Assembly: GCA_019695235.1 (NCBI GenBank)
Contig: JAIBAI010000017.1
Location: forward strand, 1-51,827
Length of the DNA stretch: 51,827 nucleotides
Direction of reading: 5' to 3'
DNA from: Bacteroidia bacterium
Lineage (GTDB): Bacteria > Bacteroidota > Bacteroidia > M30B66
The position numbers were made by a program, and so were the translations under genes. The first letter of the stretch is position 1; each line of letters starts with the position of its first letter. Shown one piece after another: positions 1-51,827 of this stretch. The notes under the pieces were generated by a model. That model had not been told where the DNA came from and did not search any database. It saw only the letters and a program-made list of their open reading frames with translations.

Positions 1-1088
1 ATGCTTACCCATTCCTTAATGTTGAGAATGGATATTTAACTTACGAAACCAGTGGTGCCTCCTTCGGTGGCAGCGTTGGAAAATTCCACCTTGCATGTAC
101 GCAAACCCACCATACCATGATGGGGCGCGACAGAATTGTTAAAGAAACAACCCTTGCTGAATACCGCAAAGACAGTACCGCCGGCAATGAACCCATTCTG
201 CTGGCTACCAATCTGAAAACAGTTGGAAAAGACGGCTTGGCTAAACCTGGTGAACTCAACCTTTGGCAAGAGTTTGAGAACAAAAACCACTTCTGGAACA
301 TGTCTATTGACCTCAATGCATGTAATGGTTGTGGCGCCTGTGTCATCGCCTGTACAGCCGAGAACAACGTACCGGTAGTAGGCAAAGATGAAGTACGCAG
401 AAGCCGTGAAATGCACTGGATGCGCATTGACCGCTACTACTCAAGCGACATGACTCCTGCAAGAGCTGAAAAAGAAGGAATTGGTGCAATTGACAAATAT
501 CTCCAGATGGAGGTTCCGGCTACCGGAAGCAACTTAGAAGTTGTTTTCCAGCCTGTGATGTGCCAGCATTGTAACCACGCACCTTGCGAAACTGTTTGCC
601 CGGTACTGGCTACTACACATAGCCTTGAAGGCTTAAACCAAATGACCTATAACCGTTGCGTTGGTACTCGTTACTGCGCCAACAACTGTCCGTATAAAGT
701 GCGTCGTTTCAACTGGTTCAGATACAATGAGAACCCTGCATTCGACTTCAACATGACAGATGATTTAGGCAAAATGGTTCTGAATCCTGATGTTACCGTT
801 CGCTCACGTGGTGTTATGGAAAAATGCTCAATGTGCGTTCAACGCATTCAGGAAGGTAAGTTAAAAGCCAAAAAAGATGGTACCAGAGTAAAAGATGGTG
901 CTGTTAAAACTGCCTGTCAACAATCATGCGCCACCGGAGCAATCACATTCGGCGACTTTAATGATGCTGAATCAGAAATAAGAAAAGCATACAACAATGA
1001 AAGGCGTTACCAACTTTTAGAAGAAGTGGGTACCAAACCTTCCGTATATTATCTAACAAAAGTCAGAAACAAACCTGCTGAAGCCTGA
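1..1088 (+). CDS. actB: Alternative complex III iron-sulfur subunit ActB, C-terminal part (5' truncated)
   Basis: The reading frame is already open at base 3 and continues to the TGA at 1086-1088, giving 361 visible residues, so an internal ATG at 117 is not the start. The visible part is the ferredoxin-like domain that follows the molybdopterin-oxidoreductase-like domain in ActB. Cysteine clusters are at about residue 107 (CNGCGAC), 186 (CQHCNHAPC), 218 (RCVGTRYC) and 275-309 (CSMC, CQQSC). This pattern is known to hold three [4Fe-4S] and one [3Fe-4S] cluster. In alternative complex III, ActB is periplasmic and passes electrons from quinol oxidation to the cytochrome c subunits. actC follows after 16 bases. 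ActA and the ActB N-terminus must lie upstream of the window. The family call is secure from motifs and gene order. Confidence 0.95.
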
Positions 1089-1104
1089 AACCCGCCTAAT
1101 TAGC

Positions 1105-2493
1105 ATGGAACAACACGTAAGCATTAGAGAACCGTTGATTCTGGGTGATAAAACCTATCACCAGCTCACCGAAGATATTTCAAGACCTGTTGAAGGAAAA
1201 GCCAACGGCTTATATAAAATCCTTCTGACCATTTCATCATTACTTGCCCTGTGGGGAGTAATGTGTTTTGCCTACACAATAGGTACAGGAATTGGTGTTT
1301 GGGGTCTTAACAAAACCGTAGGCTGGGCCTGGGATATCACCAATTTCGTATGGTGGGTAGGTATTGGTCACGCCGGGACGCTTATCTCTGCCATCCTTTT
1401 GCTGTTCCGTCAGCGCTGGAGGATGTCAATTAACCGCTCAGCCGAAGCAATGACCATCTTTGCGGTTATCTGCGCAGCCCTCTTCCCTGTAATGCACATG
1501 GGCCGTGTATGGGTTGCCTACTGGGTTTTCCCTTTACCAAACCAATTTGGCTCACTTTGGGTAAACTTTAACTCACCACTGCTTTGGGACGTATTCGCAA
1601 TTTCTACCTACTTTACGGTTTCACTGGTTTTCTGGTACACCGGTCTTATTCCTGACTTTGCTACCATCCGCGACCGTCAGGTAAAACCGATGATGAAGAA
1701 AATTTATACCATCCTTAGTTTCGGATGGAGTGGTTCTGCAAAACAATGGTCACGCTTCGAAGAGGTTTCGTTAGTACTTGCCGGCTTATCAGCCCCTCTG
1801 GTACTTTCGGTACATACCATTGTATCTATGGACTTCGCCACCTCTGTCATTCCGGGTTGGCATACTACCATCTTCCCACCTTACTTCGTTTCAGGTGCAA
1901 TTTTCTCAGGTTTCGCAATGGTATTGACACTCTTGCTCATTATGCGCAAAGTATTGCACCTTGAAGATTATATCACCATCACCCACGTTGAACTGATGAA
2001 TAAAATCATCATTCTTACCGGTTCAATTGTAGGTGTGGCTTACCTTACCGAGTTATTCATTTCATGGTACTCAGGTGTACCTTACGAGCAATACGCCTTC
2101 CTGAACCGGGCTACCGGTCCTTACTGGTGGGCATACTGGTCAATGATGACTTGTAACGTAATCACCCCACAGCTCTTTTGGTTTAAGAAGATTCGGAAAA
2201 ACTTTACAGCCACCTTTATTATCTCAATTTTCGTAAATATCGGTATGTGGTTCGAGCGTTTCGTAATTATCGTAACCTCACTTCACCGCGATTACCTTCC
2301 ATCAAGCTGGACTATGTTCCACCCATCTTTTGTTGACATAGGCATCTTTCTCGGAACAATAGGTATCTTCTTCACATTGTTTTTGATATTCGCCCGCACC
2401 TTCCCGGTTATTGCGGTGAGTGAGTTAAAATCAATCCTTAAATCAACCGGCGAAAATCAAACTTCTTCTGTTTCAAAACACGATGAGCACTAA
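1105..2493 (+). CDS. actC: Alternative complex III membrane subunit ActC (NrfD/PsrC family)
   Basis: This 462-residue polytopic protein has about ten hydrophobic helices and the look of the NrfD/polysulfide-reductase C family. In alternative complex III, ActC is the integral membrane subunit that works with ActB and binds quinol near the periplasmic face. Charged and aromatic patches between helices (for example around [13 protein letters not shown]) are typical of the family. The gene starts 16 bases after actB, and its last 11 bases overlap the start of actD, so the genes are translated from one message. No haem-binding motif is present, as expected. Nothing unusual in length or composition. 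Confidence 0.94.
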
Positions 2494-3022
2494 GAAAGTA
2501 ATTTACGGAATATTCGACGATGACCATGCGCTCATTGAAAGCGCAAAAGCCTTGAAAACTAAAGGGATTCGCGTGGCTGATGTATTCTCCCCATTCCCTA
2601 TTCACGGTCTTGACCCGGTAATAGGTATCAAACCTACCCGTTTGTCGAACTTTGCATTCTGGTATGGCGTTTTTGGTACACTCTCTGCCGTTTGGATGAC
2701 CTGGTACATGATGATTTCTGACTGGCCAATGAATATCGGTGGTAAACCCAGCTTTACATGGTTAGAAAACCTTCCGGCATTTATTCCGGCAACATTTGAA
2801 TTAACAGTATTCTGCGCTGCACACGGAATGGTGATCAGTTACCTCCTTGTAAATAAGATTTATCCTGGTCGCAAGCCTCACAATCCAGACCCAAGGTCAA
2901 CTGATGATAAATTTGTAATGCAGATTAATACGTTTGACAACAAGCGCGTTGAAGAACGTGAAATCATGGATATTCTAAAGAATACCGGAAGTGTTGAAAT
3001 TAATGAAAAAGTTCTCAGTTAA
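2483..3022 (+). CDS. actD: Alternative complex III subunit ActD (DUF3341)
   Basis: The 179-residue protein matches the DUF3341 family, which is ActD in alternative complex III. It has a soluble N-terminal part with an alpha/beta pattern ([18 protein letters not shown]), two central hydrophobic helices at about residues 55-75 and 95-125, and a polar tail. ActD is a small membrane subunit with no cofactor. Its ATG lies inside the last codons of actC (11-base overlap), which argues for translational coupling. The call rests on the N-terminal motif, the two-helix layout and position between actC and actE. Confidence 0.92.
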
Positions 3023-3040
3023 GATTTGACCATGCACATC

Positions 3041-3682
3041 ATGAAATCATCCATTTTCTTTATCTCTGCTGCAATAGCAGGCATGGGAATTTTTCTCGGT
3101 TCATGTACTAAAAATGAATTGAGCCCGGGTTTAGAATATATGCCGGATATGTACAGGTCGCCTGCCATGAAAGCATATTCAGAAAGCCCGATTGACCCTG
3201 TAAATGGCTCATCAAGAAAACCCGTTGCAGGAACTATCCCACGCTTTAATGATGAAACCCTTCCGTTTTACGAACCATTCGCCTACCCTAATACAAATGA
3301 AGGCTATGAAGCCGCAGGTGCTGGTCTTGTAAACCCCTTGCCCAACTCAGCCGAGATACTTAAGCTGGGAGAAACAAAATTCAAAGTTTACTGTGCAGTT
3401 TGTCATGGCGATAAAGGTGATGGTCAGGGTATCCTGGTTCAGCGCGATAAATTCAATGGCGTTCCATCCTATTACAGCGAAAACCTGAAAAACCTTCCCG
3501 AAGGCAAGATGTACCATGCTGTTTATTACGGAAGAAATATGATGGGCTCGCATGCATCCCAGCTCAACGAAAAAGAACGTTGGGCAGTAATACACTGGGT
3601 GCAAAAATTAAGAGCTGACGGACTTGGCACCACTGTTGCAAGTACTCAAACAGCATCAACTGACTCTTTAACTAAGAAATAA
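3041..3682 (+). CDS. actE: Alternative complex III monohaem cytochrome c subunit ActE (lipoprotein)
   Basis: This encodes a c-type cytochrome with one CxxCH haem site (CAVCHGDKGDGQG) near residue 116 and a methionine-rich stretch (YGRNMMGSHASQL) that can supply the axial Met. The N-terminus has a short lysine region, a hydrophobic core and a lipobox (LGSC), so the mature protein should be lipid-anchored on the periplasmic side. I chose ATG 3041 because it gives a normal lipoprotein signal; ATG 3032 is a possible alternative, and a TTG at 3026 is less likely. In the complex ActE relays electrons towards the oxidase. It sits between actD and actF as in other Bacteroidota. Confidence 0.93.
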   Translation: MKSSIFFISAAIAGMGIFLGSCTKNELSPGLEYMPDMYRSPAMKAYSESPIDPVNGSSRKPVAGTIPRFNDETLPFYEPFAYPNTNEGYEAAGAGLVNPLPNSAEILKLGETKFKVYCAVCHGDKGDGQGILVQRDKFNGVPSYYSENLKNLPEGKMYHAVYYGRNMMGSHASQLNEKERWAVIHWVQKLRADGLGTTVASTQTASTDSLTKK

Positions 3683-3710
3683 AATATCCCTAAACCAAAA
3701 AAGGCTTACC

Positions 3711-4880
3711 ATGCAGTATACATTTTCCAACAAATCCCGGAACATCTGTTTTGCACTGATAGGGATTGGGCTACTTAGCCTGGTTGGTGGTTTTTTAACC
3801 GACTCTCACCGCGCCTGGCCAAATCTTTTGCTCAATGCGTTCTACTTTACTTCTATAGCATTAGGGGTACTCTTCTTTCTTGCTGTGAACTATGCTGCAG
3901 AAGCAGGTTGGTTCGCCGCTATTAAAAAGCCTATGGAAGCTATTGCGGCATTCCTGCCTTTAGGCTCCCTCATCCTGGGCGGTGTGCTGATTCTTTCGGC
4001 ATTTCACCTAAACCATATTTACCACTGGGCCGACCCCGAAGTGGTACACCATGATGAAATTATCGCAGGTAAGGCTGCCTATCTGAACAAATGGTTCTTC
4101 ACCATCAGAACAATAGTCTATCTTGGTGGATGGTTCCTCTTCTATCGCGCATTTCAAAAATACTCACAGATAGAACAGCAGTCATATAACACTAAAAATT
4201 GGAGAAAAACTCAGTCGCTTGCTGCTTTCTTCCTTGCATTCTTTGCTGTTACTTCTTCAACTTCAGCTTGGGACTGGATTATGTCTATTGACACGCACTG
4301 GTTTAGTACCCTCTTCGGCTGGTACACATTTGCCGGATATTTCGTAAGTTCACTCATTGTACTTACACTGGTTGTACTGCATCTGAAAAGCAGAGGCCTT
4401 CTTCCGGAAGTGAATGAAAACCACATTCATGACTTGGGTAAATACATATTTGCATTTTCAATCTTCTGGACTTACCTTTGGTTCTCACAGTTCCTTCTTA
4501 TATGGTATTCTAATATCCCTGAAGAGGTGACTTATTTTATGGATCGTATGACCAATTATAAATCCATATTTATCTTAAATCTGTTTTTGAACTTCTTCTT
4601 CCCCTTCCTGGTTTTGATGAAACGGGGTTCAAAAAGAAGGTACCATCTATTGACCTTCGTAGGAATCATTACGCTTATCGGTCATTGGTTTGATAACTTT
4701 ATCATGATTATGCCTGGTGCTGTTAAAGAACACTGGCATGTTGGTTGGGTTGAAATTGGTATGTTTACCGGATTCCTTGGCCTTTTCGGCTTTATTGTAA
4801 TGAGCCGCCTGGCCTCCTTCTCAACTGTTGAAAACAAACAACACGTGTTTTACTCTGAAAGTGTTCATCACCATATCTGA
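3711..4880 (+). CDS. actF: Alternative complex III membrane subunit ActF
   Basis: A 389-residue, very hydrophobic protein with about ten predicted membrane helices, related to ActC but lacking an iron-sulfur partner motif. It matches the quinol:cytochrome c oxidoreductase ActF family by length, helix pattern and position. Conserved-looking segments include TSSTSAWDWIMSID near the middle and GHWFDNFIMIMPG near residue 330. ActF is the second large membrane subunit of alternative complex III and has been proposed to take part in coupling or stability. It is 28 bases after actE and eight bases before coxB. The sequence starts with polar residues then a helix, with no cleavable signal. Confidence 0.92.
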   Translation: MQYTFSNKSRNICFALIGIGLLSLVGGFLTDSHRAWPNLLLNAFYFTSIALGVLFFLAVNYAAEAGWFAAIKKPMEAIAAFLPLGSLILGGVLILSAFHLNHIYHWADPEVVHHDEIIAGKAAYLNKWFFTIRTIVYLGGWFLFYRAFQKYSQIEQQSYNTKNWRKTQSLAAFFLAFFAVTSSTSAWDWIMSIDTHWFSTLFGWYTFAGYFVSSLIVLTLVVLHLKSRGLLPEVNENHIHDLGKYIFAFSIFWTYLWFSQFLLIWYSNIPEEVTYFMDRMTNYKSIFILNLFLNFFFPFLVLMKRGSKRRYHLLTFVGIITLIGHWFDNFIMIMPGAVKEHWHVGWVEIGMFTGFLGLFGFIVMSRLASFSTVENKQHVFYSESVHHHI

Positions 4881-4888
4881 TTTTAATT

Positions 4889-5887
4889 ATGACTTTCTTA
4901 ATACTCACGACCATTGCACTTTTCGTTATCGCCATTGTGCGATTGATGAATGTATATGATTTATCTGCTGAAATACGTGGTGGACGTACCGACGACAGAG
5001 CCACCGAAGGCGAAAGCCGCAATATGGCCTGGCTTTGGGCACTCTTCGTTGTATGGTTACTTGGTTTCCTTGCCTGGCAGTTTTTTGAATACAAAGATGA
5101 TTTGCTTCCAAGAGCAGCTTCTGCTCACGGCCCTGCCATTGACAACCTGTTCAATACAACCATGGTGATTATTACCCTGGTGTTCGCATTAACACATATT
5201 GTGCTGGCATACCAAATTGTAAAAAATTACTTCCGCAATGGCCGTAAAGCCACTTATTTTGCACATAGTAATAAATTAGAATTGATCTGGACTGTTGTTC
5301 CGGCTGCCGTATTAACTGGTCTGATTGTATATGGCTTAACTGTTTGGGATGATGTAATTTACCCTAAAGCAGAAGACCCTATTGTTGTTGAACTGTATTC
5401 TAAACAATTTGACTGGACTGCTCGCTATGCCGGTAAAGACAAGGTTTTAGGCAAATCAGACTATCGGAAAATAGATGCAGGAAATGATCTTGGCCTTTTG
5501 AATGTACCTGAAGCAAATGATGATATCATTGTAAAAGGAGAAATGCATTTAGTAAAAGACAAACCTGTCCTTTTTAAGTTCAGATCACGTGATGTAATTC
5601 ACAGTGCCTACCTTCCACATTTCAGAGTACAAATGAATACAGTTCCCGGAATGGAAACTGCCTTTGAATTTACGCCTACTATTACCACAGAAGAAATGCG
5701 TAAAGAAACTGGAAACGAAAAGTTTAACTACGTCATCCTTTGCAATAAAATTTGTGGTACATCTCATTACAACATGCAAATGGATGTAATAGTTGAAACA
5801 CAGGAAGAATACGACAAATGGATGCGCGAACAGCAAACCTGGAGACAGAAAAAAGCAACCGCAAGCGCTGAAAGTATCATCCAATAA
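4889..5887 (+). CDS. coxB: Cytochrome c oxidase subunit II
   Basis: This is the CuA-carrying subunit that accepts electrons from cytochrome c and passes them to subunit I. The CuA loop is visible at about residues 237-295: a His in DVIHSAYLPHF and the motif CNKICGTSHYNM with two Cys, His and Met ligands. The usual Glu in the CxExC position is Lys here; that residue binds through its backbone carbonyl, so copper binding should survive. The protein is longer than the classical two-helix form: two extra N-terminal helices (about 1-20 and 45-65) precede the usual hairpin at about 95-155. The gene lies eight bases after actF and 28 before coxA. Confidence 0.95.
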   Translation: MTFLILTTIALFVIAIVRLMNVYDLSAEIRGGRTDDRATEGESRNMAWLWALFVVWLLGFLAWQFFEYKDDLLPRAASAHGPAIDNLFNTTMVIITLVFALTHIVLAYQIVKNYFRNGRKATYFAHSNKLELIWTVVPAAVLTGLIVYGLTVWDDVIYPKAEDPIVVELYSKQFDWTARYAGKDKVLGKSDYRKIDAGNDLGLLNVPEANDDIIVKGEMHLVKDKPVLFKFRSRDVIHSAYLPHFRVQMNTVPGMETAFEFTPTITTEEMRKETGNEKFNYVILCNKICGTSHYNMQMDVIVETQEEYDKWMREQQTWRQKKATASAESIIQ

Positions 5888-5915
5888 ATCTTAACAATAA
5901 ACCCATTCTATTCAA

Positions 5916-7754
5916 ATGTCAGCAGAAATGGAATATACCCATCAGCCGGAAGCGGGACAGGTTCAAGGGCATGCACATGCATCCTCCCATGAATTTGATG
6001 ATGAGCATCATCATGCAGAAACATTTTGGTCAAAATATGTTTTCTCGCAAGACCATAAAATGATCTCCAAACAGTTCCTGGTTACCGCCGTTATTATGGG
6101 CGTACTTGGAATGCTCATGTCGGTCATTTTCAGGCTACAACTTGCCTGGCCTGGCCAAAGTTTTCCTATTCTTGAAACCATCCTCGGTAAATGGGGAAAA
6201 GACGGTATTCTTGACCCCAATTTTTACCTGGCCCTGGTCACCATCCATGGTACTATCATGGTGTTTTTTGTTCTTACCGGAGGATTGAGCGGCACTTTCT
6301 CTAACCTGTTAATTCCTTTCCAAATAGGCGCCAGAGACATGGCATCAGGCTTCCTGAACATGCTTTCTTATTGGTTCTTCTTTGCTTCATGTCTGGTGAT
6401 GTTTTTGTCGCTCTTCATCGAAGCAGGCCCTGCATCAGGAGGCTGGACAGTTTATCCTCCACTGAGCGCATTACCTCAGGCAATGTCAGGCTCCGGCCTT
6501 GGTATGACCATGTGGCTTATCAGTATGGCTTTGTTTATTGCCTCTTCCCTACTCGGCAGCCTGAATTACATTGTAACTATTCTGAACCTTCGTACCAAAG
6601 GCATGTCAATGACCAGAATGCCGCTTACCATCTGGGCATTCCTTGTTACTGCGATTTTAGGCGTACTTTCATTCCCTGTTCTTTTTGCTGCTGCACTTCT
6701 ATTGATATTCGACAGAAGCTTTGGTACCAGTTTCTACCTGAGCGATATTTATATCGGTGGCATGGCCCTCGAACGCAATGGTGGTAGCCCCATTCTTTAT
6801 GAACACCTTTTTTGGTTCTTAGGTCACCCGGAAGTTTATATCGTATTACTTCCAGCCTTAGGCCTCACTTCTGAAGTAATTGCCACCAACGCTCGCAAAC
6901 CTATTTTCGGATACCGCGCAATGGTTGCCTCTCTGATGGCTATCGCTTTCCTTTCTATCATCGTTTGGGGGCATCACATGTTTATTTCAGGCATGAATCC
7001 TTTTCTAGGCTCGGTATTTGTTTTTACCACACTGCTTGTTGCAATCCCCTCAGCGGTGAAGGTATTCAACTATATCACCACCCTCTGGAAAGGAAATATT
7101 CACTTTACACCAGCAATGATGTATGCCATTGGCATGGTTTCTTTCTTCATTTCTGGTGGTGTAACAGGTATTATCCTGGGCGACTCTGCACTCGATATCA
7201 ATGTGCATGACACTTATTTCGTAGTAGGTCACTTCCACCTCGTGATGGGTTCTGCTGCAATTTTCGGAATGTTTGCTGGTGTTTATCACTGGTTCCCCCG
7301 AATGTATGGCCGCATGATGAACAAGAAACTGGGATATGCCCACTTCTGGTTAACCTTTATTAGCGCCTATGGTGTGTTCTTCCCTATGCACTTTCTCGGG
7401 CTGGCTGGTGTGCCTCGTCGCTACTATACCAATACTGAATTTCCCCTGTTCGACAATCTGGTGGATATAAACGTACTGGTAACAAGTTTTGCTATCCTTG
7501 CAGCTGTTGCACAGGCTATCTTCTTGTTTAACTTCTTCTACTCAATCTTTAAAGGGCAGAAAAGCCCTCAAAACCCTTGGCATTCAAACACCCTTGAATG
7601 GACAGCCCCTGTTGAACACATTCATGGTAACTGGCCTGGTGCAATCCCGGAAGTACATCGCTGGGCTTATGATTACAGCAAGCCTGGTTATGAAGAAGAT
7701 TATGTACTGCAAACAGTACCGCTTCGACCAGATGAAAAAGACGAAGGTCATTAA
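5916..7754 (+). CDS. coxA: Cytochrome c oxidase subunit I (haem-copper oxidase, A type)
   Basis: This 612-residue, twelve-helix-type protein reduces oxygen at a haem-CuB centre and pumps protons. CuB and haem ligands are clear: GHPEVY (CuB His, cross-linked Tyr, and the Glu of A1-type enzymes), the His-His pair in WGHHMFISG, and DTYFVVGHFHLVMG with haem ligands. A His-rich cytoplasmic N-terminus (about residues 8-33) precedes the first helix. The gene is the last of the act-cox operon and is followed within seven bases by a strong terminator. No coxC or coxD is found downstream, so subunits III and IV must be elsewhere or absent. Confidence 0.97.
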   Translation: MSAEMEYTHQPEAGQVQGHAHASSHEFDDEHHHAETFWSKYVFSQDHKMISKQFLVTAVIMGVLGMLMSVIFRLQLAWPGQSFPILETILGKWGKDGILDPNFYLALVTIHGTIMVFFVLTGGLSGTFSNLLIPFQIGARDMASGFLNMLSYWFFFASCLVMFLSLFIEAGPASGGWTVYPPLSALPQAMSGSGLGMTMWLISMALFIASSLLGSLNYIVTILNLRTKGMSMTRMPLTIWAFLVTAILGVLSFPVLFAAALLLIFDRSFGTSFYLSDIYIGGMALERNGGSPILYEHLFWFLGHPEVYIVLLPALGLTSEVIATNARKPIFGYRAMVASLMAIAFLSIIVWGHHMFISGMNPFLGSVFVFTTLLVAIPSAVKVFNYITTLWKGNIHFTPAMMYAIGMVSFFISGGVTGIILGDSALDINVHDTYFVVGHFHLVMGSAAIFGMFAGVYHWFPRMYGRMMNKKLGYAHFWLTFISAYGVFFPMHFLGLAGVPRRYYTNTEFPLFDNLVDINVLVTSFAILAAVAQAIFLFNFFYSIFKGQKSPQNPWHSNTLEWTAPVEHIHGNWPGAIPEVHRWAYDYSKPGYEEDYVLQTVPLRPDEKDEGH

Positions 7755-7760
7755 TATTCA

Positions 7761-7786
7761 AAAGCCCCATTATGGGGCTTTTTTTT
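7761..7786 (+). terminator. Rho-independent terminator of the act-cox operon
   Basis: An eight-base-pair stem (AAAGCCCC / GGGGCTTT) with a five-base loop is followed by a run of T ending at 7786. It begins seven bases after the coxA stop codon and closes the respiratory operon. Confidence 0.93.
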
Positions 7787-7892
7787 GCACCAACCCGATA
7801 CGCTTTAGCCGCATGTGAATCCATTGTCTGCCTCCGGCCGGCTGTATAAAAATTGCCTAATTAGGGTTACATTCGCAAACTTTAAACAGAAC

Positions 7893-8492
7893 ATGAAAAA
7901 CATTCAACTGATTTTTAATGTAGTATTTTGCATTGCAATTGCTACCCTTTTTGCCCTTTATATGAACGGGAAAAACAGCAGCCCTGCAACTTCAGGTACT
8001 GCCGCTGCAACAGCCTCTTCTACTGATTTGCGCATTGCGTTTTTCCATTCTGATAGCATTACGCTTCATTATGAGATGTTTAAAACAGAAAAAGACAAAC
8101 TTGACCTTCAAATGAAAGCCGCTGAAGATAAATTCGTTTCCCGCCAAAAAGCTTTTGAAAAAGAGGCAGCTGACTTCCAGCAAAGGGCGCAATACCTCAC
8201 CATGACCGAAAAGGAAAAGCGCCAGGAACAACTCTATTTCCAGCAACAAGAATTAATGCAGATGGAACAAACCCTTAGTGCTGAACTTGCAAAGGCCGAA
8301 AATGAAGTAAACATCCGCATCGCACAGGAAATCGAAAACTTCCTGAAAGAATACGCAGTAACAAACCAATTCACTTATATCTTATCGTACAAGCAAGGTG
8401 CCAACCTTTGGTATGCCGATCCAAAACTCGATATCACTGCCGATGTATTGCGCGAATTAAACCAACGATACCAAAAGAAAAAGCCGGAATAA
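7893..8492 (+). CDS. OmpH/Skp-family coiled-coil protein, membrane anchored
   Basis: The 199-residue product has an uncleaved-looking N-terminal hydrophobic helix (about 5-23), an Ala/Ser/Thr-rich linker, and a long charged alpha-helical coiled coil (about 65-160) that matches the OmpH/Skp periplasmic chaperone family. Skp-type proteins bind unfolded outer-membrane proteins. I chose ATG 7893, which puts the membrane helix at the N-terminus; the upstream TTG-started extension to 7815 runs into the spacer after the coxA terminator. The C-terminal segment (AVTNQFTYILSYKQGANLWY) is the usual family ending. The last codons form part of a hairpin terminator shared with the opposing tRNA gene. Confidence 0.85.
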   Translation: MKNIQLIFNVVFCIAIATLFALYMNGKNSSPATSGTAAATASSTDLRIAFFHSDSITLHYEMFKTEKDKLDLQMKAAEDKFVSRQKAFEKEAADFQQRAQYLTMTEKEKRQEQLYFQQQELMQMEQTLSAELAKAENEVNIRIAQEIENFLKEYAVTNQFTYILSYKQGANLWYADPKLDITADVLRELNQRYQKKKPE

Positions 8493-8507
8493 AATTATTC
8501 CGGCTTT
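8480..8507. terminator. Bidirectional terminator shared by the Skp-like gene and tRNA-Leu
   Basis: A perfect 12-base-pair stem (8480-8491 with 8496-8507) and a four-base loop straddle the stop codon of the Skp-like gene. On the minus strand it is followed by TTTTTCTTTT, a good termination tract for the tRNA transcript; on the plus strand the T run is only three bases. Confidence 0.8.
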
Positions 8508-8510
8508 AGG

Positions 8511-8593
8511 TGCCCAGGACAAGACTCGAACTTGCACAACCGTAGGTCACTACCCCCTCAAAGTAGCGTGTCTACCAATTTCACCACCTGGGC
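8511..8593 (-). tRNA. tRNA-Leu (anticodon GAG)
   Basis: An 83-nucleotide cloverleaf with a long variable arm. The acceptor stem is GCCCAGG/CCTGGGC, the anticodon stem CTACT/GGTAG encloses the loop TTGAGGG, giving anticodon GAG (leucine codons CUC/CUU), and the T loop is TTCGAGT. The 3' CCA is not encoded (the genome reads CCT after the discriminator A). The gene lies antisense between the Skp-like gene and aroK. Confidence 0.96.
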
Positions 8594-8603
8594 TTTGAGG
8601 GCA

Positions 8604-8636
8604 CAAAAGTAATAAAAAGACAAATAAAATGGGCAA
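8604..8636 (-). promoter_or_regulatory. Promoter of tRNA-Leu
   Basis: On the minus strand a perfect TAnnTTTG box (TACTTTTG, 8611 to 8604) lies ten bases before the tRNA 5' end, with a TTG (8636-8634) 22 bases further upstream. That puts transcription start a few bases before the mature tRNA. The -33 element falls inside the first codons of aroK. Confidence 0.75.
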
Positions 8637-9141
8637 GATCATTTTCCTTTGCGGAATGCCCGGTAGCGGAAAAACTACCCTCGGAAAAAAGCTGGCTGCC
8701 AAACTAAAATTGCCATTTTTCGACCTTGACCAACAAATCACTCAAATAAGCGGAAGAAGCCCTGCCCAATGGCTCCAGGAATCAGGTGAAGCTGCTTTCA
8801 GGCAGGAAGAAGCCAAAGTGTTACGCAACTTCGCCTCTCACGAAAAATGTATCATTTCTTGCGGCGGCGGTACGCCCTGCTTTGAAAACAACCTTGATTG
8901 GATGCAGGAAAACGGTACTTGTATCTTTATCGAAATGCCACTGGAAGCCCTGGCACAACGACTTAGCCAAACAAAAGGTACTGCTCAACGGCCGCTTCTT
9001 CACGGGCCTGCTAATGAATTGTCAGAACGCCTGAAAATGCTTTGGAAGCAACGTGAACCCTATTTTAATCAAATTACCATGCGGGTAAACGGGCTGCATC
9101 CTAACCTGCGCCAACTCATTCAAGAAATCGAAGCCATGTAG
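8629..9141 (+). CDS. aroK: Shikimate kinase
   Basis: This 170-residue kinase phosphorylates shikimate at the 3-hydroxyl in the pathway to chorismate and aromatic amino acids. The Walker A loop GMPGSGKTT starts at residue 9, the shikimate-binding Asp is in FFDLDQQI (about 31-36), the Arg in EAAFRQEE at about 59, and the GGG substrate motif in CGGGTP near 82. The C-terminal lid arginine is in TAQRPLL. Length is normal. The start ATG follows an A-rich stretch with no Shine-Dalgarno, as is usual here. It stands alone; no other aromatic pathway genes are nearby. Confidence 0.94.
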   Translation: MGKIIFLCGMPGSGKTTLGKKLAAKLKLPFFDLDQQITQISGRSPAQWLQESGEAAFRQEEAKVLRNFASHEKCIISCGGGTPCFENNLDWMQENGTCIFIEMPLEALAQRLSQTKGTAQRPLLHGPANELSERLKMLWKQREPYFNQITMRVNGLHPNLRQLIQEIEAM

Positions 9142-9276
9142 GCAGGAACTACATTTGTAATATATAAAGCTAAATATCAGCTATTTAACAAATTATGGTG
9201 CAATTTTTTCAAAAACATAGCTTGTTTTTCGAAAAAATTTTCTATACTTTTAGGTTAATCTTAAATCCCGTGCATT

Positions 9277-9564
9277 ATGGTCAAAGCATTATGGAAAGGT
9301 ACTGTTATTGCTGAGAGCGACCGGGTCATTCAAATGGATGGCAAGCGATATTTTCCCCATGTTTCCATCAATCCGAATTATTATATCGAAAGTGAGAAGC
9401 ATGCAGTGTGTCCGGTGAAAGGGCGTGCAAATTATTACCATCTTTCTGTAAATGGAAATTTTAAATCAGATGGTGCCTATTACTTCCCCAACCCTAACCC
9501 AAAAGTCAAAGTAATTCAGAATTACATCGGCTTCGACGGTGAAATTGAAATTCGCGAAGAATAA
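9277..9564 (+). CDS. DUF427 family protein
   Basis: A 95-residue protein of the DUF427 family (listed in Pfam as NTP_transf_9, a name with little experimental support). The family's conserved pattern is present: KALWKGTVIAESD at the start, a YFP motif near residue 25, CPVKGRANYYHL at about 49-60 and a YYFPNPNPKV segment near 70. The fold is expected to be a small beta structure; the biochemical role is not known. A near-consensus -7 box (TACTTTTA, 9245-9252) lies 24 bases before the ATG. It is monocistronic and converges on the DUF4159 gene. Confidence 0.85.
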   Translation: MVKALWKGTVIAESDRVIQMDGKRYFPHVSINPNYYIESEKHAVCPVKGRANYYHLSVNGNFKSDGAYYFPNPNPKVKVIQNYIGFDGEIEIREE

Positions 9565-9578
9565 ATTTCATTCAAATC

Positions 9579-10268
9579 TCAGCGCTGTTGCACCGGATCA
9601 GCAGCCATCAAAACGTACTGAAGCAGGTTAGCTCCCATGCGCAGGGCTTTTAGCCTTGTTGCTTCAGAATCCTTATGCACTGCCGGGTCTTCCCAGCCAT
9701 CACCTAAGTCACATTCATAGGTGTACAATACCACCATCCGGCCACTATAAAACAAGCCGAAAGCCTGTGCAGGCTTGCCATCGTGCTCGTGAATTTTAGG
9801 CAAACCGCCCGGGAAATCATACTTCTGATGAAACAATGGATGTGAAGGAGGTAATTCTACCAGCTCAAGCTCCGGAAACAAACGCTTTAACTGCGGGCGA
9901 ATAAAGGGGTCCATGCCGTAATTGTCATCTATATGCAAAAACCCACCCCCAATTAGGTAACTTCTAAGATTTTCAAGCTCGGTGCCTGAAAATATAACAT
10001 TCCCATGCCCGGTCATGTGCACAAAGGGAAGCTGAAATATTTCTAAGCTGCCTGCATCAACTACCACCGGTTGTGCGCTCAGGGTCATACCTAAGTTCTT
10101 GTTGCAAAACTTAATCAAATTGGGCAAGGAGGTCGGGTTGGCATACCAGTCGCCTCCCCCATTGTATTTTAACAAACCAATTGAATAGGTACCTTGTGTA
10201 TAACCTGAATAAGTTGAAAGCAACACCATCAACAGGCTTGCCCAAATATGCACTAGCTTCGATTTCAT
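9579..10268 (-). CDS. Exported DUF4159 domain protein
   Basis: A 229-residue protein with a signal peptide (MKSKLVHIWASLLMVLLSTY, cleavage near residue 24) followed by a DUF4159 domain. Family features visible: GGGDWYANPTSL near 37, MTGHGNV near 84, the GGGFLHIDDNYG segment near 108, and GLFYSGRMVVLYTYECDLGDG near 172. DUF4159 domains adopt a glutamine-amidotransferase-like fold but their function is unknown; in other Bacteroidota they are found alone like this or next to MoxR/BatA-type genes. It has a near-consensus promoter directly upstream with almost no leader. It converges with the DUF427 gene, 14 bases away. Confidence 0.85.
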   Translation of the reverse strand: MKSKLVHIWASLLMVLLSTYSGYTQGTYSIGLLKYNGGGDWYANPTSLPNLIKFCNKNLGMTLSAQPVVVDAGSLEIFQLPFVHMTGHGNVIFSGTELENLRSYLIGGGFLHIDDNYGMDPFIRPQLKRLFPELELVELPPSHPLFHQKYDFPGGLPKIHEHDGKPAQAFGLFYSGRMVVLYTYECDLGDGWEDPAVHKDSEATRLKALRMGANLLQYVLMAADPVQQR

Positions 10269-10275
10269 GAATTGA

Positions 10276-10304
10276 CAAAGTTACAGCGATTTGCGCGCTT
10301 TCAA
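10276..10304 (-). promoter_or_regulatory. Promoter of the DUF4159 gene
   Basis: On the minus strand TTG (10304-10302), 18 bases, then TAACTTTG (10283-10276). The start codon begins only seven bases after the -7 box, so the message should have essentially no leader. Confidence 0.75.
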
Positions 10305-10425
10305 AAAACCGGTATCAAGTCAAAAGAAAATTGTAAAAAGAAATCAATTCCAAACAATATAATTCTCCCTTCTAAAAGGTTCCTATTCAAATATTTTTTA
10401 CAACTTACCCAAAAATTCAGCCATT

Positions 10426-11727
10426 ATGCATAATCGCCGCTCGTTTTTACGCCATCTGGGTCTCAGTGCCGCTACAGCCCCTCTCATGAGTTATTGGAAT
10501 ACCGGCCAGGCAGCCGAACTCGATGTGTTTTTCGCTGAAACTGCCCACCTTAACAATGTTGCATCCGACGAAGATTTTTGGTTCCGTATCCAGCAGGCCT
10601 ATTCAGTTTCGCCAAATATTATCAACCTCAACAATGGGGGTGTAAGTCCGCAACCCAAGGTGGTGCAGGATACCTTTGAAAATTACAATCGTCTTTGCAA
10701 TGAGGCGCCTTCGTATTACATGTGGCGTGTGCTGAATGAAGGCAGAGAAGCCATGCGTACCTCACTTGCTGAGTTGGCCGGCTGCTCACCTGAGGAGATT
10801 GCTACTAACCGTAATTCAACAGAAGCTATTGAAACCGTTATTTTCGGACTGAACCTGAAAAAAGGTGATGAAGTTGTTATGAATACCTGGGATTACCCAA
10901 GTATGCGCAATGCACTGAAATTTAGAGAAAAGCGCGACGGTATTAAAATAGTTTGGGTTGAAATGCCCGGCCCTAGCGAGAATGCAGATGAAATTGCGAA
11001 ACTTTACACCGATAAGTTTACCGACAAAACACGCCTGGTGCTGCTTACGCATGTTATCAATTATATCGGCCAGGTAATACCTGTAAGGCAAATCGCTGAT
11101 GCTGCCCGGCAAAGAGGAATCCTCAGCCTGGTTGACGGTGCCCACTCTTTCGCACACCTTGATTTTAAAATTCCGGATTTAGGTTGCGACTTTTTTGGAA
11201 CAAGCCTCCACAAATGGCTCTGTGCCCCTTTTGGGAATGGCCTCCTCTACATGCGTAAGGATAAGATTGCATCGGTGTACCCTATCTTTCCTACCGACAA
11301 GCCTGAAAGCGATGATATCCGGAAGTTTGAAAATCTGGGCACCCGCTCCTTTCCGGCAGAATTAGCTACCGGTCGCTCAATTGATTTTCACAATGGCATC
11401 GGAAGTACACGTAAATATGAACGCTTGTATTTTCTGAAAGATTACTGGACCAAAAAAGCGGCACAGATTCAGGGTGTAAAAGTGCACACCCCGGCTTCGA
11501 AAGCATTCAGCGGAGCATTGGCATTGTTTTCAATTGAAGGAAAAAAACCGGGAGATATCGAAAGCGAGTTGCTTAAAAAACATGGGATTCACGTTGTTCC
11601 AATTGAACATGAGAATATCAGCGGGGTGCGAGTTACCCCCAATGTTTATACAACCCTGAACGATCTTGACCGCCTGGTGACTGCCATAGATATTATTGCA
11701 TCAAAAAAAGAATCAGGTAGCAAATAA
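10426..11727 (+). CDS. Tat-exported class V aminotransferase (isopenicillin-N-epimerase-like)
   Basis: A 433-residue fold-type I PLP enzyme. The N-terminus carries a twin-arginine signal (RRSFLR at 4-9, then a hydrophobic run ending near AEL), so the protein should be exported folded with its cofactor. The PLP signature is visible: LVDGAHSFAHLD near residue 236 with the Asp that contacts the pyridine nitrogen, and the Schiff-base Lys in SLHKWLCAP near 264. An NRNSTEAIE phosphate-binding segment is near 126. The closest named group is isopenicillin N epimerase or cysteine-desulfurase-like proteins of unknown substrate. Periplasmic members of this family are common in Bacteroidota. It is monocistronic, and ndk downstream has its own promoter. 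Confidence 0.87.
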   Translation: MHNRRSFLRHLGLSAATAPLMSYWNTGQAAELDVFFAETAHLNNVASDEDFWFRIQQAYSVSPNIINLNNGGVSPQPKVVQDTFENYNRLCNEAPSYYMWRVLNEGREAMRTSLAELAGCSPEEIATNRNSTEAIETVIFGLNLKKGDEVVMNTWDYPSMRNALKFREKRDGIKIVWVEMPGPSENADEIAKLYTDKFTDKTRLVLLTHVINYIGQVIPVRQIADAARQRGILSLVDGAHSFAHLDFKIPDLGCDFFGTSLHKWLCAPFGNGLLYMRKDKIASVYPIFPTDKPESDDIRKFENLGTRSFPAELATGRSIDFHNGIGSTRKYERLYFLKDYWTKKAAQIQGVKVHTPASKAFSGALALFSIEGKKPGDIESELLKKHGIHVVPIEHENISGVRVTPNVYTTLNDLDRLVTAIDIIASKKESGSK

Positions 11728-11741
11728 TACGCCTTTCGGTC

Positions 11742-11771
11742 TTTGGTGAATGCCGAAACCACCTATTTTTG
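11742..11771 (+). promoter_or_regulatory. Promoter of ndk
   Basis: TTTG (11742-11745), 18 bases, then TATTTTTG (11764-11771), matching the Bacteroidota housekeeping promoter. Start codon of ndk is 20 bases downstream. Confidence 0.82.
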
Positions 11772-11791
11772 CGCCCGATTAAAACAAAACT

Positions 11792-12211
11792 ATGTCAGGC
11801 AACAGAACATTCACCATGATTAAGCCGGATGCAACTGCATCCAACAACATCGGCGCAATTCTTCAAAAAATCAATGAGGCTGGTTTCCGCATCATTGCAA
11901 TGAAATATACCCGCCTAAGTGCCGAAAGCGCCGGGAAATTTTATGCTGTACACAGCGAGCGCCCCTTTTATAAAGATCTGGTGAACTACATGTCATCAGG
12001 TACCATCGTAGCCGCTATTCTTGAAAAAGACAATGCAGTTGCTTCATTTCGCGAACTGATTGGCGCTACCGACCCGGCAAAAGCTGCCCCTGGTACCATC
12101 CGTGCTTTGTTTGCCAAATCAATCGAAGCAAATGCAGTTCATGGCTCCGACAGCGACGAGAATGCACAGATTGAGGGCAACTTCTTCTTCTCTGAATTAG
12201 AACGCTTCTAA
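11792..12211 (+). CDS. ndk: Nucleoside diphosphate kinase
   Basis: This 139-residue enzyme transfers the terminal phosphate of ATP to other nucleoside diphosphates through a phospho-histidine. The active-site histidine is in NAVHGSDS near residue 115; the N-terminal FTMIKPDA motif and the ERPFYKDL segment near 54 are typical. Length is normal for the short bacterial form. It has its own near-consensus promoter. The stop codon abuts the stop of the converging GH13 gene with no bases between them, so transcripts from both sides must read into each other or end inside coding sequence. Confidence 0.97.
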
Positions 12212-14590
12212 TTAATTAGCAATTACTTCAAATGACAGTGCAGGTAATTGTACTGTCAGCACTTCGCCTTGAAGCTTGTATTCATGATTGAATACAGCTT
12301 TGAGGTTTTTTGTTGAAATCCCTTCAGCCAGCGTCACCTTTACTTCCTGTGGCTCAGAAGAGCGATTCATCAACACAATAGCCGCATTGTTCATGTATTG
12401 TCTTGAATATGCAAATTGCAATGGCTTAGTTAATAAAATCCTTGTGTCGCCATACATCAGTGCCATATTTGAACGCCTTAAATTGGCAAGGGTTGATGCA
12501 TTTTTCTTCACTGCCTCTTCCTGAGCACTCAGCCTGCTAAAACGCATCATCCGGCGGTTATCCGGGTCATTGGCTCCGGGCATACCTATTTCGTCGCCAT
12601 AGTAAACAATAGGTATTCCGGGGATGGTCATGATAAAAGCGGTGAGCATTTTCAGCCGCTCATAACCCCTGGGGTCTTCCACCTGAATGTTGCGTGACCA
12701 GCCGGCTTCTTTATCATCTTCACCCTGACGCTGCCCCCCGCCTGCATAATAGAGAAACCGTGGCATATCATGATTGCCTGTAATGTTTCCCATCAGGTTA
12801 TGGCTACCGTAGTACAAGTCAGACTCACGCATAGCATTTGCCAACTTTTCAAATGATTCACTTTCTGAGGCAAATACTGCCCTTGCATCAAAGTACTGAT
12901 TGAAATTAAACTGCGCATCCATCATGCCACTGCCAATGTAGCTTGCAATCAACTCATTGCTACCAAAGGTTTCACCTATCTGATACACCTGCCTGCCTGA
13001 ATTCCGCAACACTTCCTGTTTTACCTTGCGGGTCAAAGCACGCCAAAAGTCTTCAGATACATGCTTGGTTGCGTCATGCCTAAAGCCATCGAGGTTAAAC
13101 TGTTTCAGCCAATAAATTGCTGAATCTGAGAAATAGTTAATCGCTGCAGGTTTAGTATAATCAATATCCGGCATAAAATCATCAAACCAAGTGGTCAATC
13201 GCTGTGCATCCCAGATGCGGATATTCACCTTGCCATCAGGCAGGTACATTGAAGAAAACCACTCTGGGTGTTGTTTATACACCGGGTTTTCTTTATGGAT
13301 ATGATTCGACACAAAATCCATAATCACATTCATGTTATTTTGATGGGCTGTTTCTACCAATTGTTTCAATACTGCATCATTTCCGAAACGAAAATCCACC
13401 TTTGTTTCATACACCGGCCAGTAGCCATGATACCCTGAAAACCAGCGACGTGGCTGTGGATACTCCTGATAAGCACCAAGTGGGTTCTGAACAATTGGCG
13501 AAACCCAGATGGTGTTTATACCCAAGTTTTTAAAATATCCTTCCTCAATCTTTTTAGTAATTCCGACCAAATCACCACCCTGATAGTTTGCCCTAAAATC
13601 AACCCGGGGGTCATCAAGTGGCTTGTTATTGCTGCTGTCTCCATCAGCAAAACGGTCAACCATCATAAAATAAAGCACCGAGCTGTGGAAGTCGTCACGT
13701 TTTATTTTATCAGGTTGCATAACAGGTTCTTGTTTGGCAAGCGGCACCAGAATGTCGTTTGAGGCTCCCTGTTTATTGGCTGCCCATACACGCAAGCTTG
13801 AACGCTCAGTTTTACCAGCCTCTTTGGGGATTTCAATACTTAGTTTGCCATCAGCGAAAGTATAATATTCAGCCGGCAACCGGTAATTTTCCCATAATAC
13901 AAACCATTCATCAACTGCGTTTTCAAGCCCAATGTTTACCTTTCCGTTTTGTGCATCAATGGTATAAATGAAAGGCTTGCCTGCCTGTTCAAACCCAACG
14001 TTCAGCAGTGAGTTATAGCCCCCCATACCATTAGATGCTGAATCTTTATTTGCCGGGTCTAACGACCATTTCCCGTTGCGTACTAATTGATACGCATACT
14101 TACCCGGATTCAGCGTTAAGGTGGCAAGCCATTTGCCCTCAACTTTTTTCAGAGGCGTTTTACCTGGTTGCCAGTTATTCATATCTCCCGCCAACTGCAC
14201 TGAATCAAGGTTCTCACTGCCCGGGTTGTAACTGAAAGTGATATCCTGTTTCACCGATTTTTTTAAAATAAGCGAATAAGCATATCCGGCACACCATATC
14301 TTCAATTCAGAAATGGCAGCAGGCTTTTCCGGCAAAACTTTAATCAACAGCCTTTCATGACCAGGCACAAGTTTTAATTCAAGCCCTTTCACGGCACTTA
14401 CCGAATCAATTGTTGAAGGCTCAAGAATGTAATCCTGCAAATAAAGTGTTCCGGTATCAGGCGGCAACTGAAAAGGCATCGCAAGCCCAATTACCTGGGG
14501 ATGTTCAGGAACATGAAGTTGTGCTTTGTTTCCACAAGAGCTTAGCCCCCATCCGGCAAAAAAAAAGGCAAACAAATGAAGTGATTTCAT
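12212..14590 (-). CDS. GH13 alpha-amylase-family lipoprotein (cyclomaltodextrinase-like)
   Basis: A 792-residue lipoprotein (lipobox LSSC near residue 19) that should cleave alpha-1,4-glucans at the cell surface or in the periplasm. Order: an N-terminal beta domain, a CBM48-like glycogen-binding region near 130-190 (QLAGDMNNW), a linker domain, then the GH13 barrel. Catalytic motifs are complete: DFVSNH near 428, GFRHDATKH near 503 with the nucleophile Asp, QIGETFG near 540 with the acid Glu, and GNHDMPR near 605 with the third Asp. A C-terminal beta domain ends the protein. There are no susC/susD genes beside it, so it is not part of a classical starch utilisation locus here. The promoter carries a palindrome. 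Confidence 0.92.
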   Translation of the reverse strand: MKSLHLFAFFFAGWGLSSCGNKAQLHVPEHPQVIGLAMPFQLPPDTGTLYLQDYILEPSTIDSVSAVKGLELKLVPGHERLLIKVLPEKPAAISELKIWCAGYAYSLILKKSVKQDITFSYNPGSENLDSVQLAGDMNNWQPGKTPLKKVEGKWLATLTLNPGKYAYQLVRNGKWSLDPANKDSASNGMGGYNSLLNVGFEQAGKPFIYTIDAQNGKVNIGLENAVDEWFVLWENYRLPAEYYTFADGKLSIEIPKEAGKTERSSLRVWAANKQGASNDILVPLAKQEPVMQPDKIKRDDFHSSVLYFMMVDRFADGDSSNNKPLDDPRVDFRANYQGGDLVGITKKIEEGYFKNLGINTIWVSPIVQNPLGAYQEYPQPRRWFSGYHGYWPVYETKVDFRFGNDAVLKQLVETAHQNNMNVIMDFVSNHIHKENPVYKQHPEWFSSMYLPDGKVNIRIWDAQRLTTWFDDFMPDIDYTKPAAINYFSDSAIYWLKQFNLDGFRHDATKHVSEDFWRALTRKVKQEVLRNSGRQVYQIGETFGSNELIASYIGSGMMDAQFNFNQYFDARAVFASESESFEKLANAMRESDLYYGSHNLMGNITGNHDMPRFLYYAGGGQRQGEDDKEAGWSRNIQVEDPRGYERLKMLTAFIMTIPGIPIVYYGDEIGMPGANDPDNRRMMRFSRLSAQEEAVKKNASTLANLRRSNMALMYGDTRILLTKPLQFAYSRQYMNNAAIVLMNRSSEPQEVKVTLAEGISTKNLKAVFNHEYKLQGEVLTVQLPALSFEVIAN

Positions 14591-14606
14591 AATTTTCTTT
14601 GGAAAT

Positions 14607-14636
14607 CAAATGTACATAAAGGTGTATTAAATACAC
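14607..14636 (-). promoter_or_regulatory. Promoter and possible operator of the GH13 gene
   Basis: A perfect -7 box (TACATTTG, minus strand, 14614-14607) lies 16 bases before the GH13 start codon. Upstream, a 15-base palindrome (GTGTATT-A-AATACAC, 14622-14636) covers the spacer and the position of the -33 element, where no TTG is found. This is the place expected for a regulator-binding site; the regulator itself is not in the window. Confidence 0.6.
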
Positions 14637-14756
14637 TTAGCATTCAATATTTATGCATCTGAAAGTTTAGAACAAACTTAAAGTCAAAGTTGTAATATAC
14701 TGTCTTTTGATGGTTTACGAGTTGTGAACAATCAACAATAAAACTGCTGGGAAATG

Positions 14757-14764
14757 TATCTTTG
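14757..14764 (+). promoter_or_regulatory. -7 box of the dnaB promoter
   Basis: TATCTTTG seven bases before the ATG at 14772. No TTG is found at the -33 position. The box overlaps an upstream in-frame ATG (14754), which is why 14754 is unlikely to be the start. Confidence 0.6.
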
Positions 14765-14771
14765 CCAAACG

Positions 14772-16316
14772 ATGGACAAGATTACGCAAGCACGCAGTAC
14801 CGCAAAAAAAAGAATGGATTTTAAAGCAGGTACCAATACGGGTTTTGATATTGGATTGGGCAAATTGCCTCCACAGGCCTTAGAAGTTGAAGAAGCTGTT
14901 TTGGGTGCCTTGCTGCTTGATCGTGACTCATTGGCCGCCGTGATTGACTCACTCAAGCCTGAGACTTTTTACAAGATTGAGCACCAAAAGATTTTTGCCG
15001 CCATCCATGAATTGTTCGGCAAATCAATGCCGGTTGACATTCTGACTGTAATCCAGGAATTGAAGAAACGAGGCGAGTTGGATGTAGTTGGTGGTCCGGT
15101 ATATATTACCTCGCTTACCCACCGGGTGGCATCAACCGCTAATATTGAGTTTCATACCAGGATTTTAAACCAGAAACAAATTCAACGAGAGTTAATTAAC
15201 GTTTCCTCAGCCATTATCAAAGATGCATACGAAGAAAGCACGGATGCACTTACACTTTTGGATGAGGCAGAACAAAAACTATTTGCGGTTGCTGAAGGCA
15301 ACATCAAGAAGAATTTCTCGAAAATGAGCGACTTGATTTCCGAAGCAAAGAAGCAAATCGAGAAAGCTGGTCAGCAACCCGATGGGGTCAATGGCGTGCC
15401 CTCCGGGTTTATGGATCTTGACAGGATTACCGCCGGATGGCAACAGTCTGACCTGATCATTCTGGCCGCCCGGCCCGGTATGGGTAAAACTGCCTTTGTA
15501 CTTACAATGGCACGAAATGCAAGCGTGCAGTTTAAGAAGCCCGTGGCGATGTTTTCGCTGGAGATGTCGAGCATTCAGCTGGTAACTCGTTTAATTGCTG
15601 CTGAAACAGGCCTCTCAGGTGAGAAATTACGGAAAGGCAACCTTGAAGAGCATGAGTGGCATCAGCTGGATACCAAAGTGAGGGAGCTTACTGAAGCCCC
15701 TATGTTCATTGATGATACCCCCTCGCTGAACATCTTTGAATTCAGAGCAAAAGCCCGAAGATTAAAGGCCAACCACGATATTCAAATGATTATCATTGAC
15801 TATTTGCAGTTGATGACAACCGGTACCGATGCTAAAGGCGGCAACCGTGAACAAGAAATCAGTATGATTTCACGCTCACTCAAAAGTATTGCCAAAGAAC
15901 TTTCAATCCCAATCATAGCACTGTCGCAGCTTAGCCGGAATGTAGAGCAACGCGGTGGTTCAAAAGTACCTCAACTGTCTGACTTACGTGAATCGGGAGC
16001 CATCGAACAAGATGCTGATATGGTAGTATTTATCTACCGTCCGGAATATTATAAAATCACTGAAAGTGATACCGGAATTGATACCCAAGGGCTTGCAGAA
16101 ATTCACATTCAAAAACACCGGAATGGTTCCCTGGGTGCTGTGAACCTTAAATTCGACGGTAGATTGATGAAATTCTCCGATATGAACAGCGGCATTCCGT
16201 TTATACCGAACAGCGGCCTGCTACCCAACGCCGAATTTGATAGCAATCAGTCAACGATTACCCGTAGCTCTCGCATGAATAGCGATAACTGGGATTCCGG
16301 CTCAGTAGAAATCTAA
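14772..16316 (+). CDS. dnaB: Replicative DNA helicase DnaB
   Basis: This hexameric helicase unwinds DNA at the replication fork. The N-terminal DnaB domain begins at KLPPQALEVEEAVLGA (about residue 30) and the RecA-like motor follows: Walker A ARPGMGKTAF near 236, Walker B IIIDYLQL near 342, and the SQLSRNVEQR segment with the DnaB H4/arginine elements near 385. No intein is present. I chose ATG 14772 (514 residues) over 14754 because a promoter box overlaps the latter; ATG 14814 is another possibility, as the first 30 residues are variable in the family. It stands alone, divergent from the GH13 gene. Confidence 0.95.
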   Translation: MDKITQARSTAKKRMDFKAGTNTGFDIGLGKLPPQALEVEEAVLGALLLDRDSLAAVIDSLKPETFYKIEHQKIFAAIHELFGKSMPVDILTVIQELKKRGELDVVGGPVYITSLTHRVASTANIEFHTRILNQKQIQRELINVSSAIIKDAYEESTDALTLLDEAEQKLFAVAEGNIKKNFSKMSDLISEAKKQIEKAGQQPDGVNGVPSGFMDLDRITAGWQQSDLIILAARPGMGKTAFVLTMARNASVQFKKPVAMFSLEMSSIQLVTRLIAAETGLSGEKLRKGNLEEHEWHQLDTKVRELTEAPMFIDDTPSLNIFEFRAKARRLKANHDIQMIIIDYLQLMTTGTDAKGGNREQEISMISRSLKSIAKELSIPIIALSQLSRNVEQRGGSKVPQLSDLRESGAIEQDADMVVFIYRPEYYKITESDTGIDTQGLAEIHIQKHRNGSLGAVNLKFDGRLMKFSDMNSGIPFIPNSGLLPNAEFDSNQSTITRSSRMNSDNWDSGSVEI

Positions 16317-16370
16317 CCATTCATCAACCTGGGTACAACTTTTGCGCATCTTTTTCGTTTGATTTTAACC

Positions 16371-17633
16371 ATGAACAAGACGGCTCTTTTATTCTTCATT
16401 TTAGTTGCCGGAATGGTATTTCCTCTGCGGAGTGCCTCCATTCTGATTCCGATGGATGAAAGCCAGCAAAATCATTTGAAATCATACGGTTTGGCATATT
16501 GGGTTTTGAGTCAGGATGTTGAGATTTACTGGTTGCTGAATTATCGTGGTGGCAGCTTTATGTTCAGCCACAACAAAACATTTGAAAATGAATGCCTCAT
16601 CAGGGGCATCTCGTATCAAGTGATTGCAGATGTACAGGCCCAGTCTATTCTCCAGGAAATTGCCGGTGCCGACGTGAACATGGATGCCGTGAAAATGGAA
16701 AAAGCTCCAAAAGTGGCAGTTTATTCACCCAAAGACAAACTTCCCTGGGATGACGCCGTTACCCTGGCCCTTACCTATGCTGAAATACCCTACGATGTAG
16801 TGTACGACGAAGAGGTGATGGCTGATAAATTGCATTTGTACGACTGGCTTCATCTGCACCACGAAGATTTTACCGGCCAATACGGTCGCTTCTGGGCAAT
16901 GTACCGCAATGTGAAATGGTACATTGATCAACAGCGAAATGCCGAAGAAATGGCTGGCAAATTAGGTTTCAGAAAAGTATCGGAACTCAAACTGGCTGTA
17001 GCTAAAAAAATCCGTGATTTTACAATGGGGGGCGGGTTTTTATTTGCCATGTGCTCTGCTACCGACAGCTACGACATCGCGCTCGCAGCCGATGGTGTAG
17101 ATATTTGTGAATCAATGTTCGATGGCGACCCCGCCGATCCGGCAATGCAGAAGAAAATCAATTTTAACAACTGCTTTGCATTTCACAATTTTACATTGAG
17201 TGCCAACCCAATGGAGTACGAATTTTCTAACATTGACGCAACTCAATCAAGAAGGGTACCAGAAAAAGAGGACTACTTTGCCCTTTTTGAATTTTCAGCC
17301 AAATGGGATCCTGTGCCAACGATGCTTTGTCAAAACCATACACGCATCATCAAAGGATTTATGGGACAAACAACTGCATTTGTAAAACCCTTTATTAAGC
17401 CGGATATATTGGTAATGGGTGAGAACAAAGCTGTTAATGAAGCAAGATATATTCATGGTGAATTCGGGAAGGGTACCTGGACTTTTTACGGTGGCCATGA
17501 CCCGGAAGATTATGAACATAAAGTAGGTGATCCGCCAACTGATTTGTCCTTGCATCCCAACTCACCCGGATATAGATTGATTCTAAATAACATCCTTTTT
17601 CCGGCAGCAAAAAAGAAAAAGCAAAAAACCTGA
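16371..17633 (+). CDS. Exported protein of a conserved Bacteroidota family often labelled asparagine synthetase B; function unknown
   Basis: A 420-residue protein with a signal peptide (MNKTALLFFILVAGMVFPLR, cleavage near AS). It belongs to a strongly conserved Bacteroidota family that databases often call asparagine synthetase B, but I see neither an N-terminal nucleophile Cys nor an ATP-pyrophosphatase motif, and the protein is exported. Striking conserved stretches are LIPMDESQQNHLKSYGLAYW at the mature N-terminus, LHHEDFTGQYGRF near 165, GGGFLFAMCSATDSYDIALA near 222, LCQNHTRIIKGFMGQTTAF near 325 and FYGGHDPEDYEHKVGDPPTD near 374. The GGGF-x4-C element resembles the nucleophile elbow of glutamine-amidotransferase-like folds, which would make C229 or so a candidate catalytic residue; this is inference. 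ATG 16371 is chosen over a TTG at 16359. Confidence 0.8.
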   Translation: MNKTALLFFILVAGMVFPLRSASILIPMDESQQNHLKSYGLAYWVLSQDVEIYWLLNYRGGSFMFSHNKTFENECLIRGISYQVIADVQAQSILQEIAGADVNMDAVKMEKAPKVAVYSPKDKLPWDDAVTLALTYAEIPYDVVYDEEVMADKLHLYDWLHLHHEDFTGQYGRFWAMYRNVKWYIDQQRNAEEMAGKLGFRKVSELKLAVAKKIRDFTMGGGFLFAMCSATDSYDIALAADGVDICESMFDGDPADPAMQKKINFNNCFAFHNFTLSANPMEYEFSNIDATQSRRVPEKEDYFALFEFSAKWDPVPTMLCQNHTRIIKGFMGQTTAFVKPFIKPDILVMGENKAVNEARYIHGEFGKGTWTFYGGHDPEDYEHKVGDPPTDLSLHPNSPGYRLILNNILFPAAKKKKQKT

Positions 17634-17754
17634 CGAATTTACCCTGCCTTTATTGCATTGTAAAACAACAGTTTAGAATCTACCGCAGCAGTATCCGGCT
17701 ATTTTCACCTTGCAAAGCCTGTTTAAAACAAGGTAAAAACTACCAAAACCTAAC

Positions 17755-17784
17755 TTGCAAAAGTTCGACTCCCTTTTACCTTTG
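17755..17784 (+). promoter_or_regulatory. Promoter of the sdhCAB operon
   Basis: TTG (17755-17757), 19 bases, TACCTTTG (17777-17784): a full match to the Bacteroidota promoter. It shows that an in-frame TTG at 17755 is not a start codon; translation begins at ATG 17803, 18 bases after the box. Confidence 0.88.
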
Positions 17785-17802
17785 CAAGAAATTTTACATC
17801 AA

Positions 17803-18492
17803 ATGGCCACAGTTCAGGGAGGTTTATTCCGGTCATCTATAGGGCGGAAATATTTTATGGCCTTATCAGGCTTGTTTTTATGTTTGTTTCTGGTAGTGCA
17901 TCTTGCCGGAAACCTTCAATTGTTTAAAGACGACGGAGGTAAGGCATTTAATATGTACACCTGGTTTATGACCCATAATCCTTTGATTAAGTTCATCTCT
18001 TATGCAAACTATGCAATTATCTTATTGCACGTAATTGATGGCATTTTGCTGAGCAAGCACAACCGCAAGGCACGCCCTGTAAAATATTACAAAGTTGACC
18101 AAAGCAAAAGCAGCACCTGGTCGTCACGTAACATGGGCATCTTAGGCACTATCATTCTTATTTTCCTGGTGATTCACATGCGTTCATTCTGGTTTGAAAT
18201 GCATTTTGGAAATGTACCGGTGCTTGAATACGACAACGATGGGGTGCAGTACAAAGATTTGTTCACTGTTGTAGATGCGGCATTTGGCCAGCTTTGGTAT
18301 GTGCTACTTTATGTAATCAGCATGTTTGCTTTGGCATTTCACTTGTACCACGGCTTTCAAAGTGGCTTCCAGTCACTTGGCATTAATCATCCACGCTACA
18401 ACGCTCTGATAAAAGGAGTTGGCACCTTTGCTTTTGCCATCCTGATTCCGGCATTGTTTGCTGCAATGCCTCTATATTTCTTCCTTAAATAA
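17803..18492 (+). CDS. sdhC: Succinate dehydrogenase/fumarate reductase cytochrome b subunit (b558 family)
   Basis: The 229-residue membrane anchor has five hydrophobic helices and resembles the dihaem b558-type subunit found in Bacteroidota, Bacillus and Wolinella. Candidate haem-ligand histidines are in VVHLAGNL near 32, LLHVIDG near 83, LVIHMRSFW near 125 and FHLYHGFQS near 182. It binds menaquinone and anchors SdhA and SdhB on the inner membrane. ATG 17803 follows a strong promoter at the right distance. sdhA begins 18 bases downstream. A single large membrane subunit replaces the SdhC/SdhD pair of other bacteria. Confidence 0.93.
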   Translation: MATVQGGLFRSSIGRKYFMALSGLFLCLFLVVHLAGNLQLFKDDGGKAFNMYTWFMTHNPLIKFISYANYAIILLHVIDGILLSKHNRKARPVKYYKVDQSKSSTWSSRNMGILGTIILIFLVIHMRSFWFEMHFGNVPVLEYDNDGVQYKDLFTVVDAAFGQLWYVLLYVISMFALAFHLYHGFQSGFQSLGINHPRYNALIKGVGTFAFAILIPALFAAMPLYFFLK

Positions 18493-18510
18493 TCTTTTCA
18501 AGCAATTGTC

Positions 18511-20427
18511 ATGAGTCTGGATTCAAAAATTCCTGAAGGGCCCTTAGCTGAAAAATGGACCCGTTATAAAGCTACCATTCCCTTAGTCAATCCGGCCAAT
18601 AAAAGGCATATTGAAGTGATCGTTGTGGGCTCAGGTCTTGCCGGAGCATCTGCCGCCGCCTCCCTGGCTGAAATGGGCTACAAGGTGAAGGTGTTTTGCT
18701 TTCAGGATAGCCCGCGCCGTGCACACAGCATTGCCGCACAAGGGGGTATTAATGCTGCCAAGAATTACTCGAACGATGGCGACAGCGTTTTCCGTTTGTT
18801 TTATGATACCATCAAAGGTGGTGATTACCGCTCACGTGAAGCGAATGTGCACCGCCTGGCCGAAGTAAGTACAGCCATCATTGACCAATGTGTTGCACAA
18901 GGTGTTCCGTTTGCACGTGAATATGGCGGTTTATTAGACAACCGCTCTTTCGGAGGCGTACAGGTATCACGTACATTTTATGCCCGTGGCCAAACCGGAC
19001 AGCAACTCCTTTTGGGCGCTTACTCAGCGCTGAGCCGCCAGATTGGTAAAAAGCAGGTGCAGATGTATAACCGCCATGAGATGCTCGAGGTGGTTACCAT
19101 TGACGGCAAAGCACGTGGTATCATTGCGCGTGATTTGGTTAGCGGCAAGCTGGAACGCCATTTTGGCCATGCAGTTGTTTTGGCAAGCGGTGGTTATGGA
19201 AACGTTTTCTTCCTTTCAACCAATGCGATGGGCAGCAATGCCACAGCAGCCTGGAAAGCCTATAAAAAGGGAGCCTTCTTTGGCAATCCCTGCTTTACTC
19301 AGATTCACCCTACCTGCATCCCGGTTTCAGGCGACCATCAATCGAAACTAACTTTGATGTCAGAGTCACTGCGTAACGATGGTAGAATTTGGGTGCCAAA
19401 AAAGCAAAACGACCCTCGCAAAGGCGTTGATATTCCTGAAGATGAGCGTGATTACTATCTTGAACGCCGCTATCCTGCCTATGGTAACTTAGTTCCCAGA
19501 GATATTGCCTCAAGAGCAGCCAAAGAAAGATGCGATGCCGGATATGGGGTTGGTGCTTCAAAAATGGCTGTTTATCTTGATTTTAGTGATGCCATTCAAC
19601 GACTTGGCAAAGACGTGATAGCGGCACGGTACGGCAACTTGTTTGAAATGTACGAGAAAATCACCGGAGAAAACCCTTATGAAAGACCCATGCGGATTTA
19701 TCCTGCGGTACACTATACAATGGGCGGCCTTTGGGTTGATTACAATCTGATGACTACCGTAGAAGGCTTGTATGCAACCGGTGAGTGTAATTTCTCTGAC
19801 CATGGCGCCAACCGTTTAGGTGCATCGGCACTAATGCAAGGGCTTGCAGATGGGTATTTTGTATTGCCCATCACTATCGGTGCTTTCTTAAGCAAAGATA
19901 TCCGTACCAAGGCCATTCCAACAGATCATCCGGCATTTGCAGAAGCCGAGCAGGCAGTGCAAAACCAGATTAACCGCCTAATGAATGTGAAAGGTACTGA
20001 AACAGTTGACCATTTTCACAAGCAGCTTGGAAAGGTGATGTGGGAATATTGCGGTATGGGCCGGAATGCCGAAGGACTTAAAAAAGGCCAGGGTATGGTG
20101 CGTGAAATCAGGGAAGCGTTCTGGAAAAATGTTCGTATTCCTGGTACGGCAGACTCGCTAAACCCTGAATTGGAAAAAGCTTTGCGTGTGGCCGACTACC
20201 TTGAGTTGGGTGAGCTAATGATTGCTGATGCACTCAACCGGAATGAAAGCTGTGGAGGCCATTTCAGAGAGGAATACCAGGACGAGGGTGGCGAAGCGCT
20301 TCGCAATGATGACGAATATACTTATGTTGCCGCATGGGAGTTTAAAGGCGACAATCAAGCACCGGAATTGCACAAAGAGAAACTGATTTTTGAGAATGTA
20401 AAACTGGTTCAGAGAAGTTACAAATAA
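18511..20427 (+). CDS. sdhA: Succinate dehydrogenase/fumarate reductase flavoprotein subunit
   Basis: This 638-residue subunit oxidises succinate to fumarate with covalent FAD. The dinucleotide-binding motif [12 protein letters not shown] is at about 35-46, the FAD-linking histidine is in AHSIAAQGG near 72, and the active-site segment [12 protein letters not shown] is near 400, followed by EGLYATGEC and [12 protein letters not shown]. Length and motifs fit the Bacillus/Bacteroidota SdhA group. It is the middle gene of sdhCAB; the iron-sulfur gene follows 31 bases downstream. With menaquinone as likely partner, the direction in the cell may be succinate oxidation, fumarate reduction or both; sequence cannot decide. 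Confidence 0.97.
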
Positions 20428-20458
20428 AAAAGCTGCGCACCAACACAAAAGAAACGTT

Positions 20459-21202
20459 ATGAAAATCAACCTGAAAGTATGGCGCCAGGCCAACACACAA
20501 AGTAAAGGAGACTTCAAAGATTACACCGTAAACGAGGTATCTGAGGATATGTCGTTTCTTGAAATGTTTGACGTGCTCAACGAAGAACTGGTAAGAAAGG
20601 GTGAAGAGCCTGTTGCATTTGACCACGACTGTCGCGAAGGAATCTGTGGAATGTGCTCTATGTATATCAACGGACGTGCCCACGGCCCCGAACAAGGTAC
20701 TACCACCTGTCAGTTGCACATGCGTCACTTCAAAGACGGCGAAACTGTTGTAGTTGAGCCTTGGCGTGCACAAGCTTTCCCGGTTCTTAAAGACCTGGTG
20801 GTTGACCGTTCGGCATTCGACCGGATTATCCAGTCGGGTGGATTTATCTCGGTAAATACTGGTAATGCCGTAGATGCCAATTCACTACCAGTGCCTAAAC
20901 ACAATGCTGAATTGTCTTTTGATGCCGCTGCTTGTATCGGCTGTGGTGCCTGTGTTGCTGCGTGCAAGAATGCATCAGCGATGTTATTTGTTTCAGCCAA
21001 GGTTTCACAACTTGCTTTACTCCCTCAGGGGCAGCCTGAACGCTATAACAGGGTACAGGCAATGGTACATCAGATGGACCTTGAAGGTTTTGGCAATTGT
21101 ACCAATACAGGTGCGTGCGAAGCTGAATGTCCGAAAGAAATTTCAATCTCAAATATTGCCCGCATGAACCGTGATTTCATGGTGGCCAAAATAGCTGAGT
21201 AA
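20459..21202 (+). CDS. sdhB: Succinate dehydrogenase/fumarate reductase iron-sulfur subunit
   Basis: The 247-residue subunit moves electrons from FAD to quinone through three clusters. The [2Fe-2S] ligands are in CREGICGMC near 59 and the later Cys in TTTCQLH near 81; the [4Fe-4S] motif [11 protein letters not shown] is near 158; the [3Fe-4S] motif [12 protein letters not shown] is near 219. This is the last gene of sdhCAB. It converges on the phosphoribosyltransferase gene ten bases away. No strong terminator is visible in the gap. Confidence 0.97.
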
Positions 21203-21212
21203 GCTGCTGATA

Positions 21213-21707
21213 CTAAACAAGACAAGCCTCAAGGCCTTTGTCGCTCATTTCAACCACCACATGGTCTTCAAGGGTGGTAGAAAGCGACAAGCCGATATAA
21301 TCTGAACGCACCGGAAAGCTGTTGTGCCGGCGATCTACCAACACGCAGGTTTGCACTGATTTTACCGGATACTGCAAAAAGTGCCGGATGGTGTACATCA
21401 TGGTTTTGCCTGAATTTTGTACATCATCAACCAGTATAAGCGTAGCACCATCAAATAGTTCAACCGGCACGTCAGTCTGCGGCATGCTCATTAATGGGTT
21501 GCTTTTATCTATCTTAACGCGGTAGGCACGAAAGGTTTTTCCCGCGTATGTTTCCAGATGCCTGGTGATTATTTCTGCCAAATGAAAACCTGTACTCTCA
21601 ATACCAACTATAATCAGCTCCCCTTCTGTGCGTTCAAGCATTTCAAGAGCCATCCGCTCTAACTTCCGATGAATATCAATTGGCTGTAAAATGCTTTTGC
21701 GGGTCAT
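21213..21707 (-). CDS. PyrR-like phosphoribosyltransferase
   Basis: A 164-residue type I phosphoribosyltransferase. The PRPP-binding loop is LILVDDVQNSGKTMMY near 90-105, preceded by VGIESTGFHLAEII near 33 and followed by CVLVDRRHNSFPV near 122, as in the PyrR/uracil phosphoribosyltransferase group. PyrR of Gram-positive bacteria attenuates pyrimidine operons; here there are no pyrimidine genes around, so it may act only as an enzyme or in nucleobase salvage. The C-terminal DHVVVEMSDKGLEA segment is normal. It is monocistronic. Confidence 0.85.
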   Translation of the reverse strand: MTRKSILQPIDIHRKLERMALEMLERTEGELIIVGIESTGFHLAEIITRHLETYAGKTFRAYRVKIDKSNPLMSMPQTDVPVELFDGATLILVDDVQNSGKTMMYTIRHFLQYPVKSVQTCVLVDRRHNSFPVRSDYIGLSLSTTLEDHVVVEMSDKGLEACLV

Positions 21708-21767
21708 GAATTAATTTTAGGCCAAAATATCAAAAACCACACAAACAAGGCAAATTCTTCAGTGATT

Positions 21768-21798
21768 TTGTGAAATTGAACCGCAATGCCTACTTTTG
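21768..21798 (+). promoter_or_regulatory. Promoter upstream of the Rnk-like gene
   Basis: TTG (21768-21770), 20 bases, TACTTTTG (21791-21798). The nearest annotated gene starts at 21972, leaving a leader of roughly 165 bases that contains a 38-codon reading frame. Confidence 0.78.
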
Positions 21799-21812
21799 TC
21801 AATATTGGTAAC

Positions 21813-21929
21813 ATGGTTATTCAGCAATTAAAAATACCGGTACAAAGTGGCTTTTATGCTTTCTTCAACAGGCACGCCAATGCACGTATTAAGTGCCAAA
21901 GGTTTGCCTTGTCTGGTGCCGGGGTTTAA
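21813..21929 (+). CDS. Possible 38-residue small protein (or leader peptide)
   Basis: An ATG 14 bases after a near-consensus promoter opens a 38-codon frame ending in TAA (begins MVIQQLKIPV, ends LSGAGV). The peptide is basic and partly hydrophobic, with one Cys. I recognise no family. It may be a real small protein, an upstream leader frame for the Rnk-like gene 42 bases on, or chance. The distance from the promoter is typical for a first gene in this genome, which is the main support. Confidence 0.3.
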   Translation: MVIQQLKIPVQSGFYAFFNRHANARIKCQRFALSGAGV

Positions 21930-21971
21930 TACCGATAAAATTCTCATACATCTTAAAACATTCAATCTAAA

Positions 21972-22382
21972 ATGAGCAAGTTGATCATTAGCAGACTAGA
22001 TTCTGCACGGATTAAGAAATGCATCAATGATGCGAAGTCGAACAAGACCATTAGCCTCGCTGAAGCCGAAAAGCTAATGGTAGAGCTAAACAACGCAAAA
22101 ATCGTGGAACCGAAAGATGTACCTTCGGATGTGGTTACCATGAACTCAATTGTAAAATTGAGCTTTGCCAACAATAATAAGCAGATTCAATTCCAGATTG
22201 TCTACCCTGATCAGGCTCAATTGAAAGAAAATAAAATCTCTATCTTCTCACCCATCGCAACTGCTTTGATTGGGTACAAGAAAAACGACGAAGTTGAATG
22301 GATTGTACCAGGCGGACTTACAAAAATTAAAATCGAAGAAATTATTTATCAGCCAGAGGCGGCAGGAGATTTTAATCTTTAG
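21972..22382 (+). CDS. GreA/GreB C-terminal-domain protein (Rnk-like)
   Basis: The 136-residue protein has a short helical N-terminus (about 1-50) and a C-terminal FKBP-like domain typical of GreA/GreB and Rnk (VVTMNSIVKLSF near 55, TALIGYKKNDEVEW near 96). It lacks the long coiled-coil hairpin of real Gre factors, so it should bind RNA polymerase without stimulating cleavage, as for Rnk. Rnk in Escherichia coli was named for effects on nucleoside diphosphate kinase. The preQ-pathway gene queD follows 21 bases after the stop codon, suggesting cotranscription. Confidence 0.82.
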   Translation: MSKLIISRLDSARIKKCINDAKSNKTISLAEAEKLMVELNNAKIVEPKDVPSDVVTMNSIVKLSFANNNKQIQFQIVYPDQAQLKENKISIFSPIATALIGYKKNDEVEWIVPGGLTKIKIEEIIYQPEAAGDFNL

Positions 22383-22403
22383 CATCTCTTGAATGCAAAA
22401 CCA

Positions 22404-22850
22404 ATGGGGCGAATCAGAGTTACCAAAGAATTCAGATTTGAAATGGCGCATGCACTATACGGCTATGATGGCCCGTGCAAAAATATTCATGGCCATTCGT
22501 ATATGCTTTCTATCACTGTTATTGGAGAAACAATCAATAAGCCACAGCATCCTAAAAACGGGATGGTGCTCGACTTCTCTGAATTGAAAAAAGTAGTTCA
22601 GGGCGAAATAATAGCAAAACTCGACCATGCCCTGGTGTTAAATGCCGACAGTCCGCACAAAGACTTTGCGCACGACAGCAAGCTTTTTGAAAAGATTGTT
22701 TTGGTGAATTACCAGCCTACCTGCGAGAACCTCTTGCTTGATTTTGTTGAGCGTATTGAACCGAATCTTCCGGCGCATATCACACTCCACCACCTATGCT
22801 TACGCGAAACTGCCACCTCGTATGCAGAATGGTACGCAGAAGATAATTAG
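22404..22850 (+). CDS. queD: 6-carboxytetrahydropterin synthase (QueD/PTPS family)
   Basis: The 148-residue enzyme converts dihydroneopterin triphosphate to 6-carboxytetrahydropterin on the way to queuosine, or acts as a 6-pyruvoyl-tetrahydropterin synthase homologue. The zinc histidines are in FEMAHALY (residue 15 or so) and IHGHSYM near 33-35; the catalytic Cys lies four residues before the HGH motif (GPCKNIHGH). The LDHALVLN His-Asp pair is near 73 and the pterin-binding Glu is in LRETATSY near 137. ATG 22404 is chosen over a TTG at 22389. Other queuosine genes are not in the window. Confidence 0.9.
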   Translation: MGRIRVTKEFRFEMAHALYGYDGPCKNIHGHSYMLSITVIGETINKPQHPKNGMVLDFSELKKVVQGEIIAKLDHALVLNADSPHKDFAHDSKLFEKIVLVNYQPTCENLLLDFVERIEPNLPAHITLHHLCLRETATSYAEWYAEDN

Positions 22851-22864
22851 CAAAAAGCCCCTGA

Positions 22865-24709
22865 TTAAACGTTCACTAATTCAACCTGTACCTGAGATTC
22901 CCAGGTGGTGCAGTAATTGCTTACGGTACGTTTGAAGGCATCCAGTTCTTCACGCATCTTTGCTTTGAACTCCTCGGTTTCATGTGTCATCTTGGGGAGC
23001 AATTGCTTATAGTATTCAACCCCCTCAAGCAGGTTGTTCTTGAAATTGGCAAACATCTTCGCCTGCTTAGCACCGGGGAAGTGGATGTTCTTCTTTAGTT
23101 CCTTTTTCAAATAATTACTGTACAACTTCAACTCATTTACAAATGTGTGTGAACGGTACATGGATTTGAGCAAATTCATCCTGCCATAAATATGGTTTAC
23201 CATCTCCTCTAATGTGCTGATGCGATTAAAATAAGCGAGATTCGGACCAGGGCAGATGGTAACTGCATCGAGCTTATGATCTACCGGCAAACCGTTCTTG
23301 AGTATTGGCGTAGTTGAAAGCCCGTCGCAAAGACAGTCTTTTGAAGTAACCTCATGATATTGTTTGTTATACTCATCTTCTGTGATGCTAAACTGTAACT
23401 TAGCATCTAAAAGTGCTTTTAGCTTCAGGTGTTGGTATTGCCTTGAAGCTGTGCAAATAGGCTTCTCGGTAAATTCAGTATTGAACTCAAGTAATTTTTT
23501 GTAACAAGGGCTGCCCGGACGCCCCTTAGCGAGTCTGGCCTTTCTTTGTACTTCACCTGAACTATGCCTGAAATTATTAAAGGGTACGCCCAGCGGCGAA
23601 GCTTCACTTAAAAAATAGTCATCAGGTGCTGCATTTGCCAATTGATGAAGCGTCGTGTTATCTACATTGGTAGCTTCCGGCACTAATAAAAACGGACTCC
23701 CCCACCCTGTTGCATCCATGCCATAAAACTCACGGAGAAATACGTCTTCATTTCGGGTGCCAATGCCGCCCTGAACGGTAACTTTCACTGGTACTGAGGC
23801 CGACAGCATTGGTAGCCCTTTCTCTTCAAGTGCTTTGTTACACATGCCTAATAACTCAGCATGCAACTCATTGCGTTTTTCTTTGAACTCCTCTAAAATA
23901 GGCCCCAACAGATACCCTTCGGTCGGGAAGGCATGCCCGCCACAGTTCAAACCCGACTCTATGCGAAATTCCGAAACCCAGATACCTTTCTTGGCAAAGA
24001 ACTTACCCTGCACAAGTGCCGAACGATAATCACTTACCTTTAAAATAATCTTCTTCTGAATATGCCCGTTTTCATCAGCGTAGAAGTCTTTAAAATGCTC
24101 AACATAGGCAAACAAGCGTGGATTAAAACCAGCAGAAAAAACAATTGACGAATTCAGTTTACTATGGGCATAGCCTCTTAATGCTGAGAGGGCATCTGAA
24201 TATTCCGCCGGAAGCGGGTCGCCGTTTTTATCATAATTCAGGTTATCAACCTTCGACATGATATTCACATCAATTGAGCCTGGTTTTATCAAAGTACGTA
24301 ATTGCTCCTGAAGCGCAATTTTATTAGCACCCTCTGCCTTGAGCATAGCATGGTATAGTACTTGTTCTGAAGAATTTGCCGGAAGCATCCGGAAGTATTT
24401 ATCAAGCTCTGAATTTTGCTCAAAATCTTCTTGTTGCAAATGCTCTAATTGCCTTGCAATCATGAACTGTACCAAATCAAGATAGGCACTGATGCGTTTA
24501 GCCCTATAATCAATATCATCAACCGGAATTTCCTGGTAATCAATACCCAACTCGTTGCAATAATGTGCACGCATTTGTTCAAGCAAATTCACCTGCATAA
24601 TTGATATAACCGATGAAATCCCAAAACGTGCAACTTTTACCGGTGTGTCAACAGTAAAGCCTAAACCCATTACCGGTATATGAAAAGTATGTACTGAAAT
24701 TGTACCCAT
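22865..24709 (-). CDS. Large conserved protein of unknown function, possibly FMN TIM-barrel-like
   Basis: A 614-residue soluble protein with no signal peptide. I do not recognise a characterised family. The N-terminus (HIPVMGLGFTVDTPVKVARFG) and a central element (VKVTVQGGIGTRNEDVF near 310, then ATGWGSPFLLVPEAT near 337) resemble the phosphate-binding half of FMN-dependent TIM barrels such as nitronate monooxygenase or PfaD. Four Cys-containing segments follow (GSPCYKK, PICTASRQ, KDCLCDGL, ICPGPNLAY), then a helical tail. Those cysteines could bind metal, but the spacing fits no standard motif. ATG 24709 is used because a promoter box lies at 24762-24769; ATG 24751 is a realistic alternative. 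It converges on queD. Confidence 0.75.
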   Translation of the reverse strand: MGTISVHTFHIPVMGLGFTVDTPVKVARFGISSVISIMQVNLLEQMRAHYCNELGIDYQEIPVDDIDYRAKRISAYLDLVQFMIARQLEHLQQEDFEQNSELDKYFRMLPANSSEQVLYHAMLKAEGANKIALQEQLRTLIKPGSIDVNIMSKVDNLNYDKNGDPLPAEYSDALSALRGYAHSKLNSSIVFSAGFNPRLFAYVEHFKDFYADENGHIQKKIILKVSDYRSALVQGKFFAKKGIWVSEFRIESGLNCGGHAFPTEGYLLGPILEEFKEKRNELHAELLGMCNKALEEKGLPMLSASVPVKVTVQGGIGTRNEDVFLREFYGMDATGWGSPFLLVPEATNVDNTTLHQLANAAPDDYFLSEASPLGVPFNNFRHSSGEVQRKARLAKGRPGSPCYKKLLEFNTEFTEKPICTASRQYQHLKLKALLDAKLQFSITEDEYNKQYHEVTSKDCLCDGLSTTPILKNGLPVDHKLDAVTICPGPNLAYFNRISTLEEMVNHIYGRMNLLKSMYRSHTFVNELKLYSNYLKKELKKNIHFPGAKQAKMFANFKNNLLEGVEYYKQLLPKMTHETEEFKAKMREELDAFKRTVSNYCTTWESQVQVELVNV

Positions 24710-24761
24710 TCTAATTAAAATTAAGGTACCAGCAGAATACATGACACCCATATTACGCTTG

Positions 24762-24769
24762 CAAAAGTA
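24762..24769 (-). promoter_or_regulatory. -7 box for the 614-residue protein gene
   Basis: TACTTTTG on the minus strand. A TTG lies 15 bases upstream, slightly short of the usual spacing. It sits 52 bases before ATG 24709 and ten bases before ATG 24751, and it rules out starts further upstream. Confidence 0.6.
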
Positions 24770-24842
24770 CCACTTTGAAACGTACAAAAAAATGACTCCC
24801 CTCATGTTTCTTCCTTCGGTCAATTAATACTGCTATCATTTT

Positions 24843-24850
24843 TAATTTTG
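24843..24850 (+). promoter_or_regulatory. -7 box for the exported protein gene at 24855
   Basis: TAATTTTG four bases before the GTG at 24855; no TTG at -33. If used, the transcript would begin at or just after the GTG, so either the message is leaderless or translation starts at a later codon. Confidence 0.4.
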
Positions 24851-24854
24851 CAGG

Positions 24855-25541
24855 GTGCGTAGCTGGCCTTTTTTCTTATTGCTAATAACAATCCTGCTTA
24901 AGTCATTCGGGCTAAAAGGACAGGATCAGATTTTTCTTCGGCATAACAATGAAGTAGTGTATTGTTTTATCATCCATGCCAATGACAGCCTGATTGTATT
25001 CAGGTCTGCTGAACCTGCTGACACTACCACTTACGAAATACAATTTACTGACACTTACGGATTTCTCCTGGAGAAACCAGCTGAAATGACAAAAGGTGCG
25101 AAAACGGCTGGCATGCAAATGCGGCTCTATCACCCCGATAAAAAACGTAATCATACTTACAGAGAGAACAGCCATTTTATCTTTAGCTTACTTAACGACT
25201 CTCTCAGGTATCCCCGGCAGGGCAAAATTACCCGTATAAGTCATGATTCAATTGAAGTAGAAACAAGCGTGCGCCATAAAAAAGACCGTTTAATGTTCGC
25301 CCTTAACGATTTTGAAGAATTTGGCTATACCACAGTCTTTACGGAGATACTTTCGTTGATTGTCTTCCCTTTTCCATGGGATAAAAATCCGGGGGACTTC
25401 TTCTACCGCCACATGCCCCCGGCCAAAGGATGGCAACTTCAGGTGTTGTCAGACAGTCCACGGAAAATTAAAAAAAGGGTTAAATGGAAACGTATTCGTC
25501 CCGGGGGAGCCGTTAAGCGCCGCATTCAGGGGAATAATTAA
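24855..25541 (+). CDS. Exported protein of unknown function
   Basis: The 228-residue product starts with a strong hydrophobic signal (about residues 4-22, cleavage near KGQ) and continues as a polar, beta-rich protein with a very basic C-terminus (KIKKRVKWKRIRPGG). I recognise no domain. A GTG start is assumed because no ATG is available before the signal region; TTG codons slightly downstream could also serve. It lies divergent from the 614-residue protein gene and upstream of the CarH-like gene but with its own context. Secreted small unknowns of this type are common in Bacteroidota. Confidence 0.65.
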   Translation: MRSWPFFLLLITILLKSFGLKGQDQIFLRHNNEVVYCFIIHANDSLIVFRSAEPADTTTYEIQFTDTYGFLLEKPAEMTKGAKTAGMQMRLYHPDKKRNHTYRENSHFIFSLLNDSLRYPRQGKITRISHDSIEVETSVRHKKDRLMFALNDFEEFGYTTVFTEILSLIVFPFPWDKNPGDFFYRHMPPAKGWQLQVLSDSPRKIKKRVKWKRIRPGGAVKRRIQGNN

Positions 25542-25587
25542 ACAAATCAGCCCCCGCTTCTGAACATTTCTGGCACTAAAGGTTTAA

Positions 25588-25595
25588 TATATTTG
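25588..25595 (+). promoter_or_regulatory. -7 box of the carH-like/idi operon
   Basis: TATATTTG 19 bases before the TTG start of the MerR-type gene. No TTG at the -33 position, which fits a promoter that needs or is subject to regulation. Confidence 0.6.
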
Positions 25596-25614
25596 CAGTT
25601 AATAAATTACACCG

Positions 25615-26538
25615 TTGAATAAGATTAAATTGGTCTTTACAATCGGAGACCTGGAAAATCTCACAGGAATAAGTACGCATACCATCAGGATATGGGAAAA
25701 ACGCTACAAGTTATTATGTCCGGAAAGAACAGATACCAATCTGCGGAGATATACCAGCAATGACTTACGGAAACTTCTCAATATCGCCACCCTTCAAAAG
25801 CATGGTGAGCGTATTTCACGCCTGGCCTTACTGAGTACTCACGAACTTGAGTGCCAAATCAATGATTTAACTCAACACGACGACGCCCTATCACCCAGCC
25901 TTAACGGTTTAAAAGTCGCAATGCTTGAGTTCGATAAAACCAAACTCGAACAGATATACCAACAACTCTCTACCCAATTTACTTTCAGAGAATTGTTTCA
26001 AAATATTCTTGTTCCCTTGCTTATAGAAATTGGCCGACTTTGGCAAACAGGGAACCTATGCCCGGCACATGAACATTTCATTTCGAATTTTATTCGCAAG
26101 AAAATTTATGTCCAGATTGACAAAATACCCGAAAACAATCATGTCGCTGAAGATGAATTTACCCGGGTAGTGTTTCTGCCACCCAACGAAATGCATGAAT
26201 TGGGCGCACTCTATCTCTATTACCGGCTTTTATCTGTCGGCCTGCATGCCATATACTTGGGTCAAAGTATCGAAACAACTGATTTACAAGCTATACGTGA
26301 TTCAATCAGTGGCCGGATAATGTACATCAGCTGGTGGACGGTTTATCCGGAAAAGGCAGGTGTTGCCGAGTTTTTTTCTGATTTTAAAAATAAACTCCTC
26401 AAACCGGAAGACCAGCTTTGGGTCACAGGTCATCATTTTAACTTATCATCTCCACCGGCCCCGGATACAAATATTTTTGTTTTCAAGAATCCTGCAGATT
26501 TGTTTCACAAGTTGTTTCCAGAGAACAGCAAAGTATAA
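25615..26538 (+). CDS. MerR-family regulator with cobalamin-binding domain (CarH-like)
   Basis: A 307-residue regulator: MerR helix-turn-helix (about 6-75, TIGDLENLTGISTHTIRIWEKR), a four-helix B12-binding cap (about 95-170) and a Rossmann-type B12 domain (about 183-300). Both signatures of CarH-type photoreceptors are present: W143-x9-E153-H154 in the cap, and E192-x-H194-xx-G197 for the lower cobalt ligand. In CarH, adenosylcobalamin gives a DNA-bound tetramer in the dark and light disrupts it, inducing carotenoid genes. The residue after Trp, which is the light-state His ligand in Thermus CarH, is Gln here. TTG 25615 is the only start after an in-frame stop at 25603. idi follows 30 bases downstream, consistent with isoprenoid/carotenoid control. 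Confidence 0.88.
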   Translation: MNKIKLVFTIGDLENLTGISTHTIRIWEKRYKLLCPERTDTNLRRYTSNDLRKLLNIATLQKHGERISRLALLSTHELECQINDLTQHDDALSPSLNGLKVAMLEFDKTKLEQIYQQLSTQFTFRELFQNILVPLLIEIGRLWQTGNLCPAHEHFISNFIRKKIYVQIDKIPENNHVAEDEFTRVVFLPPNEMHELGALYLYYRLLSVGLHAIYLGQSIETTDLQAIRDSISGRIMYISWWTVYPEKAGVAEFFSDFKNKLLKPEDQLWVTGHHFNLSSPPAPDTNIFVFKNPADLFHKLFPENSKV

Positions 26539-26568
26539 GCAGAAAATGTCTGGTAAAATTCACATCAA

Positions 26569-27105
26569 ATGAACAGCAATCAATTACTGGTGTTGGTTGA
26601 CGAAGAAGACCGGATGCTGGGCAGCATGGAGAAAATGCAAGCCCACCACGAAGGGCGGCTACACCGTGCGTTTTCAGTATTTATCTTTAACACAAAAGGA
26701 GAATGGTTGTTGCAACAACGAAGTGCGCAGAAATACCATTCTGCCAACTTGTGGTCCAATGCCTGTTGCAGTCACCCCGGGCCAAATGACGAAATTCTGT
26801 TAGCTGCCCAAAAGCGGCTTTATGAAGAAATGGGTTTGCGTTGTGCCTTACATCCCTTGTTTTCATTTACCTATAAAGTTCAGCTATGTGAAACCCTTAC
26901 AGAACATGAGTTCGACCATGTTTTCATAGGCATCTCAGACGAATTACCGGCAGCAAACACTGATGAAGTGGCCCAGTGGCGTTACATCAGTTATGCCGAT
27001 CTCTGCGCAGAATACAATGCAAATACTGAAAAATTCACTTATTGGTTTGGCCTCATTTTTCAGCAGGTAAATCAGGCAATGAAAAACATTACACCTACCC
27101 CATAG
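26569..27105 (+). CDS. idi: Isopentenyl-diphosphate delta-isomerase, type I
   Basis: The 178-residue Nudix-fold enzyme interconverts isopentenyl and dimethylallyl diphosphate, feeding carotenoid, quinone and other isoprenoid synthesis. The catalytic Cys is in the NACCSHP motif near residue 64, metal-binding histidines are in AHHEGRLHRA near 22-29, the Nudix-like glutamates in RLYEEMG near 85 and the catalytic Glu pair in TEHEFDHVF near 110. It is the second gene of a likely operon with the CarH-like regulator. No crtB, crtI or other carotenoid genes are in the window. Confidence 0.93.
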   Translation: MNSNQLLVLVDEEDRMLGSMEKMQAHHEGRLHRAFSVFIFNTKGEWLLQQRSAQKYHSANLWSNACCSHPGPNDEILLAAQKRLYEEMGLRCALHPLFSFTYKVQLCETLTEHEFDHVFIGISDELPAANTDEVAQWRYISYADLCAEYNANTEKFTYWFGLIFQQVNQAMKNITPTP

Positions 27106-27118
27106 GTGGTATAATGCT

Positions 27119-27982
27119 TTACAAGAGGGCTTCGAGCAAGCGCTTCAAATCTTCTACTTTGTTGGGATAACCTAACTTCTCATAGGCAATAATCAGGTTA
27201 CGAATCTGCCTTCTGATAATATCAACATTTGAGCAGGTTTCATAGAAACTCCTGATAGGGTCTAACTTGAGTTGTTTCAGAAAATCATCAATCTCTCTGC
27301 GACTAAAAACAGCGCCCCTGCTGAACGGATTGATATAAAACAAAATAGGTTCCTCCTCCCCCGGTTCCATCATTTCTGCCATTTCATCACGGTATGCCAG
27401 TATAAAATGCTCCGGAAGATTTACCCCAAATATTGGGATATTAAGCCCCTGGGCTAAAATCGAATACAGAATACTCAACAGCAAAGGATTTCCCTTTTTT
27501 GCCTCTAACACATTATTGATATATGAGTTCTGTGGCGCATGGTAATTACTGGTGTTGCCGCTGAAATTATGTACATCAAACAATATATGGTTGATAACCC
27601 GCACCTTCTCATACGCTGTAAGATTGGGGTTTAGTTCGAGCCAGATGTCCTTCCTGATAAGGTCAATCTGTCGTCTGACGCTTTCTTCATCCAAATCAGG
27701 GTACTGATACCGGGCAACGAGCAATGTACCATGCAACAAATCATCACCGCCGGTATGGGCCCAATCTGCTAAGGCCTCCCTGACATCATTGAATTGAATC
27801 GTCTGAATAATATCTTCAATTCTTGTTTGAAGAATATTGTTGAAAGTTGTTTCCCAAACATGCTCTAATGCTGGAATCACTTCCTGTCCGAGCGACAAAA
27901 GCTTATTCCTTATCTGCTCAAACACCTGATCATCAGGGTCTTCCAAAAGCATTATCAGTGCATTCAGCTCTTTTTCCTGCAT
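27119..27982 (-). CDS. SirB1/transglutaminase-like protein (Transglut_core2), probably non-catalytic
   Basis: The 287-residue protein has HEAT-like helices at the N-terminus (about 1-85) followed by a Transglut_core2 domain as in SirB1. The signature NVLEAKKGNPLLLSILYSILAQ (about 158-179) is followed by IPIFGVNLPEHFILAY with the conserved His near 193. Where true transglutaminase-like peptidases have Cys in the helix after GNP, this protein has Leu/Ser, so a peptidase activity is unlikely. SirB1 proteins have no firmly assigned role. Eight bases separate it from the nucleoside phosphorylase gene upstream on the same strand. Confidence 0.85.
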   Translation of the reverse strand: MQEKELNALIMLLEDPDDQVFEQIRNKLLSLGQEVIPALEHVWETTFNNILQTRIEDIIQTIQFNDVREALADWAHTGGDDLLHGTLLVARYQYPDLDEESVRRQIDLIRKDIWLELNPNLTAYEKVRVINHILFDVHNFSGNTSNYHAPQNSYINNVLEAKKGNPLLLSILYSILAQGLNIPIFGVNLPEHFILAYRDEMAEMMEPGEEEPILFYINPFSRGAVFSRREIDDFLKQLKLDPIRSFYETCSNVDIIRRQIRNLIIAYEKLGYPNKVEDLKRLLEALL

Positions 27983-27990
27983 TTCAGCCC

Positions 27991-28878
27991 TTATGCGGTA
28001 AGTTTGTCAAGCACATCTGTTATCAGGCTCTTGATAACTGGTTTGTAGTCGCGACTGTATTCAAGTGTGGCCCTGTTTGCAATAATGGCACATGCCGTGC
28101 ATGCCTTATGCCCCAGCATTTTCGACAAGCCATACAAAGCAGAAGTCTCCATTTCAAAATTGGTAATCCGGTAATCACCAGCATGAAAAGCCATCATGCG
28201 TTCATTTAAGTCGGCCACCAGAGGCTTTAGCCGCAGCGTGCGCCCCTGTGGGCCATAAAAACCACAAGCAGTGGCTGTAATGCCAACAAAATGCCCCTTG
28301 CTAAGTATGCTGAATAAATGCTTGTCCGCCTCTACCAGATAGGGTTTATTGAGTTCACCCGGTAATTGCAATGTGTTATTAATCGCGTTCAGGACCGATT
28401 TTTCCTGGTCATTCTCCTTGTAACCATAAAAATGCATCAATCCATCAAAGCCAAGCCCATGTGAGCTAACCACCACCGAATCAACAGGGATATCTTTCAT
28501 AAGGGTTCCGGAGGTGCCAATTCGCACAATATTGAGACAGGTGTGTTGCTTCTTGAGCAAACGCGTTTCAAGGTCAATATTCACCAATGCATCCAGCTCG
28601 TTCACCACTATATCAAGATTGTCAGTACCAATACCGGTAGAAAGTGCGCTAATGCGTTTACCTCTATAAGTTCCTGTATGGGTAACGAACTCCCGGTTTG
28701 CTACCTTGTGTTCGATATGGTCGAACTGCTCAGAAATGCGCTCAACACGCCCCTGGTCACCCACTACGATGACGGTTGGGGCTAATTGTTCAGGCCGGAG
28801 TTTCAAATGGTAAACACTGCCATCCGGGTTCAAAACCAATTCAGATGGTGCGATGGGGGTTTCTGACAATGGAATCAT
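27991..28878 (-). CDS. Nucleoside phosphorylase (uridine phosphorylase-like)
   Basis: A 295-residue member of the PNP/UDP phosphorylase family, which splits nucleosides with phosphate into base and ribose 1-phosphate. Visible features: the phosphate-binding GDQGRVERI near 40, STGIGTDNLDIVVNELDAL near 79, RIGTSGTL near 118 and the substrate-binding NFEMETSALYGLS near 235. I prefer ATG 28878 (MIPLSE) over an upstream TTG at 28911, because typical family members start close to the first strand. It is cotranscribed with the SirB1-like gene. The exact base specificity cannot be read from sequence. Confidence 0.87.
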   Translation of the reverse strand: MIPLSETPIAPSELVLNPDGSVYHLKLRPEQLAPTVIVVGDQGRVERISEQFDHIEHKVANREFVTHTGTYRGKRISALSTGIGTDNLDIVVNELDALVNIDLETRLLKKQHTCLNIVRIGTSGTLMKDIPVDSVVVSSHGLGFDGLMHFYGYKENDQEKSVLNAINNTLQLPGELNKPYLVEADKHLFSILSKGHFVGITATACGFYGPQGRTLRLKPLVADLNERMMAFHAGDYRITNFEMETSALYGLSKMLGHKACTACAIIANRATLEYSRDYKPVIKSLITDVLDKLTA

Positions 28879-28991
28879 GTTCCAAATTAAGCAAAATTCT
28901 TCATCCGGCAAACAACAGTAAAAAAGTGCTTTTCAGCACGCTCCTGTTATTTATTCTGCATGGTACTCCCCAACCTGTTTGTGCAAGAATT

Positions 28992-29714
28992 TCAACGCTT
29001 GAAAATACCGTATTTCAGGATGCAATATATCGCACGGAAACCATCTTTCCAGCCAATTTTCTTGCCTTCTTCATAGGTACGGCCATAATACGAAATACCA
29101 ACTTCATAAATACGCACATTTGCCACTTGTGAAATCTTAGCCGTTACTTCCGGTTCAAAACCAAAGCGTTTCTCACGCAATTGCAACGACTGAATCATAC
29201 GGGTGTCAAACAATTTGTAACAGGTTTCCATATCGGTAAGATTCCGGTTGGTAAACATATTCGACAGGAAGGTCAGGAATTTGTTTCCGATGGTATGCCA
29301 GAAAAACAAAATCCTGTGGGGTTTACCACCAACAAAACGTGAGCCGTAAACCACATCTGCAAAGCCATTGAGCACCGGGCCCAATAAAATGTTGTATTCC
29401 TGCGGGTCATATTCCAAATCGGCATCCTGAATAACCAGATACTCACCACTGGCATGAGCAATTCCGGTGTGAAGCGCCGCCCCCTTGCCCATATTCTTCT
29501 CATGTTCAAGAAATTGAATAGGGAAATCTGCATTCCGGCCCATGTAATCACGCACTGCCTCACTGGTAGCATCGGTCGAGCAATCGTTTACAACAATAAC
29601 TTCTTTATTAATATCACGCTGGAGCTTCACTTCCTTCACCTTGTCAAGAATCAGGTGAATGGTGCGGGCTTCGTTATAGGCCGGGATGATAATTGAAAGG
29701 GTGCGGAAAACCAT
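28992..29714 (-). CDS. Glycosyltransferase family 2 (dolichyl/polyprenyl-phosphate mannosyltransferase-like)
   Basis: A 240-residue GT2 enzyme with the nucleotide-sugar pattern IIIPAYNEARTI near 8, VVNDCSTDATSE near 41, KNMGKGAALHTGIAHA near 73 and the DxD motif in IQDADLEYDP near 95. The later GSRFVGG and LTDMETCYKLFDT segments match the DPM1-like subgroup that moves a sugar to a polyprenyl phosphate. There are no C-terminal membrane helices. A -7 box lies 14 bases before the ATG. The two sugar-nucleotide genes at 31067-33414 lie upstream on the same strand, but the SpmAB gene intervenes. Confidence 0.88.
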   Translation of the reverse strand: MVFRTLSIIIPAYNEARTIHLILDKVKEVKLQRDINKEVIVVNDCSTDATSEAVRDYMGRNADFPIQFLEHEKNMGKGAALHTGIAHASGEYLVIQDADLEYDPQEYNILLGPVLNGFADVVYGSRFVGGKPHRILFFWHTIGNKFLTFLSNMFTNRNLTDMETCYKLFDTRMIQSLQLREKRFGFEPEVTAKISQVANVRIYEVGISYYGRTYEEGKKIGWKDGFRAIYCILKYGIFKR

Positions 29715-29728
29715 TGGTCAAATTTCGG

Positions 29729-29736
29729 CAAACCTA
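29729..29736 (-). promoter_or_regulatory. -7 box of the GT2 gene
   Basis: TAGGTTTG on the minus strand, 14 bases before the ATG at 29714; no TTG at -33. The leader would be short. Confidence 0.45.
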
Positions 29737-29755
29737 AGTAAATTCATTTAATGCC

Positions 29756-31036
29756 TTAGCCGAAAAACATATAGGCCAAACCAATTGAAGTGAGAATACC
29801 TGCTAAATCTGCCAGTAACATGGTACCTACGGCATAACGGGTATTACTGATACCAACTGCCCCAAAATAAACAGCAATTACGTAAAAAGTAGTATCTGAT
29901 GAACCCTGCAAAATACACGAAAGCCTTCCGGCGAAAGAGTCCGGACCATAGGTTTCCATTGCAGAAATCATCATCCCCCTGGCGCCACTGCCACTCAATG
30001 GCTTAATTAATGCAGTGGGCAAACCATCTACAAACCGGGTGTCAAAACCGAGCATCGCAAAAAACTGCTTCATCCCCTGGATAACGATTTCAAAAGTGCC
30101 GCTTGTGCGTAACATGCTGATAGCAACCAAAATACCTACCAGATAGGGAATGATTTTCACAGCAGTTTCAAAGCCACCTTTGGCCCCATCTACAAATGCT
30201 TCAAACAGGTTGATTTTCTTATACAATCCGCCCACAACAATGGCTAAGAAAATAAATAAAATCAGCCCATTACTCAACAAGCCTGAAAATGATGCCAAGC
30301 CCTCAGGAGCAAGCGTGCGGGTATAAACCACCAGACTGATAATCAGCATTGAAATGCCACCTAACCAAAGAATTACGGGCAGGTTCATCAGGTTTATTTT
30401 TTGCCTGAACGACACCAATAACAAGGCAGCCAATGTTGCAACAAAGGTGGCAATCAAACACGGTACAAAGATGTCGGTCGGGCTTTCAGCAAGCAATGCC
30501 GCCCTTGCAGCAATAATGCTTACCGGAATAAGTGTAAGCCCGGATGCGTGCAAGCAAAGAAACATGATTTGCGCATCACTCGCCCGGTTCTTGTCAGGAT
30601 TGGTTTCCTGAAGGCTTTGCATGGCCCTGATGCCAAATGGGGTGGCCGCATTGTCAAGCCCAAGCAGGTTGGCCGAGAAATTCATCATCATGTGCCCCAT
30701 GGCCGGATGATCTTTTGGCAAACCGGGGAAAAGTCTTGAAAAAAATGGAGCTATAATGCGTGAAAGTAGGTTTATACCGCCTGCCTGCTCAGCAATGCGC
30801 ATCAAACCCATAAACAAGGCCATAATACCAATCAGCTTAATACAGATTTGCACAGCAGTATTACAAGTTTCAATAAGGCCGTCAGCCCCGGGAGGATGTG
30901 CCTGCGCATAGGCATCGGTAGATTTACCCGTTACCATGTACGAGAATACCGCCGGGTCACCAGTCTGGTACCACTGAAACCCTGCTACCAGCAAAGCGCA
31001 GATGATAAATGCCGACCAGATTCTACTTAATGCCAT
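29756..31036 (-). CDS. SpmA-SpmB fusion protein (nucleoside recognition/Gate domains)
   Basis: A 426-residue membrane protein that joins homologues of Bacillus SpmA (about 1-215, with GLDNAATPFGIRAMQSLQ near 128) and SpmB (about 240-426, with SGSGARGMMISAMETYG near 345 and QGSSDTTFYVIAVYFG near 376). In Bacillus these two proteins act in spore core dehydration; in non-spore-forming Bacteroidota the fused form is common and its substrate is unknown. Each half carries a Gate (nucleoside recognition) domain as in nucleoside transporters and FeoB. About eight membrane helices are predicted. It lies 30 bases downstream of the epimerase gene. Confidence 0.9.
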   Translation of the reverse strand: MALSRIWSAFIICALLVAGFQWYQTGDPAVFSYMVTGKSTDAYAQAHPPGADGLIETCNTAVQICIKLIGIMALFMGLMRIAEQAGGINLLSRIIAPFFSRLFPGLPKDHPAMGHMMMNFSANLLGLDNAATPFGIRAMQSLQETNPDKNRASDAQIMFLCLHASGLTLIPVSIIAARAALLAESPTDIFVPCLIATFVATLAALLLVSFRQKINLMNLPVILWLGGISMLIISLVVYTRTLAPEGLASFSGLLSNGLILFIFLAIVVGGLYKKINLFEAFVDGAKGGFETAVKIIPYLVGILVAISMLRTSGTFEIVIQGMKQFFAMLGFDTRFVDGLPTALIKPLSGSGARGMMISAMETYGPDSFAGRLSCILQGSSDTTFYVIAVYFGAVGISNTRYAVGTMLLADLAGILTSIGLAYMFFG

Positions 31037-31066
31037 TGTAAATACAAATCACTTACAAGTAAAAAA

Positions 31067-32056
31067 CTATAAAAGAGACTGATATCCTTTAATAAGTTCA
31101 CGGTTTGCAGCATACCATTTGAAGGTCCGGGCAACGCCTTCTGATAAATTGATTGCCGGACGGTATCCCAGCGCTGCAATTTTTGAAATATCAGGGCACC
31201 TTCTACTTACTGAGCCGGCGGTAACTGGCTGATGTACTACCTCAAACTTCCGGTTTAAGTTCCGGAAAACTTCTGCAACCACTTGATTTATTGAAACTTC
31301 CTCAGGGTTTCCTAAATGATAAATTTCACGATGCCCCCCCAATTGATACATGGTAATAAATGCGTCAACCAGGTCATCTACGTAACAAAAAGCCCTTGTT
31401 TCCTCCCCATTTCCTTGAATGGGGAAGCTCAGAAGGCCTTCCGGCTGTTCTTCAGCCATATCTAAGGCACGTAGAATAAACTGTGGAATCACATGCTTGC
31501 TGCCCATATCCGGACCATAAATATTATGTGGCCTGAAAATCTGAAGCTTGGTAAAGAAATCACGATGAAAATTCATGGCAATCACTTCAGATATCAACTT
31601 GCTGGCCCCGTATGAATAGCGGGGGTTTGATGGGTCGGGTACTTTTAACACCTCTGTCTCAGGGGTAGGTACAATAGCCGGTGCTTGATAAGCCTCAGCA
31701 CTTGAGGCAATAACCAACTCCCGGATGTTGTTTTGATAACAGGCATCAACTACGTTAAACATACCAAGTACCCCGACTTCTAAAATTTTATCCGGAATGG
31801 TATAAAAGTTTTCCGTTCCGTTGATTGCAGCCAAATGAAATACTGCCCTACAACCCCGAAATGCCTCACTCAGCGCTTCCTTGTCAAGAATATCAACCGT
31901 AGCCAATAATACTTCATCAAGCCCATCAAGTCGCTCCGGAATGCCACGTGTGAAATTATCAACGGCCACTACCTGATAGCCTGCTGTAACAAGTCTTTTG
32001 ACCAGATAGGCCCCAATAAAACCGGCCGCCCCGGTTACCGCAATTCTATTCTCCAT
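31067..32056 (-). CDS. NAD-dependent nucleotide-sugar epimerase/dehydratase (SDR)
   Basis: The 329-residue extended short-chain dehydrogenase has the NAD-binding motif TGAAGFIG at residues 8-15, DNFTRG near 38 and the catalytic YSYGASK (Tyr-x3-Lys) near 149-153 with an upstream ASSAEAY. The FRPHNIYGPDMG segment near 176 is typical of UDP-hexose 4-epimerases and related dehydratases acting on nucleotide sugars. It is five bases downstream of a nucleotide-sugar dehydrogenase gene, so the two probably act in sequence on one sugar nucleotide for surface polysaccharide. The substrate is not readable from sequence. Confidence 0.88.
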   Translation of the reverse strand: MENRIAVTGAAGFIGAYLVKRLVTAGYQVVAVDNFTRGIPERLDGLDEVLLATVDILDKEALSEAFRGCRAVFHLAAINGTENFYTIPDKILEVGVLGMFNVVDACYQNNIRELVIASSAEAYQAPAIVPTPETEVLKVPDPSNPRYSYGASKLISEVIAMNFHRDFFTKLQIFRPHNIYGPDMGSKHVIPQFILRALDMAEEQPEGLLSFPIQGNGEETRAFCYVDDLVDAFITMYQLGGHREIYHLGNPEEVSINQVVAEVFRNLNRKFEVVHQPVTAGSVSRRCPDISKIAALGYRPAINLSEGVARTFKWYAANRELIKGYQSLL

Positions 32057-32061
32057 GATTC

Positions 32062-33414
32062 CTATTTTCTATGCTGAAAATTGTTAAACGCTGCGTGATT
32101 GCCTAAAACCACATACCTGTTAGCATATTCAGGCGCATCAAAGGCATTAAAATTATTCCAGTAATCATATACCAGCCGTGGTTGAGCACCTTTGTCAAAT
32201 ATTTCAGCCCATGGGATGCGCTTAAACGATGGATGATTGTTGGCAATCACAACCAAATCAAACTTACCTGCCTCTTCCACAATATCTGACACATACAACA
32301 ATCCAAGTGCTTCGATTGCCTTGCGGTCTAATTTAGGGTCATAACCCGCAAAACTGGCATCTTTAAATGTGTCTTTTAGTGCTGTTAATACTTCCAATGA
32401 CATAGAACCACGCAGGTCATCGGTCTCCGGATAACCTTTAAAGGTAAGGCCTGCCAATAAGATTCGCTTTGGCCCCTCCGCTTGCAATTGTCTAAATGCC
32501 GCGGCAATAAACTGAACCGTCTCTGCCGGTTGACGCTCGTTCACCAAACGTGCTGATGCAGTAACATCCAGCCCTGTATCAAGCCCAAATAATTGTGCAC
32601 TCTGATTGAGGATATGCGGGTCCTTTTCTAAGCAGGGCCCTCCTACCAGCCCCGGTAATGCAACATTGGTTCGCGGATAACCCAATTTACCCCCATTGAT
32701 TACTTCGTAAGCATTGATTCCGGCTACATCACAAACCCGCGCAACCTCATTGCCAAACGAGAATATAACATCACGGTATGTATTGTCTACCAGCTTAATC
32801 ATCTCAGCTGTCTCTAATGTAGAAACCTTAATGGTAGTCGGGGTGAGTCGCCCGAACAAAATAGCACAGCGCTCCCTGGTTTCAATATCATCTGCCCCAA
32901 TTACCTGAGGCAGGTAATGTAACTCTTTCAATGCCAGACCCTCAAGGGTTCGCTCTGGACAAACCGCAATCTCAAACCGTTTGCCGGTGGCTTCCAATAT
33001 TGGCCGGATAACTTTCCGTGCCGTACCCAGCCTCACCGTTGACCGAAGTATTACCAGGTCACCATCCTGCATTATTTCAGCAATTTGCCTTGTGGCATTC
33101 TCAATCATATCTAAGCGTATGTCTCCGCTCTTGCTCAAAGGTGTACCAACGGTTATGATAAAAGTTGTCGGCTTGAAAGGAATCGCATGCTGGTCTTTCG
33201 AAAATGAAAAATTATTTTTTCGTAATGCAGAGCGTATTTCCGCCTCTAAACCCTCCTCAAAAAAGGTGGGCTCTGCCTTGCTCAACTTGTCTAATACCTC
33301 CTGGCGCACCTCAAGGCCATGCACCTTATATCCGGCATTGGCAAGGCTTACTGCCAATGTCATACCTACATATCCCAAACCCAACACACAAATGCGTTCC
33401 TGATGTGTTACCAT
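32062..33414 (-). CDS. UDP-sugar 6-dehydrogenase (WecC/UDP-glucose-GDP-mannose dehydrogenase family)
   Basis: A 450-residue NAD-dependent enzyme that oxidises the C6 alcohol of a nucleotide sugar to a uronic acid. The N-terminal Rossmann motif is GLGYVGMTLA near 11-20, the middle domain has KLVDNTYRDVIF near 225, and the catalytic Cys is in GGPCLEKDP near 275. The UDP-binding C-terminal domain includes LLAGLTFKGYPETDDLRGS near 335. I set the start at ATG 33414 (MVTHQERIC), which places the Rossmann motif near the N-terminus; the frame stays open to 33573 but that part would overlap ribD on the other strand. It forms an operon with the epimerase gene. Confidence 0.9.
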   Translation of the reverse strand: MVTHQERICVLGLGYVGMTLAVSLANAGYKVHGLEVRQEVLDKLSKAEPTFFEEGLEAEIRSALRKNNFSFSKDQHAIPFKPTTFIITVGTPLSKSGDIRLDMIENATRQIAEIMQDGDLVILRSTVRLGTARKVIRPILEATGKRFEIAVCPERTLEGLALKELHYLPQVIGADDIETRERCAILFGRLTPTTIKVSTLETAEMIKLVDNTYRDVIFSFGNEVARVCDVAGINAYEVINGGKLGYPRTNVALPGLVGGPCLEKDPHILNQSAQLFGLDTGLDVTASARLVNERQPAETVQFIAAAFRQLQAEGPKRILLAGLTFKGYPETDDLRGSMSLEVLTALKDTFKDASFAGYDPKLDRKAIEALGLLYVSDIVEEAGKFDLVVIANNHPSFKRIPWAEIFDKGAQPRLVYDYWNNFNAFDAPEYANRYVVLGNHAAFNNFQHRK

Positions 33415-33483
33415 ATTTTCAAATTCTGATGCAAAATAACAACAGTTAAGCAAACAATCTGCATCCGGGCTGAATATGCCTGA

Positions 33484-34575
33484 ATGAAAACCAAATTCGC
33501 TTATTTTGCTGCCTTGGAAACGCCGGAAATCAGGTTTATGCAAAGGGCCATCGAACTGGCCGGATTCGGACAAGGCTTTGTAAGTCCGAACCCCATGGTA
33601 GGTTGCGTGATAACTTCAGGCAGTAAAATCATAGGCGAAGGTTTTCATGCAAAATACGGCATGCCTCATGCCGAAGTCAATGCAATTAATGCTGTTACAC
33701 AAAAAGATTTATTACCCGACTCAACCCTTTATGTTAGCCTTGAACCGTGCAGCCACACAGGTAAAACCCCTCCATGCACCAATCTGATTCTCCAAAGCGG
33801 CATACGAAAGGTTGTCGTAGCTGCCGAAGACCCCAATCCCAAGGTGGCTGGTAGTGGCATACGATTGCTCCGGGAAGCCGGCCTGGAGGTACAGACAGGT
33901 ATTTTACAAAATGAAGCCCAGTTCATAAACAGACGCTTCTTCACCTTCCATCAGGAAAAGCGGCCATATATCATCCTGCGCTGGGCCGAAAGTGCCGATG
34001 GATTCTGTGATCATGACAGAAGCAGCACAAAACGTGAAAGTATCCCGGTATCAGGCATATTATCACGCCAATTAAGCCACATCTGGCGCACACAGGAACA
34101 GGCTATCTTGGTAGGAGCACAGACTGTTCTCACCGACGACCCTTCTCTCACACCGAGGTTATGGCCGGGCAAACCACCGCTGAGAATACTTTTCGACCCT
34201 TCACTCCGGGCGCCTGAAAACAGTCAGTTGCTACAAGACGGTTACGAAACATTGGTTTTCAATCATTTAAAATCTGAACAATCTGTTGCCTGCACCTGGA
34301 TAAAAATAGATACGGAGCAGGATTTTATTGAAGCCTTGAAAGAAGAACTTTACAGCCGGAAAATACTCTCATTCATGGTTGAAGGTGGCCCCGAAACATT
34401 GAGGCGTTTTTTAGCTATTGGCGCTTGGGATGAGATCAGACGTTTTCGTTCGCCAAACCTTATTACTAAAGGAGTTTCGGCACCTCAGTTAAATGTGCCC
34501 CCGGATATATCACAGGCCTCGGGTGATGATACCTTAGAGGTTTTCTTCAAGCCCTTCTCAAAGCTTATCGGCTAA
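33484..34575 (+). CDS. ribD: Bifunctional riboflavin biosynthesis deaminase/reductase RibD
   Basis: This 363-residue enzyme performs two steps of riboflavin synthesis: deamination of the pyrimidine and reduction of the ribose. The zinc motif HAEVNAI near residue 61 and PCSHTGKTPPC near 86-96 belong to the deaminase half; the reductase half begins near 155 (RPYIILRWAESADG) and ends with a NADPH-binding VEGGPETLRRF near 299. The first 18 residues are unusual; TTG 33514 or ATG 33538 (MQRAIELA) could be the true start. The 3' end overlaps the opposing HAD gene by 18 bases. Other rib genes are not nearby. Confidence 0.93.
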   Translation: MKTKFAYFAALETPEIRFMQRAIELAGFGQGFVSPNPMVGCVITSGSKIIGEGFHAKYGMPHAEVNAINAVTQKDLLPDSTLYVSLEPCSHTGKTPPCTNLILQSGIRKVVVAAEDPNPKVAGSGIRLLREAGLEVQTGILQNEAQFINRRFFTFHQEKRPYIILRWAESADGFCDHDRSSTKRESIPVSGILSRQLSHIWRTQEQAILVGAQTVLTDDPSLTPRLWPGKPPLRILFDPSLRAPENSQLLQDGYETLVFNHLKSEQSVACTWIKIDTEQDFIEALKEELYSRKILSFMVEGGPETLRRFLAIGAWDEIRRFRSPNLITKGVSAPQLNVPPDISQASGDDTLEVFFKPFSKLIG

Positions 34576-35190
34576 AAAAACCGGCAGGTCTTCTTTTTGC
34601 AAATGATGACTTAACATTCCGCACGACCGGGCTGCCATCACATGTTGAATGCTGTCATCAATAAATAATGTTGTTGCCGCATCCAGCCCTGCATCATTTA
34701 GCACATGCTCAAAAATAACAATATCGGGTTTGCGCATTCCTACCTGATATGAATAATAGTATTTCTCAAAATAGCCTGCCAGTGAATCCAGTCCAAATGT
34801 ACTTTTTAAATAGTTGTTGAAACTACGAATATGCAGGTCATTGGTATTCGACAATAGAAAAGTACGATGGTTCAATGCTGCTTTTTCTAAAATGAACAAA
34901 CGCTCCTCGGGCAAATCAAGTAAGATAGAATTCCATGCATCAATTATCTGCTCTTCAGTAACCTCAGGGGGTAGCTGTGTTTTCAGTTGCTGAACAAACG
35001 CCGATGAACTTATTTTTCCCTTTTCGTAATCATCAAAAAGTGCCTGCTGGCGGGCCTGAGAAAACTTTTGCTGGAAATCTTCAAGTCCGAGCCGTTCAAA
35101 TGCCTTTACCGGAAGCTGGTAATCAATGTTGAGTATAACTCCGCCTAAATCGAATATAATGTTTGCAATGTGTTGTCCTTGGTAAATCAT
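34558..35190 (-). CDS. HAD-superfamily hydrolase (subfamily IA phosphatase)
   Basis: A 210-residue HAD hydrolase. Motif I is IIFDLGGVILN (about 11-21), in which the second Asp position is Gly, as in the epoxide hydrolase/haloacid-like GGV subgroup; motif II is LLSNTND near 112; motif III Lys is in VGMRKPDIVIF near 151; motif IV is FIDDSIQHV near 176. The cap is the small helical type after motif I. The substrate is unknown; small sugar phosphates or FMN are typical for this subgroup. The position against ribD is suggestive but the genes are convergent and overlap by 18 bases. Confidence 0.87.
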   Translation of the reverse strand: MIYQGQHIANIIFDLGGVILNIDYQLPVKAFERLGLEDFQQKFSQARQQALFDDYEKGKISSSAFVQQLKTQLPPEVTEEQIIDAWNSILLDLPEERLFILEKAALNHRTFLLSNTNDLHIRSFNNYLKSTFGLDSLAGYFEKYYYSYQVGMRKPDIVIFEHVLNDAGLDAATTLFIDDSIQHVMAARSCGMLSHHLQKEDLPVFLADKL

Positions 35191-35214
35191 CTGTGTATTT
35201 GAGAAAAAATAATA

Positions 35215-35245
35215 TTGACTTGTTGGGTTCGAAGGTTTACATTTG
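35215..35245 (+). promoter_or_regulatory. Promoter of tRNA-Ile2
   Basis: TTG (35215-35217), 20 bases, TACATTTG (35238-35245), ending 12 bases before the tRNA 5' end. Confidence 0.82.
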
Positions 35246-35257
35246 CCGTCCTTTTGA

Positions 35258-35333
<76 letters not shown>

Positions 35334-35340
35334 CCCCCAC

Positions 35341-35958
35341 TCAGTGCAGCAGAATCCATGCTGCCTGAGGCAGGAATCCGGCAAGAAAACCTGCCCAGAC
35401 CTGCGACAGGGTATGCACCTTAAGTTGCAATCTTGAAGTGCCTACAATTCCAGCCACCAGAAAAGCTCCGGCCATTAAAAACCTCAGGTCAAGCTGCCAT
35501 ACAACAGCCGCGAGCACCAATGAGCCACACAAACCACCAATTCCGGTCATGTGCATTGAAATCTTCCACCAGGCAGATACCATTAGGGTAATTATTACCG
35601 AAAATAATGCTGCTACCAGGAAAAAATAATACAACAAGGGCAGGAAGTCACTCAGCCGGTACAGGTAAAATAAATTGAATCCATAGAACAAAGCAGTTAA
35701 AAATATCGGAACAGGTCTGTCAGACCTTTCATGCAGATTGAGCGAACGAATGAGCTTGAAACGTTTGAGCAATACCACAAATCCGGCAGGCAATAAGAAG
35801 GTAAAAACCAATACACAACATAAAACTACCCACTTCAGCTTTTCTGGCATCAAAACAAAAGCGTAAAAAGGAAGGTACAGGTATATTATTGTGCCATACA
35901 ATGGCATCAGCAATGGCTGGAAAAGCCAGGAAAAAAAATGCGCCAGCCTCTGAGGCAT
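35341..35958 (-). CDS. PAP2-like integral membrane protein
   Basis: A 205-residue protein with about six hydrophobic helices and degenerate PAP2 phosphatase signatures: SMHMTG near 134 in place of PSGH, and SRLQLKVHTLSQVWAG near 175 where the catalytic His is kept and the usual following Asp is Gln. The first PAP2 motif (K-x6-RP) is only partly kept (HERSDRP near 80). It may be a lipid phosphatase of the divergent Bacteroidota type or have lost activity. Its ATG abuts the purA stop, so it is the last gene of the fur-STAS-purA operon. It ends seven bases from the opposing tRNA gene. Confidence 0.75.
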   Translation of the reverse strand: MPQRLAHFFSWLFQPLLMPLYGTIIYLYLPFYAFVLMPEKLKWVVLCCVLVFTFLLPAGFVVLLKRFKLIRSLNLHERSDRPVPIFLTALFYGFNLFYLYRLSDFLPLLYYFFLVAALFSVIITLMVSAWWKISMHMTGIGGLCGSLVLAAVVWQLDLRFLMAGAFLVAGIVGTSRLQLKVHTLSQVWAGFLAGFLPQAAWILLH

Positions 35959-37233
35959 TTATCGGCTGATTTCTATGGTTTGCTCCCTGTCAGGGCCTAC
36001 CGATAAGATTTTCACAGGCACACCCAAGGCTTTCTCCAAAAAGCTGATATATCTTTTCAGATTCTCAGGAATTTGGTCATAACTACGAACCCCGGTAAGA
36101 TCTTCAGACCATCCTGGCATACTTGTATAAACAGGCTCAATGTAATTTGCTTCGGTATTATAGGGCAAGGCCTCAGTTTCAACACCATTTACCCGATAGG
36201 CAGTACAAACCTGAATATCTCCGAAACCACTTAAAACATCAGCTTTGGTCATAATCAGGCCGGTAACACCATTGATCATAACCGAATACTTCAATGCAGG
36301 AAGGTCTAACCATCCGCAACGCCTCGGACGGCCGGTTGTAGCCCCAAACTCTCTTCCGACAGCACGTATGCGTTCTCCGGTTTCATCAAACAATTCAGTA
36401 GGGAATGGCCCGCTACCTACCCGTGTGCAATAGGCTTTAAAAATGCCATACACCTGCCCTATCTTACCGGGTGCCACGCCCAGACCTGTACAGGCACCTG
36501 CACTAACAGTATTCGAAGAGGTAACAAAAGGGTAAGAGCCAAAGTCAATATCCAGCAATGAACCTTGTGCTCCTTCTGCCAGCACTGCTTTACCTTCTAA
36601 CAATGCCTGGTTCACATAATATTCGCTGTCAATATGTTCAAAACTACGCAGGTTCTCTATCCCCTGAAAGAAGGCTTGTTCAGCTTCTTCCAGCTCATAG
36701 GTAAACCCTTCGTAATGACTGAGTATTTCACGATGTTTTTCTACCAGAAAATTATATCGCTCTTTAAAATCAGGCAATGAGATATCCCCCACCCTCAAAC
36801 CATTTCGCCCGGTTTTGTCCATATAGGCTGGCCCGATACCTTTCAACGTAGAACCAATCTTTGCCTGCCCTTTTGCAGCTTCAGAGGCTGCATCAAGAAA
36901 GCGATGTGTTGGCAAAATTAAATGTGCCTTTTTAGAAATAAACAGGTTCTTCTGGATGTCAACACCCATATTGTGCAATGCATCTGTTTCTTTTTTAAAA
37001 ACCACCGGGTCAATTACCACTCCATTGCCTACCACATTAGCCGTTTGGGTATGAAATATGCCGGATGGTATTGTATGCAACACATGTTTAATACCACTGA
37101 ACTCAAGCGAATGTCCGGCATTCGGACCACCCTGAAATCGTGCAATTACTTCATAACGGGGAGTAAGCACATCTACAATTTTGCCTTTCCCTTCATCGCC
37201 CCATTGGAGGCCTAATAAAACATCAAGCTTCAT
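35959..37233 (-). CDS. purA: Adenylosuccinate synthetase
   Basis: This 424-residue enzyme joins IMP and aspartate using GTP, the first step to AMP. The phosphate loop QWGDEGKGK is at residues 10-18 with the catalytic Asp, the GPNAGHS motif with the catalytic His is near 36-42, and the IMP-binding GIGPAYMDKTGR segment is near 128 with TTGRPRRCGWLD near 294. ATG 37233 is the start; the frame extends upstream but would run deep into the STAS gene. The first 11 bases overlap the end of the STAS gene, which indicates translational coupling. Confidence 0.97.
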   Translation of the reverse strand: MKLDVLLGLQWGDEGKGKIVDVLTPRYEVIARFQGGPNAGHSLEFSGIKHVLHTIPSGIFHTQTANVVGNGVVIDPVVFKKETDALHNMGVDIQKNLFISKKAHLILPTHRFLDAASEAAKGQAKIGSTLKGIGPAYMDKTGRNGLRVGDISLPDFKERYNFLVEKHREILSHYEGFTYELEEAEQAFFQGIENLRSFEHIDSEYYVNQALLEGKAVLAEGAQGSLLDIDFGSYPFVTSSNTVSAGACTGLGVAPGKIGQVYGIFKAYCTRVGSGPFPTELFDETGERIRAVGREFGATTGRPRRCGWLDLPALKYSVMINGVTGLIMTKADVLSGFGDIQVCTAYRVNGVETEALPYNTEANYIEPVYTSMPGWSEDLTGVRSYDQIPENLKRYISFLEKALGVPVKILSVGPDREQTIEISR

Positions 37234-37591
37234 TCTGTTTTTCTGTATTTTTAAAAACTTGCAGCGCTGCAGCCTGGGTAGCAGCCAGCTGGAAGACTGT
37301 ATCAAGTCTAGTAATCACAAATAATTTTTCTAAACGGGGCGAAAGGTTACAAATGATGGTCTCTCCCCCGTCGTTCCTGCTTTGCGTGAGAATCGTAATT
37401 AAAACGTTAAGCCCACTGCTGTTAATGTATTCTAACTTCTTTAAGTCAATCACAAAGCGGTTCATCCCCTGTGCAATTGAGTCCTTCACCTCCTCAAGCA
37501 ATGATGAGGCATCGTATTTCTCCATTAAGCGTCCCTCGAGATGAATAATCCCAACGCCCCGGTTATTGTCAATTTGATAGGTGAAACTCAT
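37223..37591 (-). CDS. STAS-domain protein (anti-sigma factor antagonist type)
   Basis: A single-domain 122-residue STAS protein. The domain runs from about residue 4 to 108, with the phosphorylatable serine position in [12 protein letters not shown] near 57 and the preceding strand RFVIDLKKL. Proteins like this (SpoIIAA/RsbV) bind an anti-sigma kinase and are switched by phosphorylation, but no RsbW-like kinase or sigma factor is nearby. Its start overlaps the end of fur by four bases (ATGA) and its end overlaps purA by 11, so it is translated with both. Confidence 0.9.
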
Positions 37592-38070
37592 GGCTTCTCT
37601 TGTTTTGAATTTTCACAAACCCCCTTCTGGTGTAATTTATTACACTGGGCATAAAAAGTTAAGGAGTGACTTTTGATTGAAAAGTTCAGCAGCTCACCCG
37701 TCATATTCTGAATTTGTTGAATCCGTGGGTCACAAAACTCAAACACTTTCCCACAATCCTGGCAAATCAAATGATCGTGTTGTTTGAATTTATATGATTT
37801 TTCAAACTGAGCTTGTTGCCGGCCAAACTGATGCCTCGATACCAGGTTGCAGGTAAGCAACAACTCTATGGTATTATACAAGGTCGCACGACTTACCCGG
37901 TAATTCTTGTTCTTCATCAATACATAAAGCGACTCCACATCAAAATGCCCTTTGTGTGAATAGATTTCCTCCAAAATGGCATATCGCTCAGGTGTCTTGC
38001 GATGCCCGTTCTGTTCAAGGTAATCGGTAAAAATTTGCCTTACTGTTTGAAGTGTTTCTTGCTCACTCAT
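37588..38070 (-). CDS. fur: Fur-family transcriptional regulator
   Basis: A 160-residue metal-dependent repressor. The winged helix includes [23 protein letters not shown] near 22 and [13 protein letters not shown] near 57; the dimerisation domain has [16 protein letters not shown] near 97 with the first CxxC. The second structural-zinc CxxC is absent; instead there is [10 protein letters not shown] near 145-154, so the zinc site is altered or uses other residues. The specific metal (Fe, Zn, Mn or peroxide sensing) cannot be told. ATG 38070 (MSEQETL) is used rather than TTG 38082, which lies inside the promoter box. It leads the fur-STAS-purA-PAP2-like operon. Confidence 0.88.
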
Positions 38071-38079
38071 GCTTCCGGG

Positions 38080-38087
38080 CAAAAGTA
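38080..38087 (-). promoter_or_regulatory. -7 box of the fur-STAS-purA operon
   Basis: TACTTTTG on the minus strand, nine bases before ATG 38070. No TTG at -33. It overlaps the TTG codon that would otherwise extend Fur. Confidence 0.6.
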
Positions 38088-38132
38088 ATCAATTATCCCC
38101 CCGAAAACAGGTAAATGAGAAATGTTCGCTTC

Positions 38133-39044
38133 TTAAATGCCAATCGGATGCCAGGTGGTTTTGACTTCCAGAAAATCAAGAATCCGGTAAGGTGATGCCG
38201 CCTTTTCATTGTACCAATCTTCGGTAGCATCACTCCTGAGACGCTTTAAATTCATGGCTGTTTCCTGATCAGCTTTTATCAAAGCCTGATTGTCATTGGT
38301 GTGCAGGTAAAGTGAGTTAACATCCATGTGGGTGCTGAAATGACTGCTTAGCTCCTTTCGTTCGCCGGTGAGAATATTTACAACTCCCGCCGGAAGATCA
38401 GAGGTGGCAAGCACCTCTGCAAAGGTAATTGCACAAAGCGGCAGACTGTTCGACGCCAGCACAACACAGGTGTTTCCGCTTGCAATTACAGGTGCAACCA
38501 CAGATACCAAGCCAAGAAGGGCACTCTTTTCAGGCGCAATCACCCCTACCACTCCCATCGGCTCGGTACTTGAAAAGTTAAAATGCGATGATGCAACCGG
38601 GTTAACTGAACTAAAAACTTGATTGTATTTATCACACCATCCGGCATAATAAATCATGCGGTCAATCGCTGCTTCTACCTCTTTTTTCGCCTGAATTGCA
38701 CTTTGCCCCATATCAGTCAACTCTGCTACAAACTGTGCCGACCTGGTTTCAAGCATTTCAGCAATTCGGTATAATATCTGACTGCGGTTCATGGCAGCCC
38801 TGGCAGCCCATTTTTCCTGCGCCTCACGGGCGGCGACTACGGCATTGCGGAAGTCTTTTCTCGACGACAGACAAACATTTACAGTATCACCGTTTGACAA
38901 AGCCAATGAATAATACCTCCCCGATTCAGTGCGTGGGAACTGGCCACCAATAAATATCTTATATGTTTTTAGCACCTTCACACGTTCTGTTTGCTGAACT
39001 TGTGTGCCATTACCCGCCTTGATTTCTGCTGTTTTGGTTTTCAT
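38133..39044 (-). CDS. ALDH16-type C-terminal half: aldehyde dehydrogenase-like protein without catalytic cysteine domain
   Basis: A 303-residue protein that aligns with the NAD-binding half of aldehyde dehydrogenases (IFIGGQFPRTESGRYY near 31, KWAARAAMNRSQILYRIAEML near 79, PMGVVGVIAPEKSALLGLVS near 160, ASGNTCVVLASNSLPL near 188, LPAGVVNILTGER near 216) but stops before the catalytic domain. The cofactor-binding Lys of VLKPAE is replaced (VLASNS). Rather than a decayed copy, its length, its replaced residues and its end (a short segment ending TTWHPIG) resemble the second, catalytically dead half of ALDH16. The complete partner is encoded divergently at 39356. The gene is intact. Confidence 0.85.
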   Translation of the reverse strand: MKTKTAEIKAGNGTQVQQTERVKVLKTYKIFIGGQFPRTESGRYYSLALSNGDTVNVCLSSRKDFRNAVVAAREAQEKWAARAAMNRSQILYRIAEMLETRSAQFVAELTDMGQSAIQAKKEVEAAIDRMIYYAGWCDKYNQVFSSVNPVASSHFNFSSTEPMGVVGVIAPEKSALLGLVSVVAPVIASGNTCVVLASNSLPLCAITFAEVLATSDLPAGVVNILTGERKELSSHFSTHMDVNSLYLHTNDNQALIKADQETAMNLKRLRSDATEDWYNEKAASPYRILDFLEVKTTWHPIGI

Positions 39045-39355
39045 AATATAATTTCACCTGAAAGGGAGTGCTTCTTCACTCCGATTCAATATTGCACGAA
39101 TATACGGAAGCCCATTAGAATTACAAGTTACTCATCGTCAAACTGCGTCCCTAAAAAGCATGAAACCATTGATACGACTCTTATCAGCTGCCCCCATTAT
39201 TTCAACTGTGAAGGCAAGGAATATTAATTTACACCCAGCACAAAGCCTTGATAAGCAAGTACAAAACAGGCTTCAAATGAGCTGGCATTTTTTCATGGCC
39301 TGAAAATAGGCTGAATAGTCAAAAAAATATTTACTTTGCGGATACCTGAAAACGG
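39045..39355. other. Divergent intergenic region between the two ALDH16-like genes
   Basis: 311 bases without a convincing gene. On the plus strand TACTTTG (39332-39338), one base shorter than the usual -7 box, lies 17 bases before the larger ALDH gene. On the minus strand TATATTCG (39114-39107) is a one-mismatch -7 box for the shorter gene, and a six-base-pair hairpin (39065-39082, GGAGTG/CACTCC) lies in its leader. A shared regulatory region is plausible. Confidence 0.5.
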
Positions 39356-40867
39356 ATGACAATTATGGCTAAACAGGGCTCAAAAAAGAAAACCGAAAAA
39401 CCAGATGCAGCAGCACTCGACTTTCGTTCAATGTTTCAATATGCACCGGCACCTGAGTCAAGCGCTCATGTTCAGCTGGCCTCTCAATACGAATTGTTCA
39501 TAAATGGAAAATGGGAGAAGCCGCTTAAAGGCGAATATTTTGAAACCCGTAATCCTGCAAATGAGCAGGTTTTGGCACGCATTGCAATGGCCGGAAAAGA
39601 AGATGTTGACCGTGCTGTGACAGCTGCCAGAAATGCCTATGAGCAAACCTGGTCTAAAATAAGTGCGAAAGAACGGGCGAAATATATTTACCGCATCGCC
39701 CGCCTGATACAGGAACGTGCCCGTGAATTCGCCGTAATCGAGTCGCTTGATGGGGGCAAACCAATACGCGAAAGCCGCGATATGGATGTACCACTGGCAG
39801 CCAATCATTTTTTCTATTATGCCGGTTGGGCCGACAAGCTTGATTATGCCTTTCCGGGAAAGAAACCACATTCATTAGGAGTTGCAGGGCAAATCATTCC
39901 ATGGAACTTTCCGCTGCTGATGGCCGCCTGGAAAATCGCCCCTGCGCTTGCAACCGGCAATACTGTTGTGTTAAAGCCAGCAGAAACCACACCGCTGACT
40001 GCTCTGAAATTGGCTGAATTAATCAAAGATGCCGGCTTGCCAGATGGTGTAGTGAACATCATCACAGGTGCAGGCGCCACCGGAGCAGCACTGGTGAACC
40101 ACCCGGATATCAATAAAATAGCATTTACCGGCTCAACCGAGGTGGGTAAAATAATCCAAAAAGCTGTTGCCGGAACAGGCAAAAAGATAACCCTTGAATT
40201 AGGCGGCAAGGCTGCAAACATTATATTCGAAGATGCACCGATTGACCAGGCCGTTGAAGGGGTTATCAATGGGATTTTCTTTAACCAGGGGCATGTTTGC
40301 TGCGCAGGCTCACGCCTGTTTGTGCAGGAAAGCGTAGCCGATAAAGTTATCAGAAAACTGAAAGACCGCATGGAAAGTTTGATTGTTGGCGACCCCCTTG
40401 ATAAGAATACCGATATCGGTGCAATTAACTCAAAGGAACAGCTAAACAAAATCAAGCAATACCTTAAAATAGGTGTCAATGAAGGTGCTGAGATGTACCA
40501 GCCGGCATGTGCTATTCCTGCCAAAGGATTTTTCTGCAAGCCCACCTTATTTTTACATACCTCTCAAAGTCACCGTATCGTTCAAGAAGAAATATTTGGC
40601 CCGGTACTTGCAATACAAACCTTTCGTACTGTTGAAGAGGTGATTGAAAAAGCAAACAATACCCCCTACGGCCTTAGTGCCGGTGTATGGACCGATAAAG
40701 GTTCAAAAATTTTCAACCTGACCACTAAACTCAAAGCAGGGGTTGTATGGGCAAATACCTATAATAAGTTCGATCCCACTTCTCCATTCGGCGGGTATAA
40801 AGAAAGCGGCTATGGTCGAGAGGGTGGCTTACACGGTCTGCAGCCCTATTTAAAATTTGAAGCATGA
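39356..40867 (+). CDS. Aldehyde dehydrogenase (ALDH16-type N-terminal half)
   Basis: A 503-residue NAD(P)-dependent aldehyde dehydrogenase with full catalytic apparatus: PWNFPLLMAAWK near 181, the cofactor Lys in VLKPAET near 205, FTGSTEVGK near 259, the general base Glu in LELGGK near 281 and the catalytic Cys in GHVCCAGSR near 315. The N-terminal extension with FQYAPAPES near 28 matches ALDH16 proteins. The substrate is unknown. ATG 39365 is a possible alternative start. The stop overlaps the start of the first TPR gene (ATGA), so an exported TPR gene is translated from the same message. Confidence 0.92.
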   Translation: MTIMAKQGSKKKTEKPDAAALDFRSMFQYAPAPESSAHVQLASQYELFINGKWEKPLKGEYFETRNPANEQVLARIAMAGKEDVDRAVTAARNAYEQTWSKISAKERAKYIYRIARLIQERAREFAVIESLDGGKPIRESRDMDVPLAANHFFYYAGWADKLDYAFPGKKPHSLGVAGQIIPWNFPLLMAAWKIAPALATGNTVVLKPAETTPLTALKLAELIKDAGLPDGVVNIITGAGATGAALVNHPDINKIAFTGSTEVGKIIQKAVAGTGKKITLELGGKAANIIFEDAPIDQAVEGVINGIFFNQGHVCCAGSRLFVQESVADKVIRKLKDRMESLIVGDPLDKNTDIGAINSKEQLNKIKQYLKIGVNEGAEMYQPACAIPAKGFFCKPTLFLHTSQSHRIVQEEIFGPVLAIQTFRTVEEVIEKANNTPYGLSAGVWTDKGSKIFNLTTKLKAGVVWANTYNKFDPTSPFGGYKESGYGREGGLHGLQPYLKFEA

Positions 40868-41697
40868 TGCAACAAAAATGTTCCCCCTTTTTATATATCG
40901 CAATTGCCTTTGTATTTCTTTTTTCATCCGGCAGCATACATGCGCAATCTGCTGAACTTAATGCGGCCAGAAACTTGTTTGATGCCGGTAATTTTGTGGC
41001 TGCCCTTGCTCAAACCGATGCATTATTAGCAAAAGACGAAGATAATGCCGATGCCTGGACGCTATCAGGCCGTGTTCGCCTGGCAATGAAAGATGTTAAA
41101 GGGGCAGAAACAGATTTGCAAAAAGCCATACAACTTGACGATAGCAACGGCGAGGCAAAGCTATACCTGGGCGTGGTTTTATACTTAACTGGTAAGTACA
41201 AGGAGTCAATTCAACAGCTCGATAAAGCAGAAAAACTACTTCCCAACGATTACAAGGTTTATTTTAACCGGGCGCTGTCATGGGAAGAACTCCCAAATCT
41301 CAATAAATCTATTGCTGATTTAGACAAGGCGCTTAGCATAAAACCAGATTTTATCAATGGTTATTTAAAGCGTTCTGAAATGTACTTTGAGCTGGAGAAT
41401 TTTAAAGAAAGTATCGCCGACTGCAACCGTGCCATTGGTATTGATTCAACAAATGCAGAAGCATACTTTCGCAGGGGCATCGCTTTGGGGGGCGAAGCAA
41501 AAGACAAAGAGGCGGTAGCTGATTTTAACAAAGCCATTGAACTAAAACCCAACCACGACGAAGCACTCACCTATCGCGGTGCTGCCAAGTTACTTTCTGG
41601 TAATAAAAAAGGGGCATGCCTCGACTGGAAACGTGCAATGGAATTAGGTAATGACATGGCAGAAGAAAATTATACGAAATACTGTGAGTCGAATTAA
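40864..41697 (+). CDS. Exported TPR protein 1
   Basis: A 277-residue protein with a signal peptide (hydrophobic 8-22, cleavage near HAQS) and about six to seven tetratricopeptide repeats of 34 residues, for example ADAWTLSGRVRLAMKDVKGAE near 60 and YFRRGIALGGEAKDKEAVADF near 200. TPR proteins bind other proteins; in the periplasm of Bacteroidota they often support outer-membrane or secretion complexes. It overlaps the upstream ALDH gene by four bases and is four bases before the next TPR gene. No enzyme domain is present. Confidence 0.88.
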   Translation: MMQQKCSPFLYIAIAFVFLFSSGSIHAQSAELNAARNLFDAGNFVAALAQTDALLAKDEDNADAWTLSGRVRLAMKDVKGAETDLQKAIQLDDSNGEAKLYLGVVLYLTGKYKESIQQLDKAEKLLPNDYKVYFNRALSWEELPNLNKSIADLDKALSIKPDFINGYLKRSEMYFELENFKESIADCNRAIGIDSTNAEAYFRRGIALGGEAKDKEAVADFNKAIELKPNHDEALTYRGAAKLLSGNKKGACLDWKRAMELGNDMAEENYTKYCESN

Positions 41698-41701
41698 TAA
41701 A

Positions 41702-42052
41702 ATGAGAACATTGCTTGGCACCGTGCTGGTACTTTTATTCAATCTCAGCACCTTAAGTGCCCAATCTGGTGACAGTTATAGTACCCTTTACAACGATGCT
41801 ATACGGCAAATAGACCAGCAGCACTACCTTGAAGCACGTACACTGCTTTCTAAAGCAATTGTGCAAAAATCTGATTTTGCTGAGGCCATTTTTGCCAGAG
41901 GCACATGTAGCCTAATGCTGAAAGAATGGGATTTGGCCTGCGCTGATTTTGAGAAATCAGCCGCCCTTAATTGGAAACCTGCACATGAGTACATTGAAAA
42001 ATATTGCGGCAAAGACTCCTATGGCCGCAAGGTGAATAAATCAAAGAAATAG
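41702..42052 (+). CDS. Exported TPR protein 2 (short)
   Basis: A 116-residue protein with a signal peptide (MRTLLGTVLVLLFNLSTLSAQ) and roughly two TPR units (SLYNDAIRQ-like and FAEAIFARGTCSLMLKEWDLA near 65). ATG 41702 is the start; the frame continues upstream into the previous TPR gene but the signal peptide marks this ATG. It ends ACADFEKSAAL then KYCGKDSYG, the same ending pattern as the flanking TPR genes (KYC or LYC near the end). A duplicated shorter relative of them is the simplest explanation. Confidence 0.85.
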   Translation: MRTLLGTVLVLLFNLSTLSAQSGDSYSTLYNDAIRQIDQQHYLEARTLLSKAIVQKSDFAEAIFARGTCSLMLKEWDLACADFEKSAALNWKPAHEYIEKYCGKDSYGRKVNKSKK

Positions 42053-42059
42053 TCTGCTC

Positions 42060-42674
42060 ATGCGCCTGTCTTTAAGCTTACTGCTTTCGAGCATGCTAAT
42101 TGGTTTTTGCACAAGCCTTCATGCCCAAACCGCCAATGATTTTTACAATGCCGGCACAGCCCACGGCTTGAAGGAAGAATACAACGCTGCCATTGCTGAA
42201 TTCAGCAAAGCGCTTGACAAACAACCTGTATTTGCTGAGGCCTTGCTTTCGCGCGGACTTTGCTACCTACGCATCAAAAAATATAAAGCAGCAATTCAAG
42301 ACTTCACTGCGCTTTTAAAAGCCAACCAGCAGGATGCCAGTGCTTTATACAACAGAGCGCAGGCGAAACTGGCACTGGGTGATTTCAATGGCGCACTTGC
42401 CGACACCGAAGATGCAATGCGGATAAAACAAGGTGACCCTCAATTGTACTTTATCAAAGGGCAGATTCAATATGCTATGGGTAATTACGGGCAATCAATT
42501 GATGATTTAGGCACTTCAATCTCACTTGACGCTGGCAACCCAGCAGTATATTACAAAAGAGGTGTTGTAAATTATATCGCCGGATACAAAGAGGCAGCTT
42601 GTAAAGACCTTGAAAAAGCTGCCGCCATGGGCTATCAGGAAGCCTATGACATCCTTCGCCTCTATTGCCGCTAA
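42060..42674 (+). CDS. Exported TPR protein 3
   Basis: A 204-residue protein with a signal peptide (MRLSLSLLLSSMLIGFCTS, cleavage near HAQ) and about five TPR units, such as YNAAIAEFSKALDKQPVFAEALL near 38 and QLYFIKGQIQYAMGNYGQSID near 122. The C-terminus ACKDLEKAAAMGYQEAYDIL-RLYC mirrors the other two TPR proteins. Seven bases separate it from the previous gene and seven from the LpxL-type gene that follows, so all belong to one transcript. Confidence 0.87.
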   Translation: MRLSLSLLLSSMLIGFCTSLHAQTANDFYNAGTAHGLKEEYNAAIAEFSKALDKQPVFAEALLSRGLCYLRIKKYKAAIQDFTALLKANQQDASALYNRAQAKLALGDFNGALADTEDAMRIKQGDPQLYFIKGQIQYAMGNYGQSIDDLGTSISLDAGNPAVYYKRGVVNYIAGYKEAACKDLEKAAAMGYQEAYDILRLYCR

Positions 42675-42681
42675 TTAAACC

Positions 42682-43587
42682 ATGATTATCAGACTGGTAT
42701 CTTTTTGCGCTTCGTACCTGTTATTAGGTATTATTTACCTGATTTCGCTGCTTCCAATGAGGGCGCTGCACCTGATTGCCGACCTTACTTATTTGGTAGT
42801 GTACCGGATGTTAAAATACCGTGTTAAAGTAGTTCGTTCGAACCTTAAGCATTCTTTTCCGGAAAAAAATGAACAGGAATTGGCACTTATCGAAACGCGA
42901 TTTTACCACCATCTTGCTGATATCATGGTAGAGACGATTAAATCATTTAGCATCTCTGAAAAGGAGCTCAAAAAAAGAATGCAGCTTCTTAACCCGGAAT
43001 TGCTTGCCAGCTATTTTCAACGTCAAATTCCGCTGATTGCTGTTACAGGGCATTTTAACAACTGGGAATGGGCAGCTATTTCGCTTCCATTGCAAAGCAC
43101 ATTTAAAGCACAAGGTGTTTATCTTGCACTGAAAAACCCTGTGATGAATCGCTTCATGATTCGCTCCCGCTCACGCTTTGGCATTGACCTTATTGAAGTA
43201 AGGGAACTTTACCATGAATTTGAACAACGTAAAAACCTGCTTACCATCAATGGATTTGTTGCTGACCAAAGTCCTTCGAGACCCGACAGAGGCTATTGGG
43301 TGAAGTTTCTTAATCAGGAAACCCTGGTTGCACACGGAACTGAAAAATATGCCCGACAATACCAAATGGGTGTAGTGTTCGGAAAAATCACCAAGAAAAA
43401 ACGGGGCATGTATACCTTAGAATATGTACCCATTACAGACAATGGTGCGCGTGAACCTGAAGGTGAGATTACAAAAAAACACAGCCAGCTGCTTGAATCA
43501 TTCATCAAAGCCTCTCCCGAACAATGGCTTTGGTCGCACAAAAGATGGAAACATAAAAAACCGCTTGAAAGCAGCCCATCATCATGA
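42682..43587 (+). CDS. LpxL/HtrB-family lipid A acyltransferase
   Basis: A 301-residue inner-membrane acyltransferase that adds a secondary acyl chain to lipid A or a related lipid. One N-terminal hydrophobic helix (about 6-24) is followed by the acyltransferase core with the catalytic HFNNWE motif near 115-120 (H-x4-E), KNPVMNRFMIRSRSRFG near 150 and the ADQSPSR segment near 194. It is shorter than E. coli LpxL but normal for Bacteroidota. The last four bases overlap the rarA start (ATGA). Confidence 0.9.
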   Translation: MIIRLVSFCASYLLLGIIYLISLLPMRALHLIADLTYLVVYRMLKYRVKVVRSNLKHSFPEKNEQELALIETRFYHHLADIMVETIKSFSISEKELKKRMQLLNPELLASYFQRQIPLIAVTGHFNNWEWAAISLPLQSTFKAQGVYLALKNPVMNRFMIRSRSRFGIDLIEVRELYHEFEQRKNLLTINGFVADQSPSRPDRGYWVKFLNQETLVAHGTEKYARQYQMGVVFGKITKKKRGMYTLEYVPITDNGAREPEGEITKKHSQLLESFIKASPEQWLWSHKRWKHKKPLESSPSS

Positions 43588-44879
43588 CAGCATTCACGGT
43601 ACCCAATGAGCCCCTGGCCGAACGCATGCGTCCGGAAAGTTTGGCCAGTTACGTCGGTCAGAAGCATTTGGTCGGCCCGGGTGGCCTCATCAGAAGAATG
43701 ATCGAGGAAAAACTCCCATTGCCATCAATGATTTTCTGGGGTCCGCCGGGAGTAGGTAAAACCACCTTGGCGCGACTTTTGGCACGTGAAACCTCAGCGG
43801 GGTTCTTTTCACTGAGTGCCATCCAATCGGGGGTAAAAGAAGTACGTGAAGTGATTGATTCAGCAAGGAGCCAGGGTGGACTCCTTGGAAAGCCTGTGCT
43901 ATTTATTGATGAGATTCACCGATTCAGCAAGTCACAACAGGACTCCCTGCTGGGTGCTGTTGAAAAAGGCCTTATTACCCTTATTGGCGCCACCACTGAA
44001 AACCCGTCTTTCGAAGTCATCCCTGCGCTTTTATCGCGTTGCCAGGTATATACCCTGAAGCTTCTTGATACTGAAGACCTTCAGCAATTATTAGCAATGA
44101 GTCTCAGCCAGGATGCGTTTTTGAAAACCCGCAACATTGAGATTACAGAAACAGACGCCTTGTTTCGTTTCTCAGGTGGGGATGCACGCAAACTGCTCAA
44201 TCTACTTGAACTAACAGCCTTGTTTTTACAAGGCGAGGGGCCCATTCGATTGACGAATGATGCAGTATTACAAGTGCTGCAACAAAACCCGGCCCGGTAC
44301 GACAAATCAGGTGAACAGCATTACGATATTATTTCGGCATATATCAAAAGTATCCGGGGTTCTGACCCCAATGCCGCCTTGTACTATCTTGCCCGGATGA
44401 TTGAAGGAGGTGAAGATCCTTCATTTATAGCAAGGCGTCTGCTGATTCTTGCTGCCGAAGATATCGGTCTGGCAAATCCAACCGCTTTGGTTATGGCAAA
44501 TACCTGCTTTCAGGCTGTAAATGTTATTGGCTACCCAGAAAGCGACCTGATTCTCTCGCAAACCACCATTTATCTGGCTGTATCTGAAAAAAGCAATTCG
44601 GTGTACACTGCAATTCGAGCCGCACAGCAATTGGTAAAAGAAACCGGCGATCTTTCAATTCCATTGCACCTGCGAAACGCACCAAGCAATCTGATGAAAG
44701 AGCTGGGCTATGGCTTTGATTACCAGTACCCCCATAATTTCCCGACGAATTTTTGTGACCAAGAATACCTGCCCGAAGAAATACGTGGAAAACGCTTTTA
44801 TGAACCGGGTGCCGCAAGTCGCGAAACCGAAATAAGCAGGAAACTTCGGCAAAACTGGAAGGGCAAATACGGATATTAA
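43584..44879 (+). CDS. rarA: Replication-associated recombination protein A (MgsA/RarA, AAA+)
   Basis: A 431-residue AAA+ ATPase that acts at stalled replication forks. The start [20 protein letters not shown] matches the family; Walker A is [12 protein letters not shown] near 52, Walker B is LFIDEIHRF near 110, sensor 1 GATTENPS near 136, and the C-terminal MgsA domain begins near 250 ([26 protein letters not shown]). Length is normal. It is the last gene of the ALDH-TPR-LpxL-rarA transcript. Presence in such an operon is not functionally informative. Confidence 0.95.
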
Positions 44880-44903
44880 GCTGATAAATGACTTTAAGAG
44901 CCC

Positions 44904-44911
44904 TATCTTTG
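44904..44911 (+). promoter_or_regulatory. -7 box of the era-der operon
   Basis: TATCTTTG, 13 bases before the era ATG. A CTG at 44881-44883 sits 20 bases upstream in place of TTG. Confidence 0.6.
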
Positions 44912-44924
44912 CAGCGCAATTGCT

Positions 44925-45806
44925 ATGGCTTTCAAATCTGGTTTTGTCAATATCATTGGGCTGCCCAATGCAGGGAAATCAACCCTGATGAACGCCCTGA
45001 TAGGCGAAAGGCTCTCTATTGTTACGCCCAAGGCACAAACCACCCGTCACCGAATTATCGGCATTTTAAATGGAGAGGATTTTCAGGTAGTCTTTTCAGA
45101 TACTCCGGGCATGATTCGCGACCCCGCCTATCGCCTCCAGGAATCTATGAATCGTTTTGTGGAAGGGAGTTTTCAGGATGCTGACATCTTTCTATTCATT
45201 GCTGAAATCGGGCAGAAACCATCTTCCGACAGTATTCCGGAAGCGTTATTGCACACCCAAACTCCTTTATTACTGGTAATCAGTAAAATTGACTTAGGTA
45301 ATCAGACTCAATTAGAAGAGCGCAGCGAAGGCTGGAAAAACCTGCTTCCACAAGCTGAAATAATTCCTGTTTCTACAATTGCCGGATTCAACCTTGACTA
45401 CCTAAAAGGTCGGATATTAAGCCAATTACCCGAAAACCCTCCCTACTTTGAAAAAGATGCCCTTACCGACCGGAATGAGCGCTTTTTTGTCACTGAAATC
45501 ATTCGTGAAAAAATCTTGTTAAACTACAAGAAGGAGATTCCTTATGCAGTAGAGGTAGTTGTGGATGAATTCAAAGATGAGCCTGAAATAGCCCGCATCT
45601 CAGCAATTATCTTTGTAGCGCGTGATTCACAAAAAGGAATCCTGATCGGGCATCAGGGCAGTATCTTGAAAAAAACTTCTACCGAAGCACGCCTTGACAT
45701 GGAACGCTTTCTGGGTAAAAAAGTATTTCTGCGCATCCAGGTAAAGGTGAGTAAAGACTGGCGCGACAACGACAAACAACTTAAACGATTCGGGTATCTT
45801 TCGTAA
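44925..45806 (+). CDS. era: GTPase Era
   Basis: A 293-residue GTPase that binds the 3' end of 16S rRNA and helps assemble the 30S subunit. G1 is GLPNAGKST near 10-18, G2/G3 include TTRHRI and SDTPGMI near 57-63, G4 is ISKIDLG near 122. A C-terminal KH domain carries the GHQGSILKK loop near 245. Length is normal. It is followed after five bases by der, a second ribosome-assembly GTPase, a pairing seen in many Bacteroidota. Confidence 0.97.
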   Translation: MAFKSGFVNIIGLPNAGKSTLMNALIGERLSIVTPKAQTTRHRIIGILNGEDFQVVFSDTPGMIRDPAYRLQESMNRFVEGSFQDADIFLFIAEIGQKPSSDSIPEALLHTQTPLLLVISKIDLGNQTQLEERSEGWKNLLPQAEIIPVSTIAGFNLDYLKGRILSQLPENPPYFEKDALTDRNERFFVTEIIREKILLNYKKEIPYAVEVVVDEFKDEPEIARISAIIFVARDSQKGILIGHQGSILKKTSTEARLDMERFLGKKVFLRIQVKVSKDWRDNDKQLKRFGYLS

Positions 45807-45811
45807 AAATT

Positions 45812-47119
45812 ATGGGTAAAATTGTAGCAATTATTGGTCGTCCCAATGTGGGTAAATCAACCTTGTTTAACCGGTTGACCGAAAGCAGGGAAGCTATTGT
45901 GGATGAAACAGCCGGTGTTACCCGCGACCGCCATTATGGCAAAGCCACCTGGAATGGCAAGGAATTCACCCTCATAGATACCGGCGGCTATATTACCGGC
46001 TCTGAAGATGTCTTTGAAGAAGCCATCCGGCACCAGGTAAAAATTGCAATTGATGAATCAGACCTGCTGTTGTTTGTAGTAGATGTTGAAGAAGGGCTAA
46101 CCTTTTTCGACGAGCAAGTTGCTGATTTGGTTAGACGGTCGGGGAAAAAAGTATTTCTGATAGGCAACAAAACCGATAACAATCAGCGCATACCTGACAA
46201 TGGGGTGTTTTATAGCATGGGCCTGGGGGAGGTATTCCCGGTATCTGCGGCTTCTGGCTTCGGAACAGGAGAACTACTCGATGAAGTGGTAAAAATGATT
46301 CCGGATGCTGAAGAAGATGAGCAACTCGCTTCAATACCCCGTATTGCCGTTGTTGGAAGACCCAATGTGGGAAAATCTTCTTTTGTGAATGCCCTGCTCG
46401 GAAAAGACCAAAATATTGTTACCCCGGTAGCCGGCACAACACGTGATGCTATTTATACAAGGTACAATGCGTTTGGTCATGACTTTTACCTTGTTGATAC
46501 CGCCGGATTAAGGAAGAAAGGCAAAGTGCACGACAGTCTGGAGTTTTATTCTGTTATGCGCACGGTGAAAGCCATCGAAAACTGTGATGTCTGCATCTTG
46601 ATGCTCGACGCAAGGGATGGTATTGAAGCGCAAGACCTCAACATACTCTGGCTGGCCATTCGAAACCACCGGGGGCTTGTGATTTTGGTAAATAAATGGG
46701 ATCTCATTGAAAAGGATCATAAAACTACACGTGAATATGAGCAGGTAATATTGTCGCGAATTGCACCCTTCAAAGATGTTCCCATCATTTTTGTTTCAGT
46801 AACCGAAAAGCAGCGTTTACTTAAAGCCGTTGAGGAAGCCGTTCAGGTATATCATAACCGGAAAAAACGTATCCAGACCCGTAAACTGAACGAAATAATG
46901 CTGCCTATCATTCAGGACACCCCTCCTCCGGCAGTAAAAGGTAAATACCTGAAAATCAAATTTATAACGCAGTTGCCAATGCATTATCCTGCTTTTGCAT
47001 TCTTTTGCAACCTACCGCAATATTTCCGTGAACCCTACAAACGATTTCTTGAAAACCAACTCAGACAACATTTTGGCTTCAAGGGTTCACCCATCGAAAT
47101 ATTTTTCCGGCAGAAATAA
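45812..47119 (+). CDS. der: GTPase Der (EngA)
   Basis: A 435-residue protein with two tandem GTPase domains and a C-terminal KH-like domain, needed for 50S ribosome assembly. G1 motifs are GRPNVGKST near 8 and again GRPNVGKSS near 181; G3 elements are DTGGYI near 56 and DTAGLRKK near 228; NKTD and NKWD serve as G4 motifs near 118 and 292. The KH-like part begins near 355. It is the second gene of the era-der unit. No strong terminator is visible right after it. Confidence 0.97.
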   Translation: MGKIVAIIGRPNVGKSTLFNRLTESREAIVDETAGVTRDRHYGKATWNGKEFTLIDTGGYITGSEDVFEEAIRHQVKIAIDESDLLLFVVDVEEGLTFFDEQVADLVRRSGKKVFLIGNKTDNNQRIPDNGVFYSMGLGEVFPVSAASGFGTGELLDEVVKMIPDAEEDEQLASIPRIAVVGRPNVGKSSFVNALLGKDQNIVTPVAGTTRDAIYTRYNAFGHDFYLVDTAGLRKKGKVHDSLEFYSVMRTVKAIENCDVCILMLDARDGIEAQDLNILWLAIRNHRGLVILVNKWDLIEKDHKTTREYEQVILSRIAPFKDVPIIFVSVTEKQRLLKAVEEAVQVYHNRKKRIQTRKLNEIMLPIIQDTPPPAVKGKYLKIKFITQLPMHYPAFAFFCNLPQYFREPYKRFLENQLRQHFGFKGSPIEIFFRQK

Positions 47120-47482
47120 ATCGGATAATGCCGTTTTTCACTTATTCGATGTAAGTATTTTGTAGTAAACAACTAGCTATTTAGCACTAGTTTATATTTT
47201 ATTCCGCTCATATACAGCGAGTTATACTAATATTAAGAACCTATTAAAAGAGATTCCGTACGAGAAATAAGCTTGTAAGATTTTTTCTTATTTTTGCATC
47301 GGAATGTTATACCAACACTATCTTAAGATACCTAACAGTAAAAATGTAAACGAATGCAGACGAAAGCGTAACAGCTTGGGCATCTGCTTTTCTTGTTGTA
47401 AGCTCTATTAAAGTTGCTGCATACGCCATCCGGCAATGACATTCTTTAAAAAATGATTGTTTGACTTCTGACCCTAACCCTT
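47120..47482. other. 363-base intergenic region with a long leader for the giant surface protein gene
   Basis: No gene is visible. A/T-rich, imperfect inverted repeats at 47116-47144 and 47261-47295 might end the der transcript, but neither is a clear terminator. A -7 box at 47289-47296 would start a message with a leader of about 180 bases. In that leader a five-base-pair hairpin (GCAGA...TCTGC, 47356-47387) is followed by TTTTCTT, which could act in attenuation or be chance. Confidence 0.45.
47289..47296 (+). promoter_or_regulatory. -7 box of the giant surface protein gene
   Basis: TATTTTTG, a full match. The nearest upstream TTG (47273-47275) is only 13 bases away, shorter than usual. The predicted leader to ATG 47483 is about 180 bases. 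Confidence 0.5.
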
Positions 47483-50400
47483 ATGAAAACAACTCAAACT
47501 TTATCAAATTTCTCACTAAAATGGTTAAAATTTACATTGCCATTTTTGATGATTTTGGTTGGCTTGCCCTTATTGGCTCAAAAAACCAGTACCGGTACAG
47601 TATGGAGCAATGCTGCACATTGGTCGCCAGCGGGAGTTCCCGGGGCAACTGATGATGTAATCATCAACACCAATATGTCAGTTGACCAGGCAAGTGTGAC
47701 GATCGGCTCGCTCACCGTTAATGCTTCACGTACGCTTACCTTGTCGGCTACAAATACTGATTTTGATGTAAACGGGCTGGTAAACCTGAATGGTACATTT
47801 TCTGCCGCTGCTTCAAACGCAACAACTTTTGAAGCTCTGGGACTGGTGACCGTAGGAGCCGGAGGGATTTTTGCTGATGATCAGGCAGGCGGTATGAATC
47901 GTTTTTCAGGTGGTATTACCCATAACAACATTACTGCAAATACCTTTAGGACTTCGAGTCCGTCGGAGTTTTTCGGTGCTTCACAAAGTCTCAATGGGGC
48001 AGGTGAAATCAGGTTTAACAGTACCCTGACCATCAACGGAAACATTGCTGTAACCAACAACCTGAGCCATGCCAGCGGGCTACTTATTGTCGGCAACCTT
48101 GACGGGGTGGGCATTGCTGCTACCTTAATCAACAACACACTGGTTCGGTACAATGCTGCGGCCATGCCTTTTGCAAATGCAGGTCAGCTTAACGCAAGTA
48201 GCACAGGCAATACCTTCCAATATTCAGGAGCTGCCCAAACAATCAGACCCACCCTATATTACCATCTGACGCTATCAGGTTCAGGTGCTAAAACATTAAC
48301 CGACATCAATGTTTTAGGCAACTTCAGTCAGATAGCCGGCACCTCGGCACAGGCTACCGGAACGCTTCGTTTTTCAGGCACTGACAATGCTACCTATGCA
48401 AACTCTAATGCCACCGTCTGGAATGATGTAGTTGTTGAAAAAACAGGTGCCAGCGTCACTCTCAACAGCAACCTAACTACCAATCAGTTAACAATCGGGA
48501 TAGGAACATTAAACCTCGGCTCAACTGCACGCACCTTATTGGTAAATGGTGATTTTGCCGGCGCTGCCACCCTTGATGCCTCCGGGGCAAATCATACCGT
48601 GCGCCTGCGTGGGGTAAACAACAGTATTGGTTCATTTATTACCGGAAGTTCAGCTACGGTAGTTCAATATGATTTGTTAAGTGGTACTTCTCAAACCATT
48701 TTCGGAAGTCAGAACTACAAAGATATCACCCTGTCAACAGGTACACCAAATACTGCAAAGGTTTTGGGCGGGCATGTCACTGTGGCTGGCGTTTTCAGGT
48801 TTAACCATAATTTTCAGGTACAATTGGGTGCGTTCGACCTCACTTTTAGCAACACAGGCACACTTTCTTCAAGCGCTAACTGGACTGGTGGGAATTCAGG
48901 TTTCAGGATGTTTGTAACCAATGGAACAGGAAAGGTAGTACTCGCTAAAACGACTGCTGCCGGCTTTACCTCCTTTAACACCTCCACGGCAAGCCCTGTC
49001 GCAGGTGGTTTCATTCCGATGGGCGATGTTGGCGTAAACAACTCTATGACAATATCAGCACTTACCGCCACAGTTGCCGGTACCGGTCGTATTGAAGTAA
49101 GAGTGGTCGGTTCACGCCAACCCAACATCCCCTATTACAACTTCGCATTGCAAAAATTCTGGCAAGTTCAAACCGTTAACCTAAGTGCTATTTCAGCCGA
49201 TGTTGCGTTTAGTTTCGCCAACCCGCTTGATGTCATAGGCTTCATAGGTACATACGTTCCGATAGTATATGACGGATCTTCGTTGGTTAGTCCTAACAGT
49301 CCTTCAGCACCCGGAAGCAACCCCTTCAGATCTACCGGCAACAATTACCTGACAGGTGACTGGACTGCCTACGACCCTGCAGTACGCACCACATTATACT
49401 CTTACCAATCGGGCAACTGGAACGACCCACTCACATGGACTACTGACCCCTCCGGTACTACTTCTGTATTTCCCATGGTACCAGGTGCAGCTGATGCTGT
49501 GGTAATTCTGAACGGGCGAAATGTACACACAACAGTTAGCCGTACGGTGGCCTCAATGGGTATTCAAAGTGGTGGTACGCTTGATATGCAGGCAACAACC
49601 GGGAATAATTTAGGCGTAATTTCAGGCCAGGGTTTGCTTCGTTTGGCCTCTGTAAACCTACCAGCAGGAAATATCACGCAGTTTGTTTCAGCAAGCGGCG
49701 GCACCATAGAGTATTACGATTTAGGTACAGGTACCTTTGTGCTGCCAACAGTAGCACCATTCACCAACACCTACAACCATCTTCTTGTAAGCAACTCAAC
49801 ATCACAAAGTTTTGAGTTACGCACCGATGCCAGTATCACCCTGAATGGTAATTTCTCAATAACCCGTACTGGTAGTGGCTCCCCTACTTTTATGGTTGGG
49901 AACACTGTTGGTAACAGAAACTTTACCATTAACGGCAATTTCAATGTAGGAGCAGGCTGTGTGTTCCGCCCCAGTAATGCCTACAACGGCAATCATGCCA
50001 TGGTCATCAATGGAAGCTGCACCGTTAGTGGTACTGCGTTTTTCCAGAATTCAGCCACTTATGATGACGCCAACGGTGGTGTAATTCGTCTGACTTTCGG
50101 CGGCTCAACTTCAAACACTTCATTTTACGCAAATGCCGGAAGCAATGTGCGGTTTTGGGAGGTTACCATGAGTAAAAATGAAGGCGCTGAGATTTTTATT
50201 GACGGGGCAAGCGGGGTCATTGATTTTAATGCTGAGCCAGGAATAGATATTCAGTTCACCAATGGTACCATGCGGCTTGGCTCAGGTATTACACTCACCT
50301 TGGGCGATAACGCCGGCGGCAATCATGATATTGGTTCTGTGAATTATTTTCCAGTATTGTGGATTGACGGTGCAGCAGTAACCGGCGGCATGACGAACTC

Positions 50401-51827
50401 GGTTGTACCCTACGGAACTGTAAGAATATCTTCAGGCAGCTTAGACTGTGTAACCGGAAGCTTCAATAAATCGTTTGTCTTGCGCGAAAGTGGGCAGTTG
50501 CAGGTTGACGGTGGTACAGTTACCGCTGCATGCTTGCGGATTTCGAATACTGATGAGTTTGCGCACCGTGGTGCCTATATTCAAACTGCAGGAATCGTTA
50601 ATATTACAGGTGAAAGTGGGCCGGAAACCCACATGGCCACATTCTCGTTGCCACAGCCTGAAAACGTATTTAAAATGACTGGTGGAACCCTCAATGTTAC
50701 CAGAGATTTTGCGGGTGCTATATGTCCGACAGGTGGTATTTTAATCGGTTCATCTGAACAAAACTATGAAGTTACCGGGGGCACGGTAAATGTATACTCA
50801 AGCAACAACAACTTTTTTGATATTTCTTCAACAGCTCCATTCTATAACCTGAATGTACACAAAGTAGGTTCAGGGGCAAATGGTCAGGTACGTTTACGCT
50901 CATACCAATGGTCGCCACTTAATAACTTAGCCTCAGCGCGGCTTTCAGGTGTTCACCCACTGCGGGTATTGAATAACTTCAACATTCTTTCTACCGGCGC
51001 TCCCATCTTCGATGCAGGCGACATAGATGTATTTGTAGAAGGAAATATGACACTGAACACCGGAGCTACATATATTTCCGGCAACAATACCCTGCATTTT
51101 GAAAAGTCTGCTGCGCAAACATTCACTGTCAATGGCGCGCTACAGTTTTTTGGAACCGGTTCGAACCTTACGAACGGTCCGGAAGACATATTCAATGGCT
51201 CCAACTTCACCTTAGAAGGGCTCACCTCAACACAAGACGTGCCAACACTTGCGCCAGATGGCACACAAACTGCTGAGCAGCTTAAGGAGGATGCAACACT
51301 AGGGTTACATAGACTATATACCCCATTTATTCCTACTTCTGGCCCGGTAACGGCAAGTATGTATGTGAAAGCGGATGGCCGAAACTTTGTTTCACTGGCA
51401 GCCGGTGATTTTTCAAACATGGCGGTTGCAGTGTTCAACCTAAGCTCCGGAGTAGTTCACTCAACCAATGCTGAAGTAATTACCGCCAACATTAGCAATG
51501 AGGGTGCTGGCTGGTATCGCATTTCTGTAACTTCTGATGGCAGTAGCCAGTACCGCCTACGCTTGTATCTTCAACAAAATTCAGTTACTACTACCTATAC
51601 CGGGAACACAAGTATGGGCGTATTTGCCTGGGGGGTAATGATTCAGAATGGAAGTGTACTTTCACCTTATACTCCTGCTATTAATAGCGGATTAAATAGT
51701 TTAGCTGTTACCAAAGACGGAGCATCGGCATTATCTATTGCAGGTAGTCAGGCCACCATTACTCTGAACTCAAACTTATTAGTTAACTCCGGCATCTTGA
51801 ATATTGGCGCCAAAGCCCTGCATATTT
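47483..51827 (+). CDS. Giant exported surface protein, N-terminal 1448 codons (3' truncated)
   Basis: From ATG 47483 the frame stays open to the last base without a stop, giving at least 1448 residues. It begins with a signal peptide (hydrophobic 14-32, cleavage near LLAQK). The body is Ser/Thr/Asn/Gly-rich and beta-repetitive, like adhesins and other very large Bacteroidota surface proteins exported by type IX secretion; the C-terminal sorting domain would lie beyond the window. Two similar modules are seen near residues 42-110 (VWSNAAHWSPAGVPGATDDV) and 638-700 (SGNWNDPLTWTTD). Near 1242-1399 there is a jelly-roll module like those in phage tail fibres (APDGTQTAEQL, ASMYVKADGRNFVSLA, GAGWYRISVTSDG, FAWGVMIQNGS). 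Function is probably adhesion or surface structure; ligand unknown. Confidence 0.85.
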   Translation, partial: MKTTQTLSNFSLKWLKFTLPFLMILVGLPLLAQKTSTGTVWSNAAHWSPAGVPGATDDVIINTNMSVDQASVTIGSLTVNASRTLTLSATNTDFDVNGLVNLNGTFSAAASNATTFEALGLVTVGAGGIFADDQAGGMNRFSGGITHNNITANTFRTSSPSEFFGASQSLNGAGEIRFNSTLTINGNIAVTNNLSHASGLLIVGNLDGVGIAATLINNTLVRYNAAAMPFANAGQLNASSTGNTFQYSGAAQTIRPTLYYHLTLSGSGAKTLTDINVLGNFSQIAGTSAQATGTLRFSGTDNATYANSNATVWNDVVVEKTGASVTLNSNLTTNQLTIGIGTLNLGSTARTLLVNGDFAGAATLDASGANHTVRLRGVNNSIGSFITGSSATVVQYDLLSGTSQTIFGSQNYKDITLSTGTPNTAKVLGGHVTVAGVFRFNHNFQVQLGAFDLTFSNTGTLSSSANWTGGNSGFRMFVTNGTGKVVLAKTTAAGFTSFNTSTASPVAGGFIPMGDVGVNNSMTISALTATVAGTGRIEVRVVGSRQPNIPYYNFALQKFWQVQTVNLSAISADVAFSFANPLDVIGFIGTYVPIVYDGSSLVSPNSPSAPGSNPFRSTGNNYLTGDWTAYDPAVRTTLYSYQSGNWNDPLTWTTDPSGTTSVFPMVPGAADAVVILNGRNVHTTVSRTVASMGIQSGGTLDMQATTGNNLGVISGQGLLRLASVNLPAGNITQFVSASGGTIEYYDLGTGTFVLPTVAPFTNTYNHLLVSNSTSQSFELRTDASITLNGNFSITRTGSGSPTFMVGNTVGNRNFTINGNFNVGAGCVFRPSNAYNGNHAMVINGSCTVSGTAFFQNSATYDDANGGVIRLTFGGSTSNTSFYANAGSNVRFWEVTMSKNEGAEIFIDGASGVIDFNAEPGIDIQFTNGTMRLGSGITLTLGDNAGGNHDIGSVNYFPVLWIDGAAVTGGMTNSVVPYGTVRISSGSLDCVTGSFNKSFVLRESGQLQVDGGTVTAACLRISNTDEFAHRGAYIQTAGIVNITGESGPETHMATFSLPQPENVFKMTGGTLNVTRDFAGAICPTGGILIGSSEQNYEVTGGTVNVYSSNNNFFDISSTAPFYNLNVHKVGSGANGQVRLRSYQWSPLNNLASARLSGVHPLRVLNNFNILSTGAPIFDAGDIDVFVEGNMTLNTGATYISGNNTLHFEKSAAQTFTVNGALQFFGTGSNLTNGPEDIFNGSNFTLEGLTSTQDVPTLAPDGTQTAEQLKEDATLGLHRLYTPFIPTSGPVTASMYVKADGRNFVSLAAGDFSNMAVAVFNLSSGVVHSTNAEVITANISNEGAGWYRISVTSDGSSQYRLRLYLQQNSVTTTYTGNTSMGVFAWGVMIQNGSVLSPYTPAINSGLNSLAVTKDGASALSIAGSQATITLNSNLLVNSGILNIGAKALHI

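Follow-up and report, generated by a model that had tools for sequence, protein, structure and literature searches.

A regulator related to the cobalamin photoreceptor CarH is kept together with idi in a Bacteroidia genome from which carotenoid genes and photolyase seem to have disappeared. Its gene lies in the window, the whole 51,827-nt stretch of DNA analysed here, 30 nt ahead of idi (spacer 26539-26568). The sequence-only reading had described this pair as a CarH-like B12 photoreceptor candidate with Gln at the light-state histidine position, and had stressed the Gln. Our results place the odd part of the locus in its context and not in Gln144. The protein belongs to a Bacteroidota branch of CarH/LitR-like regulators, which join a DNA-binding MerR domain to a four-helix bundle and a cobalamin domain of Rossmann type. 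Taking the evidence together, we lean slightly towards a joint interpretation, in which it would act as an adenosylcobalamin (AdoCbl)-dependent repressor in what would be an operon remnant.

The regulator and its equivalence with Thermus CarH

The features of the locus are collected in Table 1. The regulator matched MerR_1 (PF13411, E 1.6e-14) and B12-binding_2 (PF02607, E 9.4e-12) over the Pfam cut-offs, and its closest solved proteins in a phmmer search were Thermus CarH/LitR (E 5e-20), which bears out the earlier assignment as a CarH-like MerR-type protein. The structure model had a pLDDT of 91 and included a Rossmann domain, and CarH stood on top of the list of PDB folds similar to it (E 4.6e-14). 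The NCBIfam CarH equivalog, NF052513, was the best family match at 94.7 bits, below its 400-bit cut-off. Because several of the defining CarH features that were tested are missing, the protein is called CarH-like here and not CarH. The TTG start is supported by the N terminus, MNKIK, which aligns with the MNNIK-type starts of relatives (encoded by ATG/TTG-AAC-AAT-ATT/ATA-AAA). A PADLOC match to mad1 (28.5 bits) covered residues 8-55 only; the anti-phage reading was rejected, since it is the generic MerR domain alone that matches. Upstream of the regulator lie genes for a 631-aa protein (22868-24760, minus strand) and a 228-aa protein (24855-25541, plus strand), both without a Pfam match.

Table 1. 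Features of the regulator-idi locus, in window coordinates
Feature	Position	Strand	Remark
CarH-like MerR regulator gene	25615..26538	+	Intact ORF, 307 aa, TTG start
MerR winged helix-turn-helix, residues 8-67	25636..25815	+	Pfam; S20/T21 replace K20/A21
B12-binding_2 four-helix domain, residues 97-165	25903..26109	+	Pfam
W143 and Gln144	26041..26046	+	Equivalents of Thermus W131 and light-state His132
E153-H154	26071..26076	+	Equivalents of Thermus E141-H142
E192-M-H194-E-L-G197	26188..26205	+	H194 equals lower-axial His177; M193 replaces Arg176
Glu220 for Pro of signature GxxxP	26272..26274	+	Pro in 147/150 relatives
TATATTTG, candidate promoter box, 19 nt before start codon	25588..25595	+	Matches Bacteroidota -7 element TAnnTTTG
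TTAAACAAA (reverse complement TTTGTTTAA), clade-motif core	25538..25546	.	Weak operator candidate
TTCACA-N5-TGAACA, single match to the tandem 11-bp repeat TnnACA of CarH	26559..26575	+	Across spacer and start codon of idi; weak
idi, isopentenyl-diphosphate isomerase type 1, 178 aa	26569..27105	+	Profile matches

With Thermus thermophilus CarH (class I; PDB 5C8D-F, 8C31-37) the protein shares the MerR, four-helix and Rossmann cobalamin domains, the Wx9EH motif, the axial His and the fold, at about 22-24% identity; it differs in having Gln for His132, Asn for Gly174 and Glu for Pro203, Met/Ser for the Arg176/Asp201 dimer pair, no SxT/V or GG, and no crt regulon. In the phmmer alignment, W143, Q144, E153, H154 and H194 paired with Thermus W131, H132, E141, H142 and H177. 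Since the stretch from W143 to H154 aligned without gaps, Gln144 corresponds to the light-state His, as the sequence-only reading had supposed, and the signatures W143-x9-E153-H154 and E192-x-H194-xx-G197 are present exactly as it claimed. Across 150 Bacteroidota relatives and the window protein, G140, W143, E153, H154, E192 and H194 were nearly or wholly invariant, the Trp of Wx9EH being found in 150/150 relatives.

The upper light-state His after the Trp is present in many, not all, CarH proteins. Among the 150 relatives the position held Gln in 122 and His in one, and within the crtI-type group Gln was found in 102 of 105. The view of Gln144 as a peculiarity of this protein was rejected; it was correctly seen but overstated, given that Gln is the family norm and already occurs in the photoreceptor SasPcob, so that it is not unprecedented. 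At the His132 position CtMerR has Arg and SasPcob has Gln, and both respond to light (PMC11796333). The light state of SasPcob is a water/hydroxide-ligated cobalamin, reached without a large domain movement (PMC10979010), which makes this protein a precedent for an aquo/hydroxo light state (PMC11796333, PMC10979010), although SasPcob has a biliverdin-binding domain of its own and has not been described among the MerR regulators. In Chloracidobacterium, CtMerR (PDB 8JBS/8JBT) combines a MerR domain with a cobalamin domain that responds to light and has no light-state His; it differs in its 14-15% identity in the fold match and in retaining all four signature elements. In Thermus CarH, the H132A protein bound AdoCbl normally, yet stayed mostly tetrameric after light (PMC10442372).

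Other parts of the cobalamin domain were lost. E192-M-H194-E-L-G197 conforms to the axial-His motif D/ExHxxG; the classic B12 motif also includes SxT/V and GG parts (PMC9304148), and the remaining x41-SxT/V-x22-27-GG was absent from the regulator, which has S239-W-W241 and G272-H273 instead. SxT/V and GG are missing almost throughout the Bacteroidota branch (GG in 5/150 relatives), and PF02310, undetected in the window protein, was found in 18 of 56 scanned family members. Similarly, the Arg176/Asp201 pair of the Thermus head-to-tail dimer is replaced by M193 and S218 in the regulator and by Ile/Leu and Ser/Thr/Asn in most relatives. The sequence-only reading had the signatures right and missed this branch-wide loss of Arg176/Asp201, SxT/V and the second Gly of GG. 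Of the SignatureFinder signature for light-responsive cobalamin-binding domains, GxxW (G140-W143) and EH (E153-H154) were found in the regulator; GxxH and GxxxP were not, the corresponding residues being N191-H194 and G216-E220.

Divergence of the protein and candidate operators

The window protein deviated at 7 of 47 near-invariant positions (those shared by at least 93% of relatives), and each of the 150 relatives at 0 to 4, by a consensus that is weighted heavily by Flavobacteriaceae, with members of many other families also in the 0-4 range. Two of the changes lie beside the recognition helix: K20S, at a position with Lys in 150/150 relatives, and A21T, with Ala in 146/150. Neither P220E nor the replacement of Lys20, set against 147/150 and 150/150 relatives, had entered the earlier picture of the regulator. 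In the tree, the end branch of the window protein measured 1.65 changes per column, versus a median of 0.46, and despite this length the pocket residues G140, W143, E153, H154, E192, H194 and G216 were kept. The protein joined the crtI-type clade with support of 100/98 and not the ECF-type proteins found in its own family; because of the long branch its exact place is uncertain. Vertical inheritance inside this family was not supported, as the protein's nine relatives there make up an ECF-type clade of their own. The lineage probably gained a crtI-type operon from outside its family.

The Bacteroidota -7 element has the consensus TAnnTTTG, and relatives carry it at about the same place ahead of their homologues of the regulator gene (CARH). 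The range given by the sequence-only reading began at 25588, where there is no codon of the regulator gene; this position coincides with the start of the TATATTTG box. In the crtI-type clade the -7 box takes the form TAnnTTTGTTTAA (clade motif TAnnTTTGTTTA), about 20-30 nt before the CARH start. TAnnTTTGTTTA preceded CARH at 35 of 79 Flavobacteriia loci, compared to 1 of 244 control promoters, and was also seen in other crtI-type families. TAnnTTTGTTTAA consists of a -7-like box fused to GTTTAA (for example at L192, L195, L199, L156 and L010) and at some loci (L010) is extended into an inverted repeat, TTTGTTTAA...TTAAACAAA. We regard TAnnTTTGTTTAA as a candidate autoregulatory operator of Bacteroidota CARH proteins. 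The clade motif TAnnTTTGTTTA was absent from the window promoter, where just TTAAACAAA is left; it overlaps the stop codon of the upstream gene, in an orientation and place unlike those in relatives, and is possibly due to chance. The loss of the motif, together with K20S and A21T, may reflect a changed DNA target or decay.

Matches to tandem TnnACA numbered 2 in the whole window against 2.4 expected, i.e. chance level, and tandem TnnACA operators before family members showed no excess over shuffled sequences. The GTGCGCACGAG words found before 23 of 113 relatives were rejected as an operator, as they belong to a tRNA gene (tRNA-Leu by sequence), and it is tRNA gene sequence that gives rise to the strongest shared words before CARH. 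At the Flavobacteriia loci L006, L008, L030, L054 and L073, a pair of tRNA genes separates aroK from CARH.

Operon context and gene content of the genome

The assignment of idi was confirmed by NF002995 (143.9 bits, cut-off 127), and TIGR02150 also scored over its cut-off. A census sampled 296 genomes of the class Bacteroidia. CARH homologues were found in 197, far beyond chance, and SQS_PSY (crtB and its kin) in 211; the two occurred together in 181, and 16 had CARH without SQS_PSY. The co-occurrence of CARH and crtB (181/197, odds ratio 26, p 5e-28) is to be read with the kinship of these species, which are not independent. In relatives, examined at 80 loci from the genome collection, nearly all of them from Flavobacteriaceae, as well as in many further Bacteroidia, CARH is the leading gene of CARH-crtI-crtB-(idi)-crtZ or CARH-ECF sigma-crtB/photolyase/idi operons. 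CARH-crtI-crtB-idi was found at L193 and L199, with idi between crtB and crtZ, and at L192 with one extra gene between. Bacteroidota CARH-crt regulators with a MerR and a B12-binding domain beside crt genes (e.g. Flavobacteriaceae GF1 peg.3275, PMC6974559) belong to the clade of the window protein; in contrast to these, the window locus has idi alone in place of the crt genes, and its protein carries K20S, A21T and P220E. Myxococcus xanthus CarA also combines a MerR with a cobalamin domain and regulates crt genes, but it lacks the Trp of Wx9EH, present here as W143, and works without B12 (PMC9304148).

The sequence-only reading had suggested idi alone, without local crt genes, as an economical regulon. 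The lack of local crt genes was borne out and extends further, as no SQS_PSY (crtB) gene was detected anywhere in the window genome, which is 100% complete and in which positive controls were detected. No match to a clade crtI was found in the genome either, a weaker negative than that for crtB as it had no positive control alongside, and no photolyase was found. What that reading overlooked was the missing photolyase and the look of a remnant operon. The genome is one of the 16 CARH-bearing genomes without crtB, 8 of which lack photolyase too. All five same-family genomes tested (G002, G003, G004, G006 and G008) had crtB and 2-3 photolyases; with CARH-ECF-crtB and without a match to idi, they show the reverse of what the window genome has. 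Because CARH-crtI-crtB-idi is known in the clade where the window protein groups, the CARH-idi pair is most simply read as a remnant of a CARH-crtI-crtB-idi(-crtZ) operon after crt loss, a reading against which the uncertain tree placement of the long branch has to be set.

In the genus g13, CARH-ECF sigma-idi units occur at L131, L184 and L191 and in the L182/L200 region of genome G061. In G061 a photolyase lies one gene after CARH-ECF-idi, and both G061 and G095 (g13) are without crtB. This parallel, in which idi would have become a target a second time, makes idi credible as a target, and not only as a neighbour, of the regulator. The window genome encodes the MEP enzyme IspH. The MEP route supplies both C5 units, making idi accessory and hence open to regulation. 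Genes for IcmF, which is an AdoCbl enzyme, and for a PduO adenosyltransferase are likewise present in the genome, so that AdoCbl is likely available.

Several further loci were of note in their own right. At L129 (genome G024) and L188 (genome G220), CARH and a crtZ-like hydroxylase gene share 4 nt and crtB is missing from the neighbourhood; G220 is entirely without crtB. Flavobacterium-like CARH-crtI-crtB-crtZ operons also stood on two contigs whose titles suggest MAGs that were mis-binned or mislabelled: L077 (CALPIE020000080.1) is filed as Bifidobacterium breve, L084 (CALPPA020000027.1) as Klebsiella pneumoniae.

Proposed mechanism and alternatives

From the residues and genes described above, we infer a mechanism that we rate as a little better than an even bet, in which the regulator binds AdoCbl and represses its own CARH-idi unit, the remnant of a crt operon. 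H194 would lie below the cobalt, with W143 and E153 flanking the adenosyl group. The AdoCbl-bound regulator would repress its own promoter (box 25588-25595) and hence the co-transcribed idi, and repression would be lifted by loss of the adenosyl group, through green light or AdoCbl shortage. With Gln at residue 144, release is predicted to end in a water/hydroxide-ligated cobalamin and not in a bis-His form. Against this mechanism stand the promoter, which is without the clade motif, the changes of K20, A21 and Pro220, the absence of SxT/V, GG and PF02310, and N191 in place of the Gly of GxxH; moreover, idi regulation would be of doubtful benefit without carotenoids or photolyase.

The nature of the signal divides the alternatives. 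A working green-light photoreceptor, in which AdoCbl is photolysed to an aquo/hydroxocobalamin released state and idi rises in light, is possible but somewhat doubtful. The retained W143, E153, H154, H194 and G140 would fit it, as do the light responses of SasPcob and CtMerR with Gln and Arg at the position of residue 144; on the other hand, two of the four SignatureFinder elements are replaced (N191 for GxxH, E220 for GxxxP), Thermus H132A largely remains tetrameric after light, and because photolyase, crtB and crtI are absent nothing else suggests that the organism encounters light. The same absence of photoprotection genes, with the pocket residues staying, would suit a cobalamin sensor that works without light, in which a dark-living lineage lets the AdoCbl level alone set DNA binding and idi expression; IcmF and the adenosyltransferase are also consistent with it. 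Some crtB-less relatives retain photolyase (8/16), which argues against such a sensor, and we know of no metabolic grounds on which idi should track AdoCbl; this reading, like that of a photoreceptor, is possible but somewhat doubtful. An evolutionary version, in which a CarH-type photoreceptor would have turned into a light-independent AdoCbl sensor with photoprotection abandoned, the DNA target shifted and idi as its entire remaining regulon, seems unlikely.

The divergence of the protein could also mean that it is a decaying relic, drifting after crt loss with idi expressed constitutively. The 7 deviations at 47 near-invariant sites (at most 4 in relatives), which include the recognition helix and Pro220, the missing operator motif and the end branch of 1.65 versus 0.46 point this way. 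The intact frame, the other pocket residues, all of which are kept, the high-confidence fold and the promoter box in place point the other way, and the long branch may be older than the crt loss; decay is conceivable, though we would not expect it. Cobalamin-independent action, with the domain kept for protein contacts, as in Myxococcus CarA or class II LitR, is the case for which we see the least chance, an improbable one. The family-wide loss of the SxT/V and GG motifs is compatible with it, and there are precedents in CarA, which is B12-independent, and in class II LitR, which works without B12 with a LOV partner. However, CarA is without the Trp that is invariant here (150/150), and class II LitR retains the four-helix domain only, whereas the window protein keeps the axial His and, in its model, the Rossmann domain.

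CarH-like proteins of this branch occur in about two thirds of the sampled class genomes and are mostly without the light-switch His and the dimer salt bridge of Thermus CarH, and among the papers available to us we found no biochemical study of any of them. The branch offers an opportunity to test which elements of the CarH mechanism hold generally. The window protein is kin to cobalamin photoreceptors in a genome where other light equipment is absent, which makes both its remaining sensing role and idi as its target testable.
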